This document shows positions 1 to 64,000 of a stretch of 64,000 bases of DNA, piece by piece. The translations under genes were made by a program, and so were the position numbers. The DNA is from an uncultured Leptolyngbyaceae cyanobacterium (lineage in GTDB: Bacteria > Cyanobacteriota > Cyanobacteriia > Leptolyngbyales > Leptolyngbyaceae), in the NCBI GenBank assembly GCA_938023035.1, contig CALIDI010000014.1:1-64000 (forward strand), given 5' to 3'. The notes under the pieces were generated by a model. The model did no database searches and had not been told where the DNA came from. It was given only the letters and a program-made list of their open reading frames with translations. Each line of letters begins with the position of its first letter. The first letter of the stretch is position 1.

Positions 1-234
1 TCGATAAGTTACGCTATTTGCAACTTGAATCGAGTCGTCGTTGTGCGATTGTCCATTGGAGCTACGATCTGCTGCCGGAGACACTCGTAGGAGCTTTGTA
101 GGATTGAATGTAAGGTTTTATGTCTCAATTCAACACTTCTGGTCACGACCATGAGTCTTGCACACTTGTAACCAGTCTCCTCTGACCACCTGCCTGTGTA
201 GAAACTCGACAGCATCAAGCATTTGTTTGGGTAT

Positions 235-717
235 CTACCCTGTCCCTGATTGCCCTTTCACTGGCAAGCTGGCAACTCCTTTTTTGACACCACTGCCTTT
301 TCCCTGGGCTAACTGGCGGGCTTCCGCAACCCATTGGGTGACCTGGGCGATCGCGGGGCTAAGGTCACGCCGACTTAAAGTCGTCACATGGAGTCGCAGA
401 ATTTGCCGATGCAACTGCTGAGGCGAAGCCTGCGCCAATCGCAGCGTTGAAGTGACCCCTGCATGGAGAAGTAGCCCACAAAACTCATCTCCCACGCTGG
501 GAACTCTTGCCAAATCAGCTAAGGCGACCCATTTTTGAATGTGGTGCTCATGCAATTGAAGCTTTGCCGCCAAAGCGCGCTGCTGAACGGGAGTATGCGC
601 CTGCCGCAGCAGTTCTTGGGTAGTTGAGATCCCCAGTTCTTGAAGGTTTTGTACATCTGAGGCGCTGATTCCTGGTAGATGCGATAAGGCCCAGTTCGTC
701 ACAATCTCTGTCTCCAT
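235..717 (-). CDS. DUF4332 domain protein (helix-hairpin-helix-like)
   Basis: About 160 residues. The sequence has two similar helical blocks. The first reads LPGISASDVQNLQELGIST and the second begins around VPSVGDEFCGLLLHAGVTST. This is the pattern of tandem helix-hairpin-helix-like units seen in the DUF4332 family, which is common in cyanobacteria and has no proven function; DNA or nucleotide binding is usually inferred from the fold. I chose the ATG at 717 because GGGAGAG lies about 7 bases upstream; an in-frame ATG further out at 750 would add 11 residues and has no clear ribosome site. The gene stands alone, divergent from the ABC ATPase gene with a 0.5-kb spacer. The family call is fairly sure; the role is unknown. 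Confidence 0.75.
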   Translation of the reverse strand: METEIVTNWALSHLPGISASDVQNLQELGISTTQELLRQAHTPVQQRALAAKLQLHEHHIQKWVALADLARVPSVGDEFCGLLLHAGVTSTLRLAQASPQQLHRQILRLHVTTLSRRDLSPAIAQVTQWVAEARQLAQGKGSGVKKGVASLPVKGQSGTG

Positions 718-1230
718 CAATTCACTCTCCCAGCACACAACCATCTTCATTCAGTGTAAAGGGCGTTCGCCCAAAGAACAAAAAGCAGAGCATTTGCAAA
801 CATCCATTTGCCTCATAAAAGGCCACATGGCAAAGAACTAACCGAGCTGCAAAAACAGGAAAACCGCGCCCTTGTCGTCAACGGGTGGTTTGTGAACGCC
901 CACGCTGGAATCATGGGCTGGAACTCGGTAGCCGCCGGTGTATCAAAATCGTGGGCCTGATTTCAATGATTTGGTGGATAGTAGTAGCAGCAGCGTATTG
1001 GGAGGTTGCCCCAAGGTCGGTAAGCCGGGGGTTATCCTGGTACTTCGGCATTTGGCGTTATCTCGCACAACTCTGGTGCCCTTCGACGTCTTTCGGCTGC
1101 GCTTCAGCCAAGTTACTGATCGTGCGGTTGGCTAAGCTTCATCATTCCTGTACTTGATTTTGAGAAAGAGGGGTTTACTGAATCCAATTCCAGCTAAGCT
1201 AATCTTCGAGTAGATCTCGGCAGCAAAATT
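718..1230. other. Intergenic spacer with no convincing gene
   Basis: About 0.5 kb between two divergent genes. Two overlapping open frames on the + strand (885-1157 and 938-1135) read as low-quality protein with no recognisable domain or ribosome site. The promoters of both flanking genes should lie here, but I cannot place them with confidence. Confidence 0.4.
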
Positions 1231-2505
1231 GTGGCGCAAGTTGTTCTAGAAAACATCTATAAGAGTTTTGCCTCTCGTCAAGGGCAACCGCAGGCTTCGA
1301 TAGAAGCAGGATCGGGTTCTAGGCACTCTGGCAGCGTCAGCGTTTTACGTAACATTTCGCTGACAATCGCCGATGGAGAATTTATGGTACTCGTCGGCCC
1401 TTCGGGGTGTGGTAAGAGTACCCTACTACGATTGATTGCAGGCCTGGAAGAGCCAACAGGTGGCTCAATTGTGGTGGGAAACCAGCGGGTGAATCAGCTC
1501 CCCCCCAAGGAGCGAGATATTGCCATGGTGTTTCAGAACTATGCACTTTATCCCCATATGAGTGTGTACGATAACCTCGCCTTTGGGTTACGACGCAGCC
1601 CTCATACTCAAGCTCTGGAGCCTACGCAGAATGCGCTACCCAGTTGGGCCGAAACCCTTCTGGTGGAGACAACCCGGCCATTACCAAAACCCCTACGGTA
1701 TGTTTCGCCAAGAGAGCGGCAAATTGCTGGCCAGGTGCAAATGGTGGCGCAGCTTTTGCAAATTGAGACATTGCTAGACCGATTTCCCAAACAATTATCG
1801 GGTGGGCAGAAGCAACGGGTTGCCCTAGGGCGGGCAATGGCCCGTAATCCCCAGGTATTTTTGATGGATGAACCCCTCTCAAATCTGGATGCCAAGTTGC
1901 GGGCCGAAACGCGTTCACAAATTGTGAAATTGCAACGACAGTTAGGAATTACAACGATTTATGTAACTCATGACCAGACAGAAGCAATGACAATGGGCGA
2001 TCGCATCACCGTGCTGAACAATGGGCAAATTCAACAAATTGGTCGCCCCCTAGACCTCTACAATCGGCCCCTGAATCAGTTTGTGGCCGAGTTTATTGGT
2101 TCTCCGCCAATGAACTTTTTACCCGTCGCTTTCAAAGCTCCCCTCCTACTAAGTAATGGCGACTTTCGCTTTACCTTACCCCATCATTGGGAAGAACCAC
2201 TAAGCGCCTATGATGGCAGGCTCCTCACTTTAGGAGTTCGCCCGGAACATTTGAGCGTTGCACCCGCCGCTCCTAAGAACTTACCTGCACGGGTTGAGCG
2301 AGTCGAGGCGTTGGGAAGTGAAACCTACTTAATGGCCCAGCTCATCCAACCGTTGCAACCAGCGTTATCGATACAAGTGCGAGTTGAGCCAGATCGCTCA
2401 GTGCAGGTGGGCGAAACGCTTTGGTTTGCGATCGCCCCCGATAAACTACATTTATTTGACCCTCAGACGAAGCAAGCACTCGTTCCTGCAGCCGATTCCC
2501 TCTAA
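1231..2505 (+). CDS. ABC transporter ATP-binding protein, UgpC/MalK-type
   Basis: Cytoplasmic ATPase subunit of a carbohydrate-type importer. Walker A GPSGCGKST is near residues 56-64, the signature LSGGQKQR near 190, and Walker B VFLMDEPLSNLDAK follows. The D-loop and the switch histidine (YVTHDQTEAMTMGD) are present, and the C-terminal third is a TOBE/MOBE-type beta domain. At 424 residues it is longer than the usual 350-370. Extra residues sit after the N-terminal strand (about 17-35) and in the helical domain before the signature (about 115-155). Start is GTG at 1231. No permease or binding protein is nearby, so the substrate cannot be inferred; such ATPases often serve several permeases. 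The RibD-like gene follows after 26 bases and is probably co-transcribed. Confidence 0.93.
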   Translation: MAQVVLENIYKSFASRQGQPQASIEAGSGSRHSGSVSVLRNISLTIADGEFMVLVGPSGCGKSTLLRLIAGLEEPTGGSIVVGNQRVNQLPPKERDIAMVFQNYALYPHMSVYDNLAFGLRRSPHTQALEPTQNALPSWAETLLVETTRPLPKPLRYVSPRERQIAGQVQMVAQLLQIETLLDRFPKQLSGGQKQRVALGRAMARNPQVFLMDEPLSNLDAKLRAETRSQIVKLQRQLGITTIYVTHDQTEAMTMGDRITVLNNGQIQQIGRPLDLYNRPLNQFVAEFIGSPPMNFLPVAFKAPLLLSNGDFRFTLPHHWEEPLSAYDGRLLTLGVRPEHLSVAPAAPKNLPARVERVEALGSETYLMAQLIQPLQPALSIQVRVEPDRSVQVGETLWFAIAPDKLHLFDPQTKQALVPAADSL

Positions 2506-2531
2506 GCGAGTCTATTGCAATCGGTATTGAA

Positions 2532-3233
2532 ATGACTTCATCATCTCGCCCACGCCCTCTGACCACAGTGGTTTTAGCGATCAGTTTGGATGGCAAAATC
2601 GCAGACTTTAGTGGAGCAGCAGCTCGTTTTGGCTCCCAAAAAGATAAAGCTCATCTAGAAAAACACATTGCCCAAGCCGATGCCGTTTTATTTGGAGCAA
2701 ACACCCTGCGAGCCTATGGCACGACCTTACCAATTACCAATCCCACTCTGTTAGAACAGCGCCAAAAAGCTGGAAAGCCAGAGCAGCCAGTTCATATTGT
2801 CTGCTCCCCATCTGGAGCAATCGACCCAAACCTGCGTTTTTTTCAGCAACCGATACCTCGTTGGTTAATCACTACACCCTCTGGTCAGAAGCGCTGGCAG
2901 ACAGAAGCGGTCGCTAGCTGTTTTGCCCAAGTGCTGCTTGCAAACACAATGGATGGGCAATTGGTGTGGCTACCCCTGCTACAAAGCCTGAAGCACAAGG
3001 GAATTCAACAATTGCTGATTACCGGCGGCAGTCAACTAGTTGGCTCCCTGTTCGCGGCCCAATTGATTGATGAATTGTGGATCACAATTTGCCCACTGTT
3101 ACTAGGAGGAGATTCGGCTGCTTGCTTGATCTCAGGGGTTAGCTTTTTAGCGGAGGCCGCACCCCGATTAAGCCTGCAATCACTGCAATCACAGGAGGAC
3201 GAGGTATTTTTACACTATCGGGTCAATGTTTAG
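2532..3233 (+). CDS. RibD C-terminal domain family reductase
   Basis: A 233-residue protein matching the reductase half of RibD, a dihydrofolate-reductase-like fold that in riboflavin synthesis reduces the ribosyl-amino pyrimidinone with NADPH. Visible family features are the opening TTVVLAISLDGKIAD, the segment ADAVLFGANTLRAYGTTLP, and the glycine-rich LLITGGSQLVGSLFAAQLIDE. The N-terminal deaminase domain of full RibD is absent. It may supply the reductase step or act on another pterin or flavin precursor. It lies 26 bases after the ABC ATPase gene, although the two functions are not obviously linked. Confidence 0.85.
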   Translation: MTSSSRPRPLTTVVLAISLDGKIADFSGAAARFGSQKDKAHLEKHIAQADAVLFGANTLRAYGTTLPITNPTLLEQRQKAGKPEQPVHIVCSPSGAIDPNLRFFQQPIPRWLITTPSGQKRWQTEAVASCFAQVLLANTMDGQLVWLPLLQSLKHKGIQQLLITGGSQLVGSLFAAQLIDELWITICPLLLGGDSAACLISGVSFLAEAAPRLSLQSLQSQEDEVFLHYRVNV

Positions 3234-3320
3234 TTAAACAGTGACCTTAACTCAATGAGACAGACGGTTAAGCTCCAATACTTCGGACAAATTTTGAGCA
3301 GATTTTGAGGTTAAAAACCC

Positions 3321-3341
3321 GAATCCATCATAGATGGATTC
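3321..3341 (+). terminator. Inverted repeat, possible terminator of the ABC/RibD pair
   Basis: A perfect 9-bp stem GAATCCATC / GATGGATTC with a 3-base loop, about 90 bases after the RibD-like stop. The bases that follow (CTACTTTC) are only weakly T-rich, so intrinsic termination is uncertain. Confidence 0.35.
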
Positions 3342-3575
3342 CTACTTTCAAAGTCAAGAGTAGCGCTAACTGAAAAAATAACGTAACCTCAATCCCAACG
3401 ATGCAAGAACTGAGAGCCTTATGAAACCTTTCAAAAAATGGCCAAAGCACTTGATTTTATAGTAATTTGAGCAGCTTTTTCAAGACTCAAGCTCTAGAAG
3501 AGATTCGGTGAGGGCTAAGCTCCCGCCAAGTCTAGCGCTCCTGGCCTGCTCAAACAGATGGGCTCACAACAAAAG

Positions 3576-3776
3576 CTACCGCGTTCCAACCCCCATACGA
3601 CGGCCAGGAAACCCTTGTTCAGGCAGCTCAAAGGTTAAGACCTGTCCCATCGCAACCGTGTAACTCACCTGACCAGCAGATGGGCGGCTGAGGCCCTGGA
3701 ACGAACCCAATAGCCAGATAAAACACCCGGTTAGCAGCAGGCTATCCACAATTAGCACAAAAGGAGGACGATGCAT
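3576..3776 (-). CDS. Hypothetical small membrane protein
   Basis: A 66-residue frame opening MHRPPFVLIVDSLLLTGCFI. It has one hydrophobic stretch (about residues 5-25) followed by a soluble tail ending in FPGRRMGVGTR. I chose the ATG at 3776 because GGAG lies about 7 bases upstream; the frame extends without a stop to a TTG at 3908. Codon choice resembles the neighbours, which favours a real gene. I do not recognise the family. It is isolated in a 950-base gap between the RibD-like and YdcF genes. Confidence 0.4.
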   Translation of the reverse strand: MHRPPFVLIVDSLLLTGCFIWLLGSFQGLSRPSAGQVSYTVAMGQVLTFELPEQGFPGRRMGVGTR

Positions 3777-4186
3777 CCAGTTTCTCCAGGCAAGCAGCAC
3801 TTCAAAAGGCACCGAAGGGCAGTAGGAAGAAAAACGTGAAACAACCTTGTTGCCCCCACTCATACCATAGGAAAACCAGCTTGATGAAGCCTTCATACTT
3901 TCAGCCAATCTACTGACAAATCTCGACCATGAAAGTTGCCGAAAACGGCAATGGCTTAGCCTTTTCTAAGGAATTACCGCTATTTCTGATAGAGGTTTAT
4001 TTGTAATTTAATGACAAACTTACTCGATTGTATGGGGAATGCATTTGATTCTTGCGGCGAATTCGTGGCAGTATCTAGGCAGAAAATTAAATTTTGCCAA
4101 GTTTACGCCTGAGGTTTTGCCTGTGGGAAAGCAGCCAATTTTGAGCTGGACTTGGCTTATGCTACTTCTTAAGTGAATTTTCGTAG

Positions 4187-4891
4187 ATGGAAGCCCTAAT
4201 TCTGCTAACCCTGGTTGGTATATTCTGGCTGGTTAGTTCTCGTCGCTGGCGGCGACGCTTTGTTAATCCTCTCGCGATCGCGCTCATGGTGACTCTATTT
4301 GTCACCTCGCCACTGATGGTATCTCTAACAAACTGGTTAATTACGTTGACCTTGCCAGCAGATACCGGCGAAAAAGTCGATGCCATTGTGGTACTTGGAC
4401 GGGGTCCCGATTTGCGCAATCGACGGGTTGAGCTGGCTGAGGAGCTTTGGGAAGCTAAACGAGCACCCAGAATCTTTGCCAGCGGTATGTTAGATGCCAG
4501 GGAAATTGTTGAACAGCTTCAGCAGAGTGGCATACCCAACAAATTTTTGAGTGGGGAGGCCTGTTCCCAAAACACAGTCGAAAATGCCCGCTATACATCG
4601 GCCCTGCTCTATCCCCAGGGGATTCGCAAAATTCTGTTAGTGACTGACCCTGCCCACATGCTGCGATCGCTCCGGTTGTTTCGTAGCCATGGGTTTACGG
4701 TGATTCCCTACCTTAGCCCTTTACCATCCACATCTCATAGTCAATATAAGGTTTGGATCACCCTGCGGGAATACGTGGGCCTGCTGACCTATCAAATTAG
4801 GGGTGAATTTCGTACCCAACCCGCGATGGCGTTAGAACACCCAGATCCAAAGGTCATTAAGAAGTTTTCTGAGTGGAATTGTCTGGTTTAA
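4187..4891 (+). CDS. YdcF/SanA/ElyC family protein (DUF218)
   Basis: A 234-residue membrane-anchored protein. Two hydrophobic segments lie at the N terminus (about residues 2-17 and 27-50), followed by the DUF218 domain. Family marks are VDAIVVLGRG, then LAEELWEAKRAPRIFASG, the conserved ENARYTSALL and KILLVTDPAHMLRSLRLF. Members such as ElyC and SanA are linked to envelope integrity and lipid carrier homeostasis in E. coli; the exact reaction is not established. Start ATG at 4187 begins the first membrane segment directly. A Ser/Thr kinase gene follows 117 bases downstream on the same strand. Confidence 0.88.
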   Translation: MEALILLTLVGIFWLVSSRRWRRRFVNPLAIALMVTLFVTSPLMVSLTNWLITLTLPADTGEKVDAIVVLGRGPDLRNRRVELAEELWEAKRAPRIFASGMLDAREIVEQLQQSGIPNKFLSGEACSQNTVENARYTSALLYPQGIRKILLVTDPAHMLRSLRLFRSHGFTVIPYLSPLPSTSHSQYKVWITLREYVGLLTYQIRGEFRTQPAMALEHPDPKVIKKFSEWNCLV

Positions 4892-5008
4892 CTACCCGGT
4901 TTAAGCCTTGACAAACCAAGATTTTATGAGTACTTTGTTCGATTCCACGTAAACTTTAACCAGTTGATTGAACGTTGTTATCTACCACCGAATAATCTTG
5001 CGGTTGCT

Positions 5009-6760
5009 ATGAGCGATTATCCAGATTTTGCCCCACAGCATTATCAAATTAAGCGAGAGTTGGGGGTAAACCGGGCAGGAGGCCGTGTCACCTACCTGGC
5101 AACAGATACCCGGACTCAGCAACCGGTCGTTATTAAGCAATTTCAGTTTGCTCGTCTCGGAGTCAGTTGGGCTGATTATGATGCCTACGAACGTGAGATT
5201 CAACTCTTAAAAGAGCTAAACCACCCAGGGATTCCTCGTTATCTCCATTCCTTTCAAACAGAAACGGGCTTTTGCATGGTGCAGGAGTATAAGCCAGCCA
5301 CTTCACTGGCAGATTCCCGCAGTTTTAACCCTGAACAAATTCGGCAAATTGCGATCGCGGCCCTCGAGGTTTTGGTTTACCTGCAAAATCGGATTCCACC
5401 GATCATTCACCGAGATATTAAACCTGAGAATATTTTAGTGGATGAAGCTGGCAATCTTTTTCTCGTTGATTTTGGCTTCGCTCGCGTTGGGGATGGAGAA
5501 GTCGGGGTCAGCAGTGTGGTCAAAGGCACCCTGGGGTTCATGCCACCTGAGCAGTTGTTTAATCGCCAGCTCACAGAAGCCTCTGACCTTTATGGTTTAG
5601 GGATGACGCTGATTTGCCTATTAACAAGAACACCATCCGATCGGATTGGAGATCTTGTCGATATTAGCTACCGCGTCAGCTTTAGACACCTTATTCCTAA
5701 CTTCAACATCCAGTGGGTCAACTGGTTAGAAAAAATGGTAGAGCCGCGTTTGAAAGATCGATATCCAAACGCGATCGCAGCTCTAGAGGCAGTTCCTACT
5801 TCTCCTTTGCGTCCACCAGAAGCTCAATTTAGCCAATCAACGCTTATCTTTGTTGCTAGGCGAGCCGGTGAGCAACTGACCCAAACTCTGAGCATCACTA
5901 ACCCAATTCCAGAAACTACCCTAGAAGGAACATGGCAGCTAGAACCCCATCCCCATGATCCTGAAGCAGAGCGCTACCAATGGATTGTGGTTACTCCTCA
6001 GACCTTTAGCGGAAACCAAACAGAGTTTCAAATCATAGTAGATACGCGTCGATTGATGGCTGGCAAAACCTATCACCGACAGTTAGTACTCCAGGCAAAC
6101 ACACTGGCAAAATCCTACCCGCTGCATCTCCAAGTCCAGACAGCTCCCATTTTAGTCAAGTCTCAGCTACTGCCCTATGGGCTGCTAACGTTAGCCTGCT
6201 TGTTTTTTGTCGGCATCAGTTGGTTAGGTGGCTGGATGGTGCTAGTGGTGAGGGCGATCACAGAATCCTCAGATGGATCGGGGTTTAGTGCCATGTTGGG
6301 GGCAGCAATTGGGTTGGAAGGTGCTGCATGGTTGATGCGTTCCTCTGAATGGCGCATTGGTGCAGTGGCCAGTACTCTGGCTGCAATTTTTACAGGAGCC
6401 TTGGCAACCCTTCGCATTTTAACAGAGGTAATCTCCAGCACAGGCTCTAGTGTGATTGCAGAAGCATTGGTTGGCACTGTAGAAGGCGCGATCGCAGGGA
6501 TAGTTTTGGGAACAGTCGTGGAAAAGATGATTGTTGTAGGCACCCAGAAAGGACTGGCGATCGTGATATCACTGTTAACCACCCTTCTGGGTATTAGCCT
6601 TGGCCTTAGCTTAATTCTTGGTACAACCAGCCAGCTTAACTTTATGCTACTGACATTTAGTAGTCTTAGCCTCGTTACGCTGATTATCCAGCGTTCCCTG
6701 AGCCGATCGCATGTGATCCATACCCACCGCAAGGCCGAACGGTATCTGATCAAACCCTAG
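5009..6760 (+). CDS. Serine/threonine protein kinase with beta domain and C-terminal membrane region
   Basis: The N-terminal kinase domain spans about residues 10-270. It has the ATP-binding lysine in VVIKQF, the catalytic loop HRDIKPENILV, DFGFAR and the MPPEQL activation segment, so it should be active. The glycine loop (GVNRAGGRV) is loose. Next comes an immunoglobulin-like beta segment (about 280-385) resembling the stretch that follows other cyanobacterial Hanks kinases. Several hydrophobic helices (about 390-560) and a basic tail end the protein. This suggests a membrane-anchored kinase, although the order kinase, beta domain, membrane is reversed from PknB. I prefer ATG 5009 (MSDYPDFAPQHY) over the upstream TTG at 4964 because homology begins there. 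The target is unknown. Confidence 0.88.
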   Translation: MSDYPDFAPQHYQIKRELGVNRAGGRVTYLATDTRTQQPVVIKQFQFARLGVSWADYDAYEREIQLLKELNHPGIPRYLHSFQTETGFCMVQEYKPATSLADSRSFNPEQIRQIAIAALEVLVYLQNRIPPIIHRDIKPENILVDEAGNLFLVDFGFARVGDGEVGVSSVVKGTLGFMPPEQLFNRQLTEASDLYGLGMTLICLLTRTPSDRIGDLVDISYRVSFRHLIPNFNIQWVNWLEKMVEPRLKDRYPNAIAALEAVPTSPLRPPEAQFSQSTLIFVARRAGEQLTQTLSITNPIPETTLEGTWQLEPHPHDPEAERYQWIVVTPQTFSGNQTEFQIIVDTRRLMAGKTYHRQLVLQANTLAKSYPLHLQVQTAPILVKSQLLPYGLLTLACLFFVGISWLGGWMVLVVRAITESSDGSGFSAMLGAAIGLEGAAWLMRSSEWRIGAVASTLAAIFTGALATLRILTEVISSTGSSVIAEALVGTVEGAIAGIVLGTVVEKMIVVGTQKGLAIVISLLTTLLGISLGLSLILGTTSQLNFMLLTFSSLSLVTLIIQRSLSRSHVIHTHRKAERYLIKP

Positions 6761-7757
6761 AGCACAGATTCCTTAGCAAGGACTCACCTTTGCTGACCAC
6801 AACATTGGGCTAACTTTAGCGAATCTTAAAATTTCCTGTCTATATACTAAAAAGTGATGAACCTCTGTTTAAGGTGATTTAGGTAATGTCGTGACTACTG
6901 TAGAAAGCTTGTAACAAGTTCAACCATTCACCTGCACTGCGAGCAGCGTGTCGTTATCGTACTATCAATTTTGGGACTTACGCACATGAAACCGCAAAAA
7001 CGATTTGAGTTAATCGAGGTTCCTTTGTCTCCATTCGCTTCTCTAGCCCATTGTGATTGCTCTGAGAATGTAAGGCGAATTATTTCTCATGACGAGCATG
7101 GAGAGCACGTTTCTAACCCCTTTCCTTCATCTACGGTTAGGTGAGTTTTTCAACCAAAGGCTGAGGCTAGAATAATAGGTACCGTATTTTGACTTATGTA
7201 GGCAGAACGAGTTAACTTGAGAGCCTCCGGTTAAATTGGGCTGTGTGTTTTGATCGATTCATTGATAAATTCAATTGTTTACCGCTCAATTGTTTATAGA
7301 GGCGTGTAGCTAGCTATCTACATAGGGTTAAGTCGTAGACGTTTTCTTGCATTACCTTCAACCAGGAGCAGTCCTATTTCTTAAAGAATAGAGACCATAT
7401 AAGCATTTCCAGCAGTTTTTCAAAAACAGTTCGCCAGAGCAAGGTTATTTTTCTCCATTCTTTACATAGGAGCACTACCTACCCACGAATTCCTCAGACA
7501 ACTCAATTATCTGAGAGTGTCTATGTACTGTATTTCGTGCGGCTAACTCTAGTATTCCGTAGTATTCCGTCTAGAAAAGTATTCCGTGTAGAAAGTTTGA
7601 TGAATCGCAGATCTTCAGGGCTTGAATACATCGACTTTCTGGCACTCCAACTACTTGTTAGATTTTACTTGGCAAACCACTAGAGCTAGAGAAGCATGGA
7701 TATATTGTTTATTAAAAATGTACATAAGCTACTAAGTCAACTTCTTAGGAGAAGGTT
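6761..7757. other. One-kilobase AT-rich spacer without a gene
   Basis: No frame in this stretch looks like protein. Near its right end AGTATTCCGT occurs three times within 37 bases (7551, 7561 and 7578). The composition is more AT-rich than the flanking genes. It leads into the frameshifted acyltransferase and may belong to the same decayed segment. Confidence 0.5.
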
Positions 7758-8503
7758 ATGAGTTCAATAGAGAGTAACGTGATCGACTTACTACCTACAG
7801 ATAAACCCTACCTAAAAACCCTAATGCGTTTCTTAGGGTATAGTTTGACCTGTACTTTAGGGTGGGTTCCGCGCCCTTTAGGCACAATTCTAAGAGGTGT
7901 CTTATATCGACCAGCTTTAGGGTATATGGAGGGTTTTCCCTTCATTCACGGCACTGGGGTGGAGTTACTCGGATCTGACCAAATTGGGATTAGCAACGGA
8001 GTAAGATTGATGCGAGATGTCTGTATCAATGCGCTTGGATTCAACAGTAAGGTTATGGTCAGGGCTAATGCCCGGATTGCGAGAGGAGTCGATATTAGTG
8101 TTACTCCTATGGTGATTGTTCGATTGAAATTGGTGAATCTGTCTATATTAATGCCTACACTCAGATTCATGGGCCAGGAGATATTAAAATTGGCAACGGG
8201 TGCCTAATTGGGCCTCATGTTGCAATTTTTGCCAATAACCATATTTTTGCTGATCCAGACATTAAGATTCAGGATCAGGGTTTGTCACGAGAAGGCATTG
8301 TCATCGAAGAAGATTGTTGGTTAGGTGCAGGAGTCAAAGTTTTAGATGGGGTAACGATTGGCAAGGGGAGTGTCATCGGCGCTGGAGCCGTTGTAACCAG
8401 GGATATTCCAGCCTACTCGATCGCTGTGGGTGTTCCTGCTAAAGTCATCTCATTTCGGAGAAAGCATGGGCAAGTACTCAGCCCTGACAAAGCCTTAGAG
8501 TAG
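7758..8503 (+). pseudogene. Hexapeptide-repeat acyltransferase, frameshifted
   Basis: The first part (7758-about 8110) encodes a start and the opening beta-helix coils (GVELLGSDQIGISNGVRLMR). The rest, one frame over, continues as GDCSIEIGESVYINAYTQIH, a histidine-containing turn ANNHIFAD, then WLGAGVKVLDGVTIGKGSVI and VPAKVI. Together they form one left-handed beta-helix acyltransferase of about 245 residues, the kind that acetylates sugars in surface polysaccharides. The break lies near 8105-8115 and is explained by loss of one base, for instance a T before ATGGTGATTG. AGGAGAAGG precedes the ATG at a good distance. It could be a true pseudogene or a base-calling error; all later codons remain intact, which suggests a recent event. 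Confidence 0.8.
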
Positions 8504-8554
8504 TACCTCTCCGTAAAGAGTAGAGGGCATTGTACAGTAGAGCTATGAAATCAG

Positions 8555-8744
8555 GGAAACAGCAACGCCTGTTCAAAATGTGGCTCGATTGAATATTAGT
8601 AAAAATAGACAATGGAAAGGTAAACAAAATCGGATCTGTAGTCAGTGCAGCTGTCAGTTTTTTGATACCTATTTTTTATCTGCTAAACACTCAGGTGGGT
8701 TTAAGCAAGAGTATCTCAGAATGTACTTCAGCTGCTTATGGTGA
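8555..8744 (+). mobile_element. Remnant of an IS1-type InsA-like transposase N terminus
   Basis: Two frames together give a zinc-ribbon pattern: CSKCGSI near 8570 in one frame, then NISKNRQWKGKQNRICSQC from 8592 in another, followed by SCQFFDTYF and a TGA at 8742. This matches the CPxCxS..KNG..GKQRYxCxxCgrQF layout of InsA and related transposase N termini. The frameshift, the missing DDE part and the lack of terminal repeats mark it as a fossil. Confidence 0.55.
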
Positions 8745-8917
8745 GTTGCTCCCAGTCAGTTGGACAATTCTAAGGAATCGCTAAGGCAGGCGATCGCTTC
8801 CTGCAACGTTTCGACGCAGAATGCCCCATTCAAAGTGCTGGAAATGCTTCAACTCAACACTTTTCGACGAAGCCAGCCCATCATTGCTACCAGATAGAAA
8901 TCTCCCCTTCTCGCTAG

Positions 8918-9130
8918 GCAAGTAGGGATACACCGGGACTTCGGGGTGAGGCTGAGTCGGTTAGAGCATCTCTATCTAGACCTACGGCAATAAAACTCGG
9001 CAAAGTTTCTTCGGCAGACTACTCGTACATTGCAGTTGAATCAATAAGAAGTCACGAGAAATTTAGGTCGGCTTTTAGAGAACTGGCTATTGCACAGACG
9101 AAATCCGTGGCAGAGCTGCTGAGCTACTAG
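8918..9130 (+). other. Start-less open frame, probable gene debris
   Basis: Seventy sense codons between two TAG stops, with no ATG or TTG and only a late GTG. The translation looks like natural protein in its second half (for example SADYSYIAVESIRSHEKFR and ELAIAQTKSVAELLSY). I do not recognise a family. Lying between a transposase fossil and the 3' end of a tRNA, it is best read as the tail of a lost gene. Confidence 0.35.
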
Positions 9131-9153
9131 GTCAGTGCAGTTATTGCTTTGAA

Positions 9154-9224
9154 AGCGGGCGGGGGGAATCGAACCCCCATCATTAGCTTGGAAGGCTAAG
9201 GTTTTACCACTAAACTACGCCCGC
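9154..9224 (-). tRNA. tRNA-Gly (UCC anticodon)
   Basis: On the minus strand the sequence folds as a full cloverleaf. The acceptor stem is GCGGGCG/CGCCCGC, the D arm GTTTAGTGGTAAAAC, the anticodon stem TTAGC/GCTAA with loop CTTCCAA (anticodon TCC), and the T arm carries GGTTCGATTCC. The discriminator is T, and CCA is not encoded. Its 3' end faces the decayed segment at 7.7-9.1 kb. Confidence 0.96.
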
Positions 9225-9893
9225 GAATGAGTCCGTGCAACAGAGGCACTAGCGATTAACTCTACCATTAGTAGCTTAAATGCAGTGCTATTTTAACATC
9301 TACGTAGGTTATACAGAATAACACAACTGGCTCTGAATATCTAATTGTTCCCACATCAAGCAGCGATTTTCAGCATGAGAATGATTCTCGTCCAGATGTT
9401 TGATTTCAATCGCCCTCAAACTGGAACTGCTGTTCTAGCATTCGGGAAACTGATTAAAGGAGCATTTGCAGGCCTTGAAGTCAGTACAAATGTTTCAAAA
9501 TAAGAATTCCTGCCAGCTCAGGAAGCGTTCCCAGTGTGGGAACCGCCTTGGTATGTGGTGGGATGCCTAGCGCTGGTGCCTCTTGCCTGAAGTGGGTATT
9601 CCTTCCTGCGATTTTGATGATAATTCGTCTGGTTCAGCTCAGATTAGGGTGAATAGAGAAGTGTTGTGTCAGTAATAACCTGACCTAATAGGCGGCTATC
9701 TCTTTCTAAGAACCTGTTTAACCGACAGGTAGGGCGACTCATTAAGATCGGGTGAAGGTTGTTACTCGGTTCAGGTTGTCTTCTTATTGCTATCGCTATG
9801 CTGGGAGGTGCCTGGTTTGCCCTGATGTATTTATCTACCTCCAGGTTATAGCTTGTCAAGGCTGCCTCCTGTTCTGCCCCCTAACTGGATGCC
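9225..9893. other. Spacer holding a Fur-box-like palindrome and a 42-codon frame
   Basis: About 0.67 kb between tRNA-Gly and the hydrolase gene. TGAGAATGATTCTCG at 9376-9390 resembles the 7-1-7 Fur consensus TGATAATnATTATCA. A small frame (ATG 9375 to TAA 9503) overlaps it and would encode 42 residues including FNRPQTGTAVLAFGKLIKG. It has no clear ribosome site. Nothing else is recognisable. Confidence 0.4.
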
Positions 9894-11642
9894 ATGTTTC
9901 GATTACAATTACGCCAAACGCTGTTTGCAAATGCTTTACTGATAACGCACCGCTCAGTTGCTTGCTTTTGCTTTTTAGGAATGACAACCAGCTTGCTGAT
10001 GACCTTGCCTACTGTAGCGGCTGAAAAGATTTATGTTTCCTACAGCGTGCTGGAGCGATCGATCTCAGTTGCTGCGCTAGAAGTCTATGCTCGCCATGGC
10101 AAGATTGAGGATGAGGATTTAAAGGCTTATGCCCGCTATGCGAATCCGCAATTGTTGGAGCAGTTGCGAGCAGCCCTTTTATCTAAGGCCGATCTCAGCC
10201 CAGTGGCAGTTTCCCAGTTTCTCTATAGTCCTCAGGGAGAGGTCTTGCTGAAGCGACTGGGGCAGGTCATTCAGTCAGAGTCACGGGTACCCGGGTTTAA
10301 GGGATTGCGGGCGGCGTTGATTTTAGCCTCAGCCGATCCGGAGGGGCTGACTCTACTCAATGTGCTGCGTTATTTCCCCACTCGTGGCCTGCGGATCGAT
10401 ATTGACCGGGCTTTGGATATTGCGGAAGAATTGCAACGGCTGGTGGCCCAAACCAATCAGATGACGGCAATTGTGCAGGAACAAGCGATCGCGGAAAGTG
10501 CGGCGGATACGGATCCTTTTCGTTTTTTTGATGGCATTAATCCGCGGGCGCGGGGGCCTCATACCTGGGAAAAACAGACGCTTTCTCTGGTTGACTTGTC
10601 CCGTCAGCCCATTGCCCCTCCAGCCGGCAGCCCTCCTCTGCCTGAAGAGATTGCGACCGTGGCACGGCAGGGACGCTTCTTTCAAGTCGATCTTTACCTG
10701 CCCGATGATTTACGCCCTGCGACCCAGGCCCCGGTTGTCGTCATTTCCCATGGGTTGGGGAGCGATCGCTCGACCTTTATCTATTTAGCGCATCATCTGG
10801 TTTCCCATGGGTTTGCGGTGCTGGTACCAGAACACCCTGGCAGTAATGCGAAACAAATGGAGGCGCTGATTCGCGGCGCTACCCAGGAAATTGCCGAACC
10901 CAGCGAATTTCGCGATCGCCCCCTCGATATCACCTATCTACTCGACCAACTCGAACGGCAGGTGGCAGCCAACCCGACCTTAGCCGGACGCATTAACCTC
11001 CAACAGGTGGGGGTGATTGGGCAATCCTTTGGCGGCTATACGGCCCTAGCCCTGGCCGGTGCACCGATTAACCCGACAGCGTTGAGTCAAAACTGTACCA
11101 ATTTAGAAGATACTTTTAACATTTCTTTGCTCCTGCAATGTCGGGCGACCGAGCTGGGAAAAAATGAGCAAAGTTTGCGTGACCCCCGCGTCAAGGCCGT
11201 GGTAGCTCTCAATCCCATCGTGAGTGGAGTGTTTGGGCAAACGAGTTTAAGCCAGATTGAAATCCCAACCCTAATTCTGGCTGGCAATGCAGATACAATT
11301 GCACCGGCTCTAGTGGAGCAAGTTGAGCCTTTTACCTGGCTGCCTGATCGCAACAAATACCTGGCCTTGATTGATCAGGGCACCCATTTTTCTGTGCTCA
11401 ATAATGTTGAACAGGGGAGTGGGGCCTTGGCGATCCCACCTGAAGTGATTGGGCCAGACCCAGCCACTGCCCGGCGCTATGTAAATGCCCTAGCGCTGGC
11501 CTTCTTCAAAACTTATGTGGCTCAAGAAAAAAGCTACCAGCCCTTCCTTTCTGCCAGCTATGCTCGCCTGATCAGCGAAAATCCGCTGCGGTTGAGTCTA
11601 GTTCAACAGTTGAGCAGCGAACAACTCAGGGCTGGGCAGTAG
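9894..11642 (+). CDS. Secreted alpha/beta hydrolase with DUF1400 domain
   Basis: A 582-residue protein in three parts. First comes a signal-like N terminus ending near TLPTVAAEKIY. Next is a DUF1400 region (about 45-155) with SVLERSISVAALEVYA. Last is a dienelactone-hydrolase-like alpha/beta domain with VVVISHGLGSDR as the oxyanion region. The nucleophile elbow GQSFGGYT lies near residue 375, with an acidic residue in LILAGNADTIAP and the catalytic histidine in DQGTHFSVL near 495, so the triad looks complete. The DUF1400-hydrolase combination is typical of cyanobacteria; export and an esterase-like activity are inferred, and the substrate is unknown. The stop overlaps the 3' end of the convergent flavoprotein gene by 17 bases. 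Confidence 0.85.
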   Translation: MFRLQLRQTLFANALLITHRSVACFCFLGMTTSLLMTLPTVAAEKIYVSYSVLERSISVAALEVYARHGKIEDEDLKAYARYANPQLLEQLRAALLSKADLSPVAVSQFLYSPQGEVLLKRLGQVIQSESRVPGFKGLRAALILASADPEGLTLLNVLRYFPTRGLRIDIDRALDIAEELQRLVAQTNQMTAIVQEQAIAESAADTDPFRFFDGINPRARGPHTWEKQTLSLVDLSRQPIAPPAGSPPLPEEIATVARQGRFFQVDLYLPDDLRPATQAPVVVISHGLGSDRSTFIYLAHHLVSHGFAVLVPEHPGSNAKQMEALIRGATQEIAEPSEFRDRPLDITYLLDQLERQVAANPTLAGRINLQQVGVIGQSFGGYTALALAGAPINPTALSQNCTNLEDTFNISLLLQCRATELGKNEQSLRDPRVKAVVALNPIVSGVFGQTSLSQIEIPTLILAGNADTIAPALVEQVEPFTWLPDRNKYLALIDQGTHFSVLNNVEQGSGALAIPPEVIGPDPATARRYVNALALAFFKTYVAQEKSYQPFLSASYARLISENPLRLSLVQQLSSEQLRAGQ

Positions 11643-13782
11643 AAGGGCTTTGGCTTTGGGGCGATCGCGGTGCTGGCTGAAGCCGTCGCTGACTGACCTG
11701 GGGCTTGCCCATGCCATCTGTGTAGGCATAGCTGCGACTGAGCAGCCAAAACCACAGGCTGGGAAATCGCGGCTCTAACCAGGGCTGTATTTGACGCAGC
11801 CAAGCAGGGAACCAGGCAATCAAAAGAGCGCTGATCAAAGCGGAGAGGGTAAAATCCCAATAGCTGCCAAGCCAGCGGAGCAAATCTCTGGGACCTGCCA
11901 ATTCCCAAATCCAGCGCAATAGGGCCGGGTTTTGCCAGGCGGCTTTGAGCGCCATGCGGTTAAAGACCAACCAACTGACCCGATCTTTGATGAAGGCTTC
12001 GGCGACCTCGGCTGGCTCAGAAGCCAAAACGCCAAAAAACGTATTGAGCATCGCATTGACCCGTTCTGGGGCAAGATTGCGCCCGGTGGGTACCATCATC
12101 CCCTTGGAAAATAACCAGGTGACGGAGACATTGCTCTGATAAGAGCGAATCTGGTTCAAATAGGGTGCGGTGAGCAGGTCATGCTTTAGCGCAGTGTCAA
12201 GCAAATGGGTGAGGCGGCCCAGGTTGCGCACAAGGGAACCAAAGCCAGTAAAGATGAGCGGTGATTGGAGCGATGCCGCATCACCAATTGCTATCAACCG
12301 ATCAATGGCCACCTGGCGATCGCGGCTATTTGTGCTGAAGTGCCCTGGGATGTAGCCAAAGGTCGGCTTTTTCCAAACCAGTGCATCGAGATCACAACGC
12401 CGATACTCCGACAAAATCGTGAAGAAATCCTCATACATCTCCAACAAAGAGCCAGGATTTTCAGGATGCACCTGGTGGTAATGGAAGAGATAGAAGGTCA
12501 ATTCCTCACCAGCAGCGGGAAACAACTCCCAAATCAACTGTCTGCCTCGCGAAATGTCACCGTGGCTATTCAGGACGTCTCCATAGCGAGCATCCCAGAC
12601 CCCTGGCTCAAAGCCGCTGGCAATCACGGCCCCGACCGTCGGGCAAACACTATCAAAGGCCCTGCCCCCATTTAACTGCCAGGCAATGGGGGAGGCTGTT
12701 CCCATTGCGTCTACCAATAAGCGGCCAGTCACTCTCTTGGGGCCTTGACTAGGCAAATGGGTGAGCGAAACGGTCACACCATCCGGGGCGACCTCCGCCC
12801 ATAAAAATTCACTTTCATCCCAGATGTCTCCGCCCGCAGCCCGCAATTTCTCCCCGCAAAGCTGTAAGAGCTTTTCGGCGTCTAACCCGACGTTTAGAAC
12901 GGTTGGGGTGTGGAGAACGGGTGCTTTAGCCTGGGGAGGGTTATTGGCATCAAAAAACTTATGAAAACCATCCACATATTCGCGGGCAATCAGCCCTTCA
13001 AACTCCTCTGACGTGAATAATCCCAAGTCGATCAAGCTTTGAAACTCGCTCCGCGAAATGTTCCATTCCCGGTTCATTTTGCCAAAAGGTAGACGCTCAA
13101 CCAGAAGTACCCGATACCCTAGTCGTGCCATCACCGCTGCGTGAATGACCCCTAGGGCACCGCCGATATAAATCAGGTCATAGGTCGGTGGCGACTTGGG
13201 GTCAATGGGCGATCGCTCCACTCGGCGAATCACCGGTTCGAGCACCTGGGGAGTCTGCACACCCTGTCGCCAACGCTGCTCCCACCAATAAACGCGGGTC
13301 AGATCCGCCTCGCCATTCGGCATTTTACGAAAATATTTGACCGTTAGGGGATAAGTATCCACCAACGCTTCAAAAATCATGTGCTGAGTCAAATCAATCA
13401 GAGGTGGTGCCGGATAGCGGTTGGGGAAGCGATCGCGAAGCAAGCGCTCAAGCGTTTGGAGCAGTAAAGTTTCCTGGGGCAACGGCTGCTCAGCCCAGCG
13501 GACCACCTTAAGATAGGTCGTGCGTTGCAGCGACCAGACTAGCACAGCCAACGCCTTCTCATAATTTTTTAAAGACTTCTCAGAATTCGACGGCGGGTTC
13601 TCAGAAATCTCTGCTCGATGGGGTGTGTCTTTAGATAGGTCAATCCACACCCCGGAACGGGCGGCGTATTTCGTCCCCCGGGGCGGCATAAAGTCATCGC
13701 AAAGCCAGTGCAGCACTGCTTCCGTATCGGGAGTCGGGATTTCTAAGTAAAGGATTTCCTGCATGGGTCGAGCAACCAACAA
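11626..13782 (-). CDS. cruA: FAD-dependent lycopene cyclase-like protein (CruA/CruP type)
   Basis: A 718-residue flavoprotein. A dinucleotide-binding strand-turn (DLIYIGGALGVIHAAVMARL, then VLLVER) lies near 203-230. It is followed by MNREWNISRSEFQSLIDLG, a stretch strongly reminiscent of the REWNISR motif of the CruA/CruP lycopene cyclases, and later by IGDAASLQSPLIFTGFGSL, the second FAD-contact segment. A cyclase of this type would close lycopene ends to make beta- or gamma-carotene at the thylakoid membrane. The C-terminal quarter holds hydrophobic helices (WDFTLSALISALLIAWF) that fit membrane attachment. The symbol is tentative: I cannot separate CruA from CruP by eye, and some relatives are only annotated as flavin-dependent dehydrogenases. 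The start is ATG 13782. Confidence 0.65.
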   Translation of the reverse strand: MLVARPMQEILYLEIPTPDTEAVLHWLCDDFMPPRGTKYAARSGVWIDLSKDTPHRAEISENPPSNSEKSLKNYEKALAVLVWSLQRTTYLKVVRWAEQPLPQETLLLQTLERLLRDRFPNRYPAPPLIDLTQHMIFEALVDTYPLTVKYFRKMPNGEADLTRVYWWEQRWRQGVQTPQVLEPVIRRVERSPIDPKSPPTYDLIYIGGALGVIHAAVMARLGYRVLLVERLPFGKMNREWNISRSEFQSLIDLGLFTSEEFEGLIAREYVDGFHKFFDANNPPQAKAPVLHTPTVLNVGLDAEKLLQLCGEKLRAAGGDIWDESEFLWAEVAPDGVTVSLTHLPSQGPKRVTGRLLVDAMGTASPIAWQLNGGRAFDSVCPTVGAVIASGFEPGVWDARYGDVLNSHGDISRGRQLIWELFPAAGEELTFYLFHYHQVHPENPGSLLEMYEDFFTILSEYRRCDLDALVWKKPTFGYIPGHFSTNSRDRQVAIDRLIAIGDAASLQSPLIFTGFGSLVRNLGRLTHLLDTALKHDLLTAPYLNQIRSYQSNVSVTWLFSKGMMVPTGRNLAPERVNAMLNTFFGVLASEPAEVAEAFIKDRVSWLVFNRMALKAAWQNPALLRWIWELAGPRDLLRWLGSYWDFTLSALISALLIAWFPAWLRQIQPWLEPRFPSLWFWLLSRSYAYTDGMGKPQVSQRRLQPAPRSPQSQSPSTAQP

Positions 13783-13970
13783 AGGGAATATGAGCCATCA
13801 GCCTAAGCTTAAACAATGACAAGATTACGCTACACTTTTAGACATATTATCTAAAAAACTTTACAAGTCTCTCATAAACCCGTTCCGGTGTGAGATGGGT
13901 CGTTATCTCACTGGAGAAAGATTCGTTTTGAACGGGTACAAGGTCTAACTTAGTGTGTGTTCGTTCTGCC

Positions 13971-14210
13971 ATGAATTATCCTATCCCAGCAAACCCTAAA
14001 GACATTGTTAATCTGCGGCAGCAATCCATTAGTCCAGACTTGGTCGCTGCTGCCATTGTGGGAACCATTCAAGTGGCACGGGCAGAGGGGCGCTCCCTGG
14101 AGGACTTAATCAATGAAGTCCTCACCGATGATGCTCTGCTGGATTCGGCTCAGCGACGCTGGCTGAGTGAGGTTGTGGCGATTGCCTGGCGTGACCTCTC
14201 CCAGGAATAG
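13971..14210 (+). CDS. Conserved small cyanobacterial protein
   Basis: A 79-residue soluble, acidic protein. It begins MNYPIPANPKDIVNLRQQSI and continues into an alpha-helical body with VAAAIVGTIQVARAEGRSLE and a tail RRWLSEVVAIAWRDLSQE. The codon pattern and balanced composition support a real gene; I do not know its function. The ATG at 13971 is preferred over an in-frame GTG at 13953 because the extra MCVRSA looks spurious. It is divergent from the lycopene cyclase-like gene with a 190-base spacer. Confidence 0.6.
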   Translation: MNYPIPANPKDIVNLRQQSISPDLVAAAIVGTIQVARAEGRSLEDLINEVLTDDALLDSAQRRWLSEVVAIAWRDLSQE

Positions 14211-14365
14211 GTGTGCCTATCCCGGGGATAGACTTACATTTCTTGATGCTGCCATCGCTGCGGTTTGGGTATATCTCCGTAGGCTAGATAGCCATTATCA
14301 GCTACCTGAGGAGCTTTCAGGCAGGAGCGGCGACGATTCTAGGGTGTCTCTCCATCTTACACAGA

Positions 14366-14572
14366 TTGATAGGCCTGCGGAGATGTGGGCAGTCAGGGGC
14401 AGCCGCAGCCGCTCCTGATTCGACTAATGGGGCTAATGGCGCGAAAGCGATCGCGACTGCTGCCAGAGCTATCCGAAGCCGTTCTACCAGTTCAGCGCGA
14501 GCTACAAAAACAACACCAGCTAAAACCACCCCGAAAACAGCCGCTCAAAAAACCAAAGCAAAACCGAAGTAA
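14366..14572 (+). CDS. Doubtful Ala/Thr/Lys-rich basic ORF
   Basis: The frame ends in a strongly basic low-complexity tail (SARATKTTPAKTTPKTAAQK) preceded by AKAIATAARAIRSRS, similar to histone H1-like or phasin-like tails. In this frame sense codons run back to a TAG near 14290 (IISYLRSFQAGAATILGCL and so on). Beyond that TAG an ATG opens MLPSLRFGYISVG. So this may be a gene broken by one stop, a gene with an unusual start, or chance. The coordinates use the first standard start, a TTG with no ribosome site. Two competing frames overlap. Confidence 0.25.
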   Translation: MIGLRRCGQSGAAAAAPDSTNGANGAKAIATAARAIRSRSTSSARATKTTPAKTTPKTAAQKTKAKPK

Positions 14573-14654
14573 TCGGCCATTGCAGCGATCGCTTGTTAGC
14601 GTTGAGAAGCAGGGTATTCTTCCCTACCTTTTTAGCAAAAGAGGCTGACAGATC

Positions 14655-15473
14655 ATGGGTTCCTCCATTTCCGTTAATGCAACAAACTTTACGACTGAAG
14701 TCTTGGAAAAATCCCATGAGAAGCCAGTTCTGCTGGACTTTTTTGCCCAGTGGTGTGGCCCCTGCCAGATGTTGAAGCCCGTTTTAGAGCGGCTCACTGA
14801 AGAGTACGACTTTGTCCTGGCCAAGGTCGATATTGATGCCAATCCTGACTTGGCGGGAACCTACGGCGTCGAAGGTGTGCCCGATGTCAGACTGGTGCAG
14901 CAGGGTACGGTTACGAATGCCTTTGTCGGGGTTTTGCCTGAAGCTCATCTGCGGGAGTTGATGGCCCAACTCAACCTCAAGTCGGTGATTGAGACTGCCT
15001 TGGAGGAGGTTTATACCATAGCAGAGGCGGGACAGTTAGAGCGCATGCAGACTCAACTTGATGCATTGCTCCAACGATTTCCTAAACATCCCAAGTTAGT
15101 TTTAGATGCGGCGAATATTTATATTCAAGCCGGGCTGCTGGATGAGGCGGAGCAAATTCTGAGCCGAATTCCTGAGTCTGATCGCGAGTTTTATGCCTAT
15201 GCGAAACAGTTTAAAGCCACCCTCCTGTTTCAACGGGCGGTGCGTCAACCGGTTAATCATCCCCTTGATCAAATCTACCAGTCGGCGGCGGCGGCGGCCC
15301 TTGGTCAAGATTTTGAAACAGCCCTGATGCTTTTCCTTGAGGTGGTAACCCGCGATCGCACCTACCAAAATGATGCTGGCAGGAAGGCCATGCTGGCGAT
15401 TTTTGAACGCCTGGGAGACGATCATCCCCTGACGCGCCACTACCGCAAGGCCCTGACAAACGCCATGTATTAG
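14655..15473 (+). CDS. ybbN: Thioredoxin-fold TPR co-chaperone YbbN/CnoX
   Basis: A 272-residue protein with an N-terminal thioredoxin domain (about 1-110), FFAQWCGPCQMLKPV and the cis-proline region GVEGVPDVRLVQQG. It is followed by a TPR-like helical region (about 120-270) with LERMQTQLDALLQRFPKHPK. This matches YbbN/CnoX, which protects clients from oxidation and hands them to GroEL or DnaK. Unlike E. coli CnoX, which has SxxC, this one keeps both cysteines (CGPC) and may be redox-active; that is common in cyanobacterial members. ATG 14655 is the natural start. It is convergent with the glycosyltransferase gene. Confidence 0.85.
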   Translation: MGSSISVNATNFTTEVLEKSHEKPVLLDFFAQWCGPCQMLKPVLERLTEEYDFVLAKVDIDANPDLAGTYGVEGVPDVRLVQQGTVTNAFVGVLPEAHLRELMAQLNLKSVIETALEEVYTIAEAGQLERMQTQLDALLQRFPKHPKLVLDAANIYIQAGLLDEAEQILSRIPESDREFYAYAKQFKATLLFQRAVRQPVNHPLDQIYQSAAAAALGQDFETALMLFLEVVTRDRTYQNDAGRKAMLAIFERLGDDHPLTRHYRKALTNAMY

Positions 15474-15497
15474 GAAAGGCGCATTGCCTCTTAGTTT

Positions 15498-16685
15498 TTA
15501 AAGTAGCCCCATTTCCCTAATGCCCTGTTGCAGCCGTGCGCTTTCCTCTGGGTTTTGCTGATCATAAAGGGCAATGGCTTGCCGAAAGGCCGCCAGACTT
15601 TCAGAAATTTGCCCCTGTTTTAACAAAGCGACCCCTAAATTTTGATAGGCCGCCGCATAGTCTGGTTGCAGTTGAGTCGCCTGTCGATAGTGGGCGATCG
15701 CAGTTGATAAGTCGCCGCTGTGCTTCAACGCTAAACCCAGGTTGTAATGCCCTACAGCAAAATCTGGTTCAATATGAACCACCTGCTGAAACAGGGTTTT
15801 GGCGGTGAGGGCATCACCCGCTTGCAAGCGTAAACTCCCCCAGTTGGTCAACACACCCAACTTCAGCCGTGGTTGGATAGGTTGCTGTAATGCTTGCTGG
15901 TAGTGGGTTTCTGCTTCCACCAACTGCCCCTGTTGGCGATAGGTATCCCCCAAGTGATAATGCAATTCGTAGCGCAAACTCGGTGATAAATCGGGATGGG
16001 CTAGCCCCCTTTGCAGATGGGTGATCGCGGCTTCGATCTGGCCACACTCAGCATAGAGTGCCCCCAGCTTATTGTTGAGATAGGCATCATCGGGATGCTG
16101 TGTCAGGTAGGTGGCCATAATGCGACAAGCGCGCTCTACTTTCTGCCGCTGGGCGATCGCCGTTTTGGTATAGCCCGTGTGGCGCAGGGCGACCGTGGGC
16201 AGCTCAACAACCCGCCAATGGGGCTCTTGCTTCATCAGGGCCGTCACACTATCATCAATCAACTCATGGTAAGGATAAGCAAAGCGAAGCCCTTGATGAT
16301 TCCGAAATAACCGCGATACTAGCGAGTAAGGAGCCTGGGCCGCACCCACTTCTGCCCGCAACAGGTTAATCACAAGAGCATCTGCAACCTGCATTGCCTG
16401 ATGCAACCCAGAAATCGCCTCTGGAATTAACGTTTCATCCGCATCTAAAACTAAAATCCAATCCATTTGGGCATACTCCAGGGAAACATTGCGGGCTGCC
16501 GCAAAATCATCACACCAGGTGAATGCATATACCCGCGCCCCAAATGTACCCGCAATCTCAACCGTAGCGTCGGTGGAGCCAGTATCAACCACGATGATTT
16601 CATCCACAAAGCCTTGCACACTCGTGAGGCAGGCCGGTAACTGATCGGCTTCATCCCGCACAATCATGCAAAGACTAATCGACAT
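15498..16685 (-). CDS. Family 2 glycosyltransferase with TPR repeats
   Basis: The N-terminal GT-A domain (about 1-190) opens MSISLCMIVRDEADQLPACL and carries VDTGSTDATVEIA and the metal-binding VLDADE. It is closest to the SunS/WaaE-like group of family 2. The C-terminal half is a run of TPR units (for instance VGHYNLGLALKHSGDLSTAI and AAYQNLGVALLKQGQISESL). Such fusions are frequent in cyanobacteria and are thought to glycosylate proteins or peptides, or to build surface glycans; the acceptor is unknown. It lacks membrane helices. The start ATG 16685 begins the strand directly. Confidence 0.9.
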   Translation of the reverse strand: MSISLCMIVRDEADQLPACLTSVQGFVDEIIVVDTGSTDATVEIAGTFGARVYAFTWCDDFAAARNVSLEYAQMDWILVLDADETLIPEAISGLHQAMQVADALVINLLRAEVGAAQAPYSLVSRLFRNHQGLRFAYPYHELIDDSVTALMKQEPHWRVVELPTVALRHTGYTKTAIAQRQKVERACRIMATYLTQHPDDAYLNNKLGALYAECGQIEAAITHLQRGLAHPDLSPSLRYELHYHLGDTYRQQGQLVEAETHYQQALQQPIQPRLKLGVLTNWGSLRLQAGDALTAKTLFQQVVHIEPDFAVGHYNLGLALKHSGDLSTAIAHYRQATQLQPDYAAAYQNLGVALLKQGQISESLAAFRQAIALYDQQNPEESARLQQGIREMGLL

Positions 16686-16836
16686 CGCACAAACGCCAGA
16701 AAGGACTCAGAACTTGACCCAACTTTTCCATAGTAGGGGATCAAGCCACGCCTCAGATGATCGTCTCTTCCATCGCGCTGGCAAAAAGAGCAGTCGCTGG
16801 GCGCAATTAGAAGATCATTTCGGGGGTTCTATTCCC

Positions 16837-16863
16837 AATGGACTTGGCAACCCGGCGATCGCT
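16837..16863 (+). repeat. Dispersed repeat, AATGGACT...GGCGATCGC type, copy 1
   Basis: AATGGACTTGGCAACCCGGC followed by GATCGCT. It is closely related to segments at 53437, 54475 and 60198 that share GACT, GyAACC and a terminal HIP1-like GATCGC. Confidence 0.55.
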
Positions 16864-16884
16864 ACAACGAGCTCCCATCGGGGC

Positions 16885-17008
16885 GCATGCCACTTTTGCC
16901 CTCACCCTCAATCTCGCTCCCAATTTGGGCGCAGGACTTTGAGATGGCTTGGCTCGCCTTTGTCTGGGAGGAAAGGCTGGGAAATGAGGGCATGCAACGG
17001 TGACAGGC
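16885..17008 (+). repeat. Dispersed palindromic repeat (MITE-like), copy 1
   Basis: The left end GCATGCCACTTTTGCCCTCA and the right end (GAAATGAGGGCATGC..GGTGACAGGC) are imperfect inverted repeats. The inside shares CTCCCAATTTGGG and GGACTTTGAGAT with the copy at 58546-58674. There is no coding content. Confidence 0.65.
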
Positions 17009-17103
17009 TCTCTCCCATCGGGAGCGCACGACACAAAAACCTCCCGGCGATCGCCAGGAGGGAACGTTGTCAGCAATATCCTAGGAGAACCGTCAAACAG
17101 GGA

Positions 17104-17277
17104 TTAGTGGCGATAGGCAACACCGCGATAGGTCAGTTGGCGATGAGAAGATGCGGTCATCTGCCCTGCTGAGAAGGTCACGTTAGCTCCACGATACTTA
17201 CCTGTTTGCGTTGTGGGAATGTGAGCGACTTCAGTAGTAGTGGCTTGATATCGTTGTCCGAGGAATGTCAGCGTCAT
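17104..17277 (-). CDS. DUF4278 domain small protein
   Basis: A 57-residue protein: it begins MTLTFLGQRYQATTTEV, has a central TGKYRGANV, and ends LTYRGVAYRH. The paired (L/K)TYRG-type motifs at both ends are the mark of DUF4278, a short family abundant in cyanobacteria with no known function. AGGAGA lies 7 bases before the ATG at 17277, a strong ribosome site. It is flanked by a dispersed repeat on its 3' side and a 650-base spacer on its 5' side. Confidence 0.85.
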   Translation of the reverse strand: MTLTFLGQRYQATTTEVAHIPTTQTGKYRGANVTFSAGQMTASSHRQLTYRGVAYRH

Positions 17278-17926
17278 GGGGCAATCTCCTGAAGGTATGA
17301 GCGAGGTTTGTAGGTCGGCTATTGGCCTGATGTCTTAATCATGCCGTCATTCACTGATTTAACAGGTGATAGATACCACTCAAAACCGGTGCACCGTCGC
17401 ACCAAAGAAACTGATGGCGATCGCCTCTAAACAGGCACCTTGATCAACACCCTCCCTGCGGCCCGTCATCCAATTGGGTGATGACCATCACACTGGCAAA
17501 GATCCCTCGCTGGATCAACCGGAACACCTGAAACACTAGGGATTGAAACTGAACCGTGTAAAGCAGCTTTCGAGCGACTCGTGGTTTCTACCGGAAACCT
17601 TGTATTAAGCATCGGCAATCGACAAGGTTGATCTTGATCCTAGAAAAGGTGATTTTTCTATGACGAGTGAGTTTGATTGCAGCGATTCATCTCACTGTTG
17701 CCTTGCAACTTAGGGTCTTAGGATACTAGAAGGATCTTAGGATATAGATAAGTTTTACCAGGTGCTTTCGTTTTCAGAATGTAGCGGGTAAAGTCAAGGA
17801 ACTGAAAACCTTAGCATGCCTAACTGCTTCCGCTTAGCCAGATTTCTCAGGCCGATGCGATCGCCCTGGAGGTTGGGTTCTAAGCTTGCCTGGGAATGCT
17901 AACCCTGTGCCGTCACGGAATCAAAC
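17278..17926. other. Spacer with a TCTTAGGATA direct repeat
   Basis: A divergent spacer of 0.65 kb between DUF4278 and the WD40 kinase gene. TCTTAGGATA occurs at 17716 and 17735, a 19-base period, which could be a regulator or promoter site about 190 bases upstream of the kinase. I see no gene or RNA. Confidence 0.4.
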
Positions 17927-19879
17927 ATGACCTGCTGCCTCAACCCTGACTGTGAACAGCCCCAAAATCCAGACGACGTTGAATTTTGTCTGAGCTGTGG
18001 AACCAAATTAATTCCCCTAATGCGGGGGCGTTATCGAGTCCTGCGGCCCCTAGGGCAGGGGGGCTTTGGCAAAACTTATCTAGCCGTTGATGAAGATCGA
18101 CTCAGCAGCCGCTGCGTGATCAAGCAATTTTCTCCTCAGGTTGAAGGCTCAAAAGCCTTAGAAAAGGCCGTGCGCTTGTTTGATCAAGAAGCGGTCAGGC
18201 TTCATGAATTGGGCGAACACCCCCAAATTCCTACATTACTGGCCTACTTTGAACATGACAAACGGCTTTACCTAGTGCAGCAGTTTGTTGAAGGAGCCAC
18301 ACTTTTACAAGAAATGCAACAAACTGGCATTTTTAACGAGCAAAAGGTGCGGGCCTTACTGGCAGGCATCCTCCCTGTGCTCAAATATGTCCATGACCAT
18401 CAGGTGATCCATCGAGACATTACGCCCTCTAATGTGATTCGCCGAAAATCAGACAACAAACTGGTGCTGATTGACTTCGGTGTGGCAAAGTTGCTCTCTG
18501 CTGAAACGTCTGCCCAGCCCGGCACCAAAATTGGCACGGAGGGCTATGCTCCGATGGAGCAATTGCGTAGTGGTAAGGCCTACCCTGCTAGCGATATTTA
18601 CAGCCTAGGGGCAACTTGCCTTTATCTCATGACTCGCACCAAACCCGATGACCTCTATGACCCTCTGGAGGGGCGCTGGCTATGGCAGGAAAAGCTCCAT
18701 GAACTAGGGATGGCGATTAGCCCAGGGATGGCAAACATCCTAGACAAAATGCTCAAGGATCTGGTGAATGAACGCTACCAGTCTGCCGATGCCGTCATGC
18801 GCGATCTACGGATGGCCTTGTCTCAACCGGTTGCGGCCCTACCCCAAACAGCAGCACTAGGGCAAGCGGCAAGCATTGGCAGGGGGCGTCCTGCAGCCGT
18901 TACCAGCAAGCCCCCAATCTCACAACCGCCACCAATTCCTGTTTCTTCCCCAAATGCGACCCCTCCGCCCTCCCCTATCCCGATGTCTGGGTCGCAGCGG
19001 CGTTGCCTAATGACCTTAACTGACCATACCCGCTGGGTGTTGGCAACCGCCATTAGCCCTGATGGCCAGTTACTAGCAACGGCTGGGTTAGATGATGTCA
19101 TCCGGTTGTGGCACTTGCCGACGGGCGATCGCCTGCGCCTTCTCAGTGGTCATACGAAGGCGGTCAACTGCCTAGCTTTTAGCCCCGATGGGCAATGGTT
19201 AGCGAGTGGGAGTGATGACTATACGCTGCGCCTCTGGCATGTGGCATCAGGAAAGGTGCTCAAGGTGCTCATGGGGCACTCCCGTGATATTACCTCTGTC
19301 TGTTTTCATCCCTCTGGGCAAACCCTGGTAAGTGGTAGCGAAGATCGCAGTGCCCGCTCTTGGAATTTGATGACGGGTGAAACTGAACGCCTGTTTCCCG
19401 AGTTGGCCGGGATTGTTCGCTCAGTTGCTGTTAGCCCCAATGGGCAGGTACTCGTCTGCGGTAAGCTTGATAACCAGCTTAAGCTCTGGAGCCTAAGCAC
19501 AGGAGCAGCCCTCAAGGTGTTTGCAAAGGGGCACTTTAATGCCGTAAACGGGGTGCTGATTACGCCGGATGGCAAGAGTGTCATTAGTGCCAGCAAGGAC
19601 AAGACGATCAAAATTTGGAACTTAAGTACTGGCGAAGTGATTCGAACCCTAACCGGACATACAGATGCCGTCAATGCGATCGCCCTCAGTTCCGACGGCA
19701 AACGTCTGGTTAGTGGCAGCAGCGATAAAACATTACGCCTCTGGCACATGAGCACGGGTTCTTTACTAGCGACCTTGAGCGAACATGCCAACGCCATTAA
19801 CACAGTTGCAATCACTCCTGATGGCCGGGTCGCCGTAAGCGGTAGCTCTGACAATACCGTGCGAGTCTGGCAGATTTAA
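17927..19879 (+). CDS. Serine/threonine protein kinase with zinc-ribbon and WD40 propeller
   Basis: A 650-residue protein. The N terminus has a zinc-ribbon-like cluster (CCLNPDCEQ then CLSCG). The kinase domain spans about 35-305, with GQGGFGKTY, the lysine in CVIKQF, DFGVAKLL and APMEQL. The catalytic loop reads HRDITPSNVI, so the usual lysine two residues after HRD is threonine; related cyanobacterial kinases also vary here, and activity needs testing. A proline-rich linker (about 320-355) leads to seven WD40 repeats (about 360-650), ending in motifs such as IRLWHL, LRLWHV, IKIWNL and VRVWQI, enough for one beta-propeller. No transmembrane helix is seen. The propeller probably binds partners or substrates, which are unknown. 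Confidence 0.92.
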   Translation: MTCCLNPDCEQPQNPDDVEFCLSCGTKLIPLMRGRYRVLRPLGQGGFGKTYLAVDEDRLSSRCVIKQFSPQVEGSKALEKAVRLFDQEAVRLHELGEHPQIPTLLAYFEHDKRLYLVQQFVEGATLLQEMQQTGIFNEQKVRALLAGILPVLKYVHDHQVIHRDITPSNVIRRKSDNKLVLIDFGVAKLLSAETSAQPGTKIGTEGYAPMEQLRSGKAYPASDIYSLGATCLYLMTRTKPDDLYDPLEGRWLWQEKLHELGMAISPGMANILDKMLKDLVNERYQSADAVMRDLRMALSQPVAALPQTAALGQAASIGRGRPAAVTSKPPISQPPPIPVSSPNATPPPSPIPMSGSQRRCLMTLTDHTRWVLATAISPDGQLLATAGLDDVIRLWHLPTGDRLRLLSGHTKAVNCLAFSPDGQWLASGSDDYTLRLWHVASGKVLKVLMGHSRDITSVCFHPSGQTLVSGSEDRSARSWNLMTGETERLFPELAGIVRSVAVSPNGQVLVCGKLDNQLKLWSLSTGAALKVFAKGHFNAVNGVLITPDGKSVISASKDKTIKIWNLSTGEVIRTLTGHTDAVNAIALSSDGKRLVSGSSDKTLRLWHMSTGSLLATLSEHANAINTVAITPDGRVAVSGSSDNTVRVWQI

Positions 19880-20553
19880 GGATCACCGGGAAGTCGCTGT
19901 GTGTTCTGTCTTTAGCCTCATGCACGCAATGGACTAGAAACCTGAGTACCCTACCCCAAGAGACAGGGAGAACACCGAGAGATGGCGCTGTGCCTCTGTG
20001 ACCAGGTTTTAGGTGATAGAATCCTGATTTCTTAGAATCAACAAAATTCAGGTTGAATCAACGGTTTGTTATCGGTATGGCTGGCCCAATTGGCTGGAGA
20101 TTGTCTAAATCTGATAACAGTTAAGATAATTTCCTTAACGGAACCAATCAGTATTTTTTAAAGACTCTGGGATTGTGAGGTTAGGATAGCTAAACGATTG
20201 GTACAACTGTCGGATCTAATCTAACAAGCTCTACAATAGGTCAAAATCTGAAGGCGGAGCCGGTTGCAGTTCACTCATGGTTGCTTCAATAATTAGCCGT
20301 TCCATGATTTTTGGGTTTCTGAGCTTCAGCCAGATGTTGTATTTTGAACAATGTTCCTCATGAGTGTTTTGTTTGACTCACGCATTGTCGCGGCTCAACC
20401 TGGATTAAGGTTAGACAAGTCGTTGGGTTGATTGAGCAATACCTGGTTTTGAGTTGAACTTGGTTTATGTTGGAAAGTGAGTATGCGCAGGGCATCGGCA
20501 TCTATTCGTTAATCCCAATGTGCTTTTGTGTGCGCCAGTGAGGCAAATACTTG
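19880..20553. other. Spacer without recognisable gene
   Basis: About 0.67 kb upstream of the histidine kinase gene. No protein-like frame or RNA fold stands out. The promoter of the kinase should lie in its right part. Confidence 0.4.
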
Positions 20554-22782
20554 ATGGCTGTTTTATCAGTGGATGATACCTATTTGGGGGCGTTTACGGC
20601 GGATGCTGAGGGAAAGCTGCTGACGGTTAGTCACTGTTTAAGCCAGATGCTGGGGTACAGTGCCCAGACAATGCAAGGGCAGGAGTGGCTCAGTTTTGTG
20701 GCGATCGCTGATCATAGTCAGGTCAAAATCGGGTGGGAGGCCTCTCTACAGGCCCAACAGCCCTTTTGCGCTCAATTTCGGCTAAGGCAGGCAAATGGGG
20801 AGTGCCTCTGGGTAGCAGGGCAACTGGTACCAACTTGGACAGAGGATGGTTCGCTACAAACCATTCAGGGCATTTGTTTGCCCCTCCTGTCACCCCCCAG
20901 CCCTCTACCCCAGGTAGAGTGGGAGCAAAAGGTCACTGCGGTTGCCTATTCGATCGGGTGCTCGCTCAACCTGCGGCAGGTGCTCCATAGTGCCGTGACC
21001 GGAGTGCAGCAGCTATTTCAGGTCGAACGAGCGCTGATCTTTCGGTTAGAGCCAACCTGGCGGGGAACGGTGATGACCGAAGCCGTTAGCTCTGCCTGGT
21101 TGTCGATTTTGGATCGGGTGATTGCGGACTCTTGTTTTGCCAGGTTGCACTCCTCCCTCTACCAGGATGGAAAACCGCGGGTAACCAACGATATTCGCGC
21201 AGCCTCTCACCTGTCGCCATGCTATGTCGATTTATTGACCAGCTTTGAAGTGCGGGCCATCTTATCGGCCCCCATTATCCAAGAGAGGCAACTCTGGGGG
21301 CTATTGATTTTGCACCAATGTAGTGGCCCGCGCCAGTGGCAACCCTGGGAGATTGCAGCAGCGCAGCAACTGGCGACCCGCCTAGGGGTAGCGATTTATC
21401 AGTGTGAGCAATTGCAGCAATTGCAGCGGGCAAACGCAGATCTAGAGCGCCAGGTACAAAAAAGCAATGCCCAGCTTAAGCTGGCGATTGAGTTTGAGGC
21501 GACCTTGAAGCGCATTGCTGATCGCGTCCGCGATAGCCTCGACGAGAATCAGATTTTGCAAACAGCCGTACGCGAATTAGCGATCGCCGCTGGGGTGAGT
21601 AACTGCAATGCCTCTCTCTACGACTTAGAGACGCGCACATCGACAGTCTGCTATGAGTACACTACCTTTTTAGAACCAGTGCAGGGGCGGATTGTGATGA
21701 TGGACAACTTCCCCGAGGGCTATAGACAACTGCTCCAGGGGCAGTATTTCCAGTTTTGCTCCCTTTTGCCCAACCCCAAGCGCGGTCGGGTTGCGATGCT
21801 GGCGTGCCCAATTGTGGATGACCAAGGAGCCTTGGGGGATTTGTGGCTGATCAGTCAGGAATATCGCGCCTTTAATGAGCAAGATATTCGTTTGGTGCAG
21901 CAGGTGGCCAACCAATGTGCGATCGCCATTCGTCAGGCCCGACTTTATCAAGCGGCCCAGGCTCAGGTCAAAGAACTAGAAAAGTTGAACCGCCTTAAGG
22001 ACGATTTTCTCAGCACGGTCTCCCACGAGCTGCGCACCCCCATCTCAAATATCAAAATGGCCACGCAAATGTTGGAACTAGCTCTGAGTCGGTTAGAACT
22101 GCTTGAAGCCAATGAGGCCAACCCGATCAGCCGCTACTTTCGCATTCTCAACGATGAATGCCAGCGCGAGTCACGGCTGATCAATGACTTGCTCGATTTA
22201 TCACGGCTAGAAGTGGTTGAAGATGTCTTAACGTTAACGGATATTGACTTATCGGTGTGGTTACCCCATCTGGTCGCGCCCTTTGTCGAGCGGGCACGGG
22301 GTCACCAGCAGGCGTTAGAACTCGATTTGATGCCAAATTTGCCGTTACTCACCACCGACTTGTCTCGGCTAGAGCGCATTCTGAATGAATTGCTAAATAA
22401 CGCCTGCAAATACACGCCCGCCAATGAAACCATTCGAGTAATGGCAAAAAGTGATGGCCATCAGATGTGTCTTAGCATCACCAATTCAGGCGTCGAAATC
22501 GCTCCGCAAGAATTAGCCCACGTTTTCGATAAGTTCTATCGCATTCCCAATAATGACCCCTGGAAGCATGGAGGCACGGGACTTGGGTTGGCTCTAGTGA
22601 AACAATTGGTAGAAACCCTGAGGGGGAGCATTCATGCAGTGAGTAGCTGTAATCAGACAAGCTTTGTCTTGCAGTTGCCCCTGGCGATCGCCGTCCTGCC
22701 TGGCATCACACAAACTGCCCCAGAGGCTGGGATAAAGTCAAAACCACTTCCATCGGAGGCACCTTGCGATGCCACACCATAG
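20554..22782 (+). CDS. Soluble PAS/GAF sensor histidine kinase
   Basis: A 742-residue protein. A PAS domain (about 1-115) contains LGYSAQTMQGQEWLSFV. A GAF domain (about 130-290) and a short coiled coil follow, and then a second GAF-like domain (about 315-470). Next comes the HisKA dimerisation helix with the phosphoacceptor in STVSHELRTPISNIKMA, and an ATPase domain with NELLNNACKYTP and the G2 box GTGLGLALVKQLVE. There are no membrane helices, so the signal is probably cytoplasmic (light, redox or small molecule). Neither GAF shows an obvious bilin-binding Cys-His pair, but I cannot exclude one. No response regulator is adjacent. ATG 20554 follows GAGGCAAATAC; a TTG directly precedes it. 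Confidence 0.9.
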   Translation: MAVLSVDDTYLGAFTADAEGKLLTVSHCLSQMLGYSAQTMQGQEWLSFVAIADHSQVKIGWEASLQAQQPFCAQFRLRQANGECLWVAGQLVPTWTEDGSLQTIQGICLPLLSPPSPLPQVEWEQKVTAVAYSIGCSLNLRQVLHSAVTGVQQLFQVERALIFRLEPTWRGTVMTEAVSSAWLSILDRVIADSCFARLHSSLYQDGKPRVTNDIRAASHLSPCYVDLLTSFEVRAILSAPIIQERQLWGLLILHQCSGPRQWQPWEIAAAQQLATRLGVAIYQCEQLQQLQRANADLERQVQKSNAQLKLAIEFEATLKRIADRVRDSLDENQILQTAVRELAIAAGVSNCNASLYDLETRTSTVCYEYTTFLEPVQGRIVMMDNFPEGYRQLLQGQYFQFCSLLPNPKRGRVAMLACPIVDDQGALGDLWLISQEYRAFNEQDIRLVQQVANQCAIAIRQARLYQAAQAQVKELEKLNRLKDDFLSTVSHELRTPISNIKMATQMLELALSRLELLEANEANPISRYFRILNDECQRESRLINDLLDLSRLEVVEDVLTLTDIDLSVWLPHLVAPFVERARGHQQALELDLMPNLPLLTTDLSRLERILNELLNNACKYTPANETIRVMAKSDGHQMCLSITNSGVEIAPQELAHVFDKFYRIPNNDPWKHGGTGLGLALVKQLVETLRGSIHAVSSCNQTSFVLQLPLAIAVLPGITQTAPEAGIKSKPLPSEAPCDATP

Positions 22783-23037
22783 ACTGTAAGACACACCGCC
22801 CGCAACAACGATGTCACCCTAGCACCAATTTTGGGTACGATAACCCAGACACGTTTCATCATCGAGCGGTAATTAATGCTAGCTCCTACCAGCCATGGTA
22901 ACCTCTGGTAGCCTGATGCCTAAAAACTCTTGCAAGCAATCGCGCTAAGTTGGCACAATACCCGCTACCATAGCCTTGCTGAGTGAGTAAGATATTTATC
23001 CGGTTTGTTTGTTTTCGTCCCCTGTCAAAGGAATCCC

Positions 23038-23649
23038 GTGAGCGTAACGCAGTTGAATCCAGTATCTGCTAAACCAACCCCCTATCTGCTTGAGAGCCTC
23101 GCAGATTTTCCCGTCGGTGAAACAGGGTGCCCACGCCGGGCACGGATGCAGATTGATCTGATGCTGTTAGCGATCGAAGCGTTAGACTTAAGCGGCTCAG
23201 AAGCCATTCTTGCCATGGCACGAGAGTTAGAACTACAGAGTATCATCCCCAATCGAGTTGCCCTCTGGCGCATGCGTAGCTCTAACCCCCTCCGCCGCTA
23301 TAGCCAACGTCGTGCTCTGACCCTGCCTGAGGCAAAGGCACTGGTCATTATTGGGGCAAACTTGGCACGGCGTCTCACGGTCTTAATTCGGCAATTGCTG
23401 CTGGCCTATCAACAATTAACAGAAAAACAACTCTCCCTCGACCATCACTTTCGCTTGTCTGATTACCTGGAGCGGTTCCGCGTCCATTTCCGCGCCCGCA
23501 TGAATCCCCGCCGTTCGGCAGTGGCTGCCTACACCGATGAGAAACTAAACCAGCTTGCGATAGAACAGTTGACCCAGCTTTTGTTTTGTACAGGCACCTA
23601 CGGAATGCAGCGTTTTTGGAATAGTCTGTTTGACGGAGAAGTGGCATGA
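23038..23649 (+). CDS. DUF3038 domain protein
   Basis: About 203 residues. The sequence holds RRARMQIDLMLLAIEALDLS, a segment with WRMRSSNPLRRYSQRRALTL, and a C-terminal YGMQRFWNSLFDGEVA. This is the DUF3038 family, restricted to cyanobacteria and of unknown role. The GTG at 23038 is the likely start because AAAGGA lies 7 bases upstream; an earlier GTG at 23005 would add 11 odd residues. It overlaps the DUF4335 gene by four bases (ATGA), so the two are translationally coupled and probably act together. Confidence 0.85.
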   Translation: MSVTQLNPVSAKPTPYLLESLADFPVGETGCPRRARMQIDLMLLAIEALDLSGSEAILAMARELELQSIIPNRVALWRMRSSNPLRRYSQRRALTLPEAKALVIIGANLARRLTVLIRQLLLAYQQLTEKQLSLDHHFRLSDYLERFRVHFRARMNPRRSAVAAYTDEKLNQLAIEQLTQLLFCTGTYGMQRFWNSLFDGEVA

Positions 23650-25073
23650 CAATTCAACGCCAATATAGCTTGCCCAGTTGTACGCTCACCTTAGAGGGCT
23701 TGGGAGAAACGAAAGTCTCAAATCCGGCAGAAACTCGCCCACTAATGCTGGTGCTGCTGAATGCCTATTGCAAAATTGTGGGGCAAGAGCCACCGCTAAC
23801 CGGAGGGCGTGAGTTCTTAGAAAGCCTGATTACAGAAGTGAGTCAATATACTCAGCGGTTACTGAGTGGGGTCAATCCTCACCATGCCCCCAATCAGTCA
23901 AGCCTGGTGCAGTTGCAGCCTGTAGATAGTGCCCACCACCGGCTAAAAGTGCGGAATGGGGAGGGGACAGAGGAGCGATCGCTGGATTTGACAACGGTGC
24001 AACTCTTTGACCTGGTAGAAGCCCTGGATCAGATGCTGGCGGATCGGCAAACCTTGCCCAACCTATCCCTCAGCTTGCAACCCCTTTCACGGCGCTACGT
24101 CCGCACCAGCGAGCCTTTCGTTAAGCAAGCGCTCCCGGCAGCAGTTGGCTTTTCTGGCTTAGCCGCGGCCTCCTTGCTGCTAGCGTTATTGCCAGCCCCC
24201 AAAGTGCCACAGCCCCGCTGTCTGTTGCCAACTCCTGAGTGTCGTGCTGAAGGAGCAAAAGAAGAAGAAAAGCGACCGCCGACAGTGGCTTCTTCTCCTT
24301 CCCCTGCTTCTGGGGCTAGCCCTACCCCCAGTCCTGAGGCAACCAAGCCCTCCCCTGTGCCGCTGAATTCCCCTTCCCCTGAAACGGCCCCACCACCTGC
24401 CAATCCAACGGCTTCTCCCATCAGCAACCCCACCCAGGTTGAAACGTTGCGGCAACAACTACAACAAGAACTGGCAAAGTCCTGGAAGGGCCAGAATATA
24501 TCAGAGGATTTGATTTATCGGGTCAGTGTGTCAGAGCAGGGGGTTGTTCGGGGTTATAAGGACGTGAATGATAAGGCGCTGACCAATCTTCAGTTAACTC
24601 CTCTCCCCAATTTGCTGAAAGTTCCGCAGCCAGGGGAAGCCGCAAACCCAGAAGCACTGGCTGATTTTAAGGTTGTTTTTACGCCAACGGGTCTGGTGGA
24701 AGTTGCTCCCTGGCAACAGGCAATGGTAACACCCCCTAACGAAAACCCAGAAATTACGAATAGTGATCAGTTAGAAAAGTTGCTACCCAAGTTGCGATCG
24801 CAATTGCGCGATAACTGGCCAAACAAAGACCCCAAATTTGTGAAGCCTCTGGAGTTTCAGGTGCGTGTTACCGCCGATGGCACCATCGACGCTTACCGCC
24901 CTTACAATCAACCCGCCTTTGATTACGAAGTTGAAACCCCCTTACCCAAAATCGCCCAAAAGTCCACAGGAGAAATTCCGCCAACGCAACAGCCCCATGC
25001 CCTCTTTCGGGTGGTGTTTACTGAAAAAGGAACGATTGAGTTAACCCCCTGGCGTGGGTGGCGTAACGAATAA
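23646..25073 (+). CDS. DUF4335 domain membrane protein
   Basis: A 475-residue protein. The N-terminal DUF4335 domain (about 1-155) starts MTIQRQYSLPSCTLTLEGLG. A single hydrophobic segment (about 165-183, GFSGLAAASLLLALLP) precedes a long Pro/Ser/Ala-rich linker (about 205-260). Two similar C-terminal modules follow; each predicts a strand-rich unit ending in a phrase like VVFTPTGLVEVAPW or VVFTEKGTIELTPW. The layout suggests a cytoplasmic N-terminal domain joined through one membrane helix to two exported repeats. The function is unknown. It is always-coupled-looking with DUF3038 through the ATGA overlap. Confidence 0.85.
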   Translation: MTIQRQYSLPSCTLTLEGLGETKVSNPAETRPLMLVLLNAYCKIVGQEPPLTGGREFLESLITEVSQYTQRLLSGVNPHHAPNQSSLVQLQPVDSAHHRLKVRNGEGTEERSLDLTTVQLFDLVEALDQMLADRQTLPNLSLSLQPLSRRYVRTSEPFVKQALPAAVGFSGLAAASLLLALLPAPKVPQPRCLLPTPECRAEGAKEEEKRPPTVASSPSPASGASPTPSPEATKPSPVPLNSPSPETAPPPANPTASPISNPTQVETLRQQLQQELAKSWKGQNISEDLIYRVSVSEQGVVRGYKDVNDKALTNLQLTPLPNLLKVPQPGEAANPEALADFKVVFTPTGLVEVAPWQQAMVTPPNENPEITNSDQLEKLLPKLRSQLRDNWPNKDPKFVKPLEFQVRVTADGTIDAYRPYNQPAFDYEVETPLPKIAQKSTGEIPPTQQPHALFRVVFTEKGTIELTPWRGWRNE

Positions 25074-25196
25074 AGGGGCAGGGGAGCCAAGGGCAGTGGC
25101 CTTAGCCGGCGGTTCATCCCTGAACCCTAACCTCAATCAAATGACTACGGCTGACTATGGTCACACCAGGAATAGCAGCTTGAATAAACCTAACGT

Positions 25197-25892
25197 TCAC
25201 CCCGCCAGGGGAACCTGCTGCGGCCCAGCCCAAATGCTGTTGAGGTACTCTCCGTAGGTAATTGGCACATCCTCATCCGCCTGCTGGCTGTCACCTGTCA
25301 GGTCAACAGCCCAAAGGTGCCAATCGTCTTCCCCCATAGTGCCAGCTCGAAACAGAACGCGACCAGGGTGCTTTTGGCTCCAACCTAGCAAAATGGCATG
25401 GCTATAGTGAACTGGGGTCGGTGCCAGAGTGCTAACAGCATTGTGTTGACAATCGAGCACAACAGCATAATCTGAGGCTAGGTCGGAACAAAAGATAGAC
25501 TCAAATTCTCGTGCTAACAGGCGATCGCCCGTTGGTGACCAGGCAATTGGAATCACGATAGAAATCGTGCCGTTGCGATCAGAAACCGTATCAGCAAAGG
25601 GATTATTGGCAAAAGGCGAAGAAGCTGTAATCGCTTGCAAATCTCCAGTGTGTAAGTTTTCAACAAACAGCACACTACTGACCTGGCTGCGAAAAATCTC
25701 TGACTTTCGATACAACTGGATGCGACTGTAAGCCGCGTAGCAGTGGTCAGGGGAAATCAGAGATTGACTTCGATAGTAAAAGGTTTGTTCACCTACCCCG
25801 ATATTTTCTGTAGAGAAGGTGGCCATCACCCAATTCCAGGGAACTGGATGGGGACTGTTTAACGGATCGACCTGGACGAACGGATCTATCAT
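25197..25892 (-). CDS. Hypothetical protein, TolB-like strand composition
   Basis: A 231-residue soluble protein. It contains beta-propeller-like phrases such as IAWSPTGDRLLAREFES and HLWAVDLTGDSQQADEDVP, rather like TolB/WD strands. I know similar proteins only as conserved cyanobacterial hypotheticals. The ATG 25892 (MIDPFVQVDPLNSPHPVPWN) looks natural. It is convergent with the DUF4335 gene across a 120-base spacer. Confidence 0.65.
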   Translation of the reverse strand: MIDPFVQVDPLNSPHPVPWNWVMATFSTENIGVGEQTFYYRSQSLISPDHCYAAYSRIQLYRKSEIFRSQVSSVLFVENLHTGDLQAITASSPFANNPFADTVSDRNGTISIVIPIAWSPTGDRLLAREFESIFCSDLASDYAVVLDCQHNAVSTLAPTPVHYSHAILLGWSQKHPGRVLFRAGTMGEDDWHLWAVDLTGDSQQADEDVPITYGEYLNSIWAGPQQVPLAG

Positions 25893-26625
25893 GACAGCTT
25901 ACAAAATATGGACAAAAGTTCATCAGCTTGTGGCGAAGCTGAGGAGGCAAACGCCGATTTTGCCGACGGGATCACCACGAGTTTTCCCATCCCAGCAGTC
26001 AACGGTTAGGCACTAGCTAACAAAACCGCGACTCCAGGTGCACTCATCACAACACCAAGGAAGAACCCCTACCACTTACCTAAACCTGCAACAGAAAACA
26101 CCATTGACGACTGGCTAAACTGAAGCGTTCTATTAAAAGGTTTAGAGTGATTTGTTCATTGGGTCGCCTAGAGCAACTTGCCCCCTTGACCCTCACGCTT
26201 CTATCTCTTGGGCATCCCTTAAAAACCCGACAACCAAAATCAGGAATGCTATAGAGTAGACTAGCTTACGTTTTGCGCCAAGCTGGAGTTACATTTTGTA
26301 GCCTGCCAACCCATCATTCATCTGTTGGTAGGCTATAGACACCGAGCCTCCCCCACTCAATAAAAGCCTCAAAACCAAGTTCTGAGCGCTTCTCCCAACT
26401 ACTTCATAGAGCTTAGAAGTTACCTCAGAGCTGATCAGGAAAAGAGGGAAATCAATGCCAGAGTCAGATGAGCCATCGCCCCCGATGGCTTGAGGCAACA
26501 CCCTCAATGAAGCTAGGTTGATTGCTGGAAAAGTTAGGGTCAATGCCTTATGTATAGCAGTTGAAAGCGAGAATGGGCGGGATTTTTGGTAACTTTCAAA
26601 ATACTTAACGTTCTCTCTAAACTCT
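25893..26625. other. Spacer upstream of fmt without a convincing gene
   Basis: About 0.73 kb. A minus-strand frame (26289-26648) reads poorly and overlaps the fmt start, so I left it out. No repeat or RNA was recognised. Confidence 0.4.
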
Positions 26626-27618
26626 ATGAAAATTGTCTTTTTTGGCACCCCCCTGTTTGCGGTTCCTAGCCTTGAACGTCTGCATCACCACGCTGGGTTT
26701 GATGTAGTAGCGGTTGTCACCCAACCAGACAAGCGCCGAGGCCGGGGGAGTGAGCGGTTACCTGCGCCGATTAAACAGGTTGCAATGGCCTATCAGATTC
26801 CTGTATGGCAACCACGCCGGGTTAAAAAAGATCTAGAAACCCTTGATCAATTACGCCAGACCCGTGCCGATGCGTTTGTTGTGGTTGCCTATGGGCAAAT
26901 TTTATCTCAAGAAATTTTAGATATGCCGCGTCTTGGCTGCATTAATGCCCATGGTTCGATTTTGCCGGCCTATCGTGGGGCGGCTCCGATTCAGTGGAGC
27001 CTGTACCATGGCGAAATTGAGACGGGGGTGACCACTATGCTGATGGATGCTGGCATGGATACTGGCCCCGTGCTGCTCACAGGTCGCACTTCCATCGCCC
27101 TGTTAGAAAATACCGAGGATCTGGCGGCACGCCTGTCTCAAATGAGTGCTGAACTCCTGGTCGAAACCTTGCTTCAGCTGGATCAGGGGAAAATTCAACC
27201 GCAACCTCAAAATGATGCCGATGCCACCTATGCGCCGCTAATTCAAAAAGAAGATTATCGATTGGATTGGAGCAAGGTTGCAATCGCTCTGCATAACCAA
27301 ATTCGTGGCTTTTATCCGAACTGTCTCACGTCTCTGCGTGGTCAAGCGCTCAAAGTGCTGGCCAGTGCACCGCTACGGCCAGAAGATTGGCCGGCCTTAC
27401 CCCCTGAGCTGCAAGCACTGCGATCGCAGGTGTCGACACTTTCCTCTGCTCAGCCTCCGGGAAGTGTTGTGGCGATCGCCAAGGGGCATGGCCCAATTGT
27501 GCAAACGGGCGAGGGTCTCCTCCTCCTGCGGCAGGTTAAGCCAGCCGGTAAGCGGATTCAATCGGGTTGGGATTTTGCCAACGGTAGCCACTTGTTAGCG
27601 GGTGAGGTATTGGGTTGA
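26626..27618 (+). CDS. fmt: Methionyl-tRNA formyltransferase
   Basis: A 330-residue enzyme that formylates Met on initiator tRNA using 10-formyl-tetrahydrofolate. Visible marks are the opening [19 protein letters not shown] and the active-site stretch [19 protein letters not shown] with the catalytic Asn-His pair. The signature [17 protein letters not shown] and a C-terminal OB-like domain (about 210-330) with [20 protein letters not shown] follow. The length is normal. ATG 26626 matches the family start. A membrane protein gene follows 200 bases downstream on the same strand. Confidence 0.97.
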
Positions 27619-27819
27619 GTGCAGGGGCAATGGTTTGGGCTAGCGTGGCGGAGCAGTGGGATGTTTACTGGGGCGTTTGCGATTGGCAGCGTCTTGCTCA
27701 AGGAACGAATGCCCTGCTGCAAAGATGGATAGTCGCAAAGACCAACCACCCAAATCTCAATGCTTGGGGTCAGAATGCGGCACAATAGGCCTGTTGCGTA
27801 CTGGTTTTGAGTTTCATCA

Positions 27820-29199
27820 ATGGCGAAGTCAGCCGCCCTGCCCGCGATCGCTCTTGCTCTGGCTTTTTGCCTGTGTGCGGAGCTAACCATTTTAGGGATT
27901 GACAAGTTTCATTACATTCAAGCGGGGGGTGCCAAGTTTGCGACATTTCCCCACCTTGCGGCTCAACTGAGGATTGGTGGTCTCTACAGTCTGTTACAAC
28001 TGGTGTACTTTAGGTGGCTCTGGCAAGCCCCAACGATGCGCTGGGGCACTTCCTGGAAGGACTGTCTACGCCAGAGTGCTCCCTTCGTTCTGTTAGGTTT
28101 TTTAGCCTATCCCCTGGGCAACGATGGGTATCTCTATCTCCACTCCGGTTTAATGAATTTAGCGGGAGTCAACCCCTTCATCACCCCAGCGGCGGCCTTT
28201 ATCAGTCGGCTTTCTCCCTTTGTTGACTGGGGTCAGACATCGACCTATGGGCCTTGTTCACAACTACTGTTTAGTATGGCGGCGATCGCGGTTCCCATTC
28301 ATCCATTGTTGGGGATTTACCTGTTTAAGGGGTTATGTGGAGGGCTGCATCTACTCAACGGTTATCTGGTGTGGCAATTACACGACTCTGAAGAACACAA
28401 GTGGTGGGCGATCGCCTATCTGGTCAATCCACTCTTGCTGATGGAGCAGGTTGGCTCTGGGCATGTGGATGTACTCGTCAGCAGTAGTTTTCTGCTCCTG
28501 GCAAGCTTGTTGCGCAGTCAGCACTATGTTCTGGTCTTTTGGGTCGTGTGGGCCGGTTTTTTGGCAAAAACGCTACCTATTTTGTGGCTCCCCTTGGTCG
28601 TGGTGTTTCTTCTTCGACAGCGGTGCTGGAGCCAATGCCTGGTAGGTCTGGGGCTTTCTTGCTTGCTGCTGGTCGATCTAGCACTGACCATTTTACCCAC
28701 CTTAGAAGCGTGGCGCAGTCTGCTCAATCCAGGGGTCGTTGGGCAGTATCGGGCTTCGCTACATGAATTTGTGCAATTCAGCTTGAATGTGATCCAGGGG
28801 GTAATGGCGCATCCCCTGGCGCTGGCGGAGGAGCGATCGCTCTTACAACGGGCCAGTCAATACCTGACGGGTAGTTATCTCCTGATTTACACCTGGTTTC
28901 TACTCCACAGCTTAATGCAGCCAGTCTACAAGCGGCCCCATTTGCTCAGTGATATCGGTTGGGTCACTCTGATTCTTTTTTGGGTTGCCATCCCCTGGGT
29001 CATGCCCTGGTATGCCTCTAGCGTGATCACGATCGCCGTTGTTTCGCCCTGCGATCGGCTGCGCTGGGCCAGCTTTGCCTATAGCTTTACCAGTACGCTG
29101 CAATATCTGCTCCACGGCTTTCCGGGGCTGAATAGTTTGATTATGATTGGGGTGCCGCTACTGGTGTTACTCCTGCGACCAAGGCCACTAACGGCGTAG
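27820..29199 (+). CDS. Polytopic membrane protein, GT-C/GT87-like glycosyltransferase candidate
   Basis: A 459-residue protein with about ten or more hydrophobic helices. A loop after the second or third helix carries PLGNDGYLYLHSGLMNLAGV and TSTYGPCSQLL. Later come YLVNPLLLMEQVGSGHVDVL and WVAIPWVMPWYASSV. The acidic residue in an early loop and the NP..L..GH(V/N)D pattern are typical of polyprenol-phosphate-mannose-dependent GT87-type transferases, which act on the outer face of the membrane. This is inference from layout rather than firm homology. The last 12 bases overlap the 3' end of murJ, which is convergent. Confidence 0.7.
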   Translation: MAKSAALPAIALALAFCLCAELTILGIDKFHYIQAGGAKFATFPHLAAQLRIGGLYSLLQLVYFRWLWQAPTMRWGTSWKDCLRQSAPFVLLGFLAYPLGNDGYLYLHSGLMNLAGVNPFITPAAAFISRLSPFVDWGQTSTYGPCSQLLFSMAAIAVPIHPLLGIYLFKGLCGGLHLLNGYLVWQLHDSEEHKWWAIAYLVNPLLLMEQVGSGHVDVLVSSSFLLLASLLRSQHYVLVFWVVWAGFLAKTLPILWLPLVVVFLLRQRCWSQCLVGLGLSCLLLVDLALTILPTLEAWRSLLNPGVVGQYRASLHEFVQFSLNVIQGVMAHPLALAEERSLLQRASQYLTGSYLLIYTWFLLHSLMQPVYKRPHLLSDIGWVTLILFWVAIPWVMPWYASSVITIAVVSPCDRLRWASFAYSFTSTLQYLLHGFPGLNSLIMIGVPLLVLLLRPRPLTA

Positions 29200-30891
29200 C
29201 AGCTTTTGCCGGAGCCGCACGGCAAACTGGTTCACCTCAGGCAGCTTGAGTTGAAACGCCATCACTCCATAGACGAGCAACCCCACCGTACCCGCGGTCG
29301 CCAATTGTAACAGCAACACCCCCAGCCCCCTGGAGCCTAGCCACTGTTCACTCAGATGCAATGCTCCCCAGCTTGTCAACCCGGCCACCCCACTGGCGAT
29401 CGCCAATCCTCCAATGGGGACACTCCAACCAAGGAGGGGCAGACCTCCCAAGCGACGATGCAAAATCAGCAGCAGCACCACCAGAGAAACGACATTAACG
29501 CCCACAGTTGCCAGCACCAGCCCCGGGGCGCCAAAGGGTAAAAGCAAGTAATCCAGCAAAGCATTTAAGAAAATATTGACCACGCTAATGCGAAAGGGGG
29601 TGTCCCCATCGCCCAAGCCATAAAAGACGCGCACAGCAACATCGCGCCCCAGATAAACAAACATGCCAACGGCATAGGCTATCAACACAGACGCGGTCAG
29701 ATAGGCATCCTCTAGTCGAAAGGCATAACGCTCGTACACCACCCGCGAGATTGGTACTGCCAGCACAATCATCAGCGCACTCATGGGTAGCATCGTCAAT
29801 GCCGTCATCAATAACCCCTGGCGAATCCGTAATTTCAGCTCGGGCCAGTTGTCTGGAGTAGACAACCGGGAAAAGAGGGGCATCAGGGGCACCAGAATCA
29901 TATTAGAGAGAATACCTACCGGAGTTTGTACTAAGAGTCCGGCGTAGCCCATGGCCGAAACTGCGGCGGCGGCATTGGGAATAAAGGAAGCAAAAAATAA
30001 GTCTGTCCAGACATTAATTTGCATCATGCCGGAGGAAAAGGTTGCCGGCCCCATCACCCGGATCACCTCCTGCACCTCAGGCTGGCGAAAATTAAAGCGG
30101 GGGCGAAACCCTCCTAGACCTGCTTTCCACTGGGCTGGAAGTTGCATTAACCACTGCAACACTCCACCTGCCAGGGTTGACCAAGCTAAAACAACGCCGC
30201 CCAGCATCGCGTTTTCCGGTAGGCTGATTTTCTCACCCAGATAAAGGGCTAGCCCCCCTAGGCCTATCAGAACAGTGAGGCTAGAAAAGATTGGGCTGAG
30301 GGACGGCAGCCAGTAGAGATCGGCGGCATTCAGCGCCCCAAAACCGATGCCAATTAACCCCGCCAATATTGCCATGGGTGCCATGATCCGGAGTTGCTGA
30401 ATGGCAATTTCGCGGGTAACTTGTAGAGTTTGATAGGCGGCGATCGCCTGCTCCGCCGTAAGGTTCCCTTCTGCCTGCACCTGCGCTGGGGTGAGAAATA
30501 GCCCTGGTGCAATCAGGCGAGTCATTGGCTCTGCAAACACAATCAACAACAGCGTCACGACCAGCAAAATGCCACACACCAGGGTAGAAATACTTTCTAG
30601 GATGGGGGCTGCTTCCTCGCGTTTGCGTTTGGCCAACACACTGACAATAGCACTATGAAAAGGGCCGTTGATGCCCCCCAGCAGGATCAGCAAAAAGCCC
30701 GGAATCACGTAGGAGAAGTTGTAAGCCCCAAAGGCTGGCCCTACACCAAAAGCTGCCGCAATTGCCTGCTGGCGGAAAAGACCAAACAGTTTACTGATCA
30801 GGGTGGCGATCGCCACAATCGTGGCAATTCCCATTAGTGATCGGGCCGCTCGGCGGCGATTTTCGGGAGGGGTCGGGTTCGCTTCAGACAC
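29188..30891 (-). CDS. murJ: Lipid II flippase MurJ
   Basis: About 567 residues with roughly 14 predicted membrane helices. The MurJ/MviN marks are LISKLFGLFRQQAIAAAFGV in the first helix and GPFHSAIVSVLAKRKREE in the first cytoplasmic loop; a later segment reads VRVFYGLGDGDTPFRISVV. The protein flips lipid II across the plasma membrane for peptidoglycan growth. Two starts are possible: GTG 30891 (MSEANPTPPEN) and ATG 30918, which adds nine residues. I favour 30891, but neither has a clear ribosome site. It is divergent from hemC with 0.4 kb between them. Confidence 0.92.
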   Translation of the reverse strand: MSEANPTPPENRRRAARSLMGIATIVAIATLISKLFGLFRQQAIAAAFGVGPAFGAYNFSYVIPGFLLILLGGINGPFHSAIVSVLAKRKREEAAPILESISTLVCGILLVVTLLLIVFAEPMTRLIAPGLFLTPAQVQAEGNLTAEQAIAAYQTLQVTREIAIQQLRIMAPMAILAGLIGIGFGALNAADLYWLPSLSPIFSSLTVLIGLGGLALYLGEKISLPENAMLGGVVLAWSTLAGGVLQWLMQLPAQWKAGLGGFRPRFNFRQPEVQEVIRVMGPATFSSGMMQINVWTDLFFASFIPNAAAAVSAMGYAGLLVQTPVGILSNMILVPLMPLFSRLSTPDNWPELKLRIRQGLLMTALTMLPMSALMIVLAVPISRVVYERYAFRLEDAYLTASVLIAYAVGMFVYLGRDVAVRVFYGLGDGDTPFRISVVNIFLNALLDYLLLPFGAPGLVLATVGVNVVSLVVLLLILHRRLGGLPLLGWSVPIGGLAIASGVAGLTSWGALHLSEQWLGSRGLGVLLLQLATAGTVGLLVYGVMAFQLKLPEVNQFAVRLRQKLLRR

Positions 30892-31070
30892 AGCGCATCT
30901 TGGATGAATTGGCTTCAACTATTTAACCGTAGAAAGAAGCGAAAAGCTTGCAGCCCGCCACCGAGATTGGCGACTGATGGAGTATCGCGATCGCCAGCTT
31001 ACTGAATACACCAGGGTTAAGGGCATCTAGATGCGCCAACCCCCCACCAAAGACTTCACCCCTGCAACGC

Positions 31071-31106
31071 TCTTTCCTCTCTTCTCTCTTCTCTTTTCTC
31101 TCTCCT
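31071..31106 (+). repeat. Homopyrimidine tract between murJ and hemC
   Basis: Thirty-six consecutive C/T bases made of TCTT, CTCT and TTTT units, in the divergent murJ-hemC spacer. Such tracts can form triplex DNA or arise by slippage. Confidence 0.6.
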
Positions 31107-31302
31107 AGTTCGGCAAAACAACGAACTGGCAGAATAAACAAGCGTTGAAGTCATAGAGGCCAGAGGTGGTTTAGATGAGACAACTTCATCATCTGTAACA
31201 GTCTTAGCTCGATTTCGCACTCTGCTCAGCGACCCACTACGGTAATGTGGGTAGAGTGACTTTACCCGCATGGTTTTCCTTCCTAGTTTTCTTTTCTAAA
31301 GT

Positions 31303-32283
31303 ATGACCCTGACCGCATCCCCTGAAACGGCTTCCTCAACTCGCATTATTCGGATTGGCTCTCGTAAAAGCCAGCTTGCCCTGGTGCAAACTCACTGGGT
31401 GCAGGCAGAGCTGCAAAAAGCCTTCCCTAATCGCACCTTTGAAGTCCACACAATGAGCACCCAGGGAGACAAGATTCTGGATGTAGCTCTGGCAAAAATC
31501 GGCGATAAGGGCCTGTTTACCAAAGAGCTAGAAGTTGGGATGCTCGCTGGGGAAATCGACTTTGCCGTTCACTCCCTTAAGGATTTACCGACGCGCTTGC
31601 CAGAGGGTCTGGTGCTGGGATGTGTGACAGAGCGCGAAAACCCTGCCGATGCCCTGGTGGTACACCCTCAACATCGGGATAAACAGCTAGATACTCTGCC
31701 AGCGGGAGCCGTAGTGGGTACGTCTTCTCTGCGGCGTTTGGCTCAACTGCGGCATTACTATCCCCATCTCGTGTTTAAGGATGTGCGGGGCAATCTCAAT
31801 ACCCGCCTGGCTAAGTTAGATGCCGGGGAGTATGATGCCTTGATTTTGGCGGTAGCGGGCTTGCAGCGTTTGGGCATGGGCGATCGCGTCCATCAAGTAA
31901 TTCCTGCCGAGGTGTCGCTCCATGCTGTGGGGCAGGGCGCTTTGGGAATCGAGTGCCGCGCTGATGATGAGGAGGTATTAGAACTCCTACAAGCCTTGCA
32001 ACACCCGGAGACAGCAGCCCGTTGTTATGCTGAACGGGCCTTTCTGCGAGATCTGGAAGGAGGTTGCCAGGTTCCAATTGGAGTTGACACCACAATTACA
32101 GACAACACCCTCACACTCAAGGGAGTTGTGGCCAGTCTAGATGGCCAAACCCTGGTAAAGGATAGTGTCTCTGGCCCGGTGAGTGAAGCGGAGAGCCTTG
32201 GCACAGCCTTAGCCCAAAAGCTGCGCCAGCAGGGTGCGCAATCGATTCTAGATGAGATTTTTGCCACCCTGGAACGAGGATAA
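31303..32283 (+). CDS. hemC: Hydroxymethylbilane synthase (porphobilinogen deaminase)
   Basis: A 326-residue enzyme that joins four porphobilinogens into hydroxymethylbilane for heme and chlorophyll. Seen are [15 protein letters not shown], the active-site loop [12 protein letters not shown] with the catalytic Asp and Lys, and [27 protein letters not shown] follows, and the cofactor cysteine is in [10 protein letters not shown]. The length is normal for cyanobacteria. The start ATG 31303 follows AAAG. It forms its own unit, with pyrH-frr convergent downstream after a 0.7-kb spacer. Confidence 0.97.
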
Positions 32284-32359
32284 TTTGGCGCGGACTTATT
32301 CACTCCCTCATAATCTACGCCCTCATACAGGACGTGTTGCCGCATCTGGAGATGAATCA

Positions 32360-32480
32360 GCATTAACCCTCACCTTAGCTCTAGCCCAAAGGGAAAGAAA
32401 ACAGAATTTTTAGCACCCTTCTTTCCCTTGGAGAAGGGCATACCCCTGACAGATATTCAAGAGAAAGGAGGTGAAGACAC
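32360..32480 (+). repeat. Dispersed repeat shared with 39.1-39.2 kb
   Basis: The segment runs from CCCTCACCTTAGCTCTAGCC through TTCCCTTGGAGAAGGG to ATTCAAGAGAAAGGAGGTGA. It shares order and wording with 39105-39232, which ends ATTCAAGAAAAGGGTGAGGG. It is non-coding. Confidence 0.45.
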
Positions 32481-32906
32481 TTCATCCCTCCGTTAAGCAA
32501 CGCCCCCCATACAGAGGGCGTCCAAGCTTGATCGTTCTAGTTCTATGAGAGCGTCAGGCAGAAACGAGGTTTCCAGGGTAAAACCTCGTTCAACTTCGAT
32601 TACACCTCACCAGTACAGCAGCGTAGTTCAAACCACAATCCCACAGCAGGATGATTGAGTAAAGTCTGCCCGTCTAGTGATCTGCTAAGCCTATCAATCA
32701 GGGTGGTATTCTCACAAGCAAGTCAAGTGCTTCCAGAAAGGCCAGTCCCAAAATCAAGACTTACCACAAATCAAGGCTTACCACTGCACTAGGTTAACCC
32801 GTGATTCCATTCACACCCTGATTGACTGACAAAAACTAGGCACCGGGCGGTCGAAACTGTTGCGACATCAACGCAGTCGGCCTGCGTCAGATCTCTACCC
32901 TTACCG

Positions 32907-32928
32907 AAAACCTGCGTAGGCGGGTTTT
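32907..32928 (-). terminator. Terminator candidate for pyrH-frr
   Basis: Read on the minus strand, AAAACCCGC, loop CTAC, then GCAGGTTTT forms a 9-bp stem (one wobble pair) ending in four T, about 85 bases after the frr stop. Confidence 0.5.
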
Positions 32929-33014
32929 GCCTCTGTAGGCACGGCTTCGAGCCGCCAGCAAGAAAAGTTTTGTCAGTCAGCAAACATTCGCACCTCACTA
33001 AAAGGGGGAAAGGC

Positions 33015-33563
33015 CTAGACGGTAGTGATGTCTTTTTCTTTTTCTGCTAATAGCTCTTCGATTTTGACTGTGTACTTGTCGGTCAGTTTTTGAATTTTGT
33101 CTTGGAGATCCTTTGACTGATCCTCAGACAATTCCCCCGCTTTTTCTTGTTTGCGTACACTATCTACTGCATCCCGGCGAATATTCCGCACAGAGACCTT
33201 GCCCTCTTCAGCGTACTTCGCGGCCAGCTTCACCAGTTCTTTGCGGCGATCGCTGGTCAAGGGTGGAATATTCAGCCGAATCACGACCCCGTCATTGCTT
33301 GGTGTCAGGCCCAAATCAGACATCGAGATGGCTTTCTCAATCAGATTTAAGCTGCCCTTATCAAAGGGCTGAATGACAATTGTGCTAGCATCCGGGGTGC
33401 TAATGTTGGCTAGCGACTTCAGGGGCGTGGGCGCTCCGTAGTACTCAACCGTCACCTTATCGAGCAGTGAGGGGTTGGCTCGCCCAGTCCGAATCGTATT
33501 AAACGCCCGCTGAGTTGCCTCAACCGACTTTGACATGTGGTCTTCTACATCAGCTAACTTCAC
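33015..33563 (-). CDS. frr: Ribosome recycling factor
   Basis: A 182-residue factor that splits the post-termination ribosome with EF-G. Recognisable parts are [36 protein letters not shown] and [20 protein letters not shown], followed by the helical C terminus with [22 protein letters not shown] 33563 is chosen because GGGAGG lies about 5 bases upstream and the resulting length fits the family. An earlier frame start at 33578 is less likely. The gene overlaps the pyrH stop by 14 bases, the classic pyrH-frr operon. Confidence 0.96.
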
Positions 33564-34278
33564 AAGAACCTCCCACAAGCGTTCCTATCGGGTCACCCAT
33601 CACCGCTCGCTTGACATTACCTCTTACATTCAAATCAAACACGATGATGGGAATATTGTTGTCCTTACATAAGGATATGGCAGTACTGTCCATCACCCGC
33701 AAATCTTGCGTCAGAATATGTCCATAGGTGAGGGTCTGATAGCGCTTCGCGTCTGGATTTTTGCTGGGGTCAGAGTCATAGACTCCATCTACTTTCGTGG
33801 CCTTAAACAACACATCGGCACCGATCTCCGCCGCACGCAGGGCAGCCGTCGTATCGGTTGTAAAAAAGGGATTGCCTGACCCCGCGCCAAAAATCACCAC
33901 CCTCCCTTTTTCTAGATGGCGCATTGCCCGTCGCCGGATATAAGGCTCGGCAACCTCCTGCATGGAGATCGCTGTTTGCACCCGAGTAGGTACATTGGCC
34001 CGTTCCAGTGCATCTTGCAGAGTCATGGCATTCATCACTGTGGCGATCATGCCAATATAGTCGGCGGTTGCCCGATCCATGCCAGAGGCCGCCCCCTTCA
34101 CTCCACGAAAAATGTTACCGCCACCGACCACAATTGCCACCTGAACACCACTGGCAACCACATCGGCCACTTCTTGGGCAATACTGGTAACCACCGCCGG
34201 GTCAATGCCGTAGGAAAGTTCACCCATGAGGGCTTCGCCACTTAATTTCAGCAGAACTCGCTGGTATGTTAATCCCAT
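33550..34278 (-). CDS. pyrH: UMP kinase
   Basis: A 242-residue amino-acid-kinase-fold enzyme making UDP from UMP. Marks are [64 protein letters not shown] and [19 protein letters not shown]. The length is normal. The end overlaps frr by 14 bases. It is divergent from the methyltransferase gene (125-base spacer), where its promoter must lie. Confidence 0.97.
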
Positions 34279-34403
34279 GCAGTGATGACTTGAATGAAGA
34301 ATAATGTGAATCTGGTTCCAATCTAAAATACTCCCTGGCCAGACCAGTCAGCAAGCCAGTTTGTTTCTCCTTTATCACTTTCTCGTTGGGGGCTTCCGGA
34401 AAA

Positions 34404-35048
34404 ATGACCACCATTCTGCGCGATTGGAGCTATCAACACCAGTGGCTTTATGATACCGTTTCCTGGTTTGCGACTTTGAGCGTGGGGGGTGCACAGAAGT
34501 TTCGTCAACTACCTCTGACCGGGTTAGTCATTCGACCTGAGACCCAAATACTGGATCTTTGCTGTGGGTCTGGGCAAACGACACGCCTCTTGTTGCAATA
34601 CTCCCAGCAGGTAACTGGGCTGGATGCCTCGCCTAAAGCGTTGGAGCGGGCACGTCAACAGGCACCGGCTGCGACCTATGTCGAAGCGTTTGCGGAGCAA
34701 ATGCCCTTCGCCGACCATACGTTTGACTTGGTGCATAGCAGTGCTGCCATGCATGAGATGGCTCCCAATCAGCTTCAACAAATCTTTAAGGAAGTTTATC
34801 GCGTGCTAAAGCCAGGGGGCATCTTCGCTATGGTTGATATCCATCGGGCAAACAATCTCTGGATGGGGGTTGGCCTGGCGGTGTTTATCACATTGTTTGA
34901 GACCGAGACTGCCTGGCAGTTATTAGCGACAGATTTGCCGCAACAACTGGCCAAAATCGGCTTCCAGCCGGTGCAGCAATGGTTCTATGCGGGCAAAAGT
35001 GTTCAGGTGATTCAAGCGGTAAAGCCGTCGCGCTCAGATGCCGCATGA
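34404..35048 (+). CDS. Class I SAM-dependent methyltransferase
   Basis: About 214 residues. Motif I is ILDLCCGSGQTTRLLL, followed by the acidic end of strand 2 in VTGLDASPKALERARQQ. Motif post-I is in FDLVHSSAAMHEM, and the segment EVYRVLKPGGIFAMVDIHR is typical of UbiE/MenG-like and small-molecule methyltransferases (Methyltransf_11). The substrate is unknown; membrane-lipid or quinone methylation is only a guess. The ATG at 34404 is preferred to an upstream TTG (34386), since homology starts close to MTTILRDWSYQHQ. Confidence 0.88.
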   Translation: MTTILRDWSYQHQWLYDTVSWFATLSVGGAQKFRQLPLTGLVIRPETQILDLCCGSGQTTRLLLQYSQQVTGLDASPKALERARQQAPAATYVEAFAEQMPFADHTFDLVHSSAAMHEMAPNQLQQIFKEVYRVLKPGGIFAMVDIHRANNLWMGVGLAVFITLFETETAWQLLATDLPQQLAKIGFQPVQQWFYAGKSVQVIQAVKPSRSDAA

Positions 35049-35129
35049 GGTCAGGGGGTTGAGGGAGGGGTAGGCTAGCCTAGAAATTTTTGCCTTGCTG
35101 TACTAGGAGTCTAAACCGAGTTGAGTGCT

Positions 35130-36221
35130 TTATGAACTGCTGTAGGTAATGCGGGGGCTAGGGCGATCGCTCTTAATCTGTCGTGCTCGCAAGCGCTGCC
35201 GCCAATCGCGGATGGCACTAGCCCGGCGCACAAGCGGTGGCACATAGCCCGTTTCATCCCAGGTCTCAACTGGGTCTTTAACATAGGGCTTGGGGTTCAC
35301 ATTCATGCAGTGGGCCAGGCTATCTACGTAGGGTTCCAAATCTAACGCCCGCATCACATCCTGAGCAGAGCTATAGCGATCGCGGGGAGCGATCTTCAAC
35401 ATCCGACTCAACACCTTTGCAAAGTGAGGGCTGAGGGCCACCTGATCTTGCCAGCGCACTTCCCCACTCACAAATTCGTAGTCAAAATCCAGCGGTGAGC
35501 GCCCAGTCAATAGATAGAGACAGGTTATTCCCAGGGCGTAGATATCGCTCGAAAACACAGGACGAGAAGCCAACTGTTCCGGTGGTGCAAACCCAACCGT
35601 GCCGACAAACTGGGTTGAAGTATGACGGGTCGAAGCTCCGGTAACAAGCAAGTACTCTTTAACCGCCCCAAAGTCAATCAATACCAGGCGGCCATCATCC
35701 TTACAGCGGATGATGTTAGTTGGTTTGATATCGCGGTGAATCACCCGATTTTGATGCACATAGTGCAAAAGGGGTAAAAACTCCCGCAGAAACCGCTTGA
35801 CTTGGTGTTCTGAAAAGGGGCCTTTTTGCTTCAACTCCCTCACCAGAGTGACACCCCGCACATATTCCTGCACCAGGTAAAACTCACCCGCCGCTTCAAA
35901 ATAATCAAGTAACTGGGGAATCTGGGCATGGCTGCCAAGCCGACTCAGCATCTTTGCCTCTTGCTCAAATCGCTGACGCGCCCGTTGTAGGGAGGCAGTA
36001 TCATCAACTTTGGGGCAAAGTTGCTTGATGACACAGAATGGCTCTCCTGGCAAACCCTGATCGCGCACCAGAAAGGTGATGCCAAAGCCGCCTCGGCCCA
36101 GGATTTTGAGAACTTCATAGCGATCGCGAAACCGCTGTCCAGAACCGCACATCTGTGCCAGCAGCACCTCATCGACACCATGGCGATGGGCAGAAGAAAA
36201 GTCAACAACTGGAGGATTCAT
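35130..36221 (-). CDS. Serine/threonine protein kinase
   Basis: A 363-residue kinase. Its domain (about 35-300) has the glycine loop LGRGGFGITF, the lysine in CVIKQL, the catalytic loop HRDIKPTNIIR, DFGAVKEY and the APPEQL segment, all intact. The C-terminal 60 residues are charged, with no membrane helix or partner domain visible, so it is likely cytoplasmic. The wording YEVLKILGRGGFGITFLV is typical of the cyanobacterial Hanks kinases. It is a single gene, convergent with the methyltransferase gene. Confidence 0.92.
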   Translation of the reverse strand: MNPPVVDFSSAHRHGVDEVLLAQMCGSGQRFRDRYEVLKILGRGGFGITFLVRDQGLPGEPFCVIKQLCPKVDDTASLQRARQRFEQEAKMLSRLGSHAQIPQLLDYFEAAGEFYLVQEYVRGVTLVRELKQKGPFSEHQVKRFLREFLPLLHYVHQNRVIHRDIKPTNIIRCKDDGRLVLIDFGAVKEYLLVTGASTRHTSTQFVGTVGFAPPEQLASRPVFSSDIYALGITCLYLLTGRSPLDFDYEFVSGEVRWQDQVALSPHFAKVLSRMLKIAPRDRYSSAQDVMRALDLEPYVDSLAHCMNVNPKPYVKDPVETWDETGYVPPLVRRASAIRDWRQRLRARQIKSDRPSPRITYSSS

Positions 36222-36817
36222 TCAAACACCTGCGTAAGCGCTTCAGAGGCCCCATGCTCCTAGTCTAGAAAGAATCAGCTGCCACCCGATAAAATCTTTA
36301 CACTTTCTAGATGTTGAGCACCAGGTCAAGCCGATATTTCGACCCCGCGATGATAGGTATTGTGTATCAGCACTTCAGATAATGACATCCCCCATCCGGA
36401 GAATTAACCCAGGAATTCACGCAAAATTTTGACAACAACCGGCAGGAGCCACCAGGGCAGTACGGAGCAAAATTAGGACAGCCTCCAGAAAGGATAAAGT
36501 ACCTTACCACGGCAGAAACCCCCACAGTCCCTTTTGCGCCAACGCCCTAACCCACTGGCATCGCACGATACTGGCTGGGAAACCGGCCTACAAGGACAGC
36601 ATAGAGGTTTGTGAACACTAAGGGGGCCTACCTGCATGATAGGGGCTATCCCTTCTATCTATAAAAATGCTGATAATAAAATAAGCGCACCTGAATAACT
36701 CAGTGCGCTTAGTATCCCTAACCCTTTCGGTGCAACGTACCCGTTTGTTCTTGGAATTAGATTAATAGGTATTTTTGGCAGAGGGCTGTAGATTTAGATA
36801 TTCTTTAGGATTTTGGC
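36222..36817. other. Spacer between divergent kinase and ferredoxin genes
   Basis: About 0.6 kb, with no gene. The one clear structure is the hairpin at 36682-36711. The promoters of both neighbours are expected here. Confidence 0.4.
36682..36711 (-). terminator. Strong hairpin with T-rich tail on the minus strand
   Basis: TAAGCGCAC and GTGCGCTTA pair fully, extended by TGA/TCA past one bulged base, leaving a 5-base loop. On the minus strand it is followed by TTTTATTATC, like an intrinsic terminator, although no minus-strand gene lies upstream of it. It could end an antisense or small RNA, or be a remnant. Confidence 0.4.
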
Positions 36818-37057
36818 ATGAGCGTACAAATTCTATTTCTGCCAGATGAAGTTACGGTGACGGCCGAGCCAGGAGAGGCATTGCTAGCAGTCGCTGCCCG
36901 CGCTGGGATTACCATCCCTACCGGGTGCTTGATGGGGTCTTGCCATGCCTGCGAAGTGGAGCTAGACGATGGCACCAGTGTCTGTAGCTGTATTACATCC
37001 GTTCCCCTAGGGCGCGATCGCCTGACGATTAACCTCTACAGCGATCCTAATTGGTAG
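36818..37057 (+). CDS. Small [2Fe-2S] ferredoxin-like protein
   Basis: A 79-residue protein with the plant-type ferredoxin core. The first cysteines are in PTGCLMGSCHACEVEL (C-x4-C-x2-C) and the fourth lies after DDGTSV in CSCIT. It is shorter than PetF (about 97) and lacks its acidic C-terminal part, so it is more like the short ferredoxins of unknown partner. It should carry electrons in the cytoplasm. The ATG 36818 gives a normal N-terminal beta strand (SVQILFLPDEVTVTAEPGE). Confidence 0.88.
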   Translation: MSVQILFLPDEVTVTAEPGEALLAVAARAGITIPTGCLMGSCHACEVELDDGTSVCSCITSVPLGRDRLTINLYSDPNW

Positions 37058-37167
37058 CCCTCAACAGCCCTCACGAGGATCGCGAGACTGAATCGCTTCC
37101 GGTTCGTTCCTCGTCCCTTAGATCGCAATCCCGATTGGGATAACACCATGGGTTCATAGCATTGGAT

Positions 37168-37190
37168 CAGGAGGAGGCCCTATCCTCCTG
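37168..37190 (-). terminator. Hairpin just after the response regulator gene
   Basis: CAGGAGGA and TCCTCCTG pair around a 7-base loop, beginning 9 bases beyond the stop of the minus-strand regulator. There is no T run, so it may act as a 3' stabiliser rather than a classic terminator. Confidence 0.4.
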
Positions 37191-37198
37191 CACAGCCC

Positions 37199-37918
37199 TT
37201 AGCTCTCCTTTGCACCGGTGTGGTCAGGAGCCTCAAACTTATAGCCTACGCCCCGCACCGTTTGAATTAACGCCGGCTGACTAGTGTCAATTTCAATCTT
37301 TTTACGAATCTGCCCAATGTGGACATCCACAACCCGCTGATCGCCCACATACTCATACTCCCAAACTTCCTGAATCAGCTCTGAACGCCGCCATACTCGC
37401 CCCGGATTGCGCGCCAGGAAATGGAGCAAATCAAACTCCAGCGCTGTCAGAGGCACCATATCGTTATTTAACTTCACCTCACGCCGCACCGGGTCAATCA
37501 CCAACTTATCAAAGGTGAGGCACTGCTGTTCTGCCGTTGATACAGAGCGCTGCCGCTTTAAAATAGCTCCTACCCGCACCCCTAACTCTTGCAGGCTAAA
37601 GGGTTTTGTGATGTAGTCATCGGCTCCCTGGGTAAAACCCTTAATTTTATCGGCTTCATCGGTACGACTGGTTAACATCAGCACAAACACCCCTGTGCGC
37701 CCTTGCATTTCCTGACAGAGGGTATAACCATTGGCATCGGGCAAATTTACATCCAAGATCACCAGGTCTGGGTTGAACTGCTCAAACACATCCATCGCAG
37801 TTTTCCCATCAGCAGCAGACTCCATTTGGTAATTCTGCTGCGTTAAAAAGCGGTGAATCAAGTTCCGAATTGCAGGATCGTCATCAACAACGAGAATCTT
37901 GGCAGGAGCCATAGCCAT
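37199..37918 (-). CDS. OmpR/PhoB-type winged-helix response regulator
   Basis: A 239-residue protein. The receiver domain (about 5-120) has the acidic pocket DDDP, the phosphoacceptor in DLVILDVNLPDANGY, the threonine or serine site in LMLTSR and the lysine in DDYITKPFSLQEL. The DNA-binding domain (about 140-232) includes LTALEFDLLHFLARNPGRVW, the recognition region VVDVHIGQIRKKIE and VRGVGYKFE. It is neither RpaA nor RpaB by the wording I recall, so I give no symbol. No histidine kinase is adjacent; the kinase at 20.5 kb is too far away to assign as its partner. Confidence 0.92.
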   Translation of the reverse strand: MAMAPAKILVVDDDPAIRNLIHRFLTQQNYQMESAADGKTAMDVFEQFNPDLVILDVNLPDANGYTLCQEMQGRTGVFVLMLTSRTDEADKIKGFTQGADDYITKPFSLQELGVRVGAILKRQRSVSTAEQQCLTFDKLVIDPVRREVKLNNDMVPLTALEFDLLHFLARNPGRVWRRSELIQEVWEYEYVGDQRVVDVHIGQIRKKIEIDTSQPALIQTVRGVGYKFEAPDHTGAKES

Positions 37919-38337
37919 AACCTTGTGTCTTCTGAAGGCGCTGTTTAAAGTCTGTGCAAAGCAATCTCAGAGTGCTATCGACAACTCTGACAAGAGAAAA
38001 GCCGTTTCCCATACTCATGCATATTTTCACCTAGGCTTTTAACCTCTGCTGTGATCAGCGTCGTCATCACCCAGGAATTTACAGGCTGAGCAAAGGATCA
38101 CACTAGTTTCTTTCTTCTATCTCAAAATGAGAAATCAGTACTATCAGGTCTAGTATGCCGCAGCTTTGCAAAAAGGTATCAGAGAAGCCCTAGAGTTACG
38201 GAGGAATCTTAATTCGCTCTGGGCAAAGTCTCTATGGTAGGGTTTGACCATGAGATCTGCCGATTTGCTGCCATTTCATCAGGAGCGACCGGCTCATTAG
38301 AAACCGCAAGCCGCTATACTGAGGCTAACTTAAGGGA
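37919..38337. other. Spacer between divergent regulator and leuD
   Basis: About 0.42 kb holding the promoters of both genes. I see no repeat, RNA or protein frame worth calling. Confidence 0.4.
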
Positions 38338-38949
38338 ATGAATGTCATTACTATGGTCAGCGAAGTGAAATTGGTGTCGGGCAAGGGTATTCCTCTATCA
38401 GGCAATGATATTGATACGGATCGGATTATCCCAGCACGGTTTCTTCGCTGCGTCACCTTTGAAGGACTGGGTGCCCAGGTTTTTGCCGACGATCGCCGGC
38501 AGGCGGGGGGAGCACATCCTTTTGATCAGCTCCATTATCAAGGGGCAGAGGTGCTCGTGGTGAACGCCAACTTTGGTTGCGGCTCCTCCCGTGAGCATGC
38601 ACCCCAGGCACTTGCGAAATGGGGGATTCGTGCTGTGGTTGGAGAAAGCTTTGCTGAAATTTTTTTTGGTAATTGTGTGGCGATGGGCATCCCCTGTGTA
38701 ACGGCTTCTCCTATTGTGATTCAGCAATTACAGCAGCGTTTACAGCAGGCTCACTCTGTGCAAATCCAGGTAGATCTGGAGCACATGACCGTTACCTGTG
38801 ATGATTTTGTTAGCCCAATTACAATGCCTGCGGGTGCTCGACAAATGATGCTAAGCGGCACCTGGGATGCCTGTGGTCAGTTAGTTGCTCAGCAAGAACA
38901 GATCCGCAAGACTGCTGCCCAATTGCCCTATTTTGCTTGGGCAGTGTAA
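38338..38949 (+). CDS. leuD: 3-isopropylmalate dehydratase small subunit
   Basis: A 203-residue swivelling subunit that with LeuC isomerises isopropylmalate in leucine synthesis. Features are [20 protein letters not shown] near the N terminus and the conserved [15 protein letters not shown], then [20 protein letters not shown]. The length is normal. Two in-frame ATGs (38338 and 38353) are possible; the second gives the more typical N terminus ([10 protein letters not shown]). leuC is not in the window, so the subunits are encoded separately, as in many cyanobacteria. Confidence 0.96.
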
Positions 38950-39291
38950 CGGATGGATCTGCCGCTGCTGGGGTTGGGCCTAGTTACTACCCTCGGCACT
39001 TGTTGCTTCGTTGCGCGATCATCCTCAATAGGAAGCTAGTTCTTGCTGCCAGGTATTCGTACAGCAACGCAAAGGTTTACAGCAAGGCAGAGATTTCTAG
39101 ACTAGCCTAAGCCCCTTATCCTCCATTCCCCGCTCCCTTTAAGGGAAGCAGGAGAGCCAGCTCGAAGTTCTTCTCCGACTCTGGGAAAGGGGTATAACCC
39201 TAACGAGCATTCAAGAAAAGGGTGAGGGTAACCAGACTAATGCCTTCGTCTATTCGTCGATCAAAGCACAGCGATGAATCAGGCAGATGAC
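38950..39291. other. Spacer between leuD and the Ycf66 gene
   Basis: About 0.34 kb between convergent genes; most of it is the dispersed repeat listed separately at 39105-39232. There is no gene. Confidence 0.4.
39105..39232 (+). repeat. Dispersed repeat shared with 32.36-32.48 kb
   Basis: The segment TCCATTCCCCGCTCCCTTTA and onward, through CTCCGACTCTGGGAAAGGGG to ATTCAAGAAAAGGGTGAGGG. It aligns by eye with the copy downstream of hemC and is non-coding. Confidence 0.45.
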
Positions 39292-40536
39292 CTACCAGTT
39301 GCTGGTTTCAGCTTCAGAGTCTGGAATCGGAGGAGTCATTGGCAGGTGTTTGGCTTCGGCATCGTGCGGGGCGGCTTCAAACGGCTCTGTGGAGGGCGGA
39401 TGAAGGGGGGCGGCGGATGAGTGGAGGGTGTCGGGTGGGGGGGCCTGTTCAGGGATGGCGTGATCTGCATCAGAGTTGCCAATGCTCTTGGGGGTCGGTG
39501 CGGTGGTTTCCTCAAACCAATCTGCGGCACTCTCGGCGATCGCTGCTGGTGACTCAACCATGACATCCTGATCTGTCTCTTGGGGATTGGTTACAGGCTC
39601 AGGAGTGAGATCTAGCCAGTCCTCTGCATCATCCTGCGTTCGTTCCTCGATCGGAGCCGTCACTTCGACGGTCGTTTCCTCTACGGTCGTCTCTCCTGCT
39701 GTCTGGCGATATTCCTTACGCACATAGGTCGGCTGGCTTACTTTGGGCTTCATGAATCCCTTGCCCACTTCCACCAGCGCGACTACCAGGGCTACAGCCT
39801 TTTCAGGAAGCTGGGCGATCGCGCTCTTAGCTCCCCTCGCACCCACGCGAGCCGCACGGGCAACATCCTGAGAAACCCCATCTACCGTCACTGCGATATC
39901 CGTCGAAATCACCCCAGCCGTTGTCTTCACCTTTTCTGTAGCCGCCTCCAGGGCAGCCTGAGCCTCTTCAACCACCACCTCTAGATCCGCTTCCTCCGGT
40001 TCAATGTCTTTGAGAGAAGCGCGGTTAATAGAGCCTGACTCAGCACGCAAAGGTTGTTGGCCCACAGAGGCAAAATCCTCCCGCTTGAGGGGCACATAAG
40101 GATCATCATCCGGCACCGCAGGAAAAGGATCAGGGGCTTTTTTAGCCGTCACCGTGGCAAATAGGGCCAGCACCCAATCAGCCATCTGCCTAGCAACACG
40201 ACCGACCCCCTCAGGACTGAGCAACGCAATAGCCGCCGCTTGAAGCTGACTCGAACTGGGTAGGGGCGTTTGTTGATCGACCGGTGCCACCTGCCGCCGC
40301 AGGCTTAGCGTTTGCCAGACAAACCAGCCCAACAGCGCCACCGCAGCGAGTTGTCCTAACAGCAACCCACCACGAATTTGGCCAGCGCAGACCCAAAGCA
40401 CCAAGGCATAAAACAAACCCACACCACTCCAAGCCAGGTCATGTTTGCGATGAACTTCAGGAAAAAAGAACGCCGCCATATACAGGGCAAAACTACCTAA
40501 ACCGACCGCCAGTGCCAGGAAATAAGCCAGCATCAT
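39292..40536 (-). CDS. Ycf66 family protein
   Basis: About 414 residues. The N terminus MMLAYFLALAVGLGSFALYM and the following FFPEVHRKHDLAWSGVGLFY, with YALVLWVCAGQI, are the Ycf66 signature. This family is shared by cyanobacteria and some plastid genomes and has no settled function. Three hydrophobic helices cover about 1-90; the remaining 320 residues form a long acidic, Ala/Glu/Pro-rich tail (with EAQAALEAATEKVKT). The tail is much larger than in short plastid versions. The ATG pair at 40536/40533 follows GAGGGGAG at a good distance. Confidence 0.88.
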   Translation of the reverse strand: MMLAYFLALAVGLGSFALYMAAFFFPEVHRKHDLAWSGVGLFYALVLWVCAGQIRGGLLLGQLAAVALLGWFVWQTLSLRRQVAPVDQQTPLPSSSQLQAAAIALLSPEGVGRVARQMADWVLALFATVTAKKAPDPFPAVPDDDPYVPLKREDFASVGQQPLRAESGSINRASLKDIEPEEADLEVVVEEAQAALEAATEKVKTTAGVISTDIAVTVDGVSQDVARAARVGARGAKSAIAQLPEKAVALVVALVEVGKGFMKPKVSQPTYVRKEYRQTAGETTVEETTVEVTAPIEERTQDDAEDWLDLTPEPVTNPQETDQDVMVESPAAIAESAADWFEETTAPTPKSIGNSDADHAIPEQAPPPDTLHSSAAPLHPPSTEPFEAAPHDAEAKHLPMTPPIPDSEAETSNW

Positions 40537-40814
40537 GCTGCTCCCCTCTTGCCAACAACATTTATCTCTCTTCACTCTACTGTGCAGAAAGATTTTAGGT
40601 TTGAGTTTTTAAGATTTGAATCTGTAATCAAGCCCAGTGAACTTTTAGCCTTCCCGCCCTAGACTGATGAATCTCCGCATATCTAGCCAATGCCCCCGGC
40701 TTAAGATTGCTAGCTAGATGACAGCTTAAGAAAATCTTTCTGGTTAAGTTTAGTTGACCGGGATAGTCTAAGAGGCGAATGCCCCAATCATTTTGCAGAG
40801 TTGAAGAAAATCTT

Positions 40815-42260
40815 ATGGCACAGAGCTTCGGTGTGATTGGTCTAGCTGTGATGGGTGAAAACCTAGCGCTAAACGTCGAGCGCAACGGGTTTCCCATCGC
40901 TGTCTATAACCGCAGTCGGGAAAAAACAGACGAATTTATGGCAAACCGCGCCCAGGGCAAAAATTGTGTCGCGACCTATTCGCTCGAAGAATTCGTGGCA
41001 GCCCTGGAGAAGCCCCGGAAGATTTTGATCATGGTGAAAGCGGGTGCACCCGTTGATGCTGTGATTGACCAGCTCAAGCCCTTACTAGATGAAGGCGACA
41101 TTTTAATTGATGGGGGCAACTCCCTGTTTACCGATACAGAACGCCGCGCCAAAGATTTGGAATCGGCCAAATTTACTTTCATCGGGATGGGGGTTAGTGG
41201 CGGAGAAGAAGGGGCGCTGAATGGCCCCAGCTTGATGCCTGGTGGCACTGAGCGCGCTTACCAATATCTAGAACCCATCCTGACTAAGATTGCAGCTCAG
41301 GTCGATGATGGCCCCTGTGTTACCTACATTGGCCCTGGGGGAGCTGGGCATTACGTCAAGATGGTGCACAACGGCATTGAATATGGCGATATGCAATTGA
41401 TTGCCGAAGCCTACGACCTATTGAAAAATATTGGGGGGCTGAGTGCGGCAGAGTTGCAATCTGTTTTTGCCGAATGGAATACAACCGATGAACTCAACTC
41501 TTACCTGATTGAAATTACCGCAGATATCTTTAAGGTGAAGGATCCTGACACTGGCGCGCCCCTGGTCGATATGATTCTGGATGCCGCCGGGCAAAAGGGC
41601 ACAGGCCGCTGGACCGTTGAAACGGCCATGGAGTTGGGGGTGCCGATTCCTACTATTATTGCTGCTGTGACGGCGCGGGTAATGTCTTCTTACAAGCAGG
41701 AGCGGGTAGAAGCTTCAAAGCAATTGATGGGGCCAAGCGGGGTTAGTTTTGAAGGCGATAAGCAAGCCTTTGTTGATAAGGTGCGAGATGCGCTCTATTG
41801 CTCGAAGATGTGCTCTTATGCCCAGGGTATGGCGTTGCTGAAGAAGGCATCAGAAACCTATGGGTTTAACTTAAATCTGGGTGAGTGTGCTCGCATCTGG
41901 AAGGGGGGATGCATCATCCGGGCAGGCTTTTTAAACAAGATTAAGAAGGCTTTTGATGAAAACGCAGCTTTAGCCAATTTGCTGCTCGCTCCTGAATTCA
42001 AGCAAACGATTTTGGATCGCCAGGCGGCCTGGAGAGAGGTCGTGGCCCTCGCGGCGAAGTCAGGGATTCCTGTGCCCGCTTTTAGCGCTTCGCTGGACTA
42101 CTTTGACAGTTACCGGCGCGATCGCCTGCCCCAAAACCTGACTCAGGCTCAGCGCGACTACTTTGGTGCCCATACCTACGAGCGTGTAGATAAGCCCGGC
42201 AGCTATCACACGGATTGGATCCATGTTGTCGATCAGCCGGAAGCGGCTTTGGCAAAGTAG
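40815..42260 (+). CDS. gnd: 6-phosphogluconate dehydrogenase (decarboxylating)
   Basis: A 481-residue enzyme of the oxidative pentose phosphate pathway, making ribulose 5-phosphate and NADPH, important for dark metabolism. Marks are the NADP-binding [20 protein letters not shown], the substrate loop [14 protein letters not shown], the catalytic-lysine and Asn region [20 protein letters not shown], and [20 protein letters not shown] and the C-terminal [13 protein letters not shown]-like end are also present. ATG 40815 gives the standard N terminus; the frame extends 12 codons further upstream but without family similarity. Confidence 0.97.
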
Positions 42261-42310
42261 ATGGATCGCTGCATCGAGGGCAATTTCCAGGCAAGATTTG
42301 ACTCTTCACG

Positions 42311-42341
42311 GTAGCGCCTTTGACTTTGCTCAGGGCGCTAC
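42311..42341 (+). terminator. Inverted repeat after gnd
   Basis: GTAGCGCC and GGCGCTAC form an 8-bp stem with a 15-base loop, 50 bases after the gnd stop. No clear T run follows, so its action as a terminator is uncertain. Confidence 0.4.
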
Positions 42342-42526
42342 TAATTGAGTAATAACCAAGGATAATTGCTTCAGTCGGGGGTAGGTAAAGCCTGCCCATT
42401 TTTTGTGCCAATTTGGTGGGTGTCACCGCAACTGATAGTCTAGAGGCAAGCCAGGGAAGGCTAATCAGTGGCTTCTGTTTGTTAACAAAAACTATCTAAA
42501 TCATGACTGCCCAGGAGGTGCAGACA

Positions 42527-43684
42527 ATGGCGCAAAGTATGAAACAGTTGGTAACAGGCTTTGCCACAACGGTACTTCTTCTAGGAGCGATCGCCCCATT
42601 AACGGCAGCGCCCATCGTCCTAAAAGAGGGTGAAACCACCAGCGGCTTTATTCGCAACACATCCCCCGTGCTCCGGTTTCGGAATCAGGCAAAAACTGGG
42701 GCACCACTTGAATCAACAGTCGGTCAGGATTATACATTTAACGCCCAGCGCGGCGACAGCCTAGAAATTTCAGTCGATGTGGAAGATGGCAGTACCCTCA
42801 AACCCATTCTGGTTTTGATCAACCCCCAAGGGCGGCAAGTTAGCTTTGACTCTACCCTTGGTCTGCTGAAGTATCGGGTTCCTACGGCTGGCAAATACAC
42901 CCTGATGGTGCTAGCGCAGGGTAAGACCCGTGGACGTTATACAGTTAATCTAGTAGGACTAACGGCTCCCACCCAAGTAGCCGAAGCCGATCAGGTGATG
43001 ACGAATGTGCTGAAACTACGCATCATTGGTTGTGGCGTTCCCAATGTGGCCGTCATCAAAATTGGGGATGCCGAGCGCTGCACTCGCGATATTGAACCAG
43101 GGCAATATCTCTATAATGCAACGACTAAACGCATTACCCTCGTGGATACCCGGCGCGAACTCCTGGCTCAGCGATTGCAACTGACCCTGCTAGACCAGTG
43201 CCCCACTCCAGCCACGTCGGTGGTTCAGATTTTGGTGCAAGACCCCAATGATAAGAAGGATTACACCTACTGTGCTACCCCCAATCGTTATGTGAGCAGT
43301 GGTCTTTACCGTTATGACATCGCTACAGACAAACTCAGCCCCGCAACCGTTGCTACCACGCCGGCCACGCCCACACCAGCCACGCCCACACCAGCCACGC
43401 CTACGCCGGCTACGCCGCCAGTGACAAAAGAGGCCGACCCGCGTCGCGAATTGTTGCAGAAGGAATATGGCCTGAGTGTTATGGAATCTTGCCCCGCTGC
43501 CCGCACCCGACTGGTGGTTGTCAACTTTCTAGAAGAAGGACAAGTCTACACCTACTGCGCTCAACCAAATCGATTGGTGACGGCTGGGGAATATGTCTAT
43601 AACCGTCAGAGCGATCGCCTGGAAGTTGCCCGCAAAACACCCGATTGCACCATTTCCATTGGGGGCATTTGCGTGTTGAAGTAG
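42527..43684 (+). CDS. Secreted protein with PPC-like domain and three Cys modules
   Basis: About 385 residues. A signal peptide (QLVTGFATTVLLLGAIAPLT then AAP) opens the protein. A pre-peptidase-like beta domain (about 25-145) contains RFRNQAKTGA and YRVPTAGKYTLMVLAQGKTRG. Three related cysteine modules follow. Each places a Cys near the middle strand, then a second Cys before a tyrosine-ending strand: ERCTRDIEPGQYLYNATT, YTYCATPNRYVSSGLYRYD and YTYCAQPNRLVTAGEYVYN. Modules two and three are separated by a PTPAT repeat linker. I chose ATG 42527, with AGGAGG 8 bases upstream, over ATG 42503. It is probably periplasmic or cell-surface; the function is unknown. Confidence 0.75.
   Translation: MAQSMKQLVTGFATTVLLLGAIAPLTAAPIVLKEGETTSGFIRNTSPVLRFRNQAKTGAPLESTVGQDYTFNAQRGDSLEISVDVEDGSTLKPILVLINPQGRQVSFDSTLGLLKYRVPTAGKYTLMVLAQGKTRGRYTVNLVGLTAPTQVAEADQVMTNVLKLRIIGCGVPNVAVIKIGDAERCTRDIEPGQYLYNATTKRITLVDTRRELLAQRLQLTLLDQCPTPATSVVQILVQDPNDKKDYTYCATPNRYVSSGLYRYDIATDKLSPATVATTPATPTPATPTPATPTPATPPVTKEADPRRELLQKEYGLSVMESCPAARTRLVVVNFLEEGQVYTYCAQPNRLVTAGEYVYNRQSDRLEVARKTPDCTISIGGICVLK
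43358..43418 (+). repeat. Coding tandem repeat (Thr-Pro-Ala linker)
   Basis: About four units of a 15-base repeat (ACGCCCACACCAGCC and variants) inside the secreted protein gene, coding for TPATP repeats. It may vary in copy number between strains. Confidence 0.8.
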
Positions 43685-43873
43685 GACACCTGTAGAGGAG
43701 AGGGCTGGGGCATGATAGAAGTAGGAGACTGTTTTAAGGGGTGAGTGTGGCGGGGCAGCGCCCAAAGAAAACCTGACCCACTCACCTCTATCTTTGCTCA
43801 ACGGCTCAACCTATTCTTTCATCACCCCATCCCTCGATTAATCTAGAGATGGATTGTTCTCTCTGGTTTTTCT

Positions 43874-45097
43874 ATGGCCAGCCAACCTACTTTGGTGAAG
43901 CACAGCAATTTGATTCATCGCCTCGTCATTGATCGCAAGACGATGGAAACGGTTGGGCGAGTCGAAGTCCTATGGATGTATCCCCCCGCCCACAAGGTGT
44001 TGGGGTTTGTTTGTCAATCGGGACTGCTAGGGACGCAAAAAACAGCCTTTACCCTGCGCCAGGTTCATGCCCTGGGACAAAGCAGTATTCTGGTGGGTTC
44101 TGCGGGGCAAGAAACAGATGGCGATCGCGTCAGCCAATTAGAGTCTCTGGTTGGTTGTGAAGTTTGGAGTGATGCTGGCGGCAAAGCAGGGAAGATTGTG
44201 GATTACCTGTTTGACTTAAAAACAGGCGAAGTCTCCGCCTATCTGTTGACAGAAGGGCGACTGGCCGTATTAACCGACGGGATTTTGCAGCTCGCTCCCA
44301 GCCAAATTCTGAAGATTGGGCGCAGTCGGGTACTGATTGCTGATGCGAGTGCGCGATCGCTGATTCCCTATCAGCCAGGTATTCGCCAACGGCTGGTGGA
44401 AGTCGGGGAGAAAGTCAGCGAAACCCTGATTGAGGAATATCAGGAAGTGACTGACAAAACTCAGACCATCGCCCAGCAGACCCGGCAGCGCCTCCAAGGT
44501 TTAGCTGAACAGGCCAGAGCAACGGTACGTCATTTGAGTGAGCAGTTTTTAGAAAGTACCCAATCGCTTACAGAGCAGGCCGCTGAAAAAAGTCATGGTT
44601 GGGTAGACCAAATGCGCCATCAGGCAGAGCAAATGGGGGAACACTGGCAAGCCTTGGTGCAAGAGAGCTTGAGCCATCCTACCGTTGACGGAAGCGCAGG
44701 AGAGGATGCAGAACCACTAATCGACACCTCGCCAGATCTGGAGGATGTTTGGGGGCATCCGGCTGAGCCGGTATCCATACCCATGGCTCCTTCACAGGGG
44801 CAGCCAGCAGTTTCTGCCCCTGTTTCTCCACCGCCCGTACCTTCAGACCCACTCCACCCGGCTACACCTACAGAAGATGACCCCTGGGCAGATTGGTCTG
44901 AGGCCCCTGAGCCTGCGGCCACTGTGGATGCGGTTAGGGTCGCAAGCTCAGAAGCAGAAGTTTCGTCTCTAAAGGAGGCTGTTGACTCCCTTGACTGGGA
45001 TATTGAAGTGCCTCCAGAGGGGGATACCCTCCCAAAACGAACAACTCCTTTGATTGATCAACAAGAGGATATTTGGGGTGATCCAGTTGACGGCTAA
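43874..45097 (+). CDS. PRC-barrel domain protein with coiled coil
   Basis: A 407-residue protein. Two PRC-barrel-like units occupy about 1-80 and 90-160, with GCEVWSDAGGKAGKIVDYLF and LAPSQILKIGRSRVLIADA. A predicted coiled coil follows (about 170-260, Gln/Glu-rich, TDKTQTIAQQTRQRLQGLAE), and then a disordered acidic, proline-rich tail. PRC barrels serve in photosynthetic reaction-centre subunit H and in RimM. Cyanobacterial homologues of this layout are undescribed. There is no signal peptide, so it is probably cytoplasmic or peripheral to a membrane. ATG 43874 begins MASQPTLVKHSNLIH. Confidence 0.85.
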   Translation: MASQPTLVKHSNLIHRLVIDRKTMETVGRVEVLWMYPPAHKVLGFVCQSGLLGTQKTAFTLRQVHALGQSSILVGSAGQETDGDRVSQLESLVGCEVWSDAGGKAGKIVDYLFDLKTGEVSAYLLTEGRLAVLTDGILQLAPSQILKIGRSRVLIADASARSLIPYQPGIRQRLVEVGEKVSETLIEEYQEVTDKTQTIAQQTRQRLQGLAEQARATVRHLSEQFLESTQSLTEQAAEKSHGWVDQMRHQAEQMGEHWQALVQESLSHPTVDGSAGEDAEPLIDTSPDLEDVWGHPAEPVSIPMAPSQGQPAVSAPVSPPPVPSDPLHPATPTEDDPWADWSEAPEPAATVDAVRVASSEAEVSSLKEAVDSLDWDIEVPPEGDTLPKRTTPLIDQQEDIWGDPVDG

Positions 45098-45208
45098 CCC
45101 TTACAGGGAATTACAGGGAAAGGGTGCGTCAGCAGACCAAACTTGAAGTAGTTTTGCTGTCTGGGCTGAGCCTGTCTACGCCACCCTTCTTTAACGACCC
45201 TCGCATGA

Positions 45209-47743
45209 CTACACTCGCAAGTAGGCGATCGTCACACCCGAACCACCTTCTTCCCGTGGGGCTAGCTCAAATCGCTCGACCAGGGGGTGCGTTTGCAAAA
45301 AGGTGTGAACACCCTGACGCAGCTTGCCGGTACCCTGTCCATGAATGATCCAAACAGCGGAGCCAGGGGCGCTGTTAAGGGCCTTCTCAATCACAGGTTC
45401 AGCATCGGCTACCCGACTGCCGCGAATATCGATGGTATTTTGTGAGGTGCGGACAGGGAGGATAGGAGTTGCCCCAGGAGGATCCAAATTGGAGGAGGGG
45501 CTAGCGCTGCCAGATTTTGGCGGTGGCGCTGATGAAGCGGTGGGTTGACGGCGAGGGGGGGAAGAGGCCACCTCGATGACTGCTTTTTCTCCTGCAAGAG
45601 ATTCCACTTCGGCCAGGGAAATTGTCATTTTCATCAGGCCAAAGCGCACTACGATTTCGTGATTGTCATTCGCCGTCGTTAATACTTCGGCCACTTGACC
45701 CAGGCGAGGAATCCGGACGCGATCGCCCACTTGGGGCCGAAAGCCCTTGGGCACCGCTGGTTTTGTAGCCTGAGCCGGAAGATGTTGCGCCGCGAGCTGA
45801 TGCAACTGCTCTGTGGCTTGCTGGGCAGCTTGGGCGGTCGGGGTACCTTTTTGCAACTGGCGAATCACCTGAGCAATTTCCTGACGGGCCTCCGCGATCG
45901 CAGCCTGCACAGCCTGTTCCTGGGCTAGTTGTAGTTCGCGTTCTCGCTGTTTCAGCGCTTCAGCCCTATGGGTCAGTTCCTGGTGCAACCGCTCGGCCTG
46001 GGCTAACAGGTTCCCCGCTTCTTGGGATTTTTTCTCCTGGCGACGGCGTTGTGCTTCTAACCCAGCAATCACCTCGTTCACTTCCTGAGAAGCCCCGCCT
46101 ACAAGCATCTGAGCCTGCTCCACAATCGCTGGAGTTAAGCCTAAACGACGGGCGATCGAGAGCGCATTGGAGCGGCCTGGAATCCCCCATAACAACCGAT
46201 AGGTGGGGGAAAGACTAGCCTCATCAAACTCGACAGAGGCATTTTCAAACCGTTTATCCTGGTATTTCAGCGCTTTTAGCTCACCGTAGTGAGTGGTGGC
46301 CATGGTCAGAGCATTTTGGTTCGCCAAGTGCTGTAGCAGAGAGATCGCCAGAGCACTGCCCTCCGAGGGGTCTGTGCCTGCGCCGACTTCATCCAGCAAT
46401 ACTAGGGAAGGCGCTGGAGGGGCCGTTGCTTCTATGGGCGACGATCCTAGGGCAGCCAAAATTCTAACAATCCGGCGAATATGGCCAGAAAAGGTGGAGA
46501 GGCTTTGCTCTATCGATTGCTCATCACCAATATCGGCCAGGATTTGCTCAAACCAGGGCAACTCCACCGGCTCGCGGGCGGGTATAAACAGGCCAACTTT
46601 AGCCATCAGTGCAGCTAGGCCCAGGGTTTTGAGGGTGACAGTTTTGCCACCCGTATTCGGGCCGGTAATCGCTACTACGCGAATTTCTGGTTGAATCACC
46701 AGGTCAATCGGTACTACAGGCCGACCCTGTTCGTGTTGCTGCTGCCACACCAGCAAAGGATGGCGGAGTTGCCGCAGGGTAATGGGGGCTGGGCAAGCTG
46801 GAAGGAAGTCCGATTCTGGCTGCGCTTCTGAGGAGGTGCCGCCGGGAAGGGGGCTAGCTGGCTCCAGCAAATGGGGAGGATTCGCCTCTAGCCAGAGACT
46901 ATAGCGGGCACGGGCAGTGGCCAAATCCAGGGTCGTGGCGATCGCCAGCAGGTATTCCAACTCTTCCTTAACAGCGGCGACCTTTTCGGTCAGGGTACGG
47001 CGCACGGCCTCGGCTTCTGCCGCTTCCTGTCGTTGTAGTTGGCGTAACTGGTTGTTAGCTTCCACCGTGGCGTGAGGCTCGACATAAAGCGTGGCACCGG
47101 TCATGGAGGTATCATGCACAATCCCCGGAATGTGATCGCGGTGGCTAGCTTTCACCGGCACTACAAACCGCTCAGAGCGCTGAGTGATGAGGTGTTCCTG
47201 AATCGCGTTTGCCTTGCGTTGCAGAATATGTTGCAACAAGCTGTAGACGCGATCGCGCCCCTGTCGTAGCTTTTGCCGCACTTCAGCGAGTTTAGGGCTG
47301 GCCCGGTCGGCAACATCGCCATTGTCATCAATGCAATGGTGGATCTCCTGCTCCAGCTCAGGGTAGGTACGCAGATCCGCCACCAAGCGATTTAGAATGA
47401 GCAGATCCGGATGGGCATCAATCACCCGTCGCAGGTTACGGGTGCCCGCGAGGGTCGTGGCGATGGCTAGCAGTTCTTCCCCAGACAGGGTACCATGCCG
47501 CTCTGCTCGCTCCAGGGCTTCGCCAATATCCTCCACCCCTTCAAACTGCAAACCCGTAGCCAAGCGCGTTTCCAGGGTATATACTTCACGGGTTTGGGCC
47601 AGCAGTTCTTGGGTTTCCAACCGAGTTGAGGGAATCGGCAGTTGCCGCGCTGCGATCGCACCTAACTTCGTCGCAGCAAAGGTTGCCAGATGTTGGCATA
47701 AACGCGGCCATTCCAAAAGTTCAAGGGTTTCAGCCTGAATCAA
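45209..47743 (-). CDS. mutS2: Endonuclease MutS2
   Basis: An 844-residue MutS-family ATPase. The MutS core has Walker A GPNTGGKTVTLKTLGLAALM and Walker B LVLLDEVGAGTDPSEGSAL, with the His of the ABC-type switch in TMATTHYGELKALKY. A long coiled coil follows (about 520-640), and a Pro-rich linker leads to a C-terminal Smr nuclease domain with IDIRGSRVADAEPVIEKAL and WIIHGQGTGKLRQGV. MutS2 acts on recombination intermediates and, in Bacillus, on collided ribosomes. The start is a TTG at 47743 giving MIQAETLELLEWPRL, the normal N terminus. Confidence 0.96.
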   Translation of the reverse strand: MIQAETLELLEWPRLCQHLATFAATKLGAIAARQLPIPSTRLETQELLAQTREVYTLETRLATGLQFEGVEDIGEALERAERHGTLSGEELLAIATTLAGTRNLRRVIDAHPDLLILNRLVADLRTYPELEQEIHHCIDDNGDVADRASPKLAEVRQKLRQGRDRVYSLLQHILQRKANAIQEHLITQRSERFVVPVKASHRDHIPGIVHDTSMTGATLYVEPHATVEANNQLRQLQRQEAAEAEAVRRTLTEKVAAVKEELEYLLAIATTLDLATARARYSLWLEANPPHLLEPASPLPGGTSSEAQPESDFLPACPAPITLRQLRHPLLVWQQQHEQGRPVVPIDLVIQPEIRVVAITGPNTGGKTVTLKTLGLAALMAKVGLFIPAREPVELPWFEQILADIGDEQSIEQSLSTFSGHIRRIVRILAALGSSPIEATAPPAPSLVLLDEVGAGTDPSEGSALAISLLQHLANQNALTMATTHYGELKALKYQDKRFENASVEFDEASLSPTYRLLWGIPGRSNALSIARRLGLTPAIVEQAQMLVGGASQEVNEVIAGLEAQRRRQEKKSQEAGNLLAQAERLHQELTHRAEALKQRERELQLAQEQAVQAAIAEARQEIAQVIRQLQKGTPTAQAAQQATEQLHQLAAQHLPAQATKPAVPKGFRPQVGDRVRIPRLGQVAEVLTTANDNHEIVVRFGLMKMTISLAEVESLAGEKAVIEVASSPPRRQPTASSAPPPKSGSASPSSNLDPPGATPILPVRTSQNTIDIRGSRVADAEPVIEKALNSAPGSAVWIIHGQGTGKLRQGVHTFLQTHPLVERFELAPREEGGSGVTIAYLRV

Positions 47744-47989
47744 GGTCGTGCTCTAGCAAAGGGATTCTCTTTTATTCTAAGGATTGTTGCCGGTAAAGCG
47801 GCGCTACCCATCGGCTAACGTTGCCACCCCCCGGTTGATTCGGGTTTCAGTTTTGCTCACAAATCAAAAGTTGACGCAGCCCCAATCCACCAGACTAGAA
47901 ATCAGCTAATTCTTCAACAAGAAGGAAATATGGGCACACTCTGCGCTTTTCATTTTGAATTCCGCATAGCTGAATTCCGCGTAACGGTA

Positions 47990-48451
47990 TTAGTTCCAGG
48001 AGTCTTCAGTGACAAAGCCACGTTGACGCACATTTTCGGGAATGGGCCAGTCGGCGTTTTCTCCACCAATGATCAAGGTTTCTAGGCTAACATAGTCACG
48101 ACTAAACTGGCGCAAAGCGTTGATCAGAACGTCGAGAGCGATCGCATCACTCGTACCCAGATCAAACCAGCACCGTGCCCAGAGGCCATCATACTCAACT
48201 TCTCCCATATTGTGCATCAGCGCAACAATGCCACTGTCCGCAGCATCTTCTTCATACTCCATATAACTAATATCTAAACCCATCTCCTGTACCTGTAAAT
48301 TTTCAGCATTAAACCCACCTAGCTTTCCTAGAAAAAACCAGGAGCTAAAAACCTCCTCTAAATACTGTTTTTCAATTTCAGAAGGCACGGTGCTGAACTC
48401 TAACCAAAACCAAACATTAAACGGGTCAAATTCACGAAATTGAATATTCAT
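47990..48451 (-). CDS. DUF3531 family protein
   Basis: A 153-residue acidic protein. Visible family phrases are MNIQFREFDPFNVWFWLEF and VFSSWFFLGKLGGFNAENLQ, with a central MEYEEDAADSGIVALMHNMG. DUF3531 is conserved in cyanobacteria and plant plastid proteins; the function is unknown. It lies 21 bases after the ABC permease gene on the same strand and may be co-transcribed with it, although no functional link is known. Confidence 0.9.
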   Translation of the reverse strand: MNIQFREFDPFNVWFWLEFSTVPSEIEKQYLEEVFSSWFFLGKLGGFNAENLQVQEMGLDISYMEYEEDAADSGIVALMHNMGEVEYDGLWARCWFDLGTSDAIALDVLINALRQFSRDYVSLETLIIGGENADWPIPENVRQRGFVTEDSWN

Positions 48452-48472
48452 AGGACCTTAAAGCATCAGACA

Positions 48473-49330
48473 TTAGAGAACATCAGCAAAAGCAGGACGC
48501 AGTCGTCGATAAATGTGCCAACCTACGATGAAGATGACAAAGGCAATGACATAGCTCAGGAGTAAATCATGGCGATGAGCAAACGTACCTATCAGCAGCA
48601 AATCGCGGTAGCTTTCAATAATGGCGGTTAGAGGGTTCAGCCGAAAAACCCAAACCTGTAGATTTTCTGGAATGACACTCGCGGGGTAAATCACAGGAGT
48701 CGCATAAAACCAGAGGCTAAGAATCACACCCACGGTCTGGGCAACATCTCGCAGAAAAACCGTCAACCCTGCAACCAGATAGCCCAACCCAATGGTTAGA
48801 AGGAGTTGGGGAATCCAGACAATGGGCAGAAGCAACAGGGTTGTGTGCAATGTTTGAGTCGTAAATACCAGAGCCACCAGCAGGATCATGAGGCCAACAG
48901 AGCTTTCGACAAAGGTGGCAAAAATTGGCACTAGCGGTAACACCCCTAGGGGAAAAACCACCTTCTTCACCAGGTTGGGTTGATTAATCACCGAGGTTGT
49001 TGCCTGGGATAGCCCGGCTGAAACAGCATTCCAGGGTATTAACCCAGCAAAGAGCCAGAGGCCATAGGTCAGGTCATTCGTGGGAAGCCCCTTGAGGCTA
49101 AGCTTAACCTGGAGTACAACAGAAAACACGTAAGTAAAGATCAGCAACTGCAAGAGTTGGTTCGCTACCGTCCAAAAGTTACCCAGCATGGAACCCTGAT
49201 AACGGGCCTGGAGATCTCTTTGAACCAGTGTTTTGAGTAAGTCGAGATGCAGCCATTGCTTTTCGCTGAGCGGTAACCCTTGCCCCAGACGCTTGAGTTT
49301 AGCAAAAGGAAATTTCAGAACGTTGGGCAC
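48473..49330 (-). CDS. ABC-2 type permease for polysaccharide/polyol export
   Basis: About 285 residues with six hydrophobic helices. The N-terminal part has LLKTLVQRDLQARYQGSMLG followed by NFWTVANQLLQLLIFTYVFS. The loop FVVPLGVLPL-like LVKKVVFPLGVLPLVPIFA and the C-terminal LNPLTAIIESYRDLLLIG follow. This is the Wzm/TagG/KpsM type of permease. The usual Wzt ATPase partner is not next to it in the window, which is unusual for such systems. GTG 49330 (MPNVLKFPFAKLKRL) is preferred over the ATG at 49414, which would add a signal-like extension. Confidence 0.88.
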   Translation of the reverse strand: MPNVLKFPFAKLKRLGQGLPLSEKQWLHLDLLKTLVQRDLQARYQGSMLGNFWTVANQLLQLLIFTYVFSVVLQVKLSLKGLPTNDLTYGLWLFAGLIPWNAVSAGLSQATTSVINQPNLVKKVVFPLGVLPLVPIFATFVESSVGLMILLVALVFTTQTLHTTLLLLPIVWIPQLLLTIGLGYLVAGLTVFLRDVAQTVGVILSLWFYATPVIYPASVIPENLQVWVFRLNPLTAIIESYRDLLLIGTFAHRHDLLLSYVIAFVIFIVGWHIYRRLRPAFADVL

Positions 49331-49591
49331 AGCATTGTCCTCACACAGGGAAAATAGCAAAACGCAGACACCGGTTAATAACGGGTATCTGCATCTTAGG
49401 GCGGATTGATGCAAAGCTAAGTACTGGTAGCCGAGGCAATCAATTCGGCAACGTTCGTAAGCACGACTTTAGTCGCGTCTGGCTAAGGCCAGCCTTATAA
49501 ACATTACAAGGCTTCCCCTTCACGGTAGGGGTAAATGGCGCAACCAGTACCGCCTGCGATCGCTCATTCTAACCTGTTAAGAAGACGGTTG

Positions 49592-50296
49592 TTAGGCCAA
49601 GTCAAACAGTAACACTTCTGCTTCCCCATCCAGGGCTGTCAATGTCAGAAGCGCCCTTTCACCACTAATAGCCACCCCATCTCCCGCAGCGATTTGGGTT
49701 TGGTTCAATTGCAAGTTTCCCCGCACAACCTGCACCCAGGCAGAGCGATCGCACTTGAGCACATAGGTACGAACTTGATCGGGTGGCAAAATCGTGGCAT
49801 ACAGCACCGCATTCTGATGCAGCTTCACTGACCCATCGCTGGCATCCGGGCTGGCAATTTTGAGCCATTGTTGCCGCTTAGCTGCGGCTGAAAATTGCTT
49901 TTGCTCATAGCTGGGGGCAATTCCCTGGCGGTCAGGAATGATCCAAATTTGCAGAAGATGCAACCGATCAGTATGGGAAGGGTTAAATTCACTGTGGGTA
50001 ATCCCCGTGCCCGCAGAAAATCGTTGTACCCCGTGAGCGCCGACAACTTCAGTATTACCTAAACTATCCCGATGAGCCACAGCCCCCTCAATTACATAGG
50101 TGAGAATCTCCATATCTCGATGGGGGTGGGTGGGAAAACCCATCCTAGGGTCGATCCGATCTTCGTTGATAACCCGCAGACTGCGAAAGTTAATGTGCTG
50201 AGGGTCGTAGTAGTTGGCAAAGGAAAAGGTGTGGTAAGAATCTAGCCAACCATGGTTGGCATGTCCCCGTTCGGCTGATTTACGCAATGTCAACAT
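49592..50296 (-). CDS. Pirin family protein (YhhW-like)
   Basis: A 234-residue bicupin. The metal ligands of pirin lie in GFPTHPHRDMEILTYVIEG and in GTGITHSEFNPSH, with the preceding GWLDSYHTFSFANYYDP typical of the family. Members such as YhhW have quercetin 2,3-dioxygenase activity in vitro. The biological substrate is unclear. The start is ATG 50296. It stands alone; repeats resembling regulator sites lie 200-250 bases upstream. Confidence 0.93.
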   Translation of the reverse strand: MLTLRKSAERGHANHGWLDSYHTFSFANYYDPQHINFRSLRVINEDRIDPRMGFPTHPHRDMEILTYVIEGAVAHRDSLGNTEVVGAHGVQRFSAGTGITHSEFNPSHTDRLHLLQIWIIPDRQGIAPSYEQKQFSAAAKRQQWLKIASPDASDGSVKLHQNAVLYATILPPDQVRTYVLKCDRSAWVQVVRGNLQLNQTQIAAGDGVAISGERALLTLTALDGEAEVLLFDLA

Positions 50297-50500
50297 GGTG
50301 AGAATCTCTAAATAAAGCGGATGCTAAGAGTAAGGGTTCTTGGCAGACCACGAGCTGCACCACAGCTAAAATCAGCCGTGTGTTTAGGAAGCCTGAAACA
50401 CAAACGCACTTTGCACTCTACATTTGGCGTAGCTGCACTCGTGGTTGGTCAAATTTTTTGACGGAACATGAGCCTGCGCAAAAGATAAGTAAACAAACTA

Positions 50501-50543
50501 TTTGCGTACAAACAATATAGCAAAAAGTTTGCATACGAACAAT
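50501..50543 (-). promoter_or_regulatory. Paired regulator-binding-like repeat upstream of pirin
   Basis: TTTGCGTACAAACAAT at 50501-50516 recurs as TTTGCATACGAACAAT at 50528-50543 (two mismatches, 27-base period). Each has TTTG/CAAA-like halves. Spacing near 2.5 helical turns is like a tandem operator. HxlR- or TetR-type binding is a guess. Confidence 0.4.
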
Positions 50544-50572
50544 CTGGTGGCTTCCTTTAGCGATCGCGCCGG

Positions 50573-50622
50573 TTAGAATCGCCCCGTTCCCCACTTATTA
50601 GAATCGCTCCGTTCCCCACTTA
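50573..50622 (+). repeat. 25-bp tandem repeat, two units
   Basis: TTAGAATCGCCCCGTTCCCC followed by ACTTA, then the same unit with one C-to-T change, directly abutting. The origin is probably slippage. Confidence 0.75.
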
Positions 50623-50768
50623 AAAGTAGGGGCTGCGCTCCCAGGCAGGGGGTTCTACCCTTCTACTCCCAAAAGCGCTGCCATTGAGTTGCGCCGACCT
50701 TCTGATAGCCACGCCTTCAGCTGTCAGGGCTACCAGAAAATCGGCGGTTAAAACAGCCGCTCCGGTCT

Positions 50769-51533
50769 TTAGGCAGAAATCATGTCTGCTTCGAGCATAG
50801 GCGTATCTGACTCAACAGGTGCCCCATCTCGCACCAGTGAGGGCAGATTGCCATTGTGCTGCAAAAACTGTCCGACCATCGCCAGCATGGCGTTGACCTT
50901 GCGATCGCGCCATTCATCAATGAGTCGCTCTACCCTGGCGGCAGGCAACAACCGCTCCATCGCCTCTTTAAGATAGGCAGCATGGCGCATTTCATCCTCA
51001 GCCACACTCACCATCCCCAGCTTGAGGCTCCGATCCTGGGGGGTCGCATCGGGTAGGGCTGCCGCCATCCGCCGAAAATCCTTGCTGGCATCCCGTTCTA
51101 AAATGTAGGTGCTGGCCAAAAATACTTCCCAGGCAATCATTTCAGCCCCTAACTGTGCCCGGCTGTAGTCCTTAAAATAGGCCTCAAAGAAAGGGCTACG
51201 GCGACGTTCATCGGGTTTGCCATCCGCCGTTTTTTCAGGAATATCCTGCAAACGAATGGCTTGTTTATTCAGTTGCTTTAGAGCATGGGCAAAGATCTGA
51301 CCATGCCGGCGCTCATCATCTGCATGGCGGCTGAGTTGGGTAGCCAACCAGTCTTTGCCCTCAGCGGCAGCGCGGGCACTCAGTTGTTCTAAAAAGGGCA
51401 CCGAACCTGACTCTGCTAGTTGTAACCCCGCGAGAGTGTTAGGACGAGTTTGTAGATCTCGCAGGTTGCGGGCAGAGATATAGGCAACTGCACCAGAACC
51501 GATAATCTGCAAAAGTTGAGTGAAAAGCTTCAT
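50769..51533 (-). CDS. Ferritin-like diiron-type protein
   Basis: About 254 residues, all helical. The two ExxH motifs are in HADDERRHGQIFAHAL and AEDEMRHAAYLKEAM, with extra helix-borne acids in AEMIAWEVFLASTYILERD. This layout fits a ferritin-like four-helix carboxylate diiron bundle with a short hydrophobic N terminus (MKLFTQLLQIIGSGAVAYIS), which may anchor it. The family appears in cyanobacteria without known function; oxidoreductase or iron storage roles are inferred from fold only. ATG 51533 is preferred over 51554. Confidence 0.75.
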   Translation of the reverse strand: MKLFTQLLQIIGSGAVAYISARNLRDLQTRPNTLAGLQLAESGSVPFLEQLSARAAAEGKDWLATQLSRHADDERRHGQIFAHALKQLNKQAIRLQDIPEKTADGKPDERRRSPFFEAYFKDYSRAQLGAEMIAWEVFLASTYILERDASKDFRRMAAALPDATPQDRSLKLGMVSVAEDEMRHAAYLKEAMERLLPAARVERLIDEWRDRKVNAMLAMVGQFLQHNGNLPSLVRDGAPVESDTPMLEADMISA

Positions 51534-51683
51534 CGTTTTTGCTAAAGAGGGCATAGAGCTGATTGTAGCGAGCAGAGTCGGATTTAGATAGGTTAGAAGG
51601 AATTTAGGTTTCCTGATTCTGCGGTTGCGAAGACAGGGAATTCACTACACTATTTCTCGGAAGCCCTTGCGAGGAAACGGTCA

Positions 51684-53297
51684 GTGCGTGTCTTTACTAC
51701 CATCGCTGGACTGCGCTGTTATCTGGATTTACACCGATCCAGTTCCTACCGGGTAAAGGAACTCAGCGACACCAGCGTGCGCGATCGCGCGATCGCCTAT
51801 GAGTCATCGCCCTTGGGGGTGATTCCAGAAATCGGGTTTGTGCCAACCATGGGAGCGTTACACAAAGGGCACCTGAGTCTGATTCAACGGGCACGACGAG
51901 AAAACAAGCAGGTCGTCGTCAGTATTTTTGTTAACCCCTTGCAGTTTGGCCCCCAGGAAGACCTGGCCCAATACCCGCGCACCCTGGCCAGCGATTGTCA
52001 AATGTGTGAACAGGCAGGGGTCGATGTTGTGTTTGCACCAACGGCAGAAACGTTAGGAATTGAAGCAGTAGTGACGCAAGTTGCCCCACCTGCTACGATG
52101 ACTAGCGGGCTTTGTGGGCGATCGCGCCGGGGCCACTTCCAGGGGGTGGCAACCATCGTCACCAAATTGCTCAATATCGTCCAGCCCAACCGTGCCTACT
52201 TTGGGCAGAAAGACGCTCAACAACTTGCAATTATTCAACGGCTTGTGAACGACCTGAATCTACCGACCGAAATTGTGGCCTGTCCTACGGTGCGAGAGCC
52301 GAGCGGGCTGGCCTGTAGTTCTCGCAATCAATACCTGACCGCTGCAGAGCAAGAACAGGCGGCGGTGCTTTATCGCAGCTTGCAGCGGGCTGAGCAGGCT
52401 TTTCGCCAAGGCGAACAGTGTAGCCAGACCTTAATTGCACTGGTAGAGACGGAGTTAGCCACCGTTGCCGAGCTTGCCCCCGAATATGTGGAGCTAGTGC
52501 ATCCGACGACGCTGGCCCCCCTAGAAACAGTGGAAGAAGCGGGTTTGCTAGCGATCGCGGCCCGGTTGGGTACCACTCGCCTAATCGACAACCTGCTACT
52601 ACAACGACGACAGCCAATTGTGGCAATCGATGGACCAGCGGGTGCGGGCAAATCGACCGTGGCTCGCCAGGTGGCCCAGGCTCTGGGACTGCTTTATCTC
52701 GACACAGGGGCCATGTATCGCGCTCTAACTTGGCAGGTGATGCAGGCCGGCATTGCGATCGAGGATGAACCCGCCGTTGCCGAGTTAGTCAGCCAGTACG
52801 ACATTGCCATTAGTGGTAGCCCCGAAGCTCTCAGGGTGCAAATCAATGGGCAAGACATCACGAGTGAAATTCGGAATCTCGCCGTAACCGCCAACGTATC
52901 GACCATTGCCGCCCAACCGACTGTGCGCCATGAGTTAGTACGACAGCAGCGCCGCTATGGTCAGAAGGGCGGAATTGTCATTGAAGGGCGCGACATTGGC
53001 ACCAATGTGTTTCCCGATGCAGAGGTCAAGGTTTACCTGACGGCTTCTGTGCAAGAGCGGGCGCGGCGACGACAACTTGACCTAAAAAAGCAGGGTCAAG
53101 GGGAAATCAGCCTGGATGAATTGGAGCAATCCATCTACGATCGCGATCGTAAAGACAGCACCCGTACCCTTGCCCCCCTGCGCAAAGCGATAGATGCGGT
53201 CGAGATTCAAACGGATGGGTTAAGCATTGCTCAGGTGGTTGACCAGATTGTGCAGCTTTACCAGCAAGCCATCAGAAGCAATCATCTAAGCCGGTAA
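51684..53297 (+). CDS. panC/cmk: Bifunctional pantoate-beta-alanine ligase / CMP kinase
   Basis: A 537-residue fusion. The N-terminal half (about 45-300) is PanC, with the nucleotide HxGH region VPTMGALHKGHLSLIQRA, FVNPLQFGPQEDLAQYPR, KDAQQLAIIQRLV and SGLACSSRNQYLT. The C-terminal half (about 310-537) is Cmk, with P-loop IDGPAGAGKSTVARQ, DTGAMYRALTW and the lid VIEGRDIGTNVFPDAEVK. It makes pantothenate for CoA, and CDP/dCDP. The fusion is a standard cyanobacterial feature. The start is GTG 51684 with GAGGAAA about 10 bases upstream. Confidence 0.96.
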   Translation: MRVFTTIAGLRCYLDLHRSSSYRVKELSDTSVRDRAIAYESSPLGVIPEIGFVPTMGALHKGHLSLIQRARRENKQVVVSIFVNPLQFGPQEDLAQYPRTLASDCQMCEQAGVDVVFAPTAETLGIEAVVTQVAPPATMTSGLCGRSRRGHFQGVATIVTKLLNIVQPNRAYFGQKDAQQLAIIQRLVNDLNLPTEIVACPTVREPSGLACSSRNQYLTAAEQEQAAVLYRSLQRAEQAFRQGEQCSQTLIALVETELATVAELAPEYVELVHPTTLAPLETVEEAGLLAIAARLGTTRLIDNLLLQRRQPIVAIDGPAGAGKSTVARQVAQALGLLYLDTGAMYRALTWQVMQAGIAIEDEPAVAELVSQYDIAISGSPEALRVQINGQDITSEIRNLAVTANVSTIAAQPTVRHELVRQQRRYGQKGGIVIEGRDIGTNVFPDAEVKVYLTASVQERARRRQLDLKKQGQGEISLDELEQSIYDRDRKDSTRTLAPLRKAIDAVEIQTDGLSIAQVVDQIVQLYQQAIRSNHLSR

Positions 53298-53436
53298 AAT
53301 CCTGAGCGTTTAAGCCAGATGAGCAGAGAGGAATGAGCAAAGCGAATAAAACGCTCAAGGGGAAAAGCCCTTAGCCGCAGGCAATGACCAAATGAGAAGG
53401 GAGGAAGAAGCAATGAGAAATAACCCCTCACCCCCC

Positions 53437-53464
53437 GAATGACTCAGTAACCGCGCGATCGCGA
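53437..53464 (+). repeat. Dispersed repeat, AATGGACT...GATCGC type, copy 2
   Basis: GAATGACTCAGTAACCGCGC followed by GATCGCGA; related to copies at 16837, 54475 and 60198. Confidence 0.5.
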
Positions 53465-53547
53465 CAAATGTTGAGGCCCTGAAATCTAGCCAACGCTTTC
53501 AGACAGAACATCAGGAGCATTGATTAAACACCACTTCAGCCATGCCC

Positions 53548-54198
53548 CTACTGAAGCGAATCTTCCAAGGTATCTTTGAGCACCGTGCGAGCAGCGAGAT
53601 GGTTGCGCGTCGAAGTCAAAATTTCTACCTCTCGGTTCAATCGCGCAGCGGTATCTCGCATCTCCAATAAGGTCTGTTGCTCTTCTGCCACGCCATAGAG
53701 ATTGCTCGCCACCCAGTAAGATAGCTCCGTCGGCAACTCTGGCATAGTTTCTGGCAATTCAATCTCCTGCCCGGTTAACTTCCCTGACAGACGCACCACA
53801 TCCTTCAGCAGTTGCTCAACGGTGCGGGCAATGGGGAATAAATCCGCTGTCGGGGGGTCATCCTCAATCCACTCGACTAGCCCAACACGGTAGGGCTTCT
53901 CGCGGATATAATCCAGCACGCGAAAGCGCTGCTGGCCAATCGTCAAAATCTTCATCCGGTCATCGGGGAGGCGCTGGCACTGGATAATTTCGGCACAGCA
54001 GCCAACATCGGTTGGTTTTCCCTGTACCTGATCCCACATCTGCACGCCAAAACGGCGATCGCCTTCGAGGACAGTATTCATCAAAATTCGATAACGAAAC
54101 TCAAAGATGTGAAGTGGTAAGGGTCGGCCCGGAAATAGAACCACCTCTGGGAGAGGAAACAAAGGTAATTCTCGCACCGCAATTGAAGATGATGCCAT
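53548..54198 (-). CDS. Lon N-terminal (substrate-binding) domain protein
   Basis: A 216-residue protein. It has the Lon N-terminal domain wording ELPLFPLPEVVLFPGRPLPL, HIFEFRYRILM and RVLDYIREKPYRVGLVEW. The ATPase and protease domains of Lon are absent. Standalone Lon-N proteins are common in cyanobacteria and are thought to bind unfolded peptides, but no function is established. The ATG 54198 gives MASSSIAVRELP. It is a single gene. Confidence 0.92.
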   Translation of the reverse strand: MASSSIAVRELPLFPLPEVVLFPGRPLPLHIFEFRYRILMNTVLEGDRRFGVQMWDQVQGKPTDVGCCAEIIQCQRLPDDRMKILTIGQQRFRVLDYIREKPYRVGLVEWIEDDPPTADLFPIARTVEQLLKDVVRLSGKLTGQEIELPETMPELPTELSYWVASNLYGVAEEQQTLLEMRDTAARLNREVEILTSTRNHLAARTVLKDTLEDSLQ

Positions 54199-54451
54199 TG
54201 TCCGTTGGAAGAACGACAGTAAAGTAACTTAATACTTGTATCTACTTTATCGCATTCCCCCCAATTTAGGCTGGATGGCTATCCTAGGATCAAAGCCATT
54301 AGCCACTGCCCATTTGGCCCTTAAAGGAAGATGAAAGCGTGGCAGAAGCCCGGCAGCACTGAGCACTTAATCGGGTATCGGGGGATTCTTTGTTGATATA
54401 GCCGTTGGATATAGCCATCGCCGCCTGCCTGATTGGAGCTAGAGCCTGGCT

Positions 54452-54466
54452 GGGGGCAGCGCCCCC
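54452..54466. terminator. GC-only hairpin, possible terminator or repeat part
   Basis: GGGGGC-AGC-GCCCCC with no T run on either side. It directly precedes the repeat at 54475 and may be part of that element. Confidence 0.35.
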
Positions 54467-54474
54467 TTAACCCC

Positions 54475-54502
54475 AAGGGGACTTAGCAACCGGGCGATCG
54501 CG
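54475..54502 (+). repeat. Dispersed repeat, AATGGACT...GATCGC type, copy 3
   Basis: AAGGGGACTTAGCAACCGGG followed by CGATCGC; related to 16837, 53437 and 60198. Confidence 0.5.
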
Positions 54503-54616
54503 TTGGTCAAAAAATTGCGACCAAAACCAACCTCTTTCTCATCGTTTTGCTTGACAAGACAGTCTTAACAAACATAGGGCATGATGAAATGAGAACCGTT
54601 GTAACTTTTACTACCC

Positions 54617-54919
54617 ATGCGTCGTTCTGAGTCTAATCCAGACCCGTTCCCTTTGACGGAAGAAGAACTCAGCCAGTTACTCGCCGATATGGATATTGAC
54701 CAATGGCTGGAAACGCTGCGTCATTCTGATCGCTCGCTGTACAACCTTATGGCGCTGGAAGTGTGGTCTATTGCAAAAACAATGGATGCCCTCATCCCAG
54801 GGTTTTGGAATCGGTTTATGGCAAACCGGCAGATATCGCTGAAACAATTTATTCGGCAACAACAAGCTGCCAATGGAGATCCGCAAGCGCCTGCTCCAGG
54901 TGAGGCTGAGGGGGAGTAG
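54617..54919 (+). CDS. Conserved small cyanobacterial protein, unknown
   Basis: A 100-residue acidic, helical protein: LTEEELSQLLADMDIDQWLE in the first half, then IPGFWNRFMANRQISLKQFI and a Pro/Gly/Glu tail. I do not recognise a named domain. The ATG 54617 and balanced codon use support it. It is followed by a decayed TPR segment. Confidence 0.6.
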   Translation: MRRSESNPDPFPLTEEELSQLLADMDIDQWLETLRHSDRSLYNLMALEVWSIAKTMDALIPGFWNRFMANRQISLKQFIRQQQAANGDPQAPAPGEAEGE

Positions 54920-54957
54920 GTGGCACCAGATGCGATCGCCCCCGAGTTTTTAGCGCA

Positions 54958-55446
54958 ATGATCTGCTGGCTGCTGGAAACTTTTAGAGAATGGCGGGGAT
55001 TTTCCCTGGCAGCAGTGAAGGAGTATGCTAGAACCCGGCAAGTTTCGTTCTCCCTATCTGAATCGCACCCTGCTGGAGCCTATCGATGTCAAGCGATCGC
55101 CTACACCAGATTGAACACACTAGCGATCACGATCTATCGGGCGGCGGGCGCTCGGCTGGGCGAAGCCAACAGCTTGCTTAGTTTGGGTGCTTTACTATTG
55201 GGTGCTTTACTAAAAGACCCTGCCCAGGCAATGGCGCAGTTTGAGGCGGCACAACAGATTTTTATTGAGATTGGCGATCGCTACAACCAGGGGCGCAACC
55301 TGTTGCTGTTTATTGCGCCCCGCCAAGTCTAACAGGGAGATTGGGAAAGGGCGATTCACGCTTTGTAAGAAGCGCAGGCGATTGGGATTGAGAGTAGGTG
55401 GGAACCAATGCAACAATATGCCGAGCAGTTGCTCGCTCGGCGCGTT
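54958..55446 (+). pseudogene. Degraded TPR protein fragment
   Basis: The frame from about 55135 reads ARLGEANSLLSLGALLLGAL, then AMAQFEAAQQIFIEIGDRYN. After the TAA at 55330 the same frame goes on with GDWERAIHAL, a second stop, then EAQAIGIESRWEPMQQYAEQ. These are the tetratricopeptide units of the large cyanobacterial TPR/CHAT family (GDR.G..NtLl..G), here with two in-frame stops and no proper N terminus. The sequence before 55135 does not resemble TPR, so the left boundary is approximate. Confidence 0.7.
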
Positions 55447-55490
55447 AGGGGCAAACCCATAGGGGGTCAGTTGCCAATGGCTCCCCCCTT

Positions 55491-55550
55491 CTCGCAGTAG
55501 GAGCAGGGCTGGGGGATGAGGGCCTGAAAAGGTGACATGCTCCCAGTGGG
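55491..55550 (+). repeat. Dispersed palindromic repeat (MITE-like), partial copy 2
   Basis: CTCGCAGTAGGAGCAGGGCT, then GATGAGGGCCTGAAAAGGTG and ACATGC. It matches the right end of the 58546-58674 element. Confidence 0.55.
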
Positions 55551-55641
55551 ATGGCTATGTTAGGGGTTAGAGTACTCCTAGATTTATGGATAGGCGCTTT
55601 AGAATAAAGTTGTAGTTTCTACACTTGCCACTCACCTGTCT

Positions 55642-56317
55642 ATGACGATCGCCCAACCCCACCCCCCCATCTAGACTTCAGCCCCAGCCTACCAATGGCA
55701 ATGGCGACTGGCAACCTGAGAGGAATATGTCGCGATCGCCGATGCCTCAGAAACCGAGAAGGCAAAGTTTTATTACTTTGATCTCAAAATGCTGGTGGAA
55801 GACATGGGTGCGGGGCCAGACCATGCGATCGAGAATGCATTATACATTGATCACCTTAGCGATTGGTCTTTTTTGCATGGTGAAGCAAATCCCCAATCGG
55901 GGTTTGACCACCGCCAGCTATCGTCGAACAAACGTCAGACAGGCTCAGCCAGATTTATCCTATTACCTGAATGAGCATGTTCAAACACTGCCGGAAGGCA
56001 ATCAGGCCGTCGATCTTGATATTTATCCAGCACCAGATTGGGTCGTTGAAATTGCAGCGACTTCCTTCAGTGATGATTTGGGCAATCAGCGGCTGTTGTA
56101 TGAGGCACTGGGAGTCAAAGAATATTGGGTGGTGGATATTAAAAACTCACAGATTATTGCGTTTGAGGTCTATGATCGCGGTAGTAAGCGCATCATGACT
56201 TCGATGGTGTTACCGGGTTTAGCCATGAGTACGCTGGAAAAAGCCTTGCGCGATCGCACAACCCAAGACGATAGCCAGATTATGGTAGCACTGATGCAAC
56301 AGTTTCAGGCAGCTTAG
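55642..56317 (+). pseudogene. Uma2 family endonuclease (DUF820), N terminus damaged
   Basis: The family N terminus is readable from ATG 55642 (MTIAQPHPPI, stop, TSAPAYQWQ, a second stop, EEYVAIADASETEKAKFYYF), and then a +1 shift near 55850 leads to the intact C-terminal two thirds. The core has SYYLNEHV, the acidic pair region DLDIYPAPDWVVEIAATSFS and LGVKEYWVVDIKN, which fits the PD-(D/E)XK nuclease pattern of Uma2. So the catalytic half is intact but the front is broken by two stops and one frameshift. A short protein from an internal start (about 55727) is possible. Such genes are abundant and mobile in cyanobacteria. Confidence 0.8.
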
Positions 56318-56499
56318 AGGTAGCCGCGCCACTCACTCCACAAACCTTATACGGCGGCGATCGCTCCTCGGCGAGCAGCATCTCGCTGTTGCCACTCGTC
56401 TCCACAATTTGGCATCTCTTTTTTTCTCAGGGCCGCTACGGTGGCAGCGTCCGGCACTGTTTAGGCATTGTTTAGCAGAAGGGATGAATGGCCCTCAAC

Positions 56500-56578
56500 T
56501 CTCGCAGTAGGAGAAGAATGCAACCGATCCGGTTCTCGCTCCTGTGGAAGAGGGCCGGGGTGAGGGCGCATGGGGTGA
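56500..56578 (+). repeat. Dispersed palindromic repeat (MITE-like), diverged copy 3
   Basis: CTCTCGCAGTAGGAGAAGAA followed by GCTCCTGTGGAAGAGGGCCG and GGGTGAGGGCGCATGGGGTG. It shares wording with the copy at 55491. Confidence 0.5.
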
Positions 56579-56735
56579 TTCCTACCCAAAGTTAGCCCCG
56601 TCGCCACCCCCTGCTCTAACCTGTCATGACTATGTGGTGGTTTCAGTTGGGTGCTGCCTACATACAGCAGAGTTTGGCAATCTTGCAGCCAGCGATAGGA
56701 CGCTCGATGTAAACACCTGCACGCTGGTGGGATGG

Positions 56736-56800
56736 GTGCAGGTCACTTTTGCCCTCTCCCTCAATCCCTCTCCCAAGGAGGGATTAAGACTTTGAATCTG
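56736..56800 (+). repeat. Dispersed palindromic repeat (MITE-like), partial copy 4
   Basis: GTGCAGGTCACTTTTGCCCT then CCCTCAATCCCTCTCCCAAG. It matches the left arm of 58546-58674. Confidence 0.6.
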
Positions 56801-56955
56801 GCTCCTCCGCGCCCATTTTGAAAGAAGGCACTGAGGCTTGAACAACCCGGTCGGGTGTCGGATTCCCAAGGGTTCTGCGAGGAGACCAGTAGATTGAGCC
56901 GGCAGGGTATCGTCGTTCTCTACTGTGAATATCCTACCGGTAAGGAATGTTCTGA

Positions 56956-57420
56956 TCAAGGGTTGCGCAATGCTGCCCGAGCGATCGCCAGTGTCAGGCA
57001 TCCCCCCTCGGCAGCGAGCTGAATCACCTGTTTGGGCACGGCTAAGGAACTGGTGGCCATCTGGCTGTGTTGTTGTGCGGCCAATAGGGCGGCGGCCTCA
57101 GCGACGCTAGCAACCCCGACTGCCTGGGCAACCGCTGCTGCTGGCGTGGGTACAACAACCGTTGCCAGGGCTGCCGGAGTAAAGTACACCAGGGGTAAGT
57201 GATGCTCCTGGCAATAGTCCCGAATACCGATTTCTGCTGCTTTGCGGTCAATAGTGGCAACTCCCGCTACCATGGCCAAGCTCCAGCCGTGTTGGTGCAG
57301 TAATTGGTTGATGCCCGTTGCGATCGCCAGCTTTGGGGTATGACGCTTACAACCAAGGCCAACCCAAAGCACCGTGTCAGTCTGCGTTGGCTTTCGTTCG
57401 ATCTGCCCTGGGTCTGGCAA
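56956..57420 (-). CDS. CobE / CbiG C-terminal domain protein
   Basis: About 154 residues from a TTG at 57420 (GGGGTAAGG upstream), which lies just after the gvpG stop. The domain has LWVGLGCKRHTPKLAIATGI, VATIDRKAAEIGIRDYCQEH, LPLVYFTPAALATV and AEAAALLAAQQHSQM. This is the CobE/CbiG-C family of corrin ring biosynthesis, which in many cyanobacteria is fused to CobJ or to the CbiG N-terminal domain. Here it stands alone. The family role is not fully settled. The frame runs further upstream through gvpG in another frame, so the start is inferred. Confidence 0.8.
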   Translation of the reverse strand: MPDPGQIERKPTQTDTVLWVGLGCKRHTPKLAIATGINQLLHQHGWSLAMVAGVATIDRKAAEIGIRDYCQEHHLPLVYFTPAALATVVVPTPAAAVAQAVGVASVAEAAALLAAQQHSQMATSSLAVPKQVIQLAAEGGCLTLAIARAALRNP

Positions 57421-57424
57421 GACC

Positions 57425-57679
57425 TTACCCCTCTTCTTCAATGGTCTCTGACGTTGCCCGTTCCTGGTCTGCGATTTCTTGCAGCGCCAGCAATAGGGCT
57501 TCCTCCTGGGCTTCAAATTCAGCTTCTTCAATATCACCCATATCAAAAGCGAGTTGCAGGGTCAGCAGCTGCTTTTGCAAGTTTTCCTTCACATCCATTT
57601 CAGCATCAACCCGTTCCTGAATCTGTTCAGCGATCCAGGTGAGGCCAGTAATAGGAGCAAACAGTAGACGGAGAAGCAT
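57425..57679 (-). CDS. gvpG: Gas vesicle protein GvpG
   Basis: An 84-residue protein: MLLRLLFAPITGLTWIAEQI, then VDAEMDVKENLQKQLLTLQL, AFDMGDIEEAEFEAQEEALL and a charged tail. This closely follows the GvpG pattern of a hydrophobic start, QIQER and LAFDMGeI.eeEFE.QEE. GvpG is a minor gas vesicle assembly protein. ATG 57679 begins at the family start; the frame is open to 57721. The next gene (CobE-like) begins 4 bases after its stop. No gvpA, N, F, L or other gas vesicle genes occur nearby in the window. Confidence 0.85.
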   Translation of the reverse strand: MLLRLLFAPITGLTWIAEQIQERVDAEMDVKENLQKQLLTLQLAFDMGDIEEAEFEAQEEALLLALQEIADQERATSETIEEEG

Positions 57680-57721
57680 AGGCACTAATAAATGAAGCGA
57701 TGCTAGCACCGATTTAACCAA

Positions 57722-58859
57722 AGAATACAGCAGATACTCAATTAAACACTTGGGGTTGCCGGGCCTCTGCTAGCCACAATCACTAAACCAAAATCACAAA
57801 TCGTTTGACAGGATCCCCACACGTCCAAAATTCAAAATCAGGGATTGCTTGATGACCAAGCTTACCGGATACAGACAAACTTTGCCACTCAACCAATATC
57901 TTACGGCATCCCAGTGCAGCAACTTGTTAGTCCTCATGCTTTTCCCCAGACTTCTACCAACTTTGTCTAGCTTGACCAACTTTTAGCCATGCAAAGATTT
58001 GTTGTGGAGTTAGTGTCAACTAAACCCCTGCAATTACCTTAAGCTCGCAATTCCCTCTGCAAACTTCTGGCTCTTGTTGGGGGAGTCAACATTAAAACAG
58101 AATCATCATCTGGATCAAGCATCCACCCTAACTGACTGCCATGTTTTAAGCTGCCATGCTTTAAACAGTGTAAGGTGTCGTCAATGACATGTTTTACCCT
58201 ATTGATACAGGTGAAAATTGATCAGGTGAAAGAATTTCGATAGCCCAATTGGGTGATTCAGTAAGGGCATCCTCCGGCTCGCCTGATTCGTTCGGATTCC
58301 TTAGATTCTACGCAATGACTGCAACATTAGGAACGACCGAACGCCTACCGAAGGTACAGCGCAACTCAGGCAAAGCTATATACCAGTCGGCTTGCTGTCA
58401 ACCTCAGCCATAAGACGTTTCTGTAGGGTAGAGTGTCGAGCCTCAGGCAGGGGATTCGGAATAACAACTCCGTCCACATATTCTCATGCTGGAAAATCCT
58501 TCAAATATGGCAATTTGAGAAAACCTTCAAGGGTGAGAACCGGATGCATGTCGCTTTTGCTCTCACCCTAAATCCCTCTCCCAATTTGGGAGAGGGACTT
58601 TGAGATAGCTCGGCTCTCCTGCTCCGAGGTTGGGAGAAGGTTCTGGGGGATGAGAGCCTGTAAAGGTGACATGCGCTCTGAGAATCTCTGTCAAGGAAGC
58701 CGTCATTGGTTCAAGCAAAGGCTTGATTTTGTGACTCCGTTGTAGCGGCAGAGACGTGCTCAACACTGGGTGGAGTTTGCCCACCCAAGTTATCAGTTTA
58801 CTCATGGCGATCGCTCCGATGAATGGCGACCTGGAGACAATATCACCTCAGTTCTACAA
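57722..58859. other. Long spacer with a palindromic repeat
   Basis: About 1.1 kb without a convincing gene. It contains the most complete copy of the palindromic repeat at 58546-58674. Short repeats such as GCCATG(T/C)TTTAA near 58140 also occur. No RNA gene was recognised. Confidence 0.45.
58546..58674 (+). repeat. Dispersed palindromic repeat (MITE-like), fullest copy
   Basis: The left end GCATGTCGCTTTTGCTCTCA and the right end (TGAGAGCCTGTAAAGGTGAC..ATGC) are imperfect inverted repeats. An inner palindrome CTCTCCCAATTTGGGAGAG is followed by GGACTTTGAGATAGCTCGGC. About 130 bases, non-coding. Related copies lie at 16885, 55491, 56500 and 56736. Confidence 0.75.
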
Positions 58860-59735
58860 CTAAGCTGGCTCAGGAATTTTTAAGGCCTCCCTGGCCTTGG
58901 CGAGAGCATCTCGATAGCGATAACTTGCGGTCACAATTGCTCGCCGCTGTTCAGTACTTAAAGTGCTATATGGCTTAGCTGCAATTCTTCCAGGATTAAA
59001 GAAAGGTTTTACAGTGTTGAGACATTGTTGATAGGCGCTTTCCACCTCAGCGACTAATTCAGCACTCAGCTTGGATTTGTATGGCTCAAACTGGCTGTGA
59101 ATACCCATCCAGTTATGCTTAAAAATCAGTAGACTCTGATCAGACCAGGTTTCTTCCTCGCCAGATATTTTTTTGGCCGGCACCTCCGTTGCAAGGTTCA
59201 ACATTCCTTTAAAGTTTAAGGCTGCATTAAAGTTGGCTGGTTCATCTAGCTTCTGAATCAGGGACTTAACCGATTTAACTAAACCTTCGGCGTAGGGGAT
59301 CGCCGCTTTGAGATTACCATCCCGAAATAGGAGAGCTTCTACTCGATGAAAACTCCGAAACTCTGGAGATGTTTCTCCCCCATCAATCGCGTAGGGACGT
59401 GCATCAATATCCGCATCCTCCTGTTCAAAACTCAGGGCGTAAACTTCTATCTCCTCATAAGGTGGACGAGCATTGATATAGGCTTCTTTCGCTTGCGCCA
59501 AGTTACCGCTTTTCAGGGCATCTAGCATTGTTTCTGTGAGAGATAACTGAGCGATCGCCTGCTTTTTGAAGTAATCGACCCCTGTTGCTACAGCTTCTGG
59601 GTATAGGGCTTCTGAAACTGACGGCAGGGTAGCTGACTGCGGAGTCTGACTTGGGCCTGGTTGAGTTGTGGCGCAACTAATGATGAGCAGAGCCATCACC
59701 AAACCCATTGCGAATAATGACATCAACTTTTTCAT
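58860..59735 (-). CDS. EfeM/EfeO family lipoprotein (imelysin M75)
   Basis: About 291 residues. A lipoprotein signal peptide (MKKLMSLFAMGLVMALLI then SC) puts the acylated cysteine at LIISC. The mature part is a helical M75/imelysin domain with the conserved FRSFHRVEALLFRDGNL (HxxE-type metal site), AIPYAEGLVKSVKSL and SYRYRDALAKAREAL. EfeO-like proteins bind iron outside the membrane for the EfeUOB system. No EfeU permease or EfeB is nearby. A Fur-box-like site 72 bases upstream supports iron regulation. ATG 59735 is preferred to 59747. Likely periplasmic. Confidence 0.85.
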   Translation of the reverse strand: MKKLMSLFAMGLVMALLIISCATTQPGPSQTPQSATLPSVSEALYPEAVATGVDYFKKQAIAQLSLTETMLDALKSGNLAQAKEAYINARPPYEEIEVYALSFEQEDADIDARPYAIDGGETSPEFRSFHRVEALLFRDGNLKAAIPYAEGLVKSVKSLIQKLDEPANFNAALNFKGMLNLATEVPAKKISGEEETWSDQSLLIFKHNWMGIHSQFEPYKSKLSAELVAEVESAYQQCLNTVKPFFNPGRIAAKPYSTLSTEQRRAIVTASYRYRDALAKAREALKIPEPA

Positions 59736-59806
59736 AATTTTTCCCAACGTATTGCACTACAAGGCTCTATTTTTTGCAGTAACATTGCTCTAATACTAGA
59801 TCTTAT

Positions 59807-59821
59807 TGAGAAAAATAATCA
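59807..59821 (-). promoter_or_regulatory. Fur-box-like operator upstream of the EfeO-like gene
   Basis: TGAGAAAAATAATCA matches the 7-1-7 Fur consensus TGATAATnATTATCA at nearly all positions (mismatches at three). It lies 72 bases upstream of the ATG at 59735. The gene's likely role in iron uptake fits. Confidence 0.5.
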
Positions 59822-60197
59822 AGAAATTGAGCGGCAAATGAAGAGGAGAAACAGCCATACCAGAGCTAAATCTCGATGGTATAACTTGGTATAACTTCGT
59901 CTCAGTGGTTGTCATCAGGCGCCTAGCCAACGACTGTAGGGTAAGCCAAGGCCCGCGTTCCCATTCCCCGGTGGCCCTGGCGACTCAAGTTGCGGCTGTA
60001 CAGAAGAGACACCAGCCTTCACAGGTTGTAGCTACTAGTTCGCGAATACGTTCTATGGAGGTTAGAAAAACCCCACAGACGAGACCAGATCTCGCAGGTT
60101 GTAGAAAATGTTGATATGGCCATAGCTACCTAATTGTGGCAGGGGTGCAGGGTTCCACCCCTAGCAAGTGGCATCGCCCCACGCACCGCTTCACCCT

Positions 60198-60228
60198 GAA
60201 TGGACTCCGTAACCAGGAGATCGCGATA
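60198..60228 (+). repeat. Dispersed repeat, AATGGACT...GATCGC type, copy 4
   Basis: GAATGGACTCCGTAACCAGG followed by AGATCGCGATA; related to 16837, 53437 and 54475. Confidence 0.55.
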
Positions 60229-60257
60229 CATCGAGTCGGTGGAGGCAGGCTTCAGTT

Positions 60258-60291
60258 ATCTAAGCACAACGTTAATCTAAGCACAACGTTA
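60258..60291 (+). repeat. 17-bp tandem repeat, two units
   Basis: ATCTAAGCACAACGTTA repeated exactly twice in direct contact, 90 bases from the end of the metalloprotease gene. Confidence 0.8.
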
Positions 60292-60377
60292 ATTGTCCGC
60301 TTAAAGGACAAAACACCAGGGATTTGAGTCATTTTGTCAGCCCATCAAGAGCCAGTCCTTAAGCTGAAGGGCGCGTG

Positions 60378-62993
60378 CTAAATAGAGACAAAGTGGTTAA
60401 TGCCCCTAACCCGATAACCACTATCGGCCAGCATGGCATAGTCTAGCTCGCTTGGCGCAGGCAGCCGGTAAAGGTAGCCGTAGGACATAATCGACTGAAC
60501 CCGGTCTGCTGGATGGGCCAGATCTCCCCCATCCTGAGACTGCATCGGAATCGGTGCCCCATAGAGCCGGGTGGAATAGGGGCCATTAAATGTTGCAGTG
60601 CGCAGATTGGTTGAGTCAATCAAGTTATAGCCTTGCCAGTTTAAGCCTAACAAACCCAGCACATGGCCGATTTCGTGGCTTACCACCTGATACAGCACCT
60701 CATCGGAAAATTGCGTGTAAATCGTGGGATTAACAAAGATCTGCCCGACTCTGGGCATTTGCTCTGGGGAGGTGATCCAGCCGCCAAACTCGTAGTCGGG
60801 GCCGCCTAAGGCTGCCTCAAACCTATTGCTATCGGCTGAAACATTGACAAACACCAAGACGTCATCTACGTAGCGTTTGCTGGTAAAAGGAACTGTCCGC
60901 CCGGCAAAGGTGTCGAGCCGATTCAGCGTCGCGTTGAGGGTGAAGTCTGACCACTCATTGGCAATGCGGTTGGCCCAGTCATCGGCGGCTCTTTGGGCGA
61001 TCGCCTGCCGCTCTAGAGTCCAAAACCCAAGGTAATCATTGCGAAAATCCAGGTCAATGTTAAAGCGTGTGGGGTCGGGGGCATAGGTGTTGACCACTGT
61101 CCCCAAGTCATAGGTAACACTGGCAAAGGGGGCGGGGGTCAGGCCATTGGCGAGGGAGAAGTTAACCCAGTTCCCCAAGACGCGATCAGTGCTCACTCCA
61201 TCCACTTCGGCAATAAAGGCAATAGTCTGAAACTGATTCCAATTATCGGAGGTAAAAATCAGTTGATTTTGAAACCCATCCTGAACCTTGGCATTGGCAT
61301 CGACGACCAAAAAGTCAGCGGTTTCTAGCGTGACCGTCCACGGAGTGGTGGGCGCTTCCCGCAGGCGAATTTGCAGGGTGCCAGTGTCTCCCTCTAGGCC
61401 ACTAAAGGAAAGGTTTGCGATTTCAATAGGGGCGGTGGGTGTTGCCAGAGGGGCCTGAAGGGCGACTGGCCAATTTACCCTGAATGGGTCTAGGAGTCGC
61501 ACGGCCTGACTAAACAGCGAATCTGGCAAGCGGAAGGAGGCAGTCGTGCCTGTTTCAGCAAAAACTGCTGTGAAAGAGTCATGGGTCTCTGCTTCGACGA
61601 TCGCGGCCAGGTGACAGTTCAGCACGCTTGAGGGAATTGCCAGCGGCAGGTTACTCATTCCCGCATTTAGTGAGGGGACAGAGCTAGGCTCCGGGATGGC
61701 AACAGGGGTGATTGGCTCAATGGGCGCAACAGGGGCGATTAGCTCAATGGGTGCAACAGAAGCAATTGGCAAGCCAGCAATCGCAGCCACACTTTCAGGG
61801 GCTGTCAGCAAAGCCGACATCACAGCGCCCAGTTGCGGTGTCTTGGCAAGGCGAGTAGCAGCTTCTACAGGGGCTTGTTTCCATTCTTCAACCTCTATCG
61901 ATGCGATAGCCGATGCGATAGCGGGTAGGGTCGGAGCCAGAGTATTCACCAAGGGAGTCAAAGTATTTGCCACTGGTTCAGTCGGCACTGGTTCGGCCAC
62001 TAGTTCAACAGCAGAAACCACGGGATTCACCACGGTCTCAGCAGGCACAGTTAACACAGCTGGAGCGATCGCTAGTGGATTAGGCGCAGCCCCAGCGAGA
62101 AAGGCAGTAAGAACCGTCGCCCAATCTGACGACGCTTGCGAAACCTGGAATGTAAGAGGCACCGCCTCTGTTGACAACACCGTCAGCCCGTTCATCCACC
62201 AGATCGCACTTCGCCCTGTGAGGCTGTTTTGCCAAAGAATATCAACACTGCCACTTCGATTAAAATCTCCAACCGCTCGAATCGAGAGGTTAATGCCCGG
62301 AACCGTGGGCAAAAATGATTCCTGAACCGCAAAGTCTGCGCCGGTAATTTGCCAGATCTTATTTTCACCGGTGTAAGGGTTACGCCAGAGCAAACCAACG
62401 CCAGTGGTGCTAAAGGCACCCGTTGCTTCTAAGCGATATCCCGCTCCGGCTGAGGGCAAACTCACAACCCGCTGAAACTCAGTTCCTGCCATCAGCCAGA
62501 TCACGGTCTCGCCCGTAATCTGGTTATACCAGAGCAGGTCGGGGTTGTTATCTAAGTTAAAATCTTCTACGCCACGAATGCGCCAACCGGGCCTAACCAC
62601 GGATGGTAAGGAGACATTGCCAAGCACACCGGTTTCACCCAGGAGCCAGATTTTGACTTCACTGGTGATAGGGTCATGCCAGGGCAAATCAACCCAGCCA
62701 TCCCCATTAAAATCTCCCGGGCGTCTCAAACTGACGGGTGATAACTCAGTGGAATCACTGGAGCGGGCCACTTCGATATCCAGGGGCAGTGAAACTTCAG
62801 TAGCAGCGGGCAAACTGCTGGCAGTAGTGTGAATACTGGGTTGACGAATCGGAGTAATCGTTAAAGGCGCAACTGAATCAGATGCAGCACTAGGAGCCAC
62901 TAGTGCAGGCAATGGGCCAGAAAGATTAGAACTCAGTTGCAAGGCGCGAGCTAACAGGTTGGCGCTAGAAGTTTTAAGTAAATCCAGTGACAT
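60378..62993 (-). CDS. FG-GAP/VCBS repeat protein with metzincin-like protease domain
   Basis: An 871-residue protein. Four FG-GAP/VCBS-like repeats (about 90-290) contain GDFNGDGWVDLPWHD, EDFNLDNNPDLLWYN and GDFNRSGSVDILWQN. A Pro/Val/Ala-rich linker (about 300-470) repeats phrases like APIEPI. A Calx-beta-like region (about 520-630) is followed by the C-terminal protease region (about 640-871). That region has the zinc motif HEIGHVLGLLG and a Met-turn-like SIMSYGY about 65 residues later. The canonical third ligand after HExxHxxGxx is Gly, so the His in GGDLAHPADRV may serve instead, as in leishmanolysin-type enzymes. No clear signal peptide is visible; export may use another route. Substrate unknown. 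Confidence 0.8.
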   Translation of the reverse strand: MSLDLLKTSSANLLARALQLSSNLSGPLPALVAPSAASDSVAPLTITPIRQPSIHTTASSLPAATEVSLPLDIEVARSSDSTELSPVSLRRPGDFNGDGWVDLPWHDPITSEVKIWLLGETGVLGNVSLPSVVRPGWRIRGVEDFNLDNNPDLLWYNQITGETVIWLMAGTEFQRVVSLPSAGAGYRLEATGAFSTTGVGLLWRNPYTGENKIWQITGADFAVQESFLPTVPGINLSIRAVGDFNRSGSVDILWQNSLTGRSAIWWMNGLTVLSTEAVPLTFQVSQASSDWATVLTAFLAGAAPNPLAIAPAVLTVPAETVVNPVVSAVELVAEPVPTEPVANTLTPLVNTLAPTLPAIASAIASIEVEEWKQAPVEAATRLAKTPQLGAVMSALLTAPESVAAIAGLPIASVAPIELIAPVAPIEPITPVAIPEPSSVPSLNAGMSNLPLAIPSSVLNCHLAAIVEAETHDSFTAVFAETGTTASFRLPDSLFSQAVRLLDPFRVNWPVALQAPLATPTAPIEIANLSFSGLEGDTGTLQIRLREAPTTPWTVTLETADFLVVDANAKVQDGFQNQLIFTSDNWNQFQTIAFIAEVDGVSTDRVLGNWVNFSLANGLTPAPFASVTYDLGTVVNTYAPDPTRFNIDLDFRNDYLGFWTLERQAIAQRAADDWANRIANEWSDFTLNATLNRLDTFAGRTVPFTSKRYVDDVLVFVNVSADSNRFEAALGGPDYEFGGWITSPEQMPRVGQIFVNPTIYTQFSDEVLYQVVSHEIGHVLGLLGLNWQGYNLIDSTNLRTATFNGPYSTRLYGAPIPMQSQDGGDLAHPADRVQSIMSYGYLYRLPAPSELDYAMLADSGYRVRGINHFVSI

Positions 62994-63483
62994 GACGTTA
63001 AATGAGTAGGGGCTGAAGATGCATCCCTATCTAGTTCTAATATCTGTCTGATATCAAAACCAACAAAAGCCGGCAAGGGGAAAGGGTATTAAACACAACA
63101 GACACTTTCCAAGCTATAGCGGAATTTCCTGAACGTCCAGTCAGCTCACGGTTTCTTAATCACTTCTTTAGAGGGAATTTTCGTAGAACCCTTAGGTTCG
63201 CCTTAGATTTTATCTGGATGATGGGGGGTACCTCAGCGGCTGCAACAAGATGTCTACGTAAAATCCCCGAAACCTTAAAGATTCCGGGGATTTGGGAGAA
63301 GCGCTTGTGGTTTACTAACCAGAGTTTGCATGGCCATAGCCCCTGCAAAACCCAGCAAATTGGTTTGCTCTAGGCTAAGTTTAGAGACCGGGCTAAGTTT
63401 CTTTGATAACCCCCTAGAGTGCGGTCAGATAGCGTTGTTAGAAAAACAATCGTTTGTTCAACTAACTGCTAACTAGGGCCACG
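62994..63483. other. Spacer downstream of glycogen phosphorylase
   Basis: About 0.49 kb. It carries a hairpin at 63261 and the likely promoter of the metalloprotease gene in its left part. No gene is convincing. Confidence 0.45.
63261..63293 (-). terminator. Terminator candidate for the phosphorylase gene
   Basis: AAATCCCCG and CGGGGATTT pair, extended by GAA/TTC past one bulge. On the minus strand the stem runs into TTTTACG. It lies about 190 bases after the phosphorylase stop. Confidence 0.5.
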
Positions 63484-64000
63484 TTAATAGTTCATGGGTA
63501 GGGGCTTTTCTGCCTGTAAGAGCGCACTCATCTGAACGTATTCGCCAATTTCAACAGGGACCGAGGAAATTTTCCAGAAGTCGTTCTGGTAATCGCTGAT
63601 GGAGCGATCGCTAGAGAACTTGCCCATGCGCGCCACATTCAAAATCGACATTCGCGTCCAGTGATTTTGATCGCGGAAGGCTAATCCCACTTGATCCTGA
63701 CAATCAATGTAAGACTGATAATCGGCAAAGAGCAGATATTCGTCATGGTTAAGCAGGTTATTAACCAGAGGTTGAAACAGATCGGAATTGCCATGGGAGA
63801 AGAAGCCTGAGGCAATGCGGTCAATCGCCAAGCGCAGTTCTGCATTGGTATCGTAGTACTCACGGGGATTGTAGCCTGCTGCTTTCTTAGCGTAAACTTC
63901 CTCTGCCGTTAGCCCAAACAGAAAGAAGTTTTCGGCTCCTACCTCCTCGCGGATCTCCACATTAGCCCCATCTAGGGTGCCGATGGTGAGTGCCCCATTC
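63484..64000 (-). CDS. glgP: Glycogen/starch/alpha-glucan phosphorylase, 3' part
   Basis: The gene runs off the window end, and only the C-terminal about 170 residues are seen. They begin with the family phrase [20 protein letters not shown], part of the active-site region, and then [35 protein letters not shown] and [20 protein letters not shown] follow, near the C terminus. The enzyme releases glucose-1-phosphate from glycogen, using pyridoxal phosphate whose lysine lies beyond the window. The reading frame is intact to the window edge. Confidence 0.95.

Follow-up and report, generated by a model that had tools for sequence, protein, structure and literature searches.

A paired DUF3038-DUF4335 module of thylakoid-bearing cyanobacteria with a possible place at the thylakoid membrane

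Background

The origin and building of thylakoids remain open questions, and few known genes follow the presence of these membranes. Gloeobacterales are described in one study as the earliest-diverging lineage, one that has no thylakoids, and that study also reports that Slr1106 and Slr0305 are absent from this group (PMC13174344). The proteins examined there were picked beforehand among known factors. Passages of a second study list VIPP1, the Kai system, Psb27, PsbY, PsbZ, PsaI, PsaJ, PsaK and PetN as further components that Gloeobacterales lack (PMC8386580).

A plant protein provides a published link between thylakoids and the genes described here. According to passages of one study, Arabidopsis ANU10 (At1g28530) resides in the thylakoid membrane, and the anu10 mutant has fewer thylakoids, with 3.08 versus 8.37 layers per granum (PMC4036511). 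The authors report a low-significance match of ANU10 to the DUF4335 family, and in these passages they regard the protein as specific to land plants, with no obvious cyanobacterial orthologue. A 2025 review states that the molecular function of ANU10 is still unknown (PMC12427647). A literature search found no other paper that names DUF4335 and none that names DUF3038. Nor did that search return any account of the obligate pairing of the two families, of the duplication of the pair or of its lack in Gloeobacterales.

Results and discussion

A translationally coupled gene pair

The window analysed here is a stretch of 64,000 nucleotides from the genome of an uncultured Leptolyngbyaceae cyanobacterium (assembly GCA_938023035.1, contig CALIDI010000014.1). 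It carries adjacent genes for a DUF3038 and a DUF4335 protein (Table 1). The first protein matches Pfam family PF11237 over residues 32-199 of 203 (E 2.7e-66, 223.2 bits, cut-off 25), and the second matches PF14233 over residues 5-185 of 475 (E 3.6e-60, 203.5 bits, cut-off 27). Both profiles are covered in full (positions 1-168 of 168 and 1-186 of 186, respectively), which makes the two proteins clear members of families that Pfam lists as having unknown function. NCBIfam has no model for either family.

The same genome (4.75 Mb) contains a second DUF3038 gene and a second DUF4335 gene, adjacent to one another on contig C10, that were missed in the initial annotation of the window. The window pair is termed 'A-type' and the contig C10 pair 'B-type' below. 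Profile scores assign 152 of 170 distinct adjacent pairs to the A-type and 18 to the B-type, a procedure that forces the deep lineages L214-L217 into one of the two groups.

Sequence features consistent with coupled translation can be read directly from the DNA. An AAAGGA motif lies just upstream of the GTG start codon of the DUF3038 gene at 23038. The DUF4335 start codon (ATG at 23646) has a GGAG motif 7 nt upstream, within the DUF3038 gene, and overlaps the TGA stop codon at 23647-23649. This ATGA overlap and the limits of the pair had been placed correctly in the initial annotation. The overlap is more than chance, because an exact overlap of four bases recurs in 72 of 80 homologous loci in a scan of named genomes and in 103 of the 152 distinct A-type pairs. 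It occurs in none of the 18 B-type pairs, where gaps of up to 300 bases separate the two genes.

Table 1. Features of the DUF3038-DUF4335 locus in window coordinates
Feature	Position	Strand	Description or basis
DUF3038 gene	23038..23649	+	203 aa, GTG start, predicted all-helical, basic, A-type
ATGA shared by stop and start codon	23646..23649	+	Read from sequence; recurs in homologous loci
DUF4335 gene	23646..25073	+	475 aa, ATG start; PF14233 match; AlphaFold2 mean pLDDT 79.9
DUF4335 N-terminal domain, residues 1-140	23646..24065	+	Tandem beta-beta-beta-alpha, predicted cytoplasmic; AlphaFold2 secondary structure, structural neighbours
Single predicted membrane segment, residues 163-181	24132..24188	+	Hydropathy; AlphaFold2 confidence low here
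Proline-rich linker, residues 186-260	24201..24425	+	21 Pro of 75; mostly pLDDT under 50
TolA/TonB-like repeat 1, residues 262-355	24429..24710	+	AlphaFold2; 2x9a_B (TolA C-terminal domain) Z 5.9, 75 aligned, rmsd 3.1
TolA/TonB-like repeat 2, residues 372-468	24759..25049	+	AlphaFold2; 1tol (TolA fusion) Z 5.4, 78 aligned, rmsd 3.3

Two parallel lineages of the pair

Quick trees were built for 99 pairs, and in each protein tree a branch separates the same 17 B-type pairs from the others, with SH-aLRT support of 79 for DUF3038 and 99 for DUF4335. The four deep-lineage pairs group with the B side in either tree (support 99 and 74), followed by two pairs from family f26 (84 and 77). No swapped combination of A- and B-type partners is found among the 99 pairs. 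Distances in the two trees correlate at 0.95 across all 99 pairs and at 0.58 across the 17 B-type pairs, which can be explained by shared species history alone.

Coupling of the two genes is common and not universal, since in genomes of family f13 the A-type genes are present at separate places. This arrangement is found in five of six f13 genomes (G056, G109, G119, G145 and G151; not in G187).

One further locus (L241, genome G193) has a DUF3038 gene at 6297-6851 with no DUF4335 gene nearby by a custom profile. Pfam finds two DUF4335 genes in that genome.

Distribution among cyanobacteria

Of 292 surveyed genomes from the phylum, 132 have DUF4335 and 138 have DUF3038; all listed matches of either family come from the window's own class. 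Within this class, 388 genomes were surveyed. DUF3038 is present in 376 of them, and Pfam recognises DUF4335 in 364. The 24 DUF4335 misses comprise 12 genomes that also lack DUF3038, 11 with a DUF4335-like open reading frame (ORF) downstream of DUF3038, and one, G416, in which the DUF3038 gene is cut at the end of a contig.

The 11 genomes with an unrecognised partner all belong to genus g33 and measure 1.6-1.7 Mb. In these eleven, DUF3038 is followed immediately by a gene for a membrane protein of about 195 aa. At all sixteen g33 loci inspected, which include the eleven, the next ORF downstream encodes 190-206 aa and ends in a hydrophobic region. A custom DUF4335 profile matches 12 of the 16 ORFs at E <= 0.01, including 7 of the eleven, and the other four are near-identical sequences by eye. 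The apparent occurrence of DUF3038 alone in 12 genomes is therefore rejected. Neither gene clearly occurs without its partner, because the eleven g33 genomes carry a diverged downstream copy and G416 is truncated.

The initial annotation had proposed a dedicated two-part envelope system with no known role, and had suggested examining co-conservation across cyanobacteria, with independent occurrence of the two genes in many genomes counting against the idea. The two families track together across the 388 genomes, and no such independent occurrence is observed. Together with the same A/B split in both families, this co-occurrence supports a dedicated two-part membrane system. The pair is an obligate two-protein module of thylakoid-bearing cyanobacteria, present twice, and is retained even in genomes of 1.6-1.7 Mb. 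It was not found in viral contigs.

Twelve of the 388 genomes lack both families. Nine of these (G299, G309, G316, G325, G333, G343, G352, G360 and G368) are all of the Gloeobacterales genomes in the set. DUF4335 is detected in 0 of the 9, and a search with a deep DUF3038 alignment, run without its own positive control, also yields 0 of 9 at E <= 10. Two others are incomplete genomes (G331, 68%; G351, 62%). The last, G051, has photosystem I genes and belongs to the same genus as G233, which carries the pair. An 814-aa neighbour of the G233 B-type pair matches in G051 over residues 1-83 and then runs into N, and a search with DNA of the G233 A-type region found nothing. G051 is uninformative as a case of true loss, since its B-type place is hidden by N.

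The PsaB proteins hint at the identity of two Gloeobacterales genomes. The G299 protein matches 7f4v_aB, presumably from Gloeobacter violaceus, without a difference over 872 residues, and the G352 protein is identical over 749 residues to 9e0j_H, which we take to be from Anthocerotibacter panamensis. In G299, G309 and G333 (loci L187, L188 and L189) PsaB is 872 aa long and carries a C-terminal extension, which is absent from the 719-aa ORF of G316.

A possible connection to thylakoids

Near-universal presence in the class, combined with the absence of both genes from all nine Gloeobacterales genomes, is the phyletic pattern expected of a thylakoid biogenesis factor, and the absence is the new point of this analysis. 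Both this pattern and what is reported on ANU10 favour a place at thylakoids over one in the cell envelope. The reading that we favour, with a probability of roughly 0.4, is that the pair forms a two-part module working on the cytoplasmic side of the thylakoid membrane in those cyanobacteria that have thylakoids.

A gene may be missing from Gloeobacterales without having a role in thylakoids, as the Kai genes show: they are not thylakoid parts, yet PMC8386580 lists them with the same pattern. The absence represents one evolutionary split and not many independent ones, and the many ways in which the two groups differ cannot be told apart from a single event. The pair might thus serve a general core function of the other cyanobacteria, such as regulation, division, the clock or the cell envelope, and be missing from Gloeobacterales through their early divergence. 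The similarity between DUF4335 and a thylakoid protein, reported as weak in passages of PMC4036511, speaks against this explanation, which we regard as unlikely while ranking it first among the alternatives.

Predicted architecture of the two proteins

An AlphaFold2 model of DUF3038 (41 sequences) consists of helices only, with a mean pLDDT of 81.8 and a pTM of 0.80. The protein is likely soluble, because its best 19-residue hydropathy mean is only 1.49; a helical cytoplasmic partner had been anticipated in the initial annotation. The model finds no close relative among known folds (best Foldseek E 0.39, best VIA-align Z 3.7), and the sequence has no match in the PDB beyond chance. This does not prove that the fold is new.

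DUF4335 is predicted to cross the membrane once. Hydropathy peaks over the 19 residues listed in Table 1 (mean 1.93), with windows starting at 164-166 giving equal values, and the median start of the segment is 175 in A-type proteins. The description of a one-pass membrane protein with a proline-rich linker thus holds. The distribution of charges predicts a cytoplasmic N-terminus for 138 of 152 distinct A-type proteins (6 are opposite and 8 tie) and for just 12 of 18 B-type proteins. In the AlphaFold2 model (41 sequences), pLDDT is mostly above 90 in both C-terminal repeats and low in the membrane segment and the linker.

Aligned over 100 columns, the two repeats are identical at 31 positions, and none of 1,000 shuffles scores as high. 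The structural comparisons with TolA domain III in Table 1, set against a Z of 4.2 for TonB 1xx3, suggest that the repeats are somewhat nearer to TolA-III than to TonB. The Pfam TonB_2 profile matches 15 of 41 aligned DUF4335 homologues at E <= 0.01 (best E 1.9e-6). The earlier label 'TonB-C-like' appears right as to the fold, while the window protein itself scores 15.9 bits, under the TonB_2 cut-off of 22.

Repeat number varies among homologues. A-type proteins (n=152) have two repeats in 95 cases, one in 22 and none detected in 35; B-type proteins (n=18) have one in 16 and none in 2. These counts are slightly too low, since some short ORFs (283-285 aa; L118 and L158) seem to be cut at contig ends. 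As repeats are undetected in 35 of 152 A-type proteins, the outer part is optional, and the common core is DUF3038 together with the membrane-anchored N-terminal domain of DUF4335.

This variation bears on the proposal that DUF4335 sits in the plasma membrane as an envelope-spanning transducer or tether, with its repeats acting in the periplasm and DUF3038 as its cytoplasmic partner. The resemblance to TolA-III and TonB, the TonB_2 matches, a predicted disordered linker of 75 residues and the presence of at least one detected repeat in most proteins of both types (117 of 152 A-type, 16 of 18 B-type) are all in its favour. However, Z values of 4 to 6 indicate a common arrangement on the scale of the structural-comparison tool, and the membrane segment comes after 140 residues of cytoplasmic domain, whereas TonB and TolA begin with theirs. 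In addition, 31 of the 35 A-type proteins without a detected repeat are 238 aa or shorter (a few of these ORFs are perhaps cut at contig ends), which means that about a fifth of all A-type proteins stop shortly beyond the membrane segment. Reaching across the periplasm, as initially suggested, is therefore not supported as a general role of the family. The envelope-spanning explanation accounts for the C-terminal part of the long forms and not for the core, and we consider it improbable.

The closest structures to the N-terminal domain are 2it9_A (Z 9.6) and 2nvn (Z 9.2), uncharacterised cyanobacterial proteins that presumably belong to Pfam DUF1818, followed by PURA (8chv, Z 8.5); Whirly reaches a Z of only about 4. 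In Foldseek the top matches are Whirly 4koo_C (E 2.2e-3) and PURA 8chu_B (E 1.4e-2), with none at E <= 0.001. A DUF4335 profile searched against PDB sequences gives no match to 2it9, 2nvn, PUR or Whirly proteins at E <= 10. The domain is acidic, with a median pI of 5.2 in the A-type and 5.3 in the B-type. A membrane-tethered nucleic-acid binder, whose PUR/Whirly-like domain would hold mRNA or DNA at the membrane beside a basic A-type DUF3038, draws on the Foldseek ranking and the PURA score, but it appears very improbable given the acidity of the domain, the modest E values, the low Whirly score and the uncharacterised nature of the two best structural neighbours.

Evidence on contact between the partners

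Charge offers one indication that the two proteins may meet. The DUF3038 protein in the window has a pI of 9.84, and A-type DUF3038 proteins are generally basic (median pI 9.4), complementing the acidic N-terminal domain of DUF4335. This pairing of charges holds for the A-type and not for the B-type, in which DUF3038 is itself slightly acidic, at a median pI of 5.9.

Coevolution was examined in 209 concatenated A-type rows, corresponding to roughly 111 effective sequences at 80% identity. Inter-protein couplings are stronger than in any of 12 within-clade shuffles, but they account for 126 of the top 300 couplings, close to the share that random choice would give. The signal was rejected as evidence of contact, since close relatives share descent in both genes; the tree-distance correlation of 0.95 has the same flaw.

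Gene neighbourhood

The gene neighbourhood gives no functional hint for the pair. A gene of the phosphoribosyltransferase family is found divergently upstream in 12 of 41 clustered loci, all of the A-type, and five loci have a MutS2-like gene ahead of a B-type pair. ExbB/ExbD and TolQ/TolR were not recognised beside the pair among eight neighbouring proteins scanned with Pfam, the other neighbours being clustered only.

Three other genes in the window deserve mention. Directly upstream of the pair and on the same strand is a histidine kinase gene with PAS and GAF domains (20551-22782), which is not a conserved neighbour among the clustered loci. Convergent to the DUF4335 gene is a 231-aa ORF (25197-25892, reverse strand) with homologues near the pair in loci L066, L077 and L085, of which the L077 homologue has no Pfam match. 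About 20 kb from the A-type pair, the start of a reverse-strand ORF (45209-47743) closely resembles, by eye, the MutS2-like protein that precedes B-type pairs.

A model for the module

On the favoured reading, DUF4335 would be a membrane anchor that presents its tandem beta-beta-beta-alpha domain to the cytoplasm, and DUF3038 a soluble helical partner made beside it through coupled translation. We infer a thylakoid location, binding between the two proteins and a scaffold role: DUF3038 would dock on the DUF4335 N-terminal domain, and cytoplasmic components or a second membrane might be held there. The module would in this way help thylakoids to form or to be organised. The TolA-like repeats, in the lumen or the periplasm, may be an accessory that is missing in many lineages. 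On this reading the few genes known to follow the presence of thylakoids would be joined by a compact module, with two genes in each pair and most genomes carrying two pairs, which is open to deletion and tagging in laboratory strains.

A bolder evolutionary scenario can be drawn from the same elements. The pair could have been invented in the common ancestor of thylakoid-bearing cyanobacteria as one of the parts that enabled a separate thylakoid membrane, with an anchored receptor (DUF4335) and a helical partner (DUF3038) organising its cytoplasmic face. An early duplication would have yielded two pairs, and the receptor half would have passed to plants as ANU10. Taken as a whole this scenario is unlikely.

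Comparison with known systems

The DUF4335 repeats follow the same order of elements as the C-terminal domain of TolA and TonB, namely a helix, two strands, helices and two strands. Unlike in those proteins, the domain occurs in two tandem copies here, in one copy in B-type proteins and in none in the short A-type forms. The position of the anchor also differs. TonB and TolA have their membrane segment at the very N-terminus, whereas that of DUF4335 lies at residues 163-181, after a folded domain.

The N-terminal domain is similar in predicted fold to 2it9, 2nvn and PURA and may share the PUR/Whirly fold. It differs from all of these in its low sequence identity (6-9%), its membrane anchoring and its acidic character.

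VIPP1, Psb27, PsbY, PsbZ, PsaI, PsaJ, PsaK, PetN, Kai, Slr1106 and Slr0305 have the same phyletic pattern as the pair. None of these Gloeobacterales-absent factors is related to it by Pfam.

ANU10 resembles DUF4335 in having one predicted membrane segment, in addition to the low-significance match published by its authors, and differs in that a DUF3038 partner does not appear in the passages of PMC4036511. The pair would also give a cyanobacterial setting for studying the role of ANU10 in Arabidopsis.
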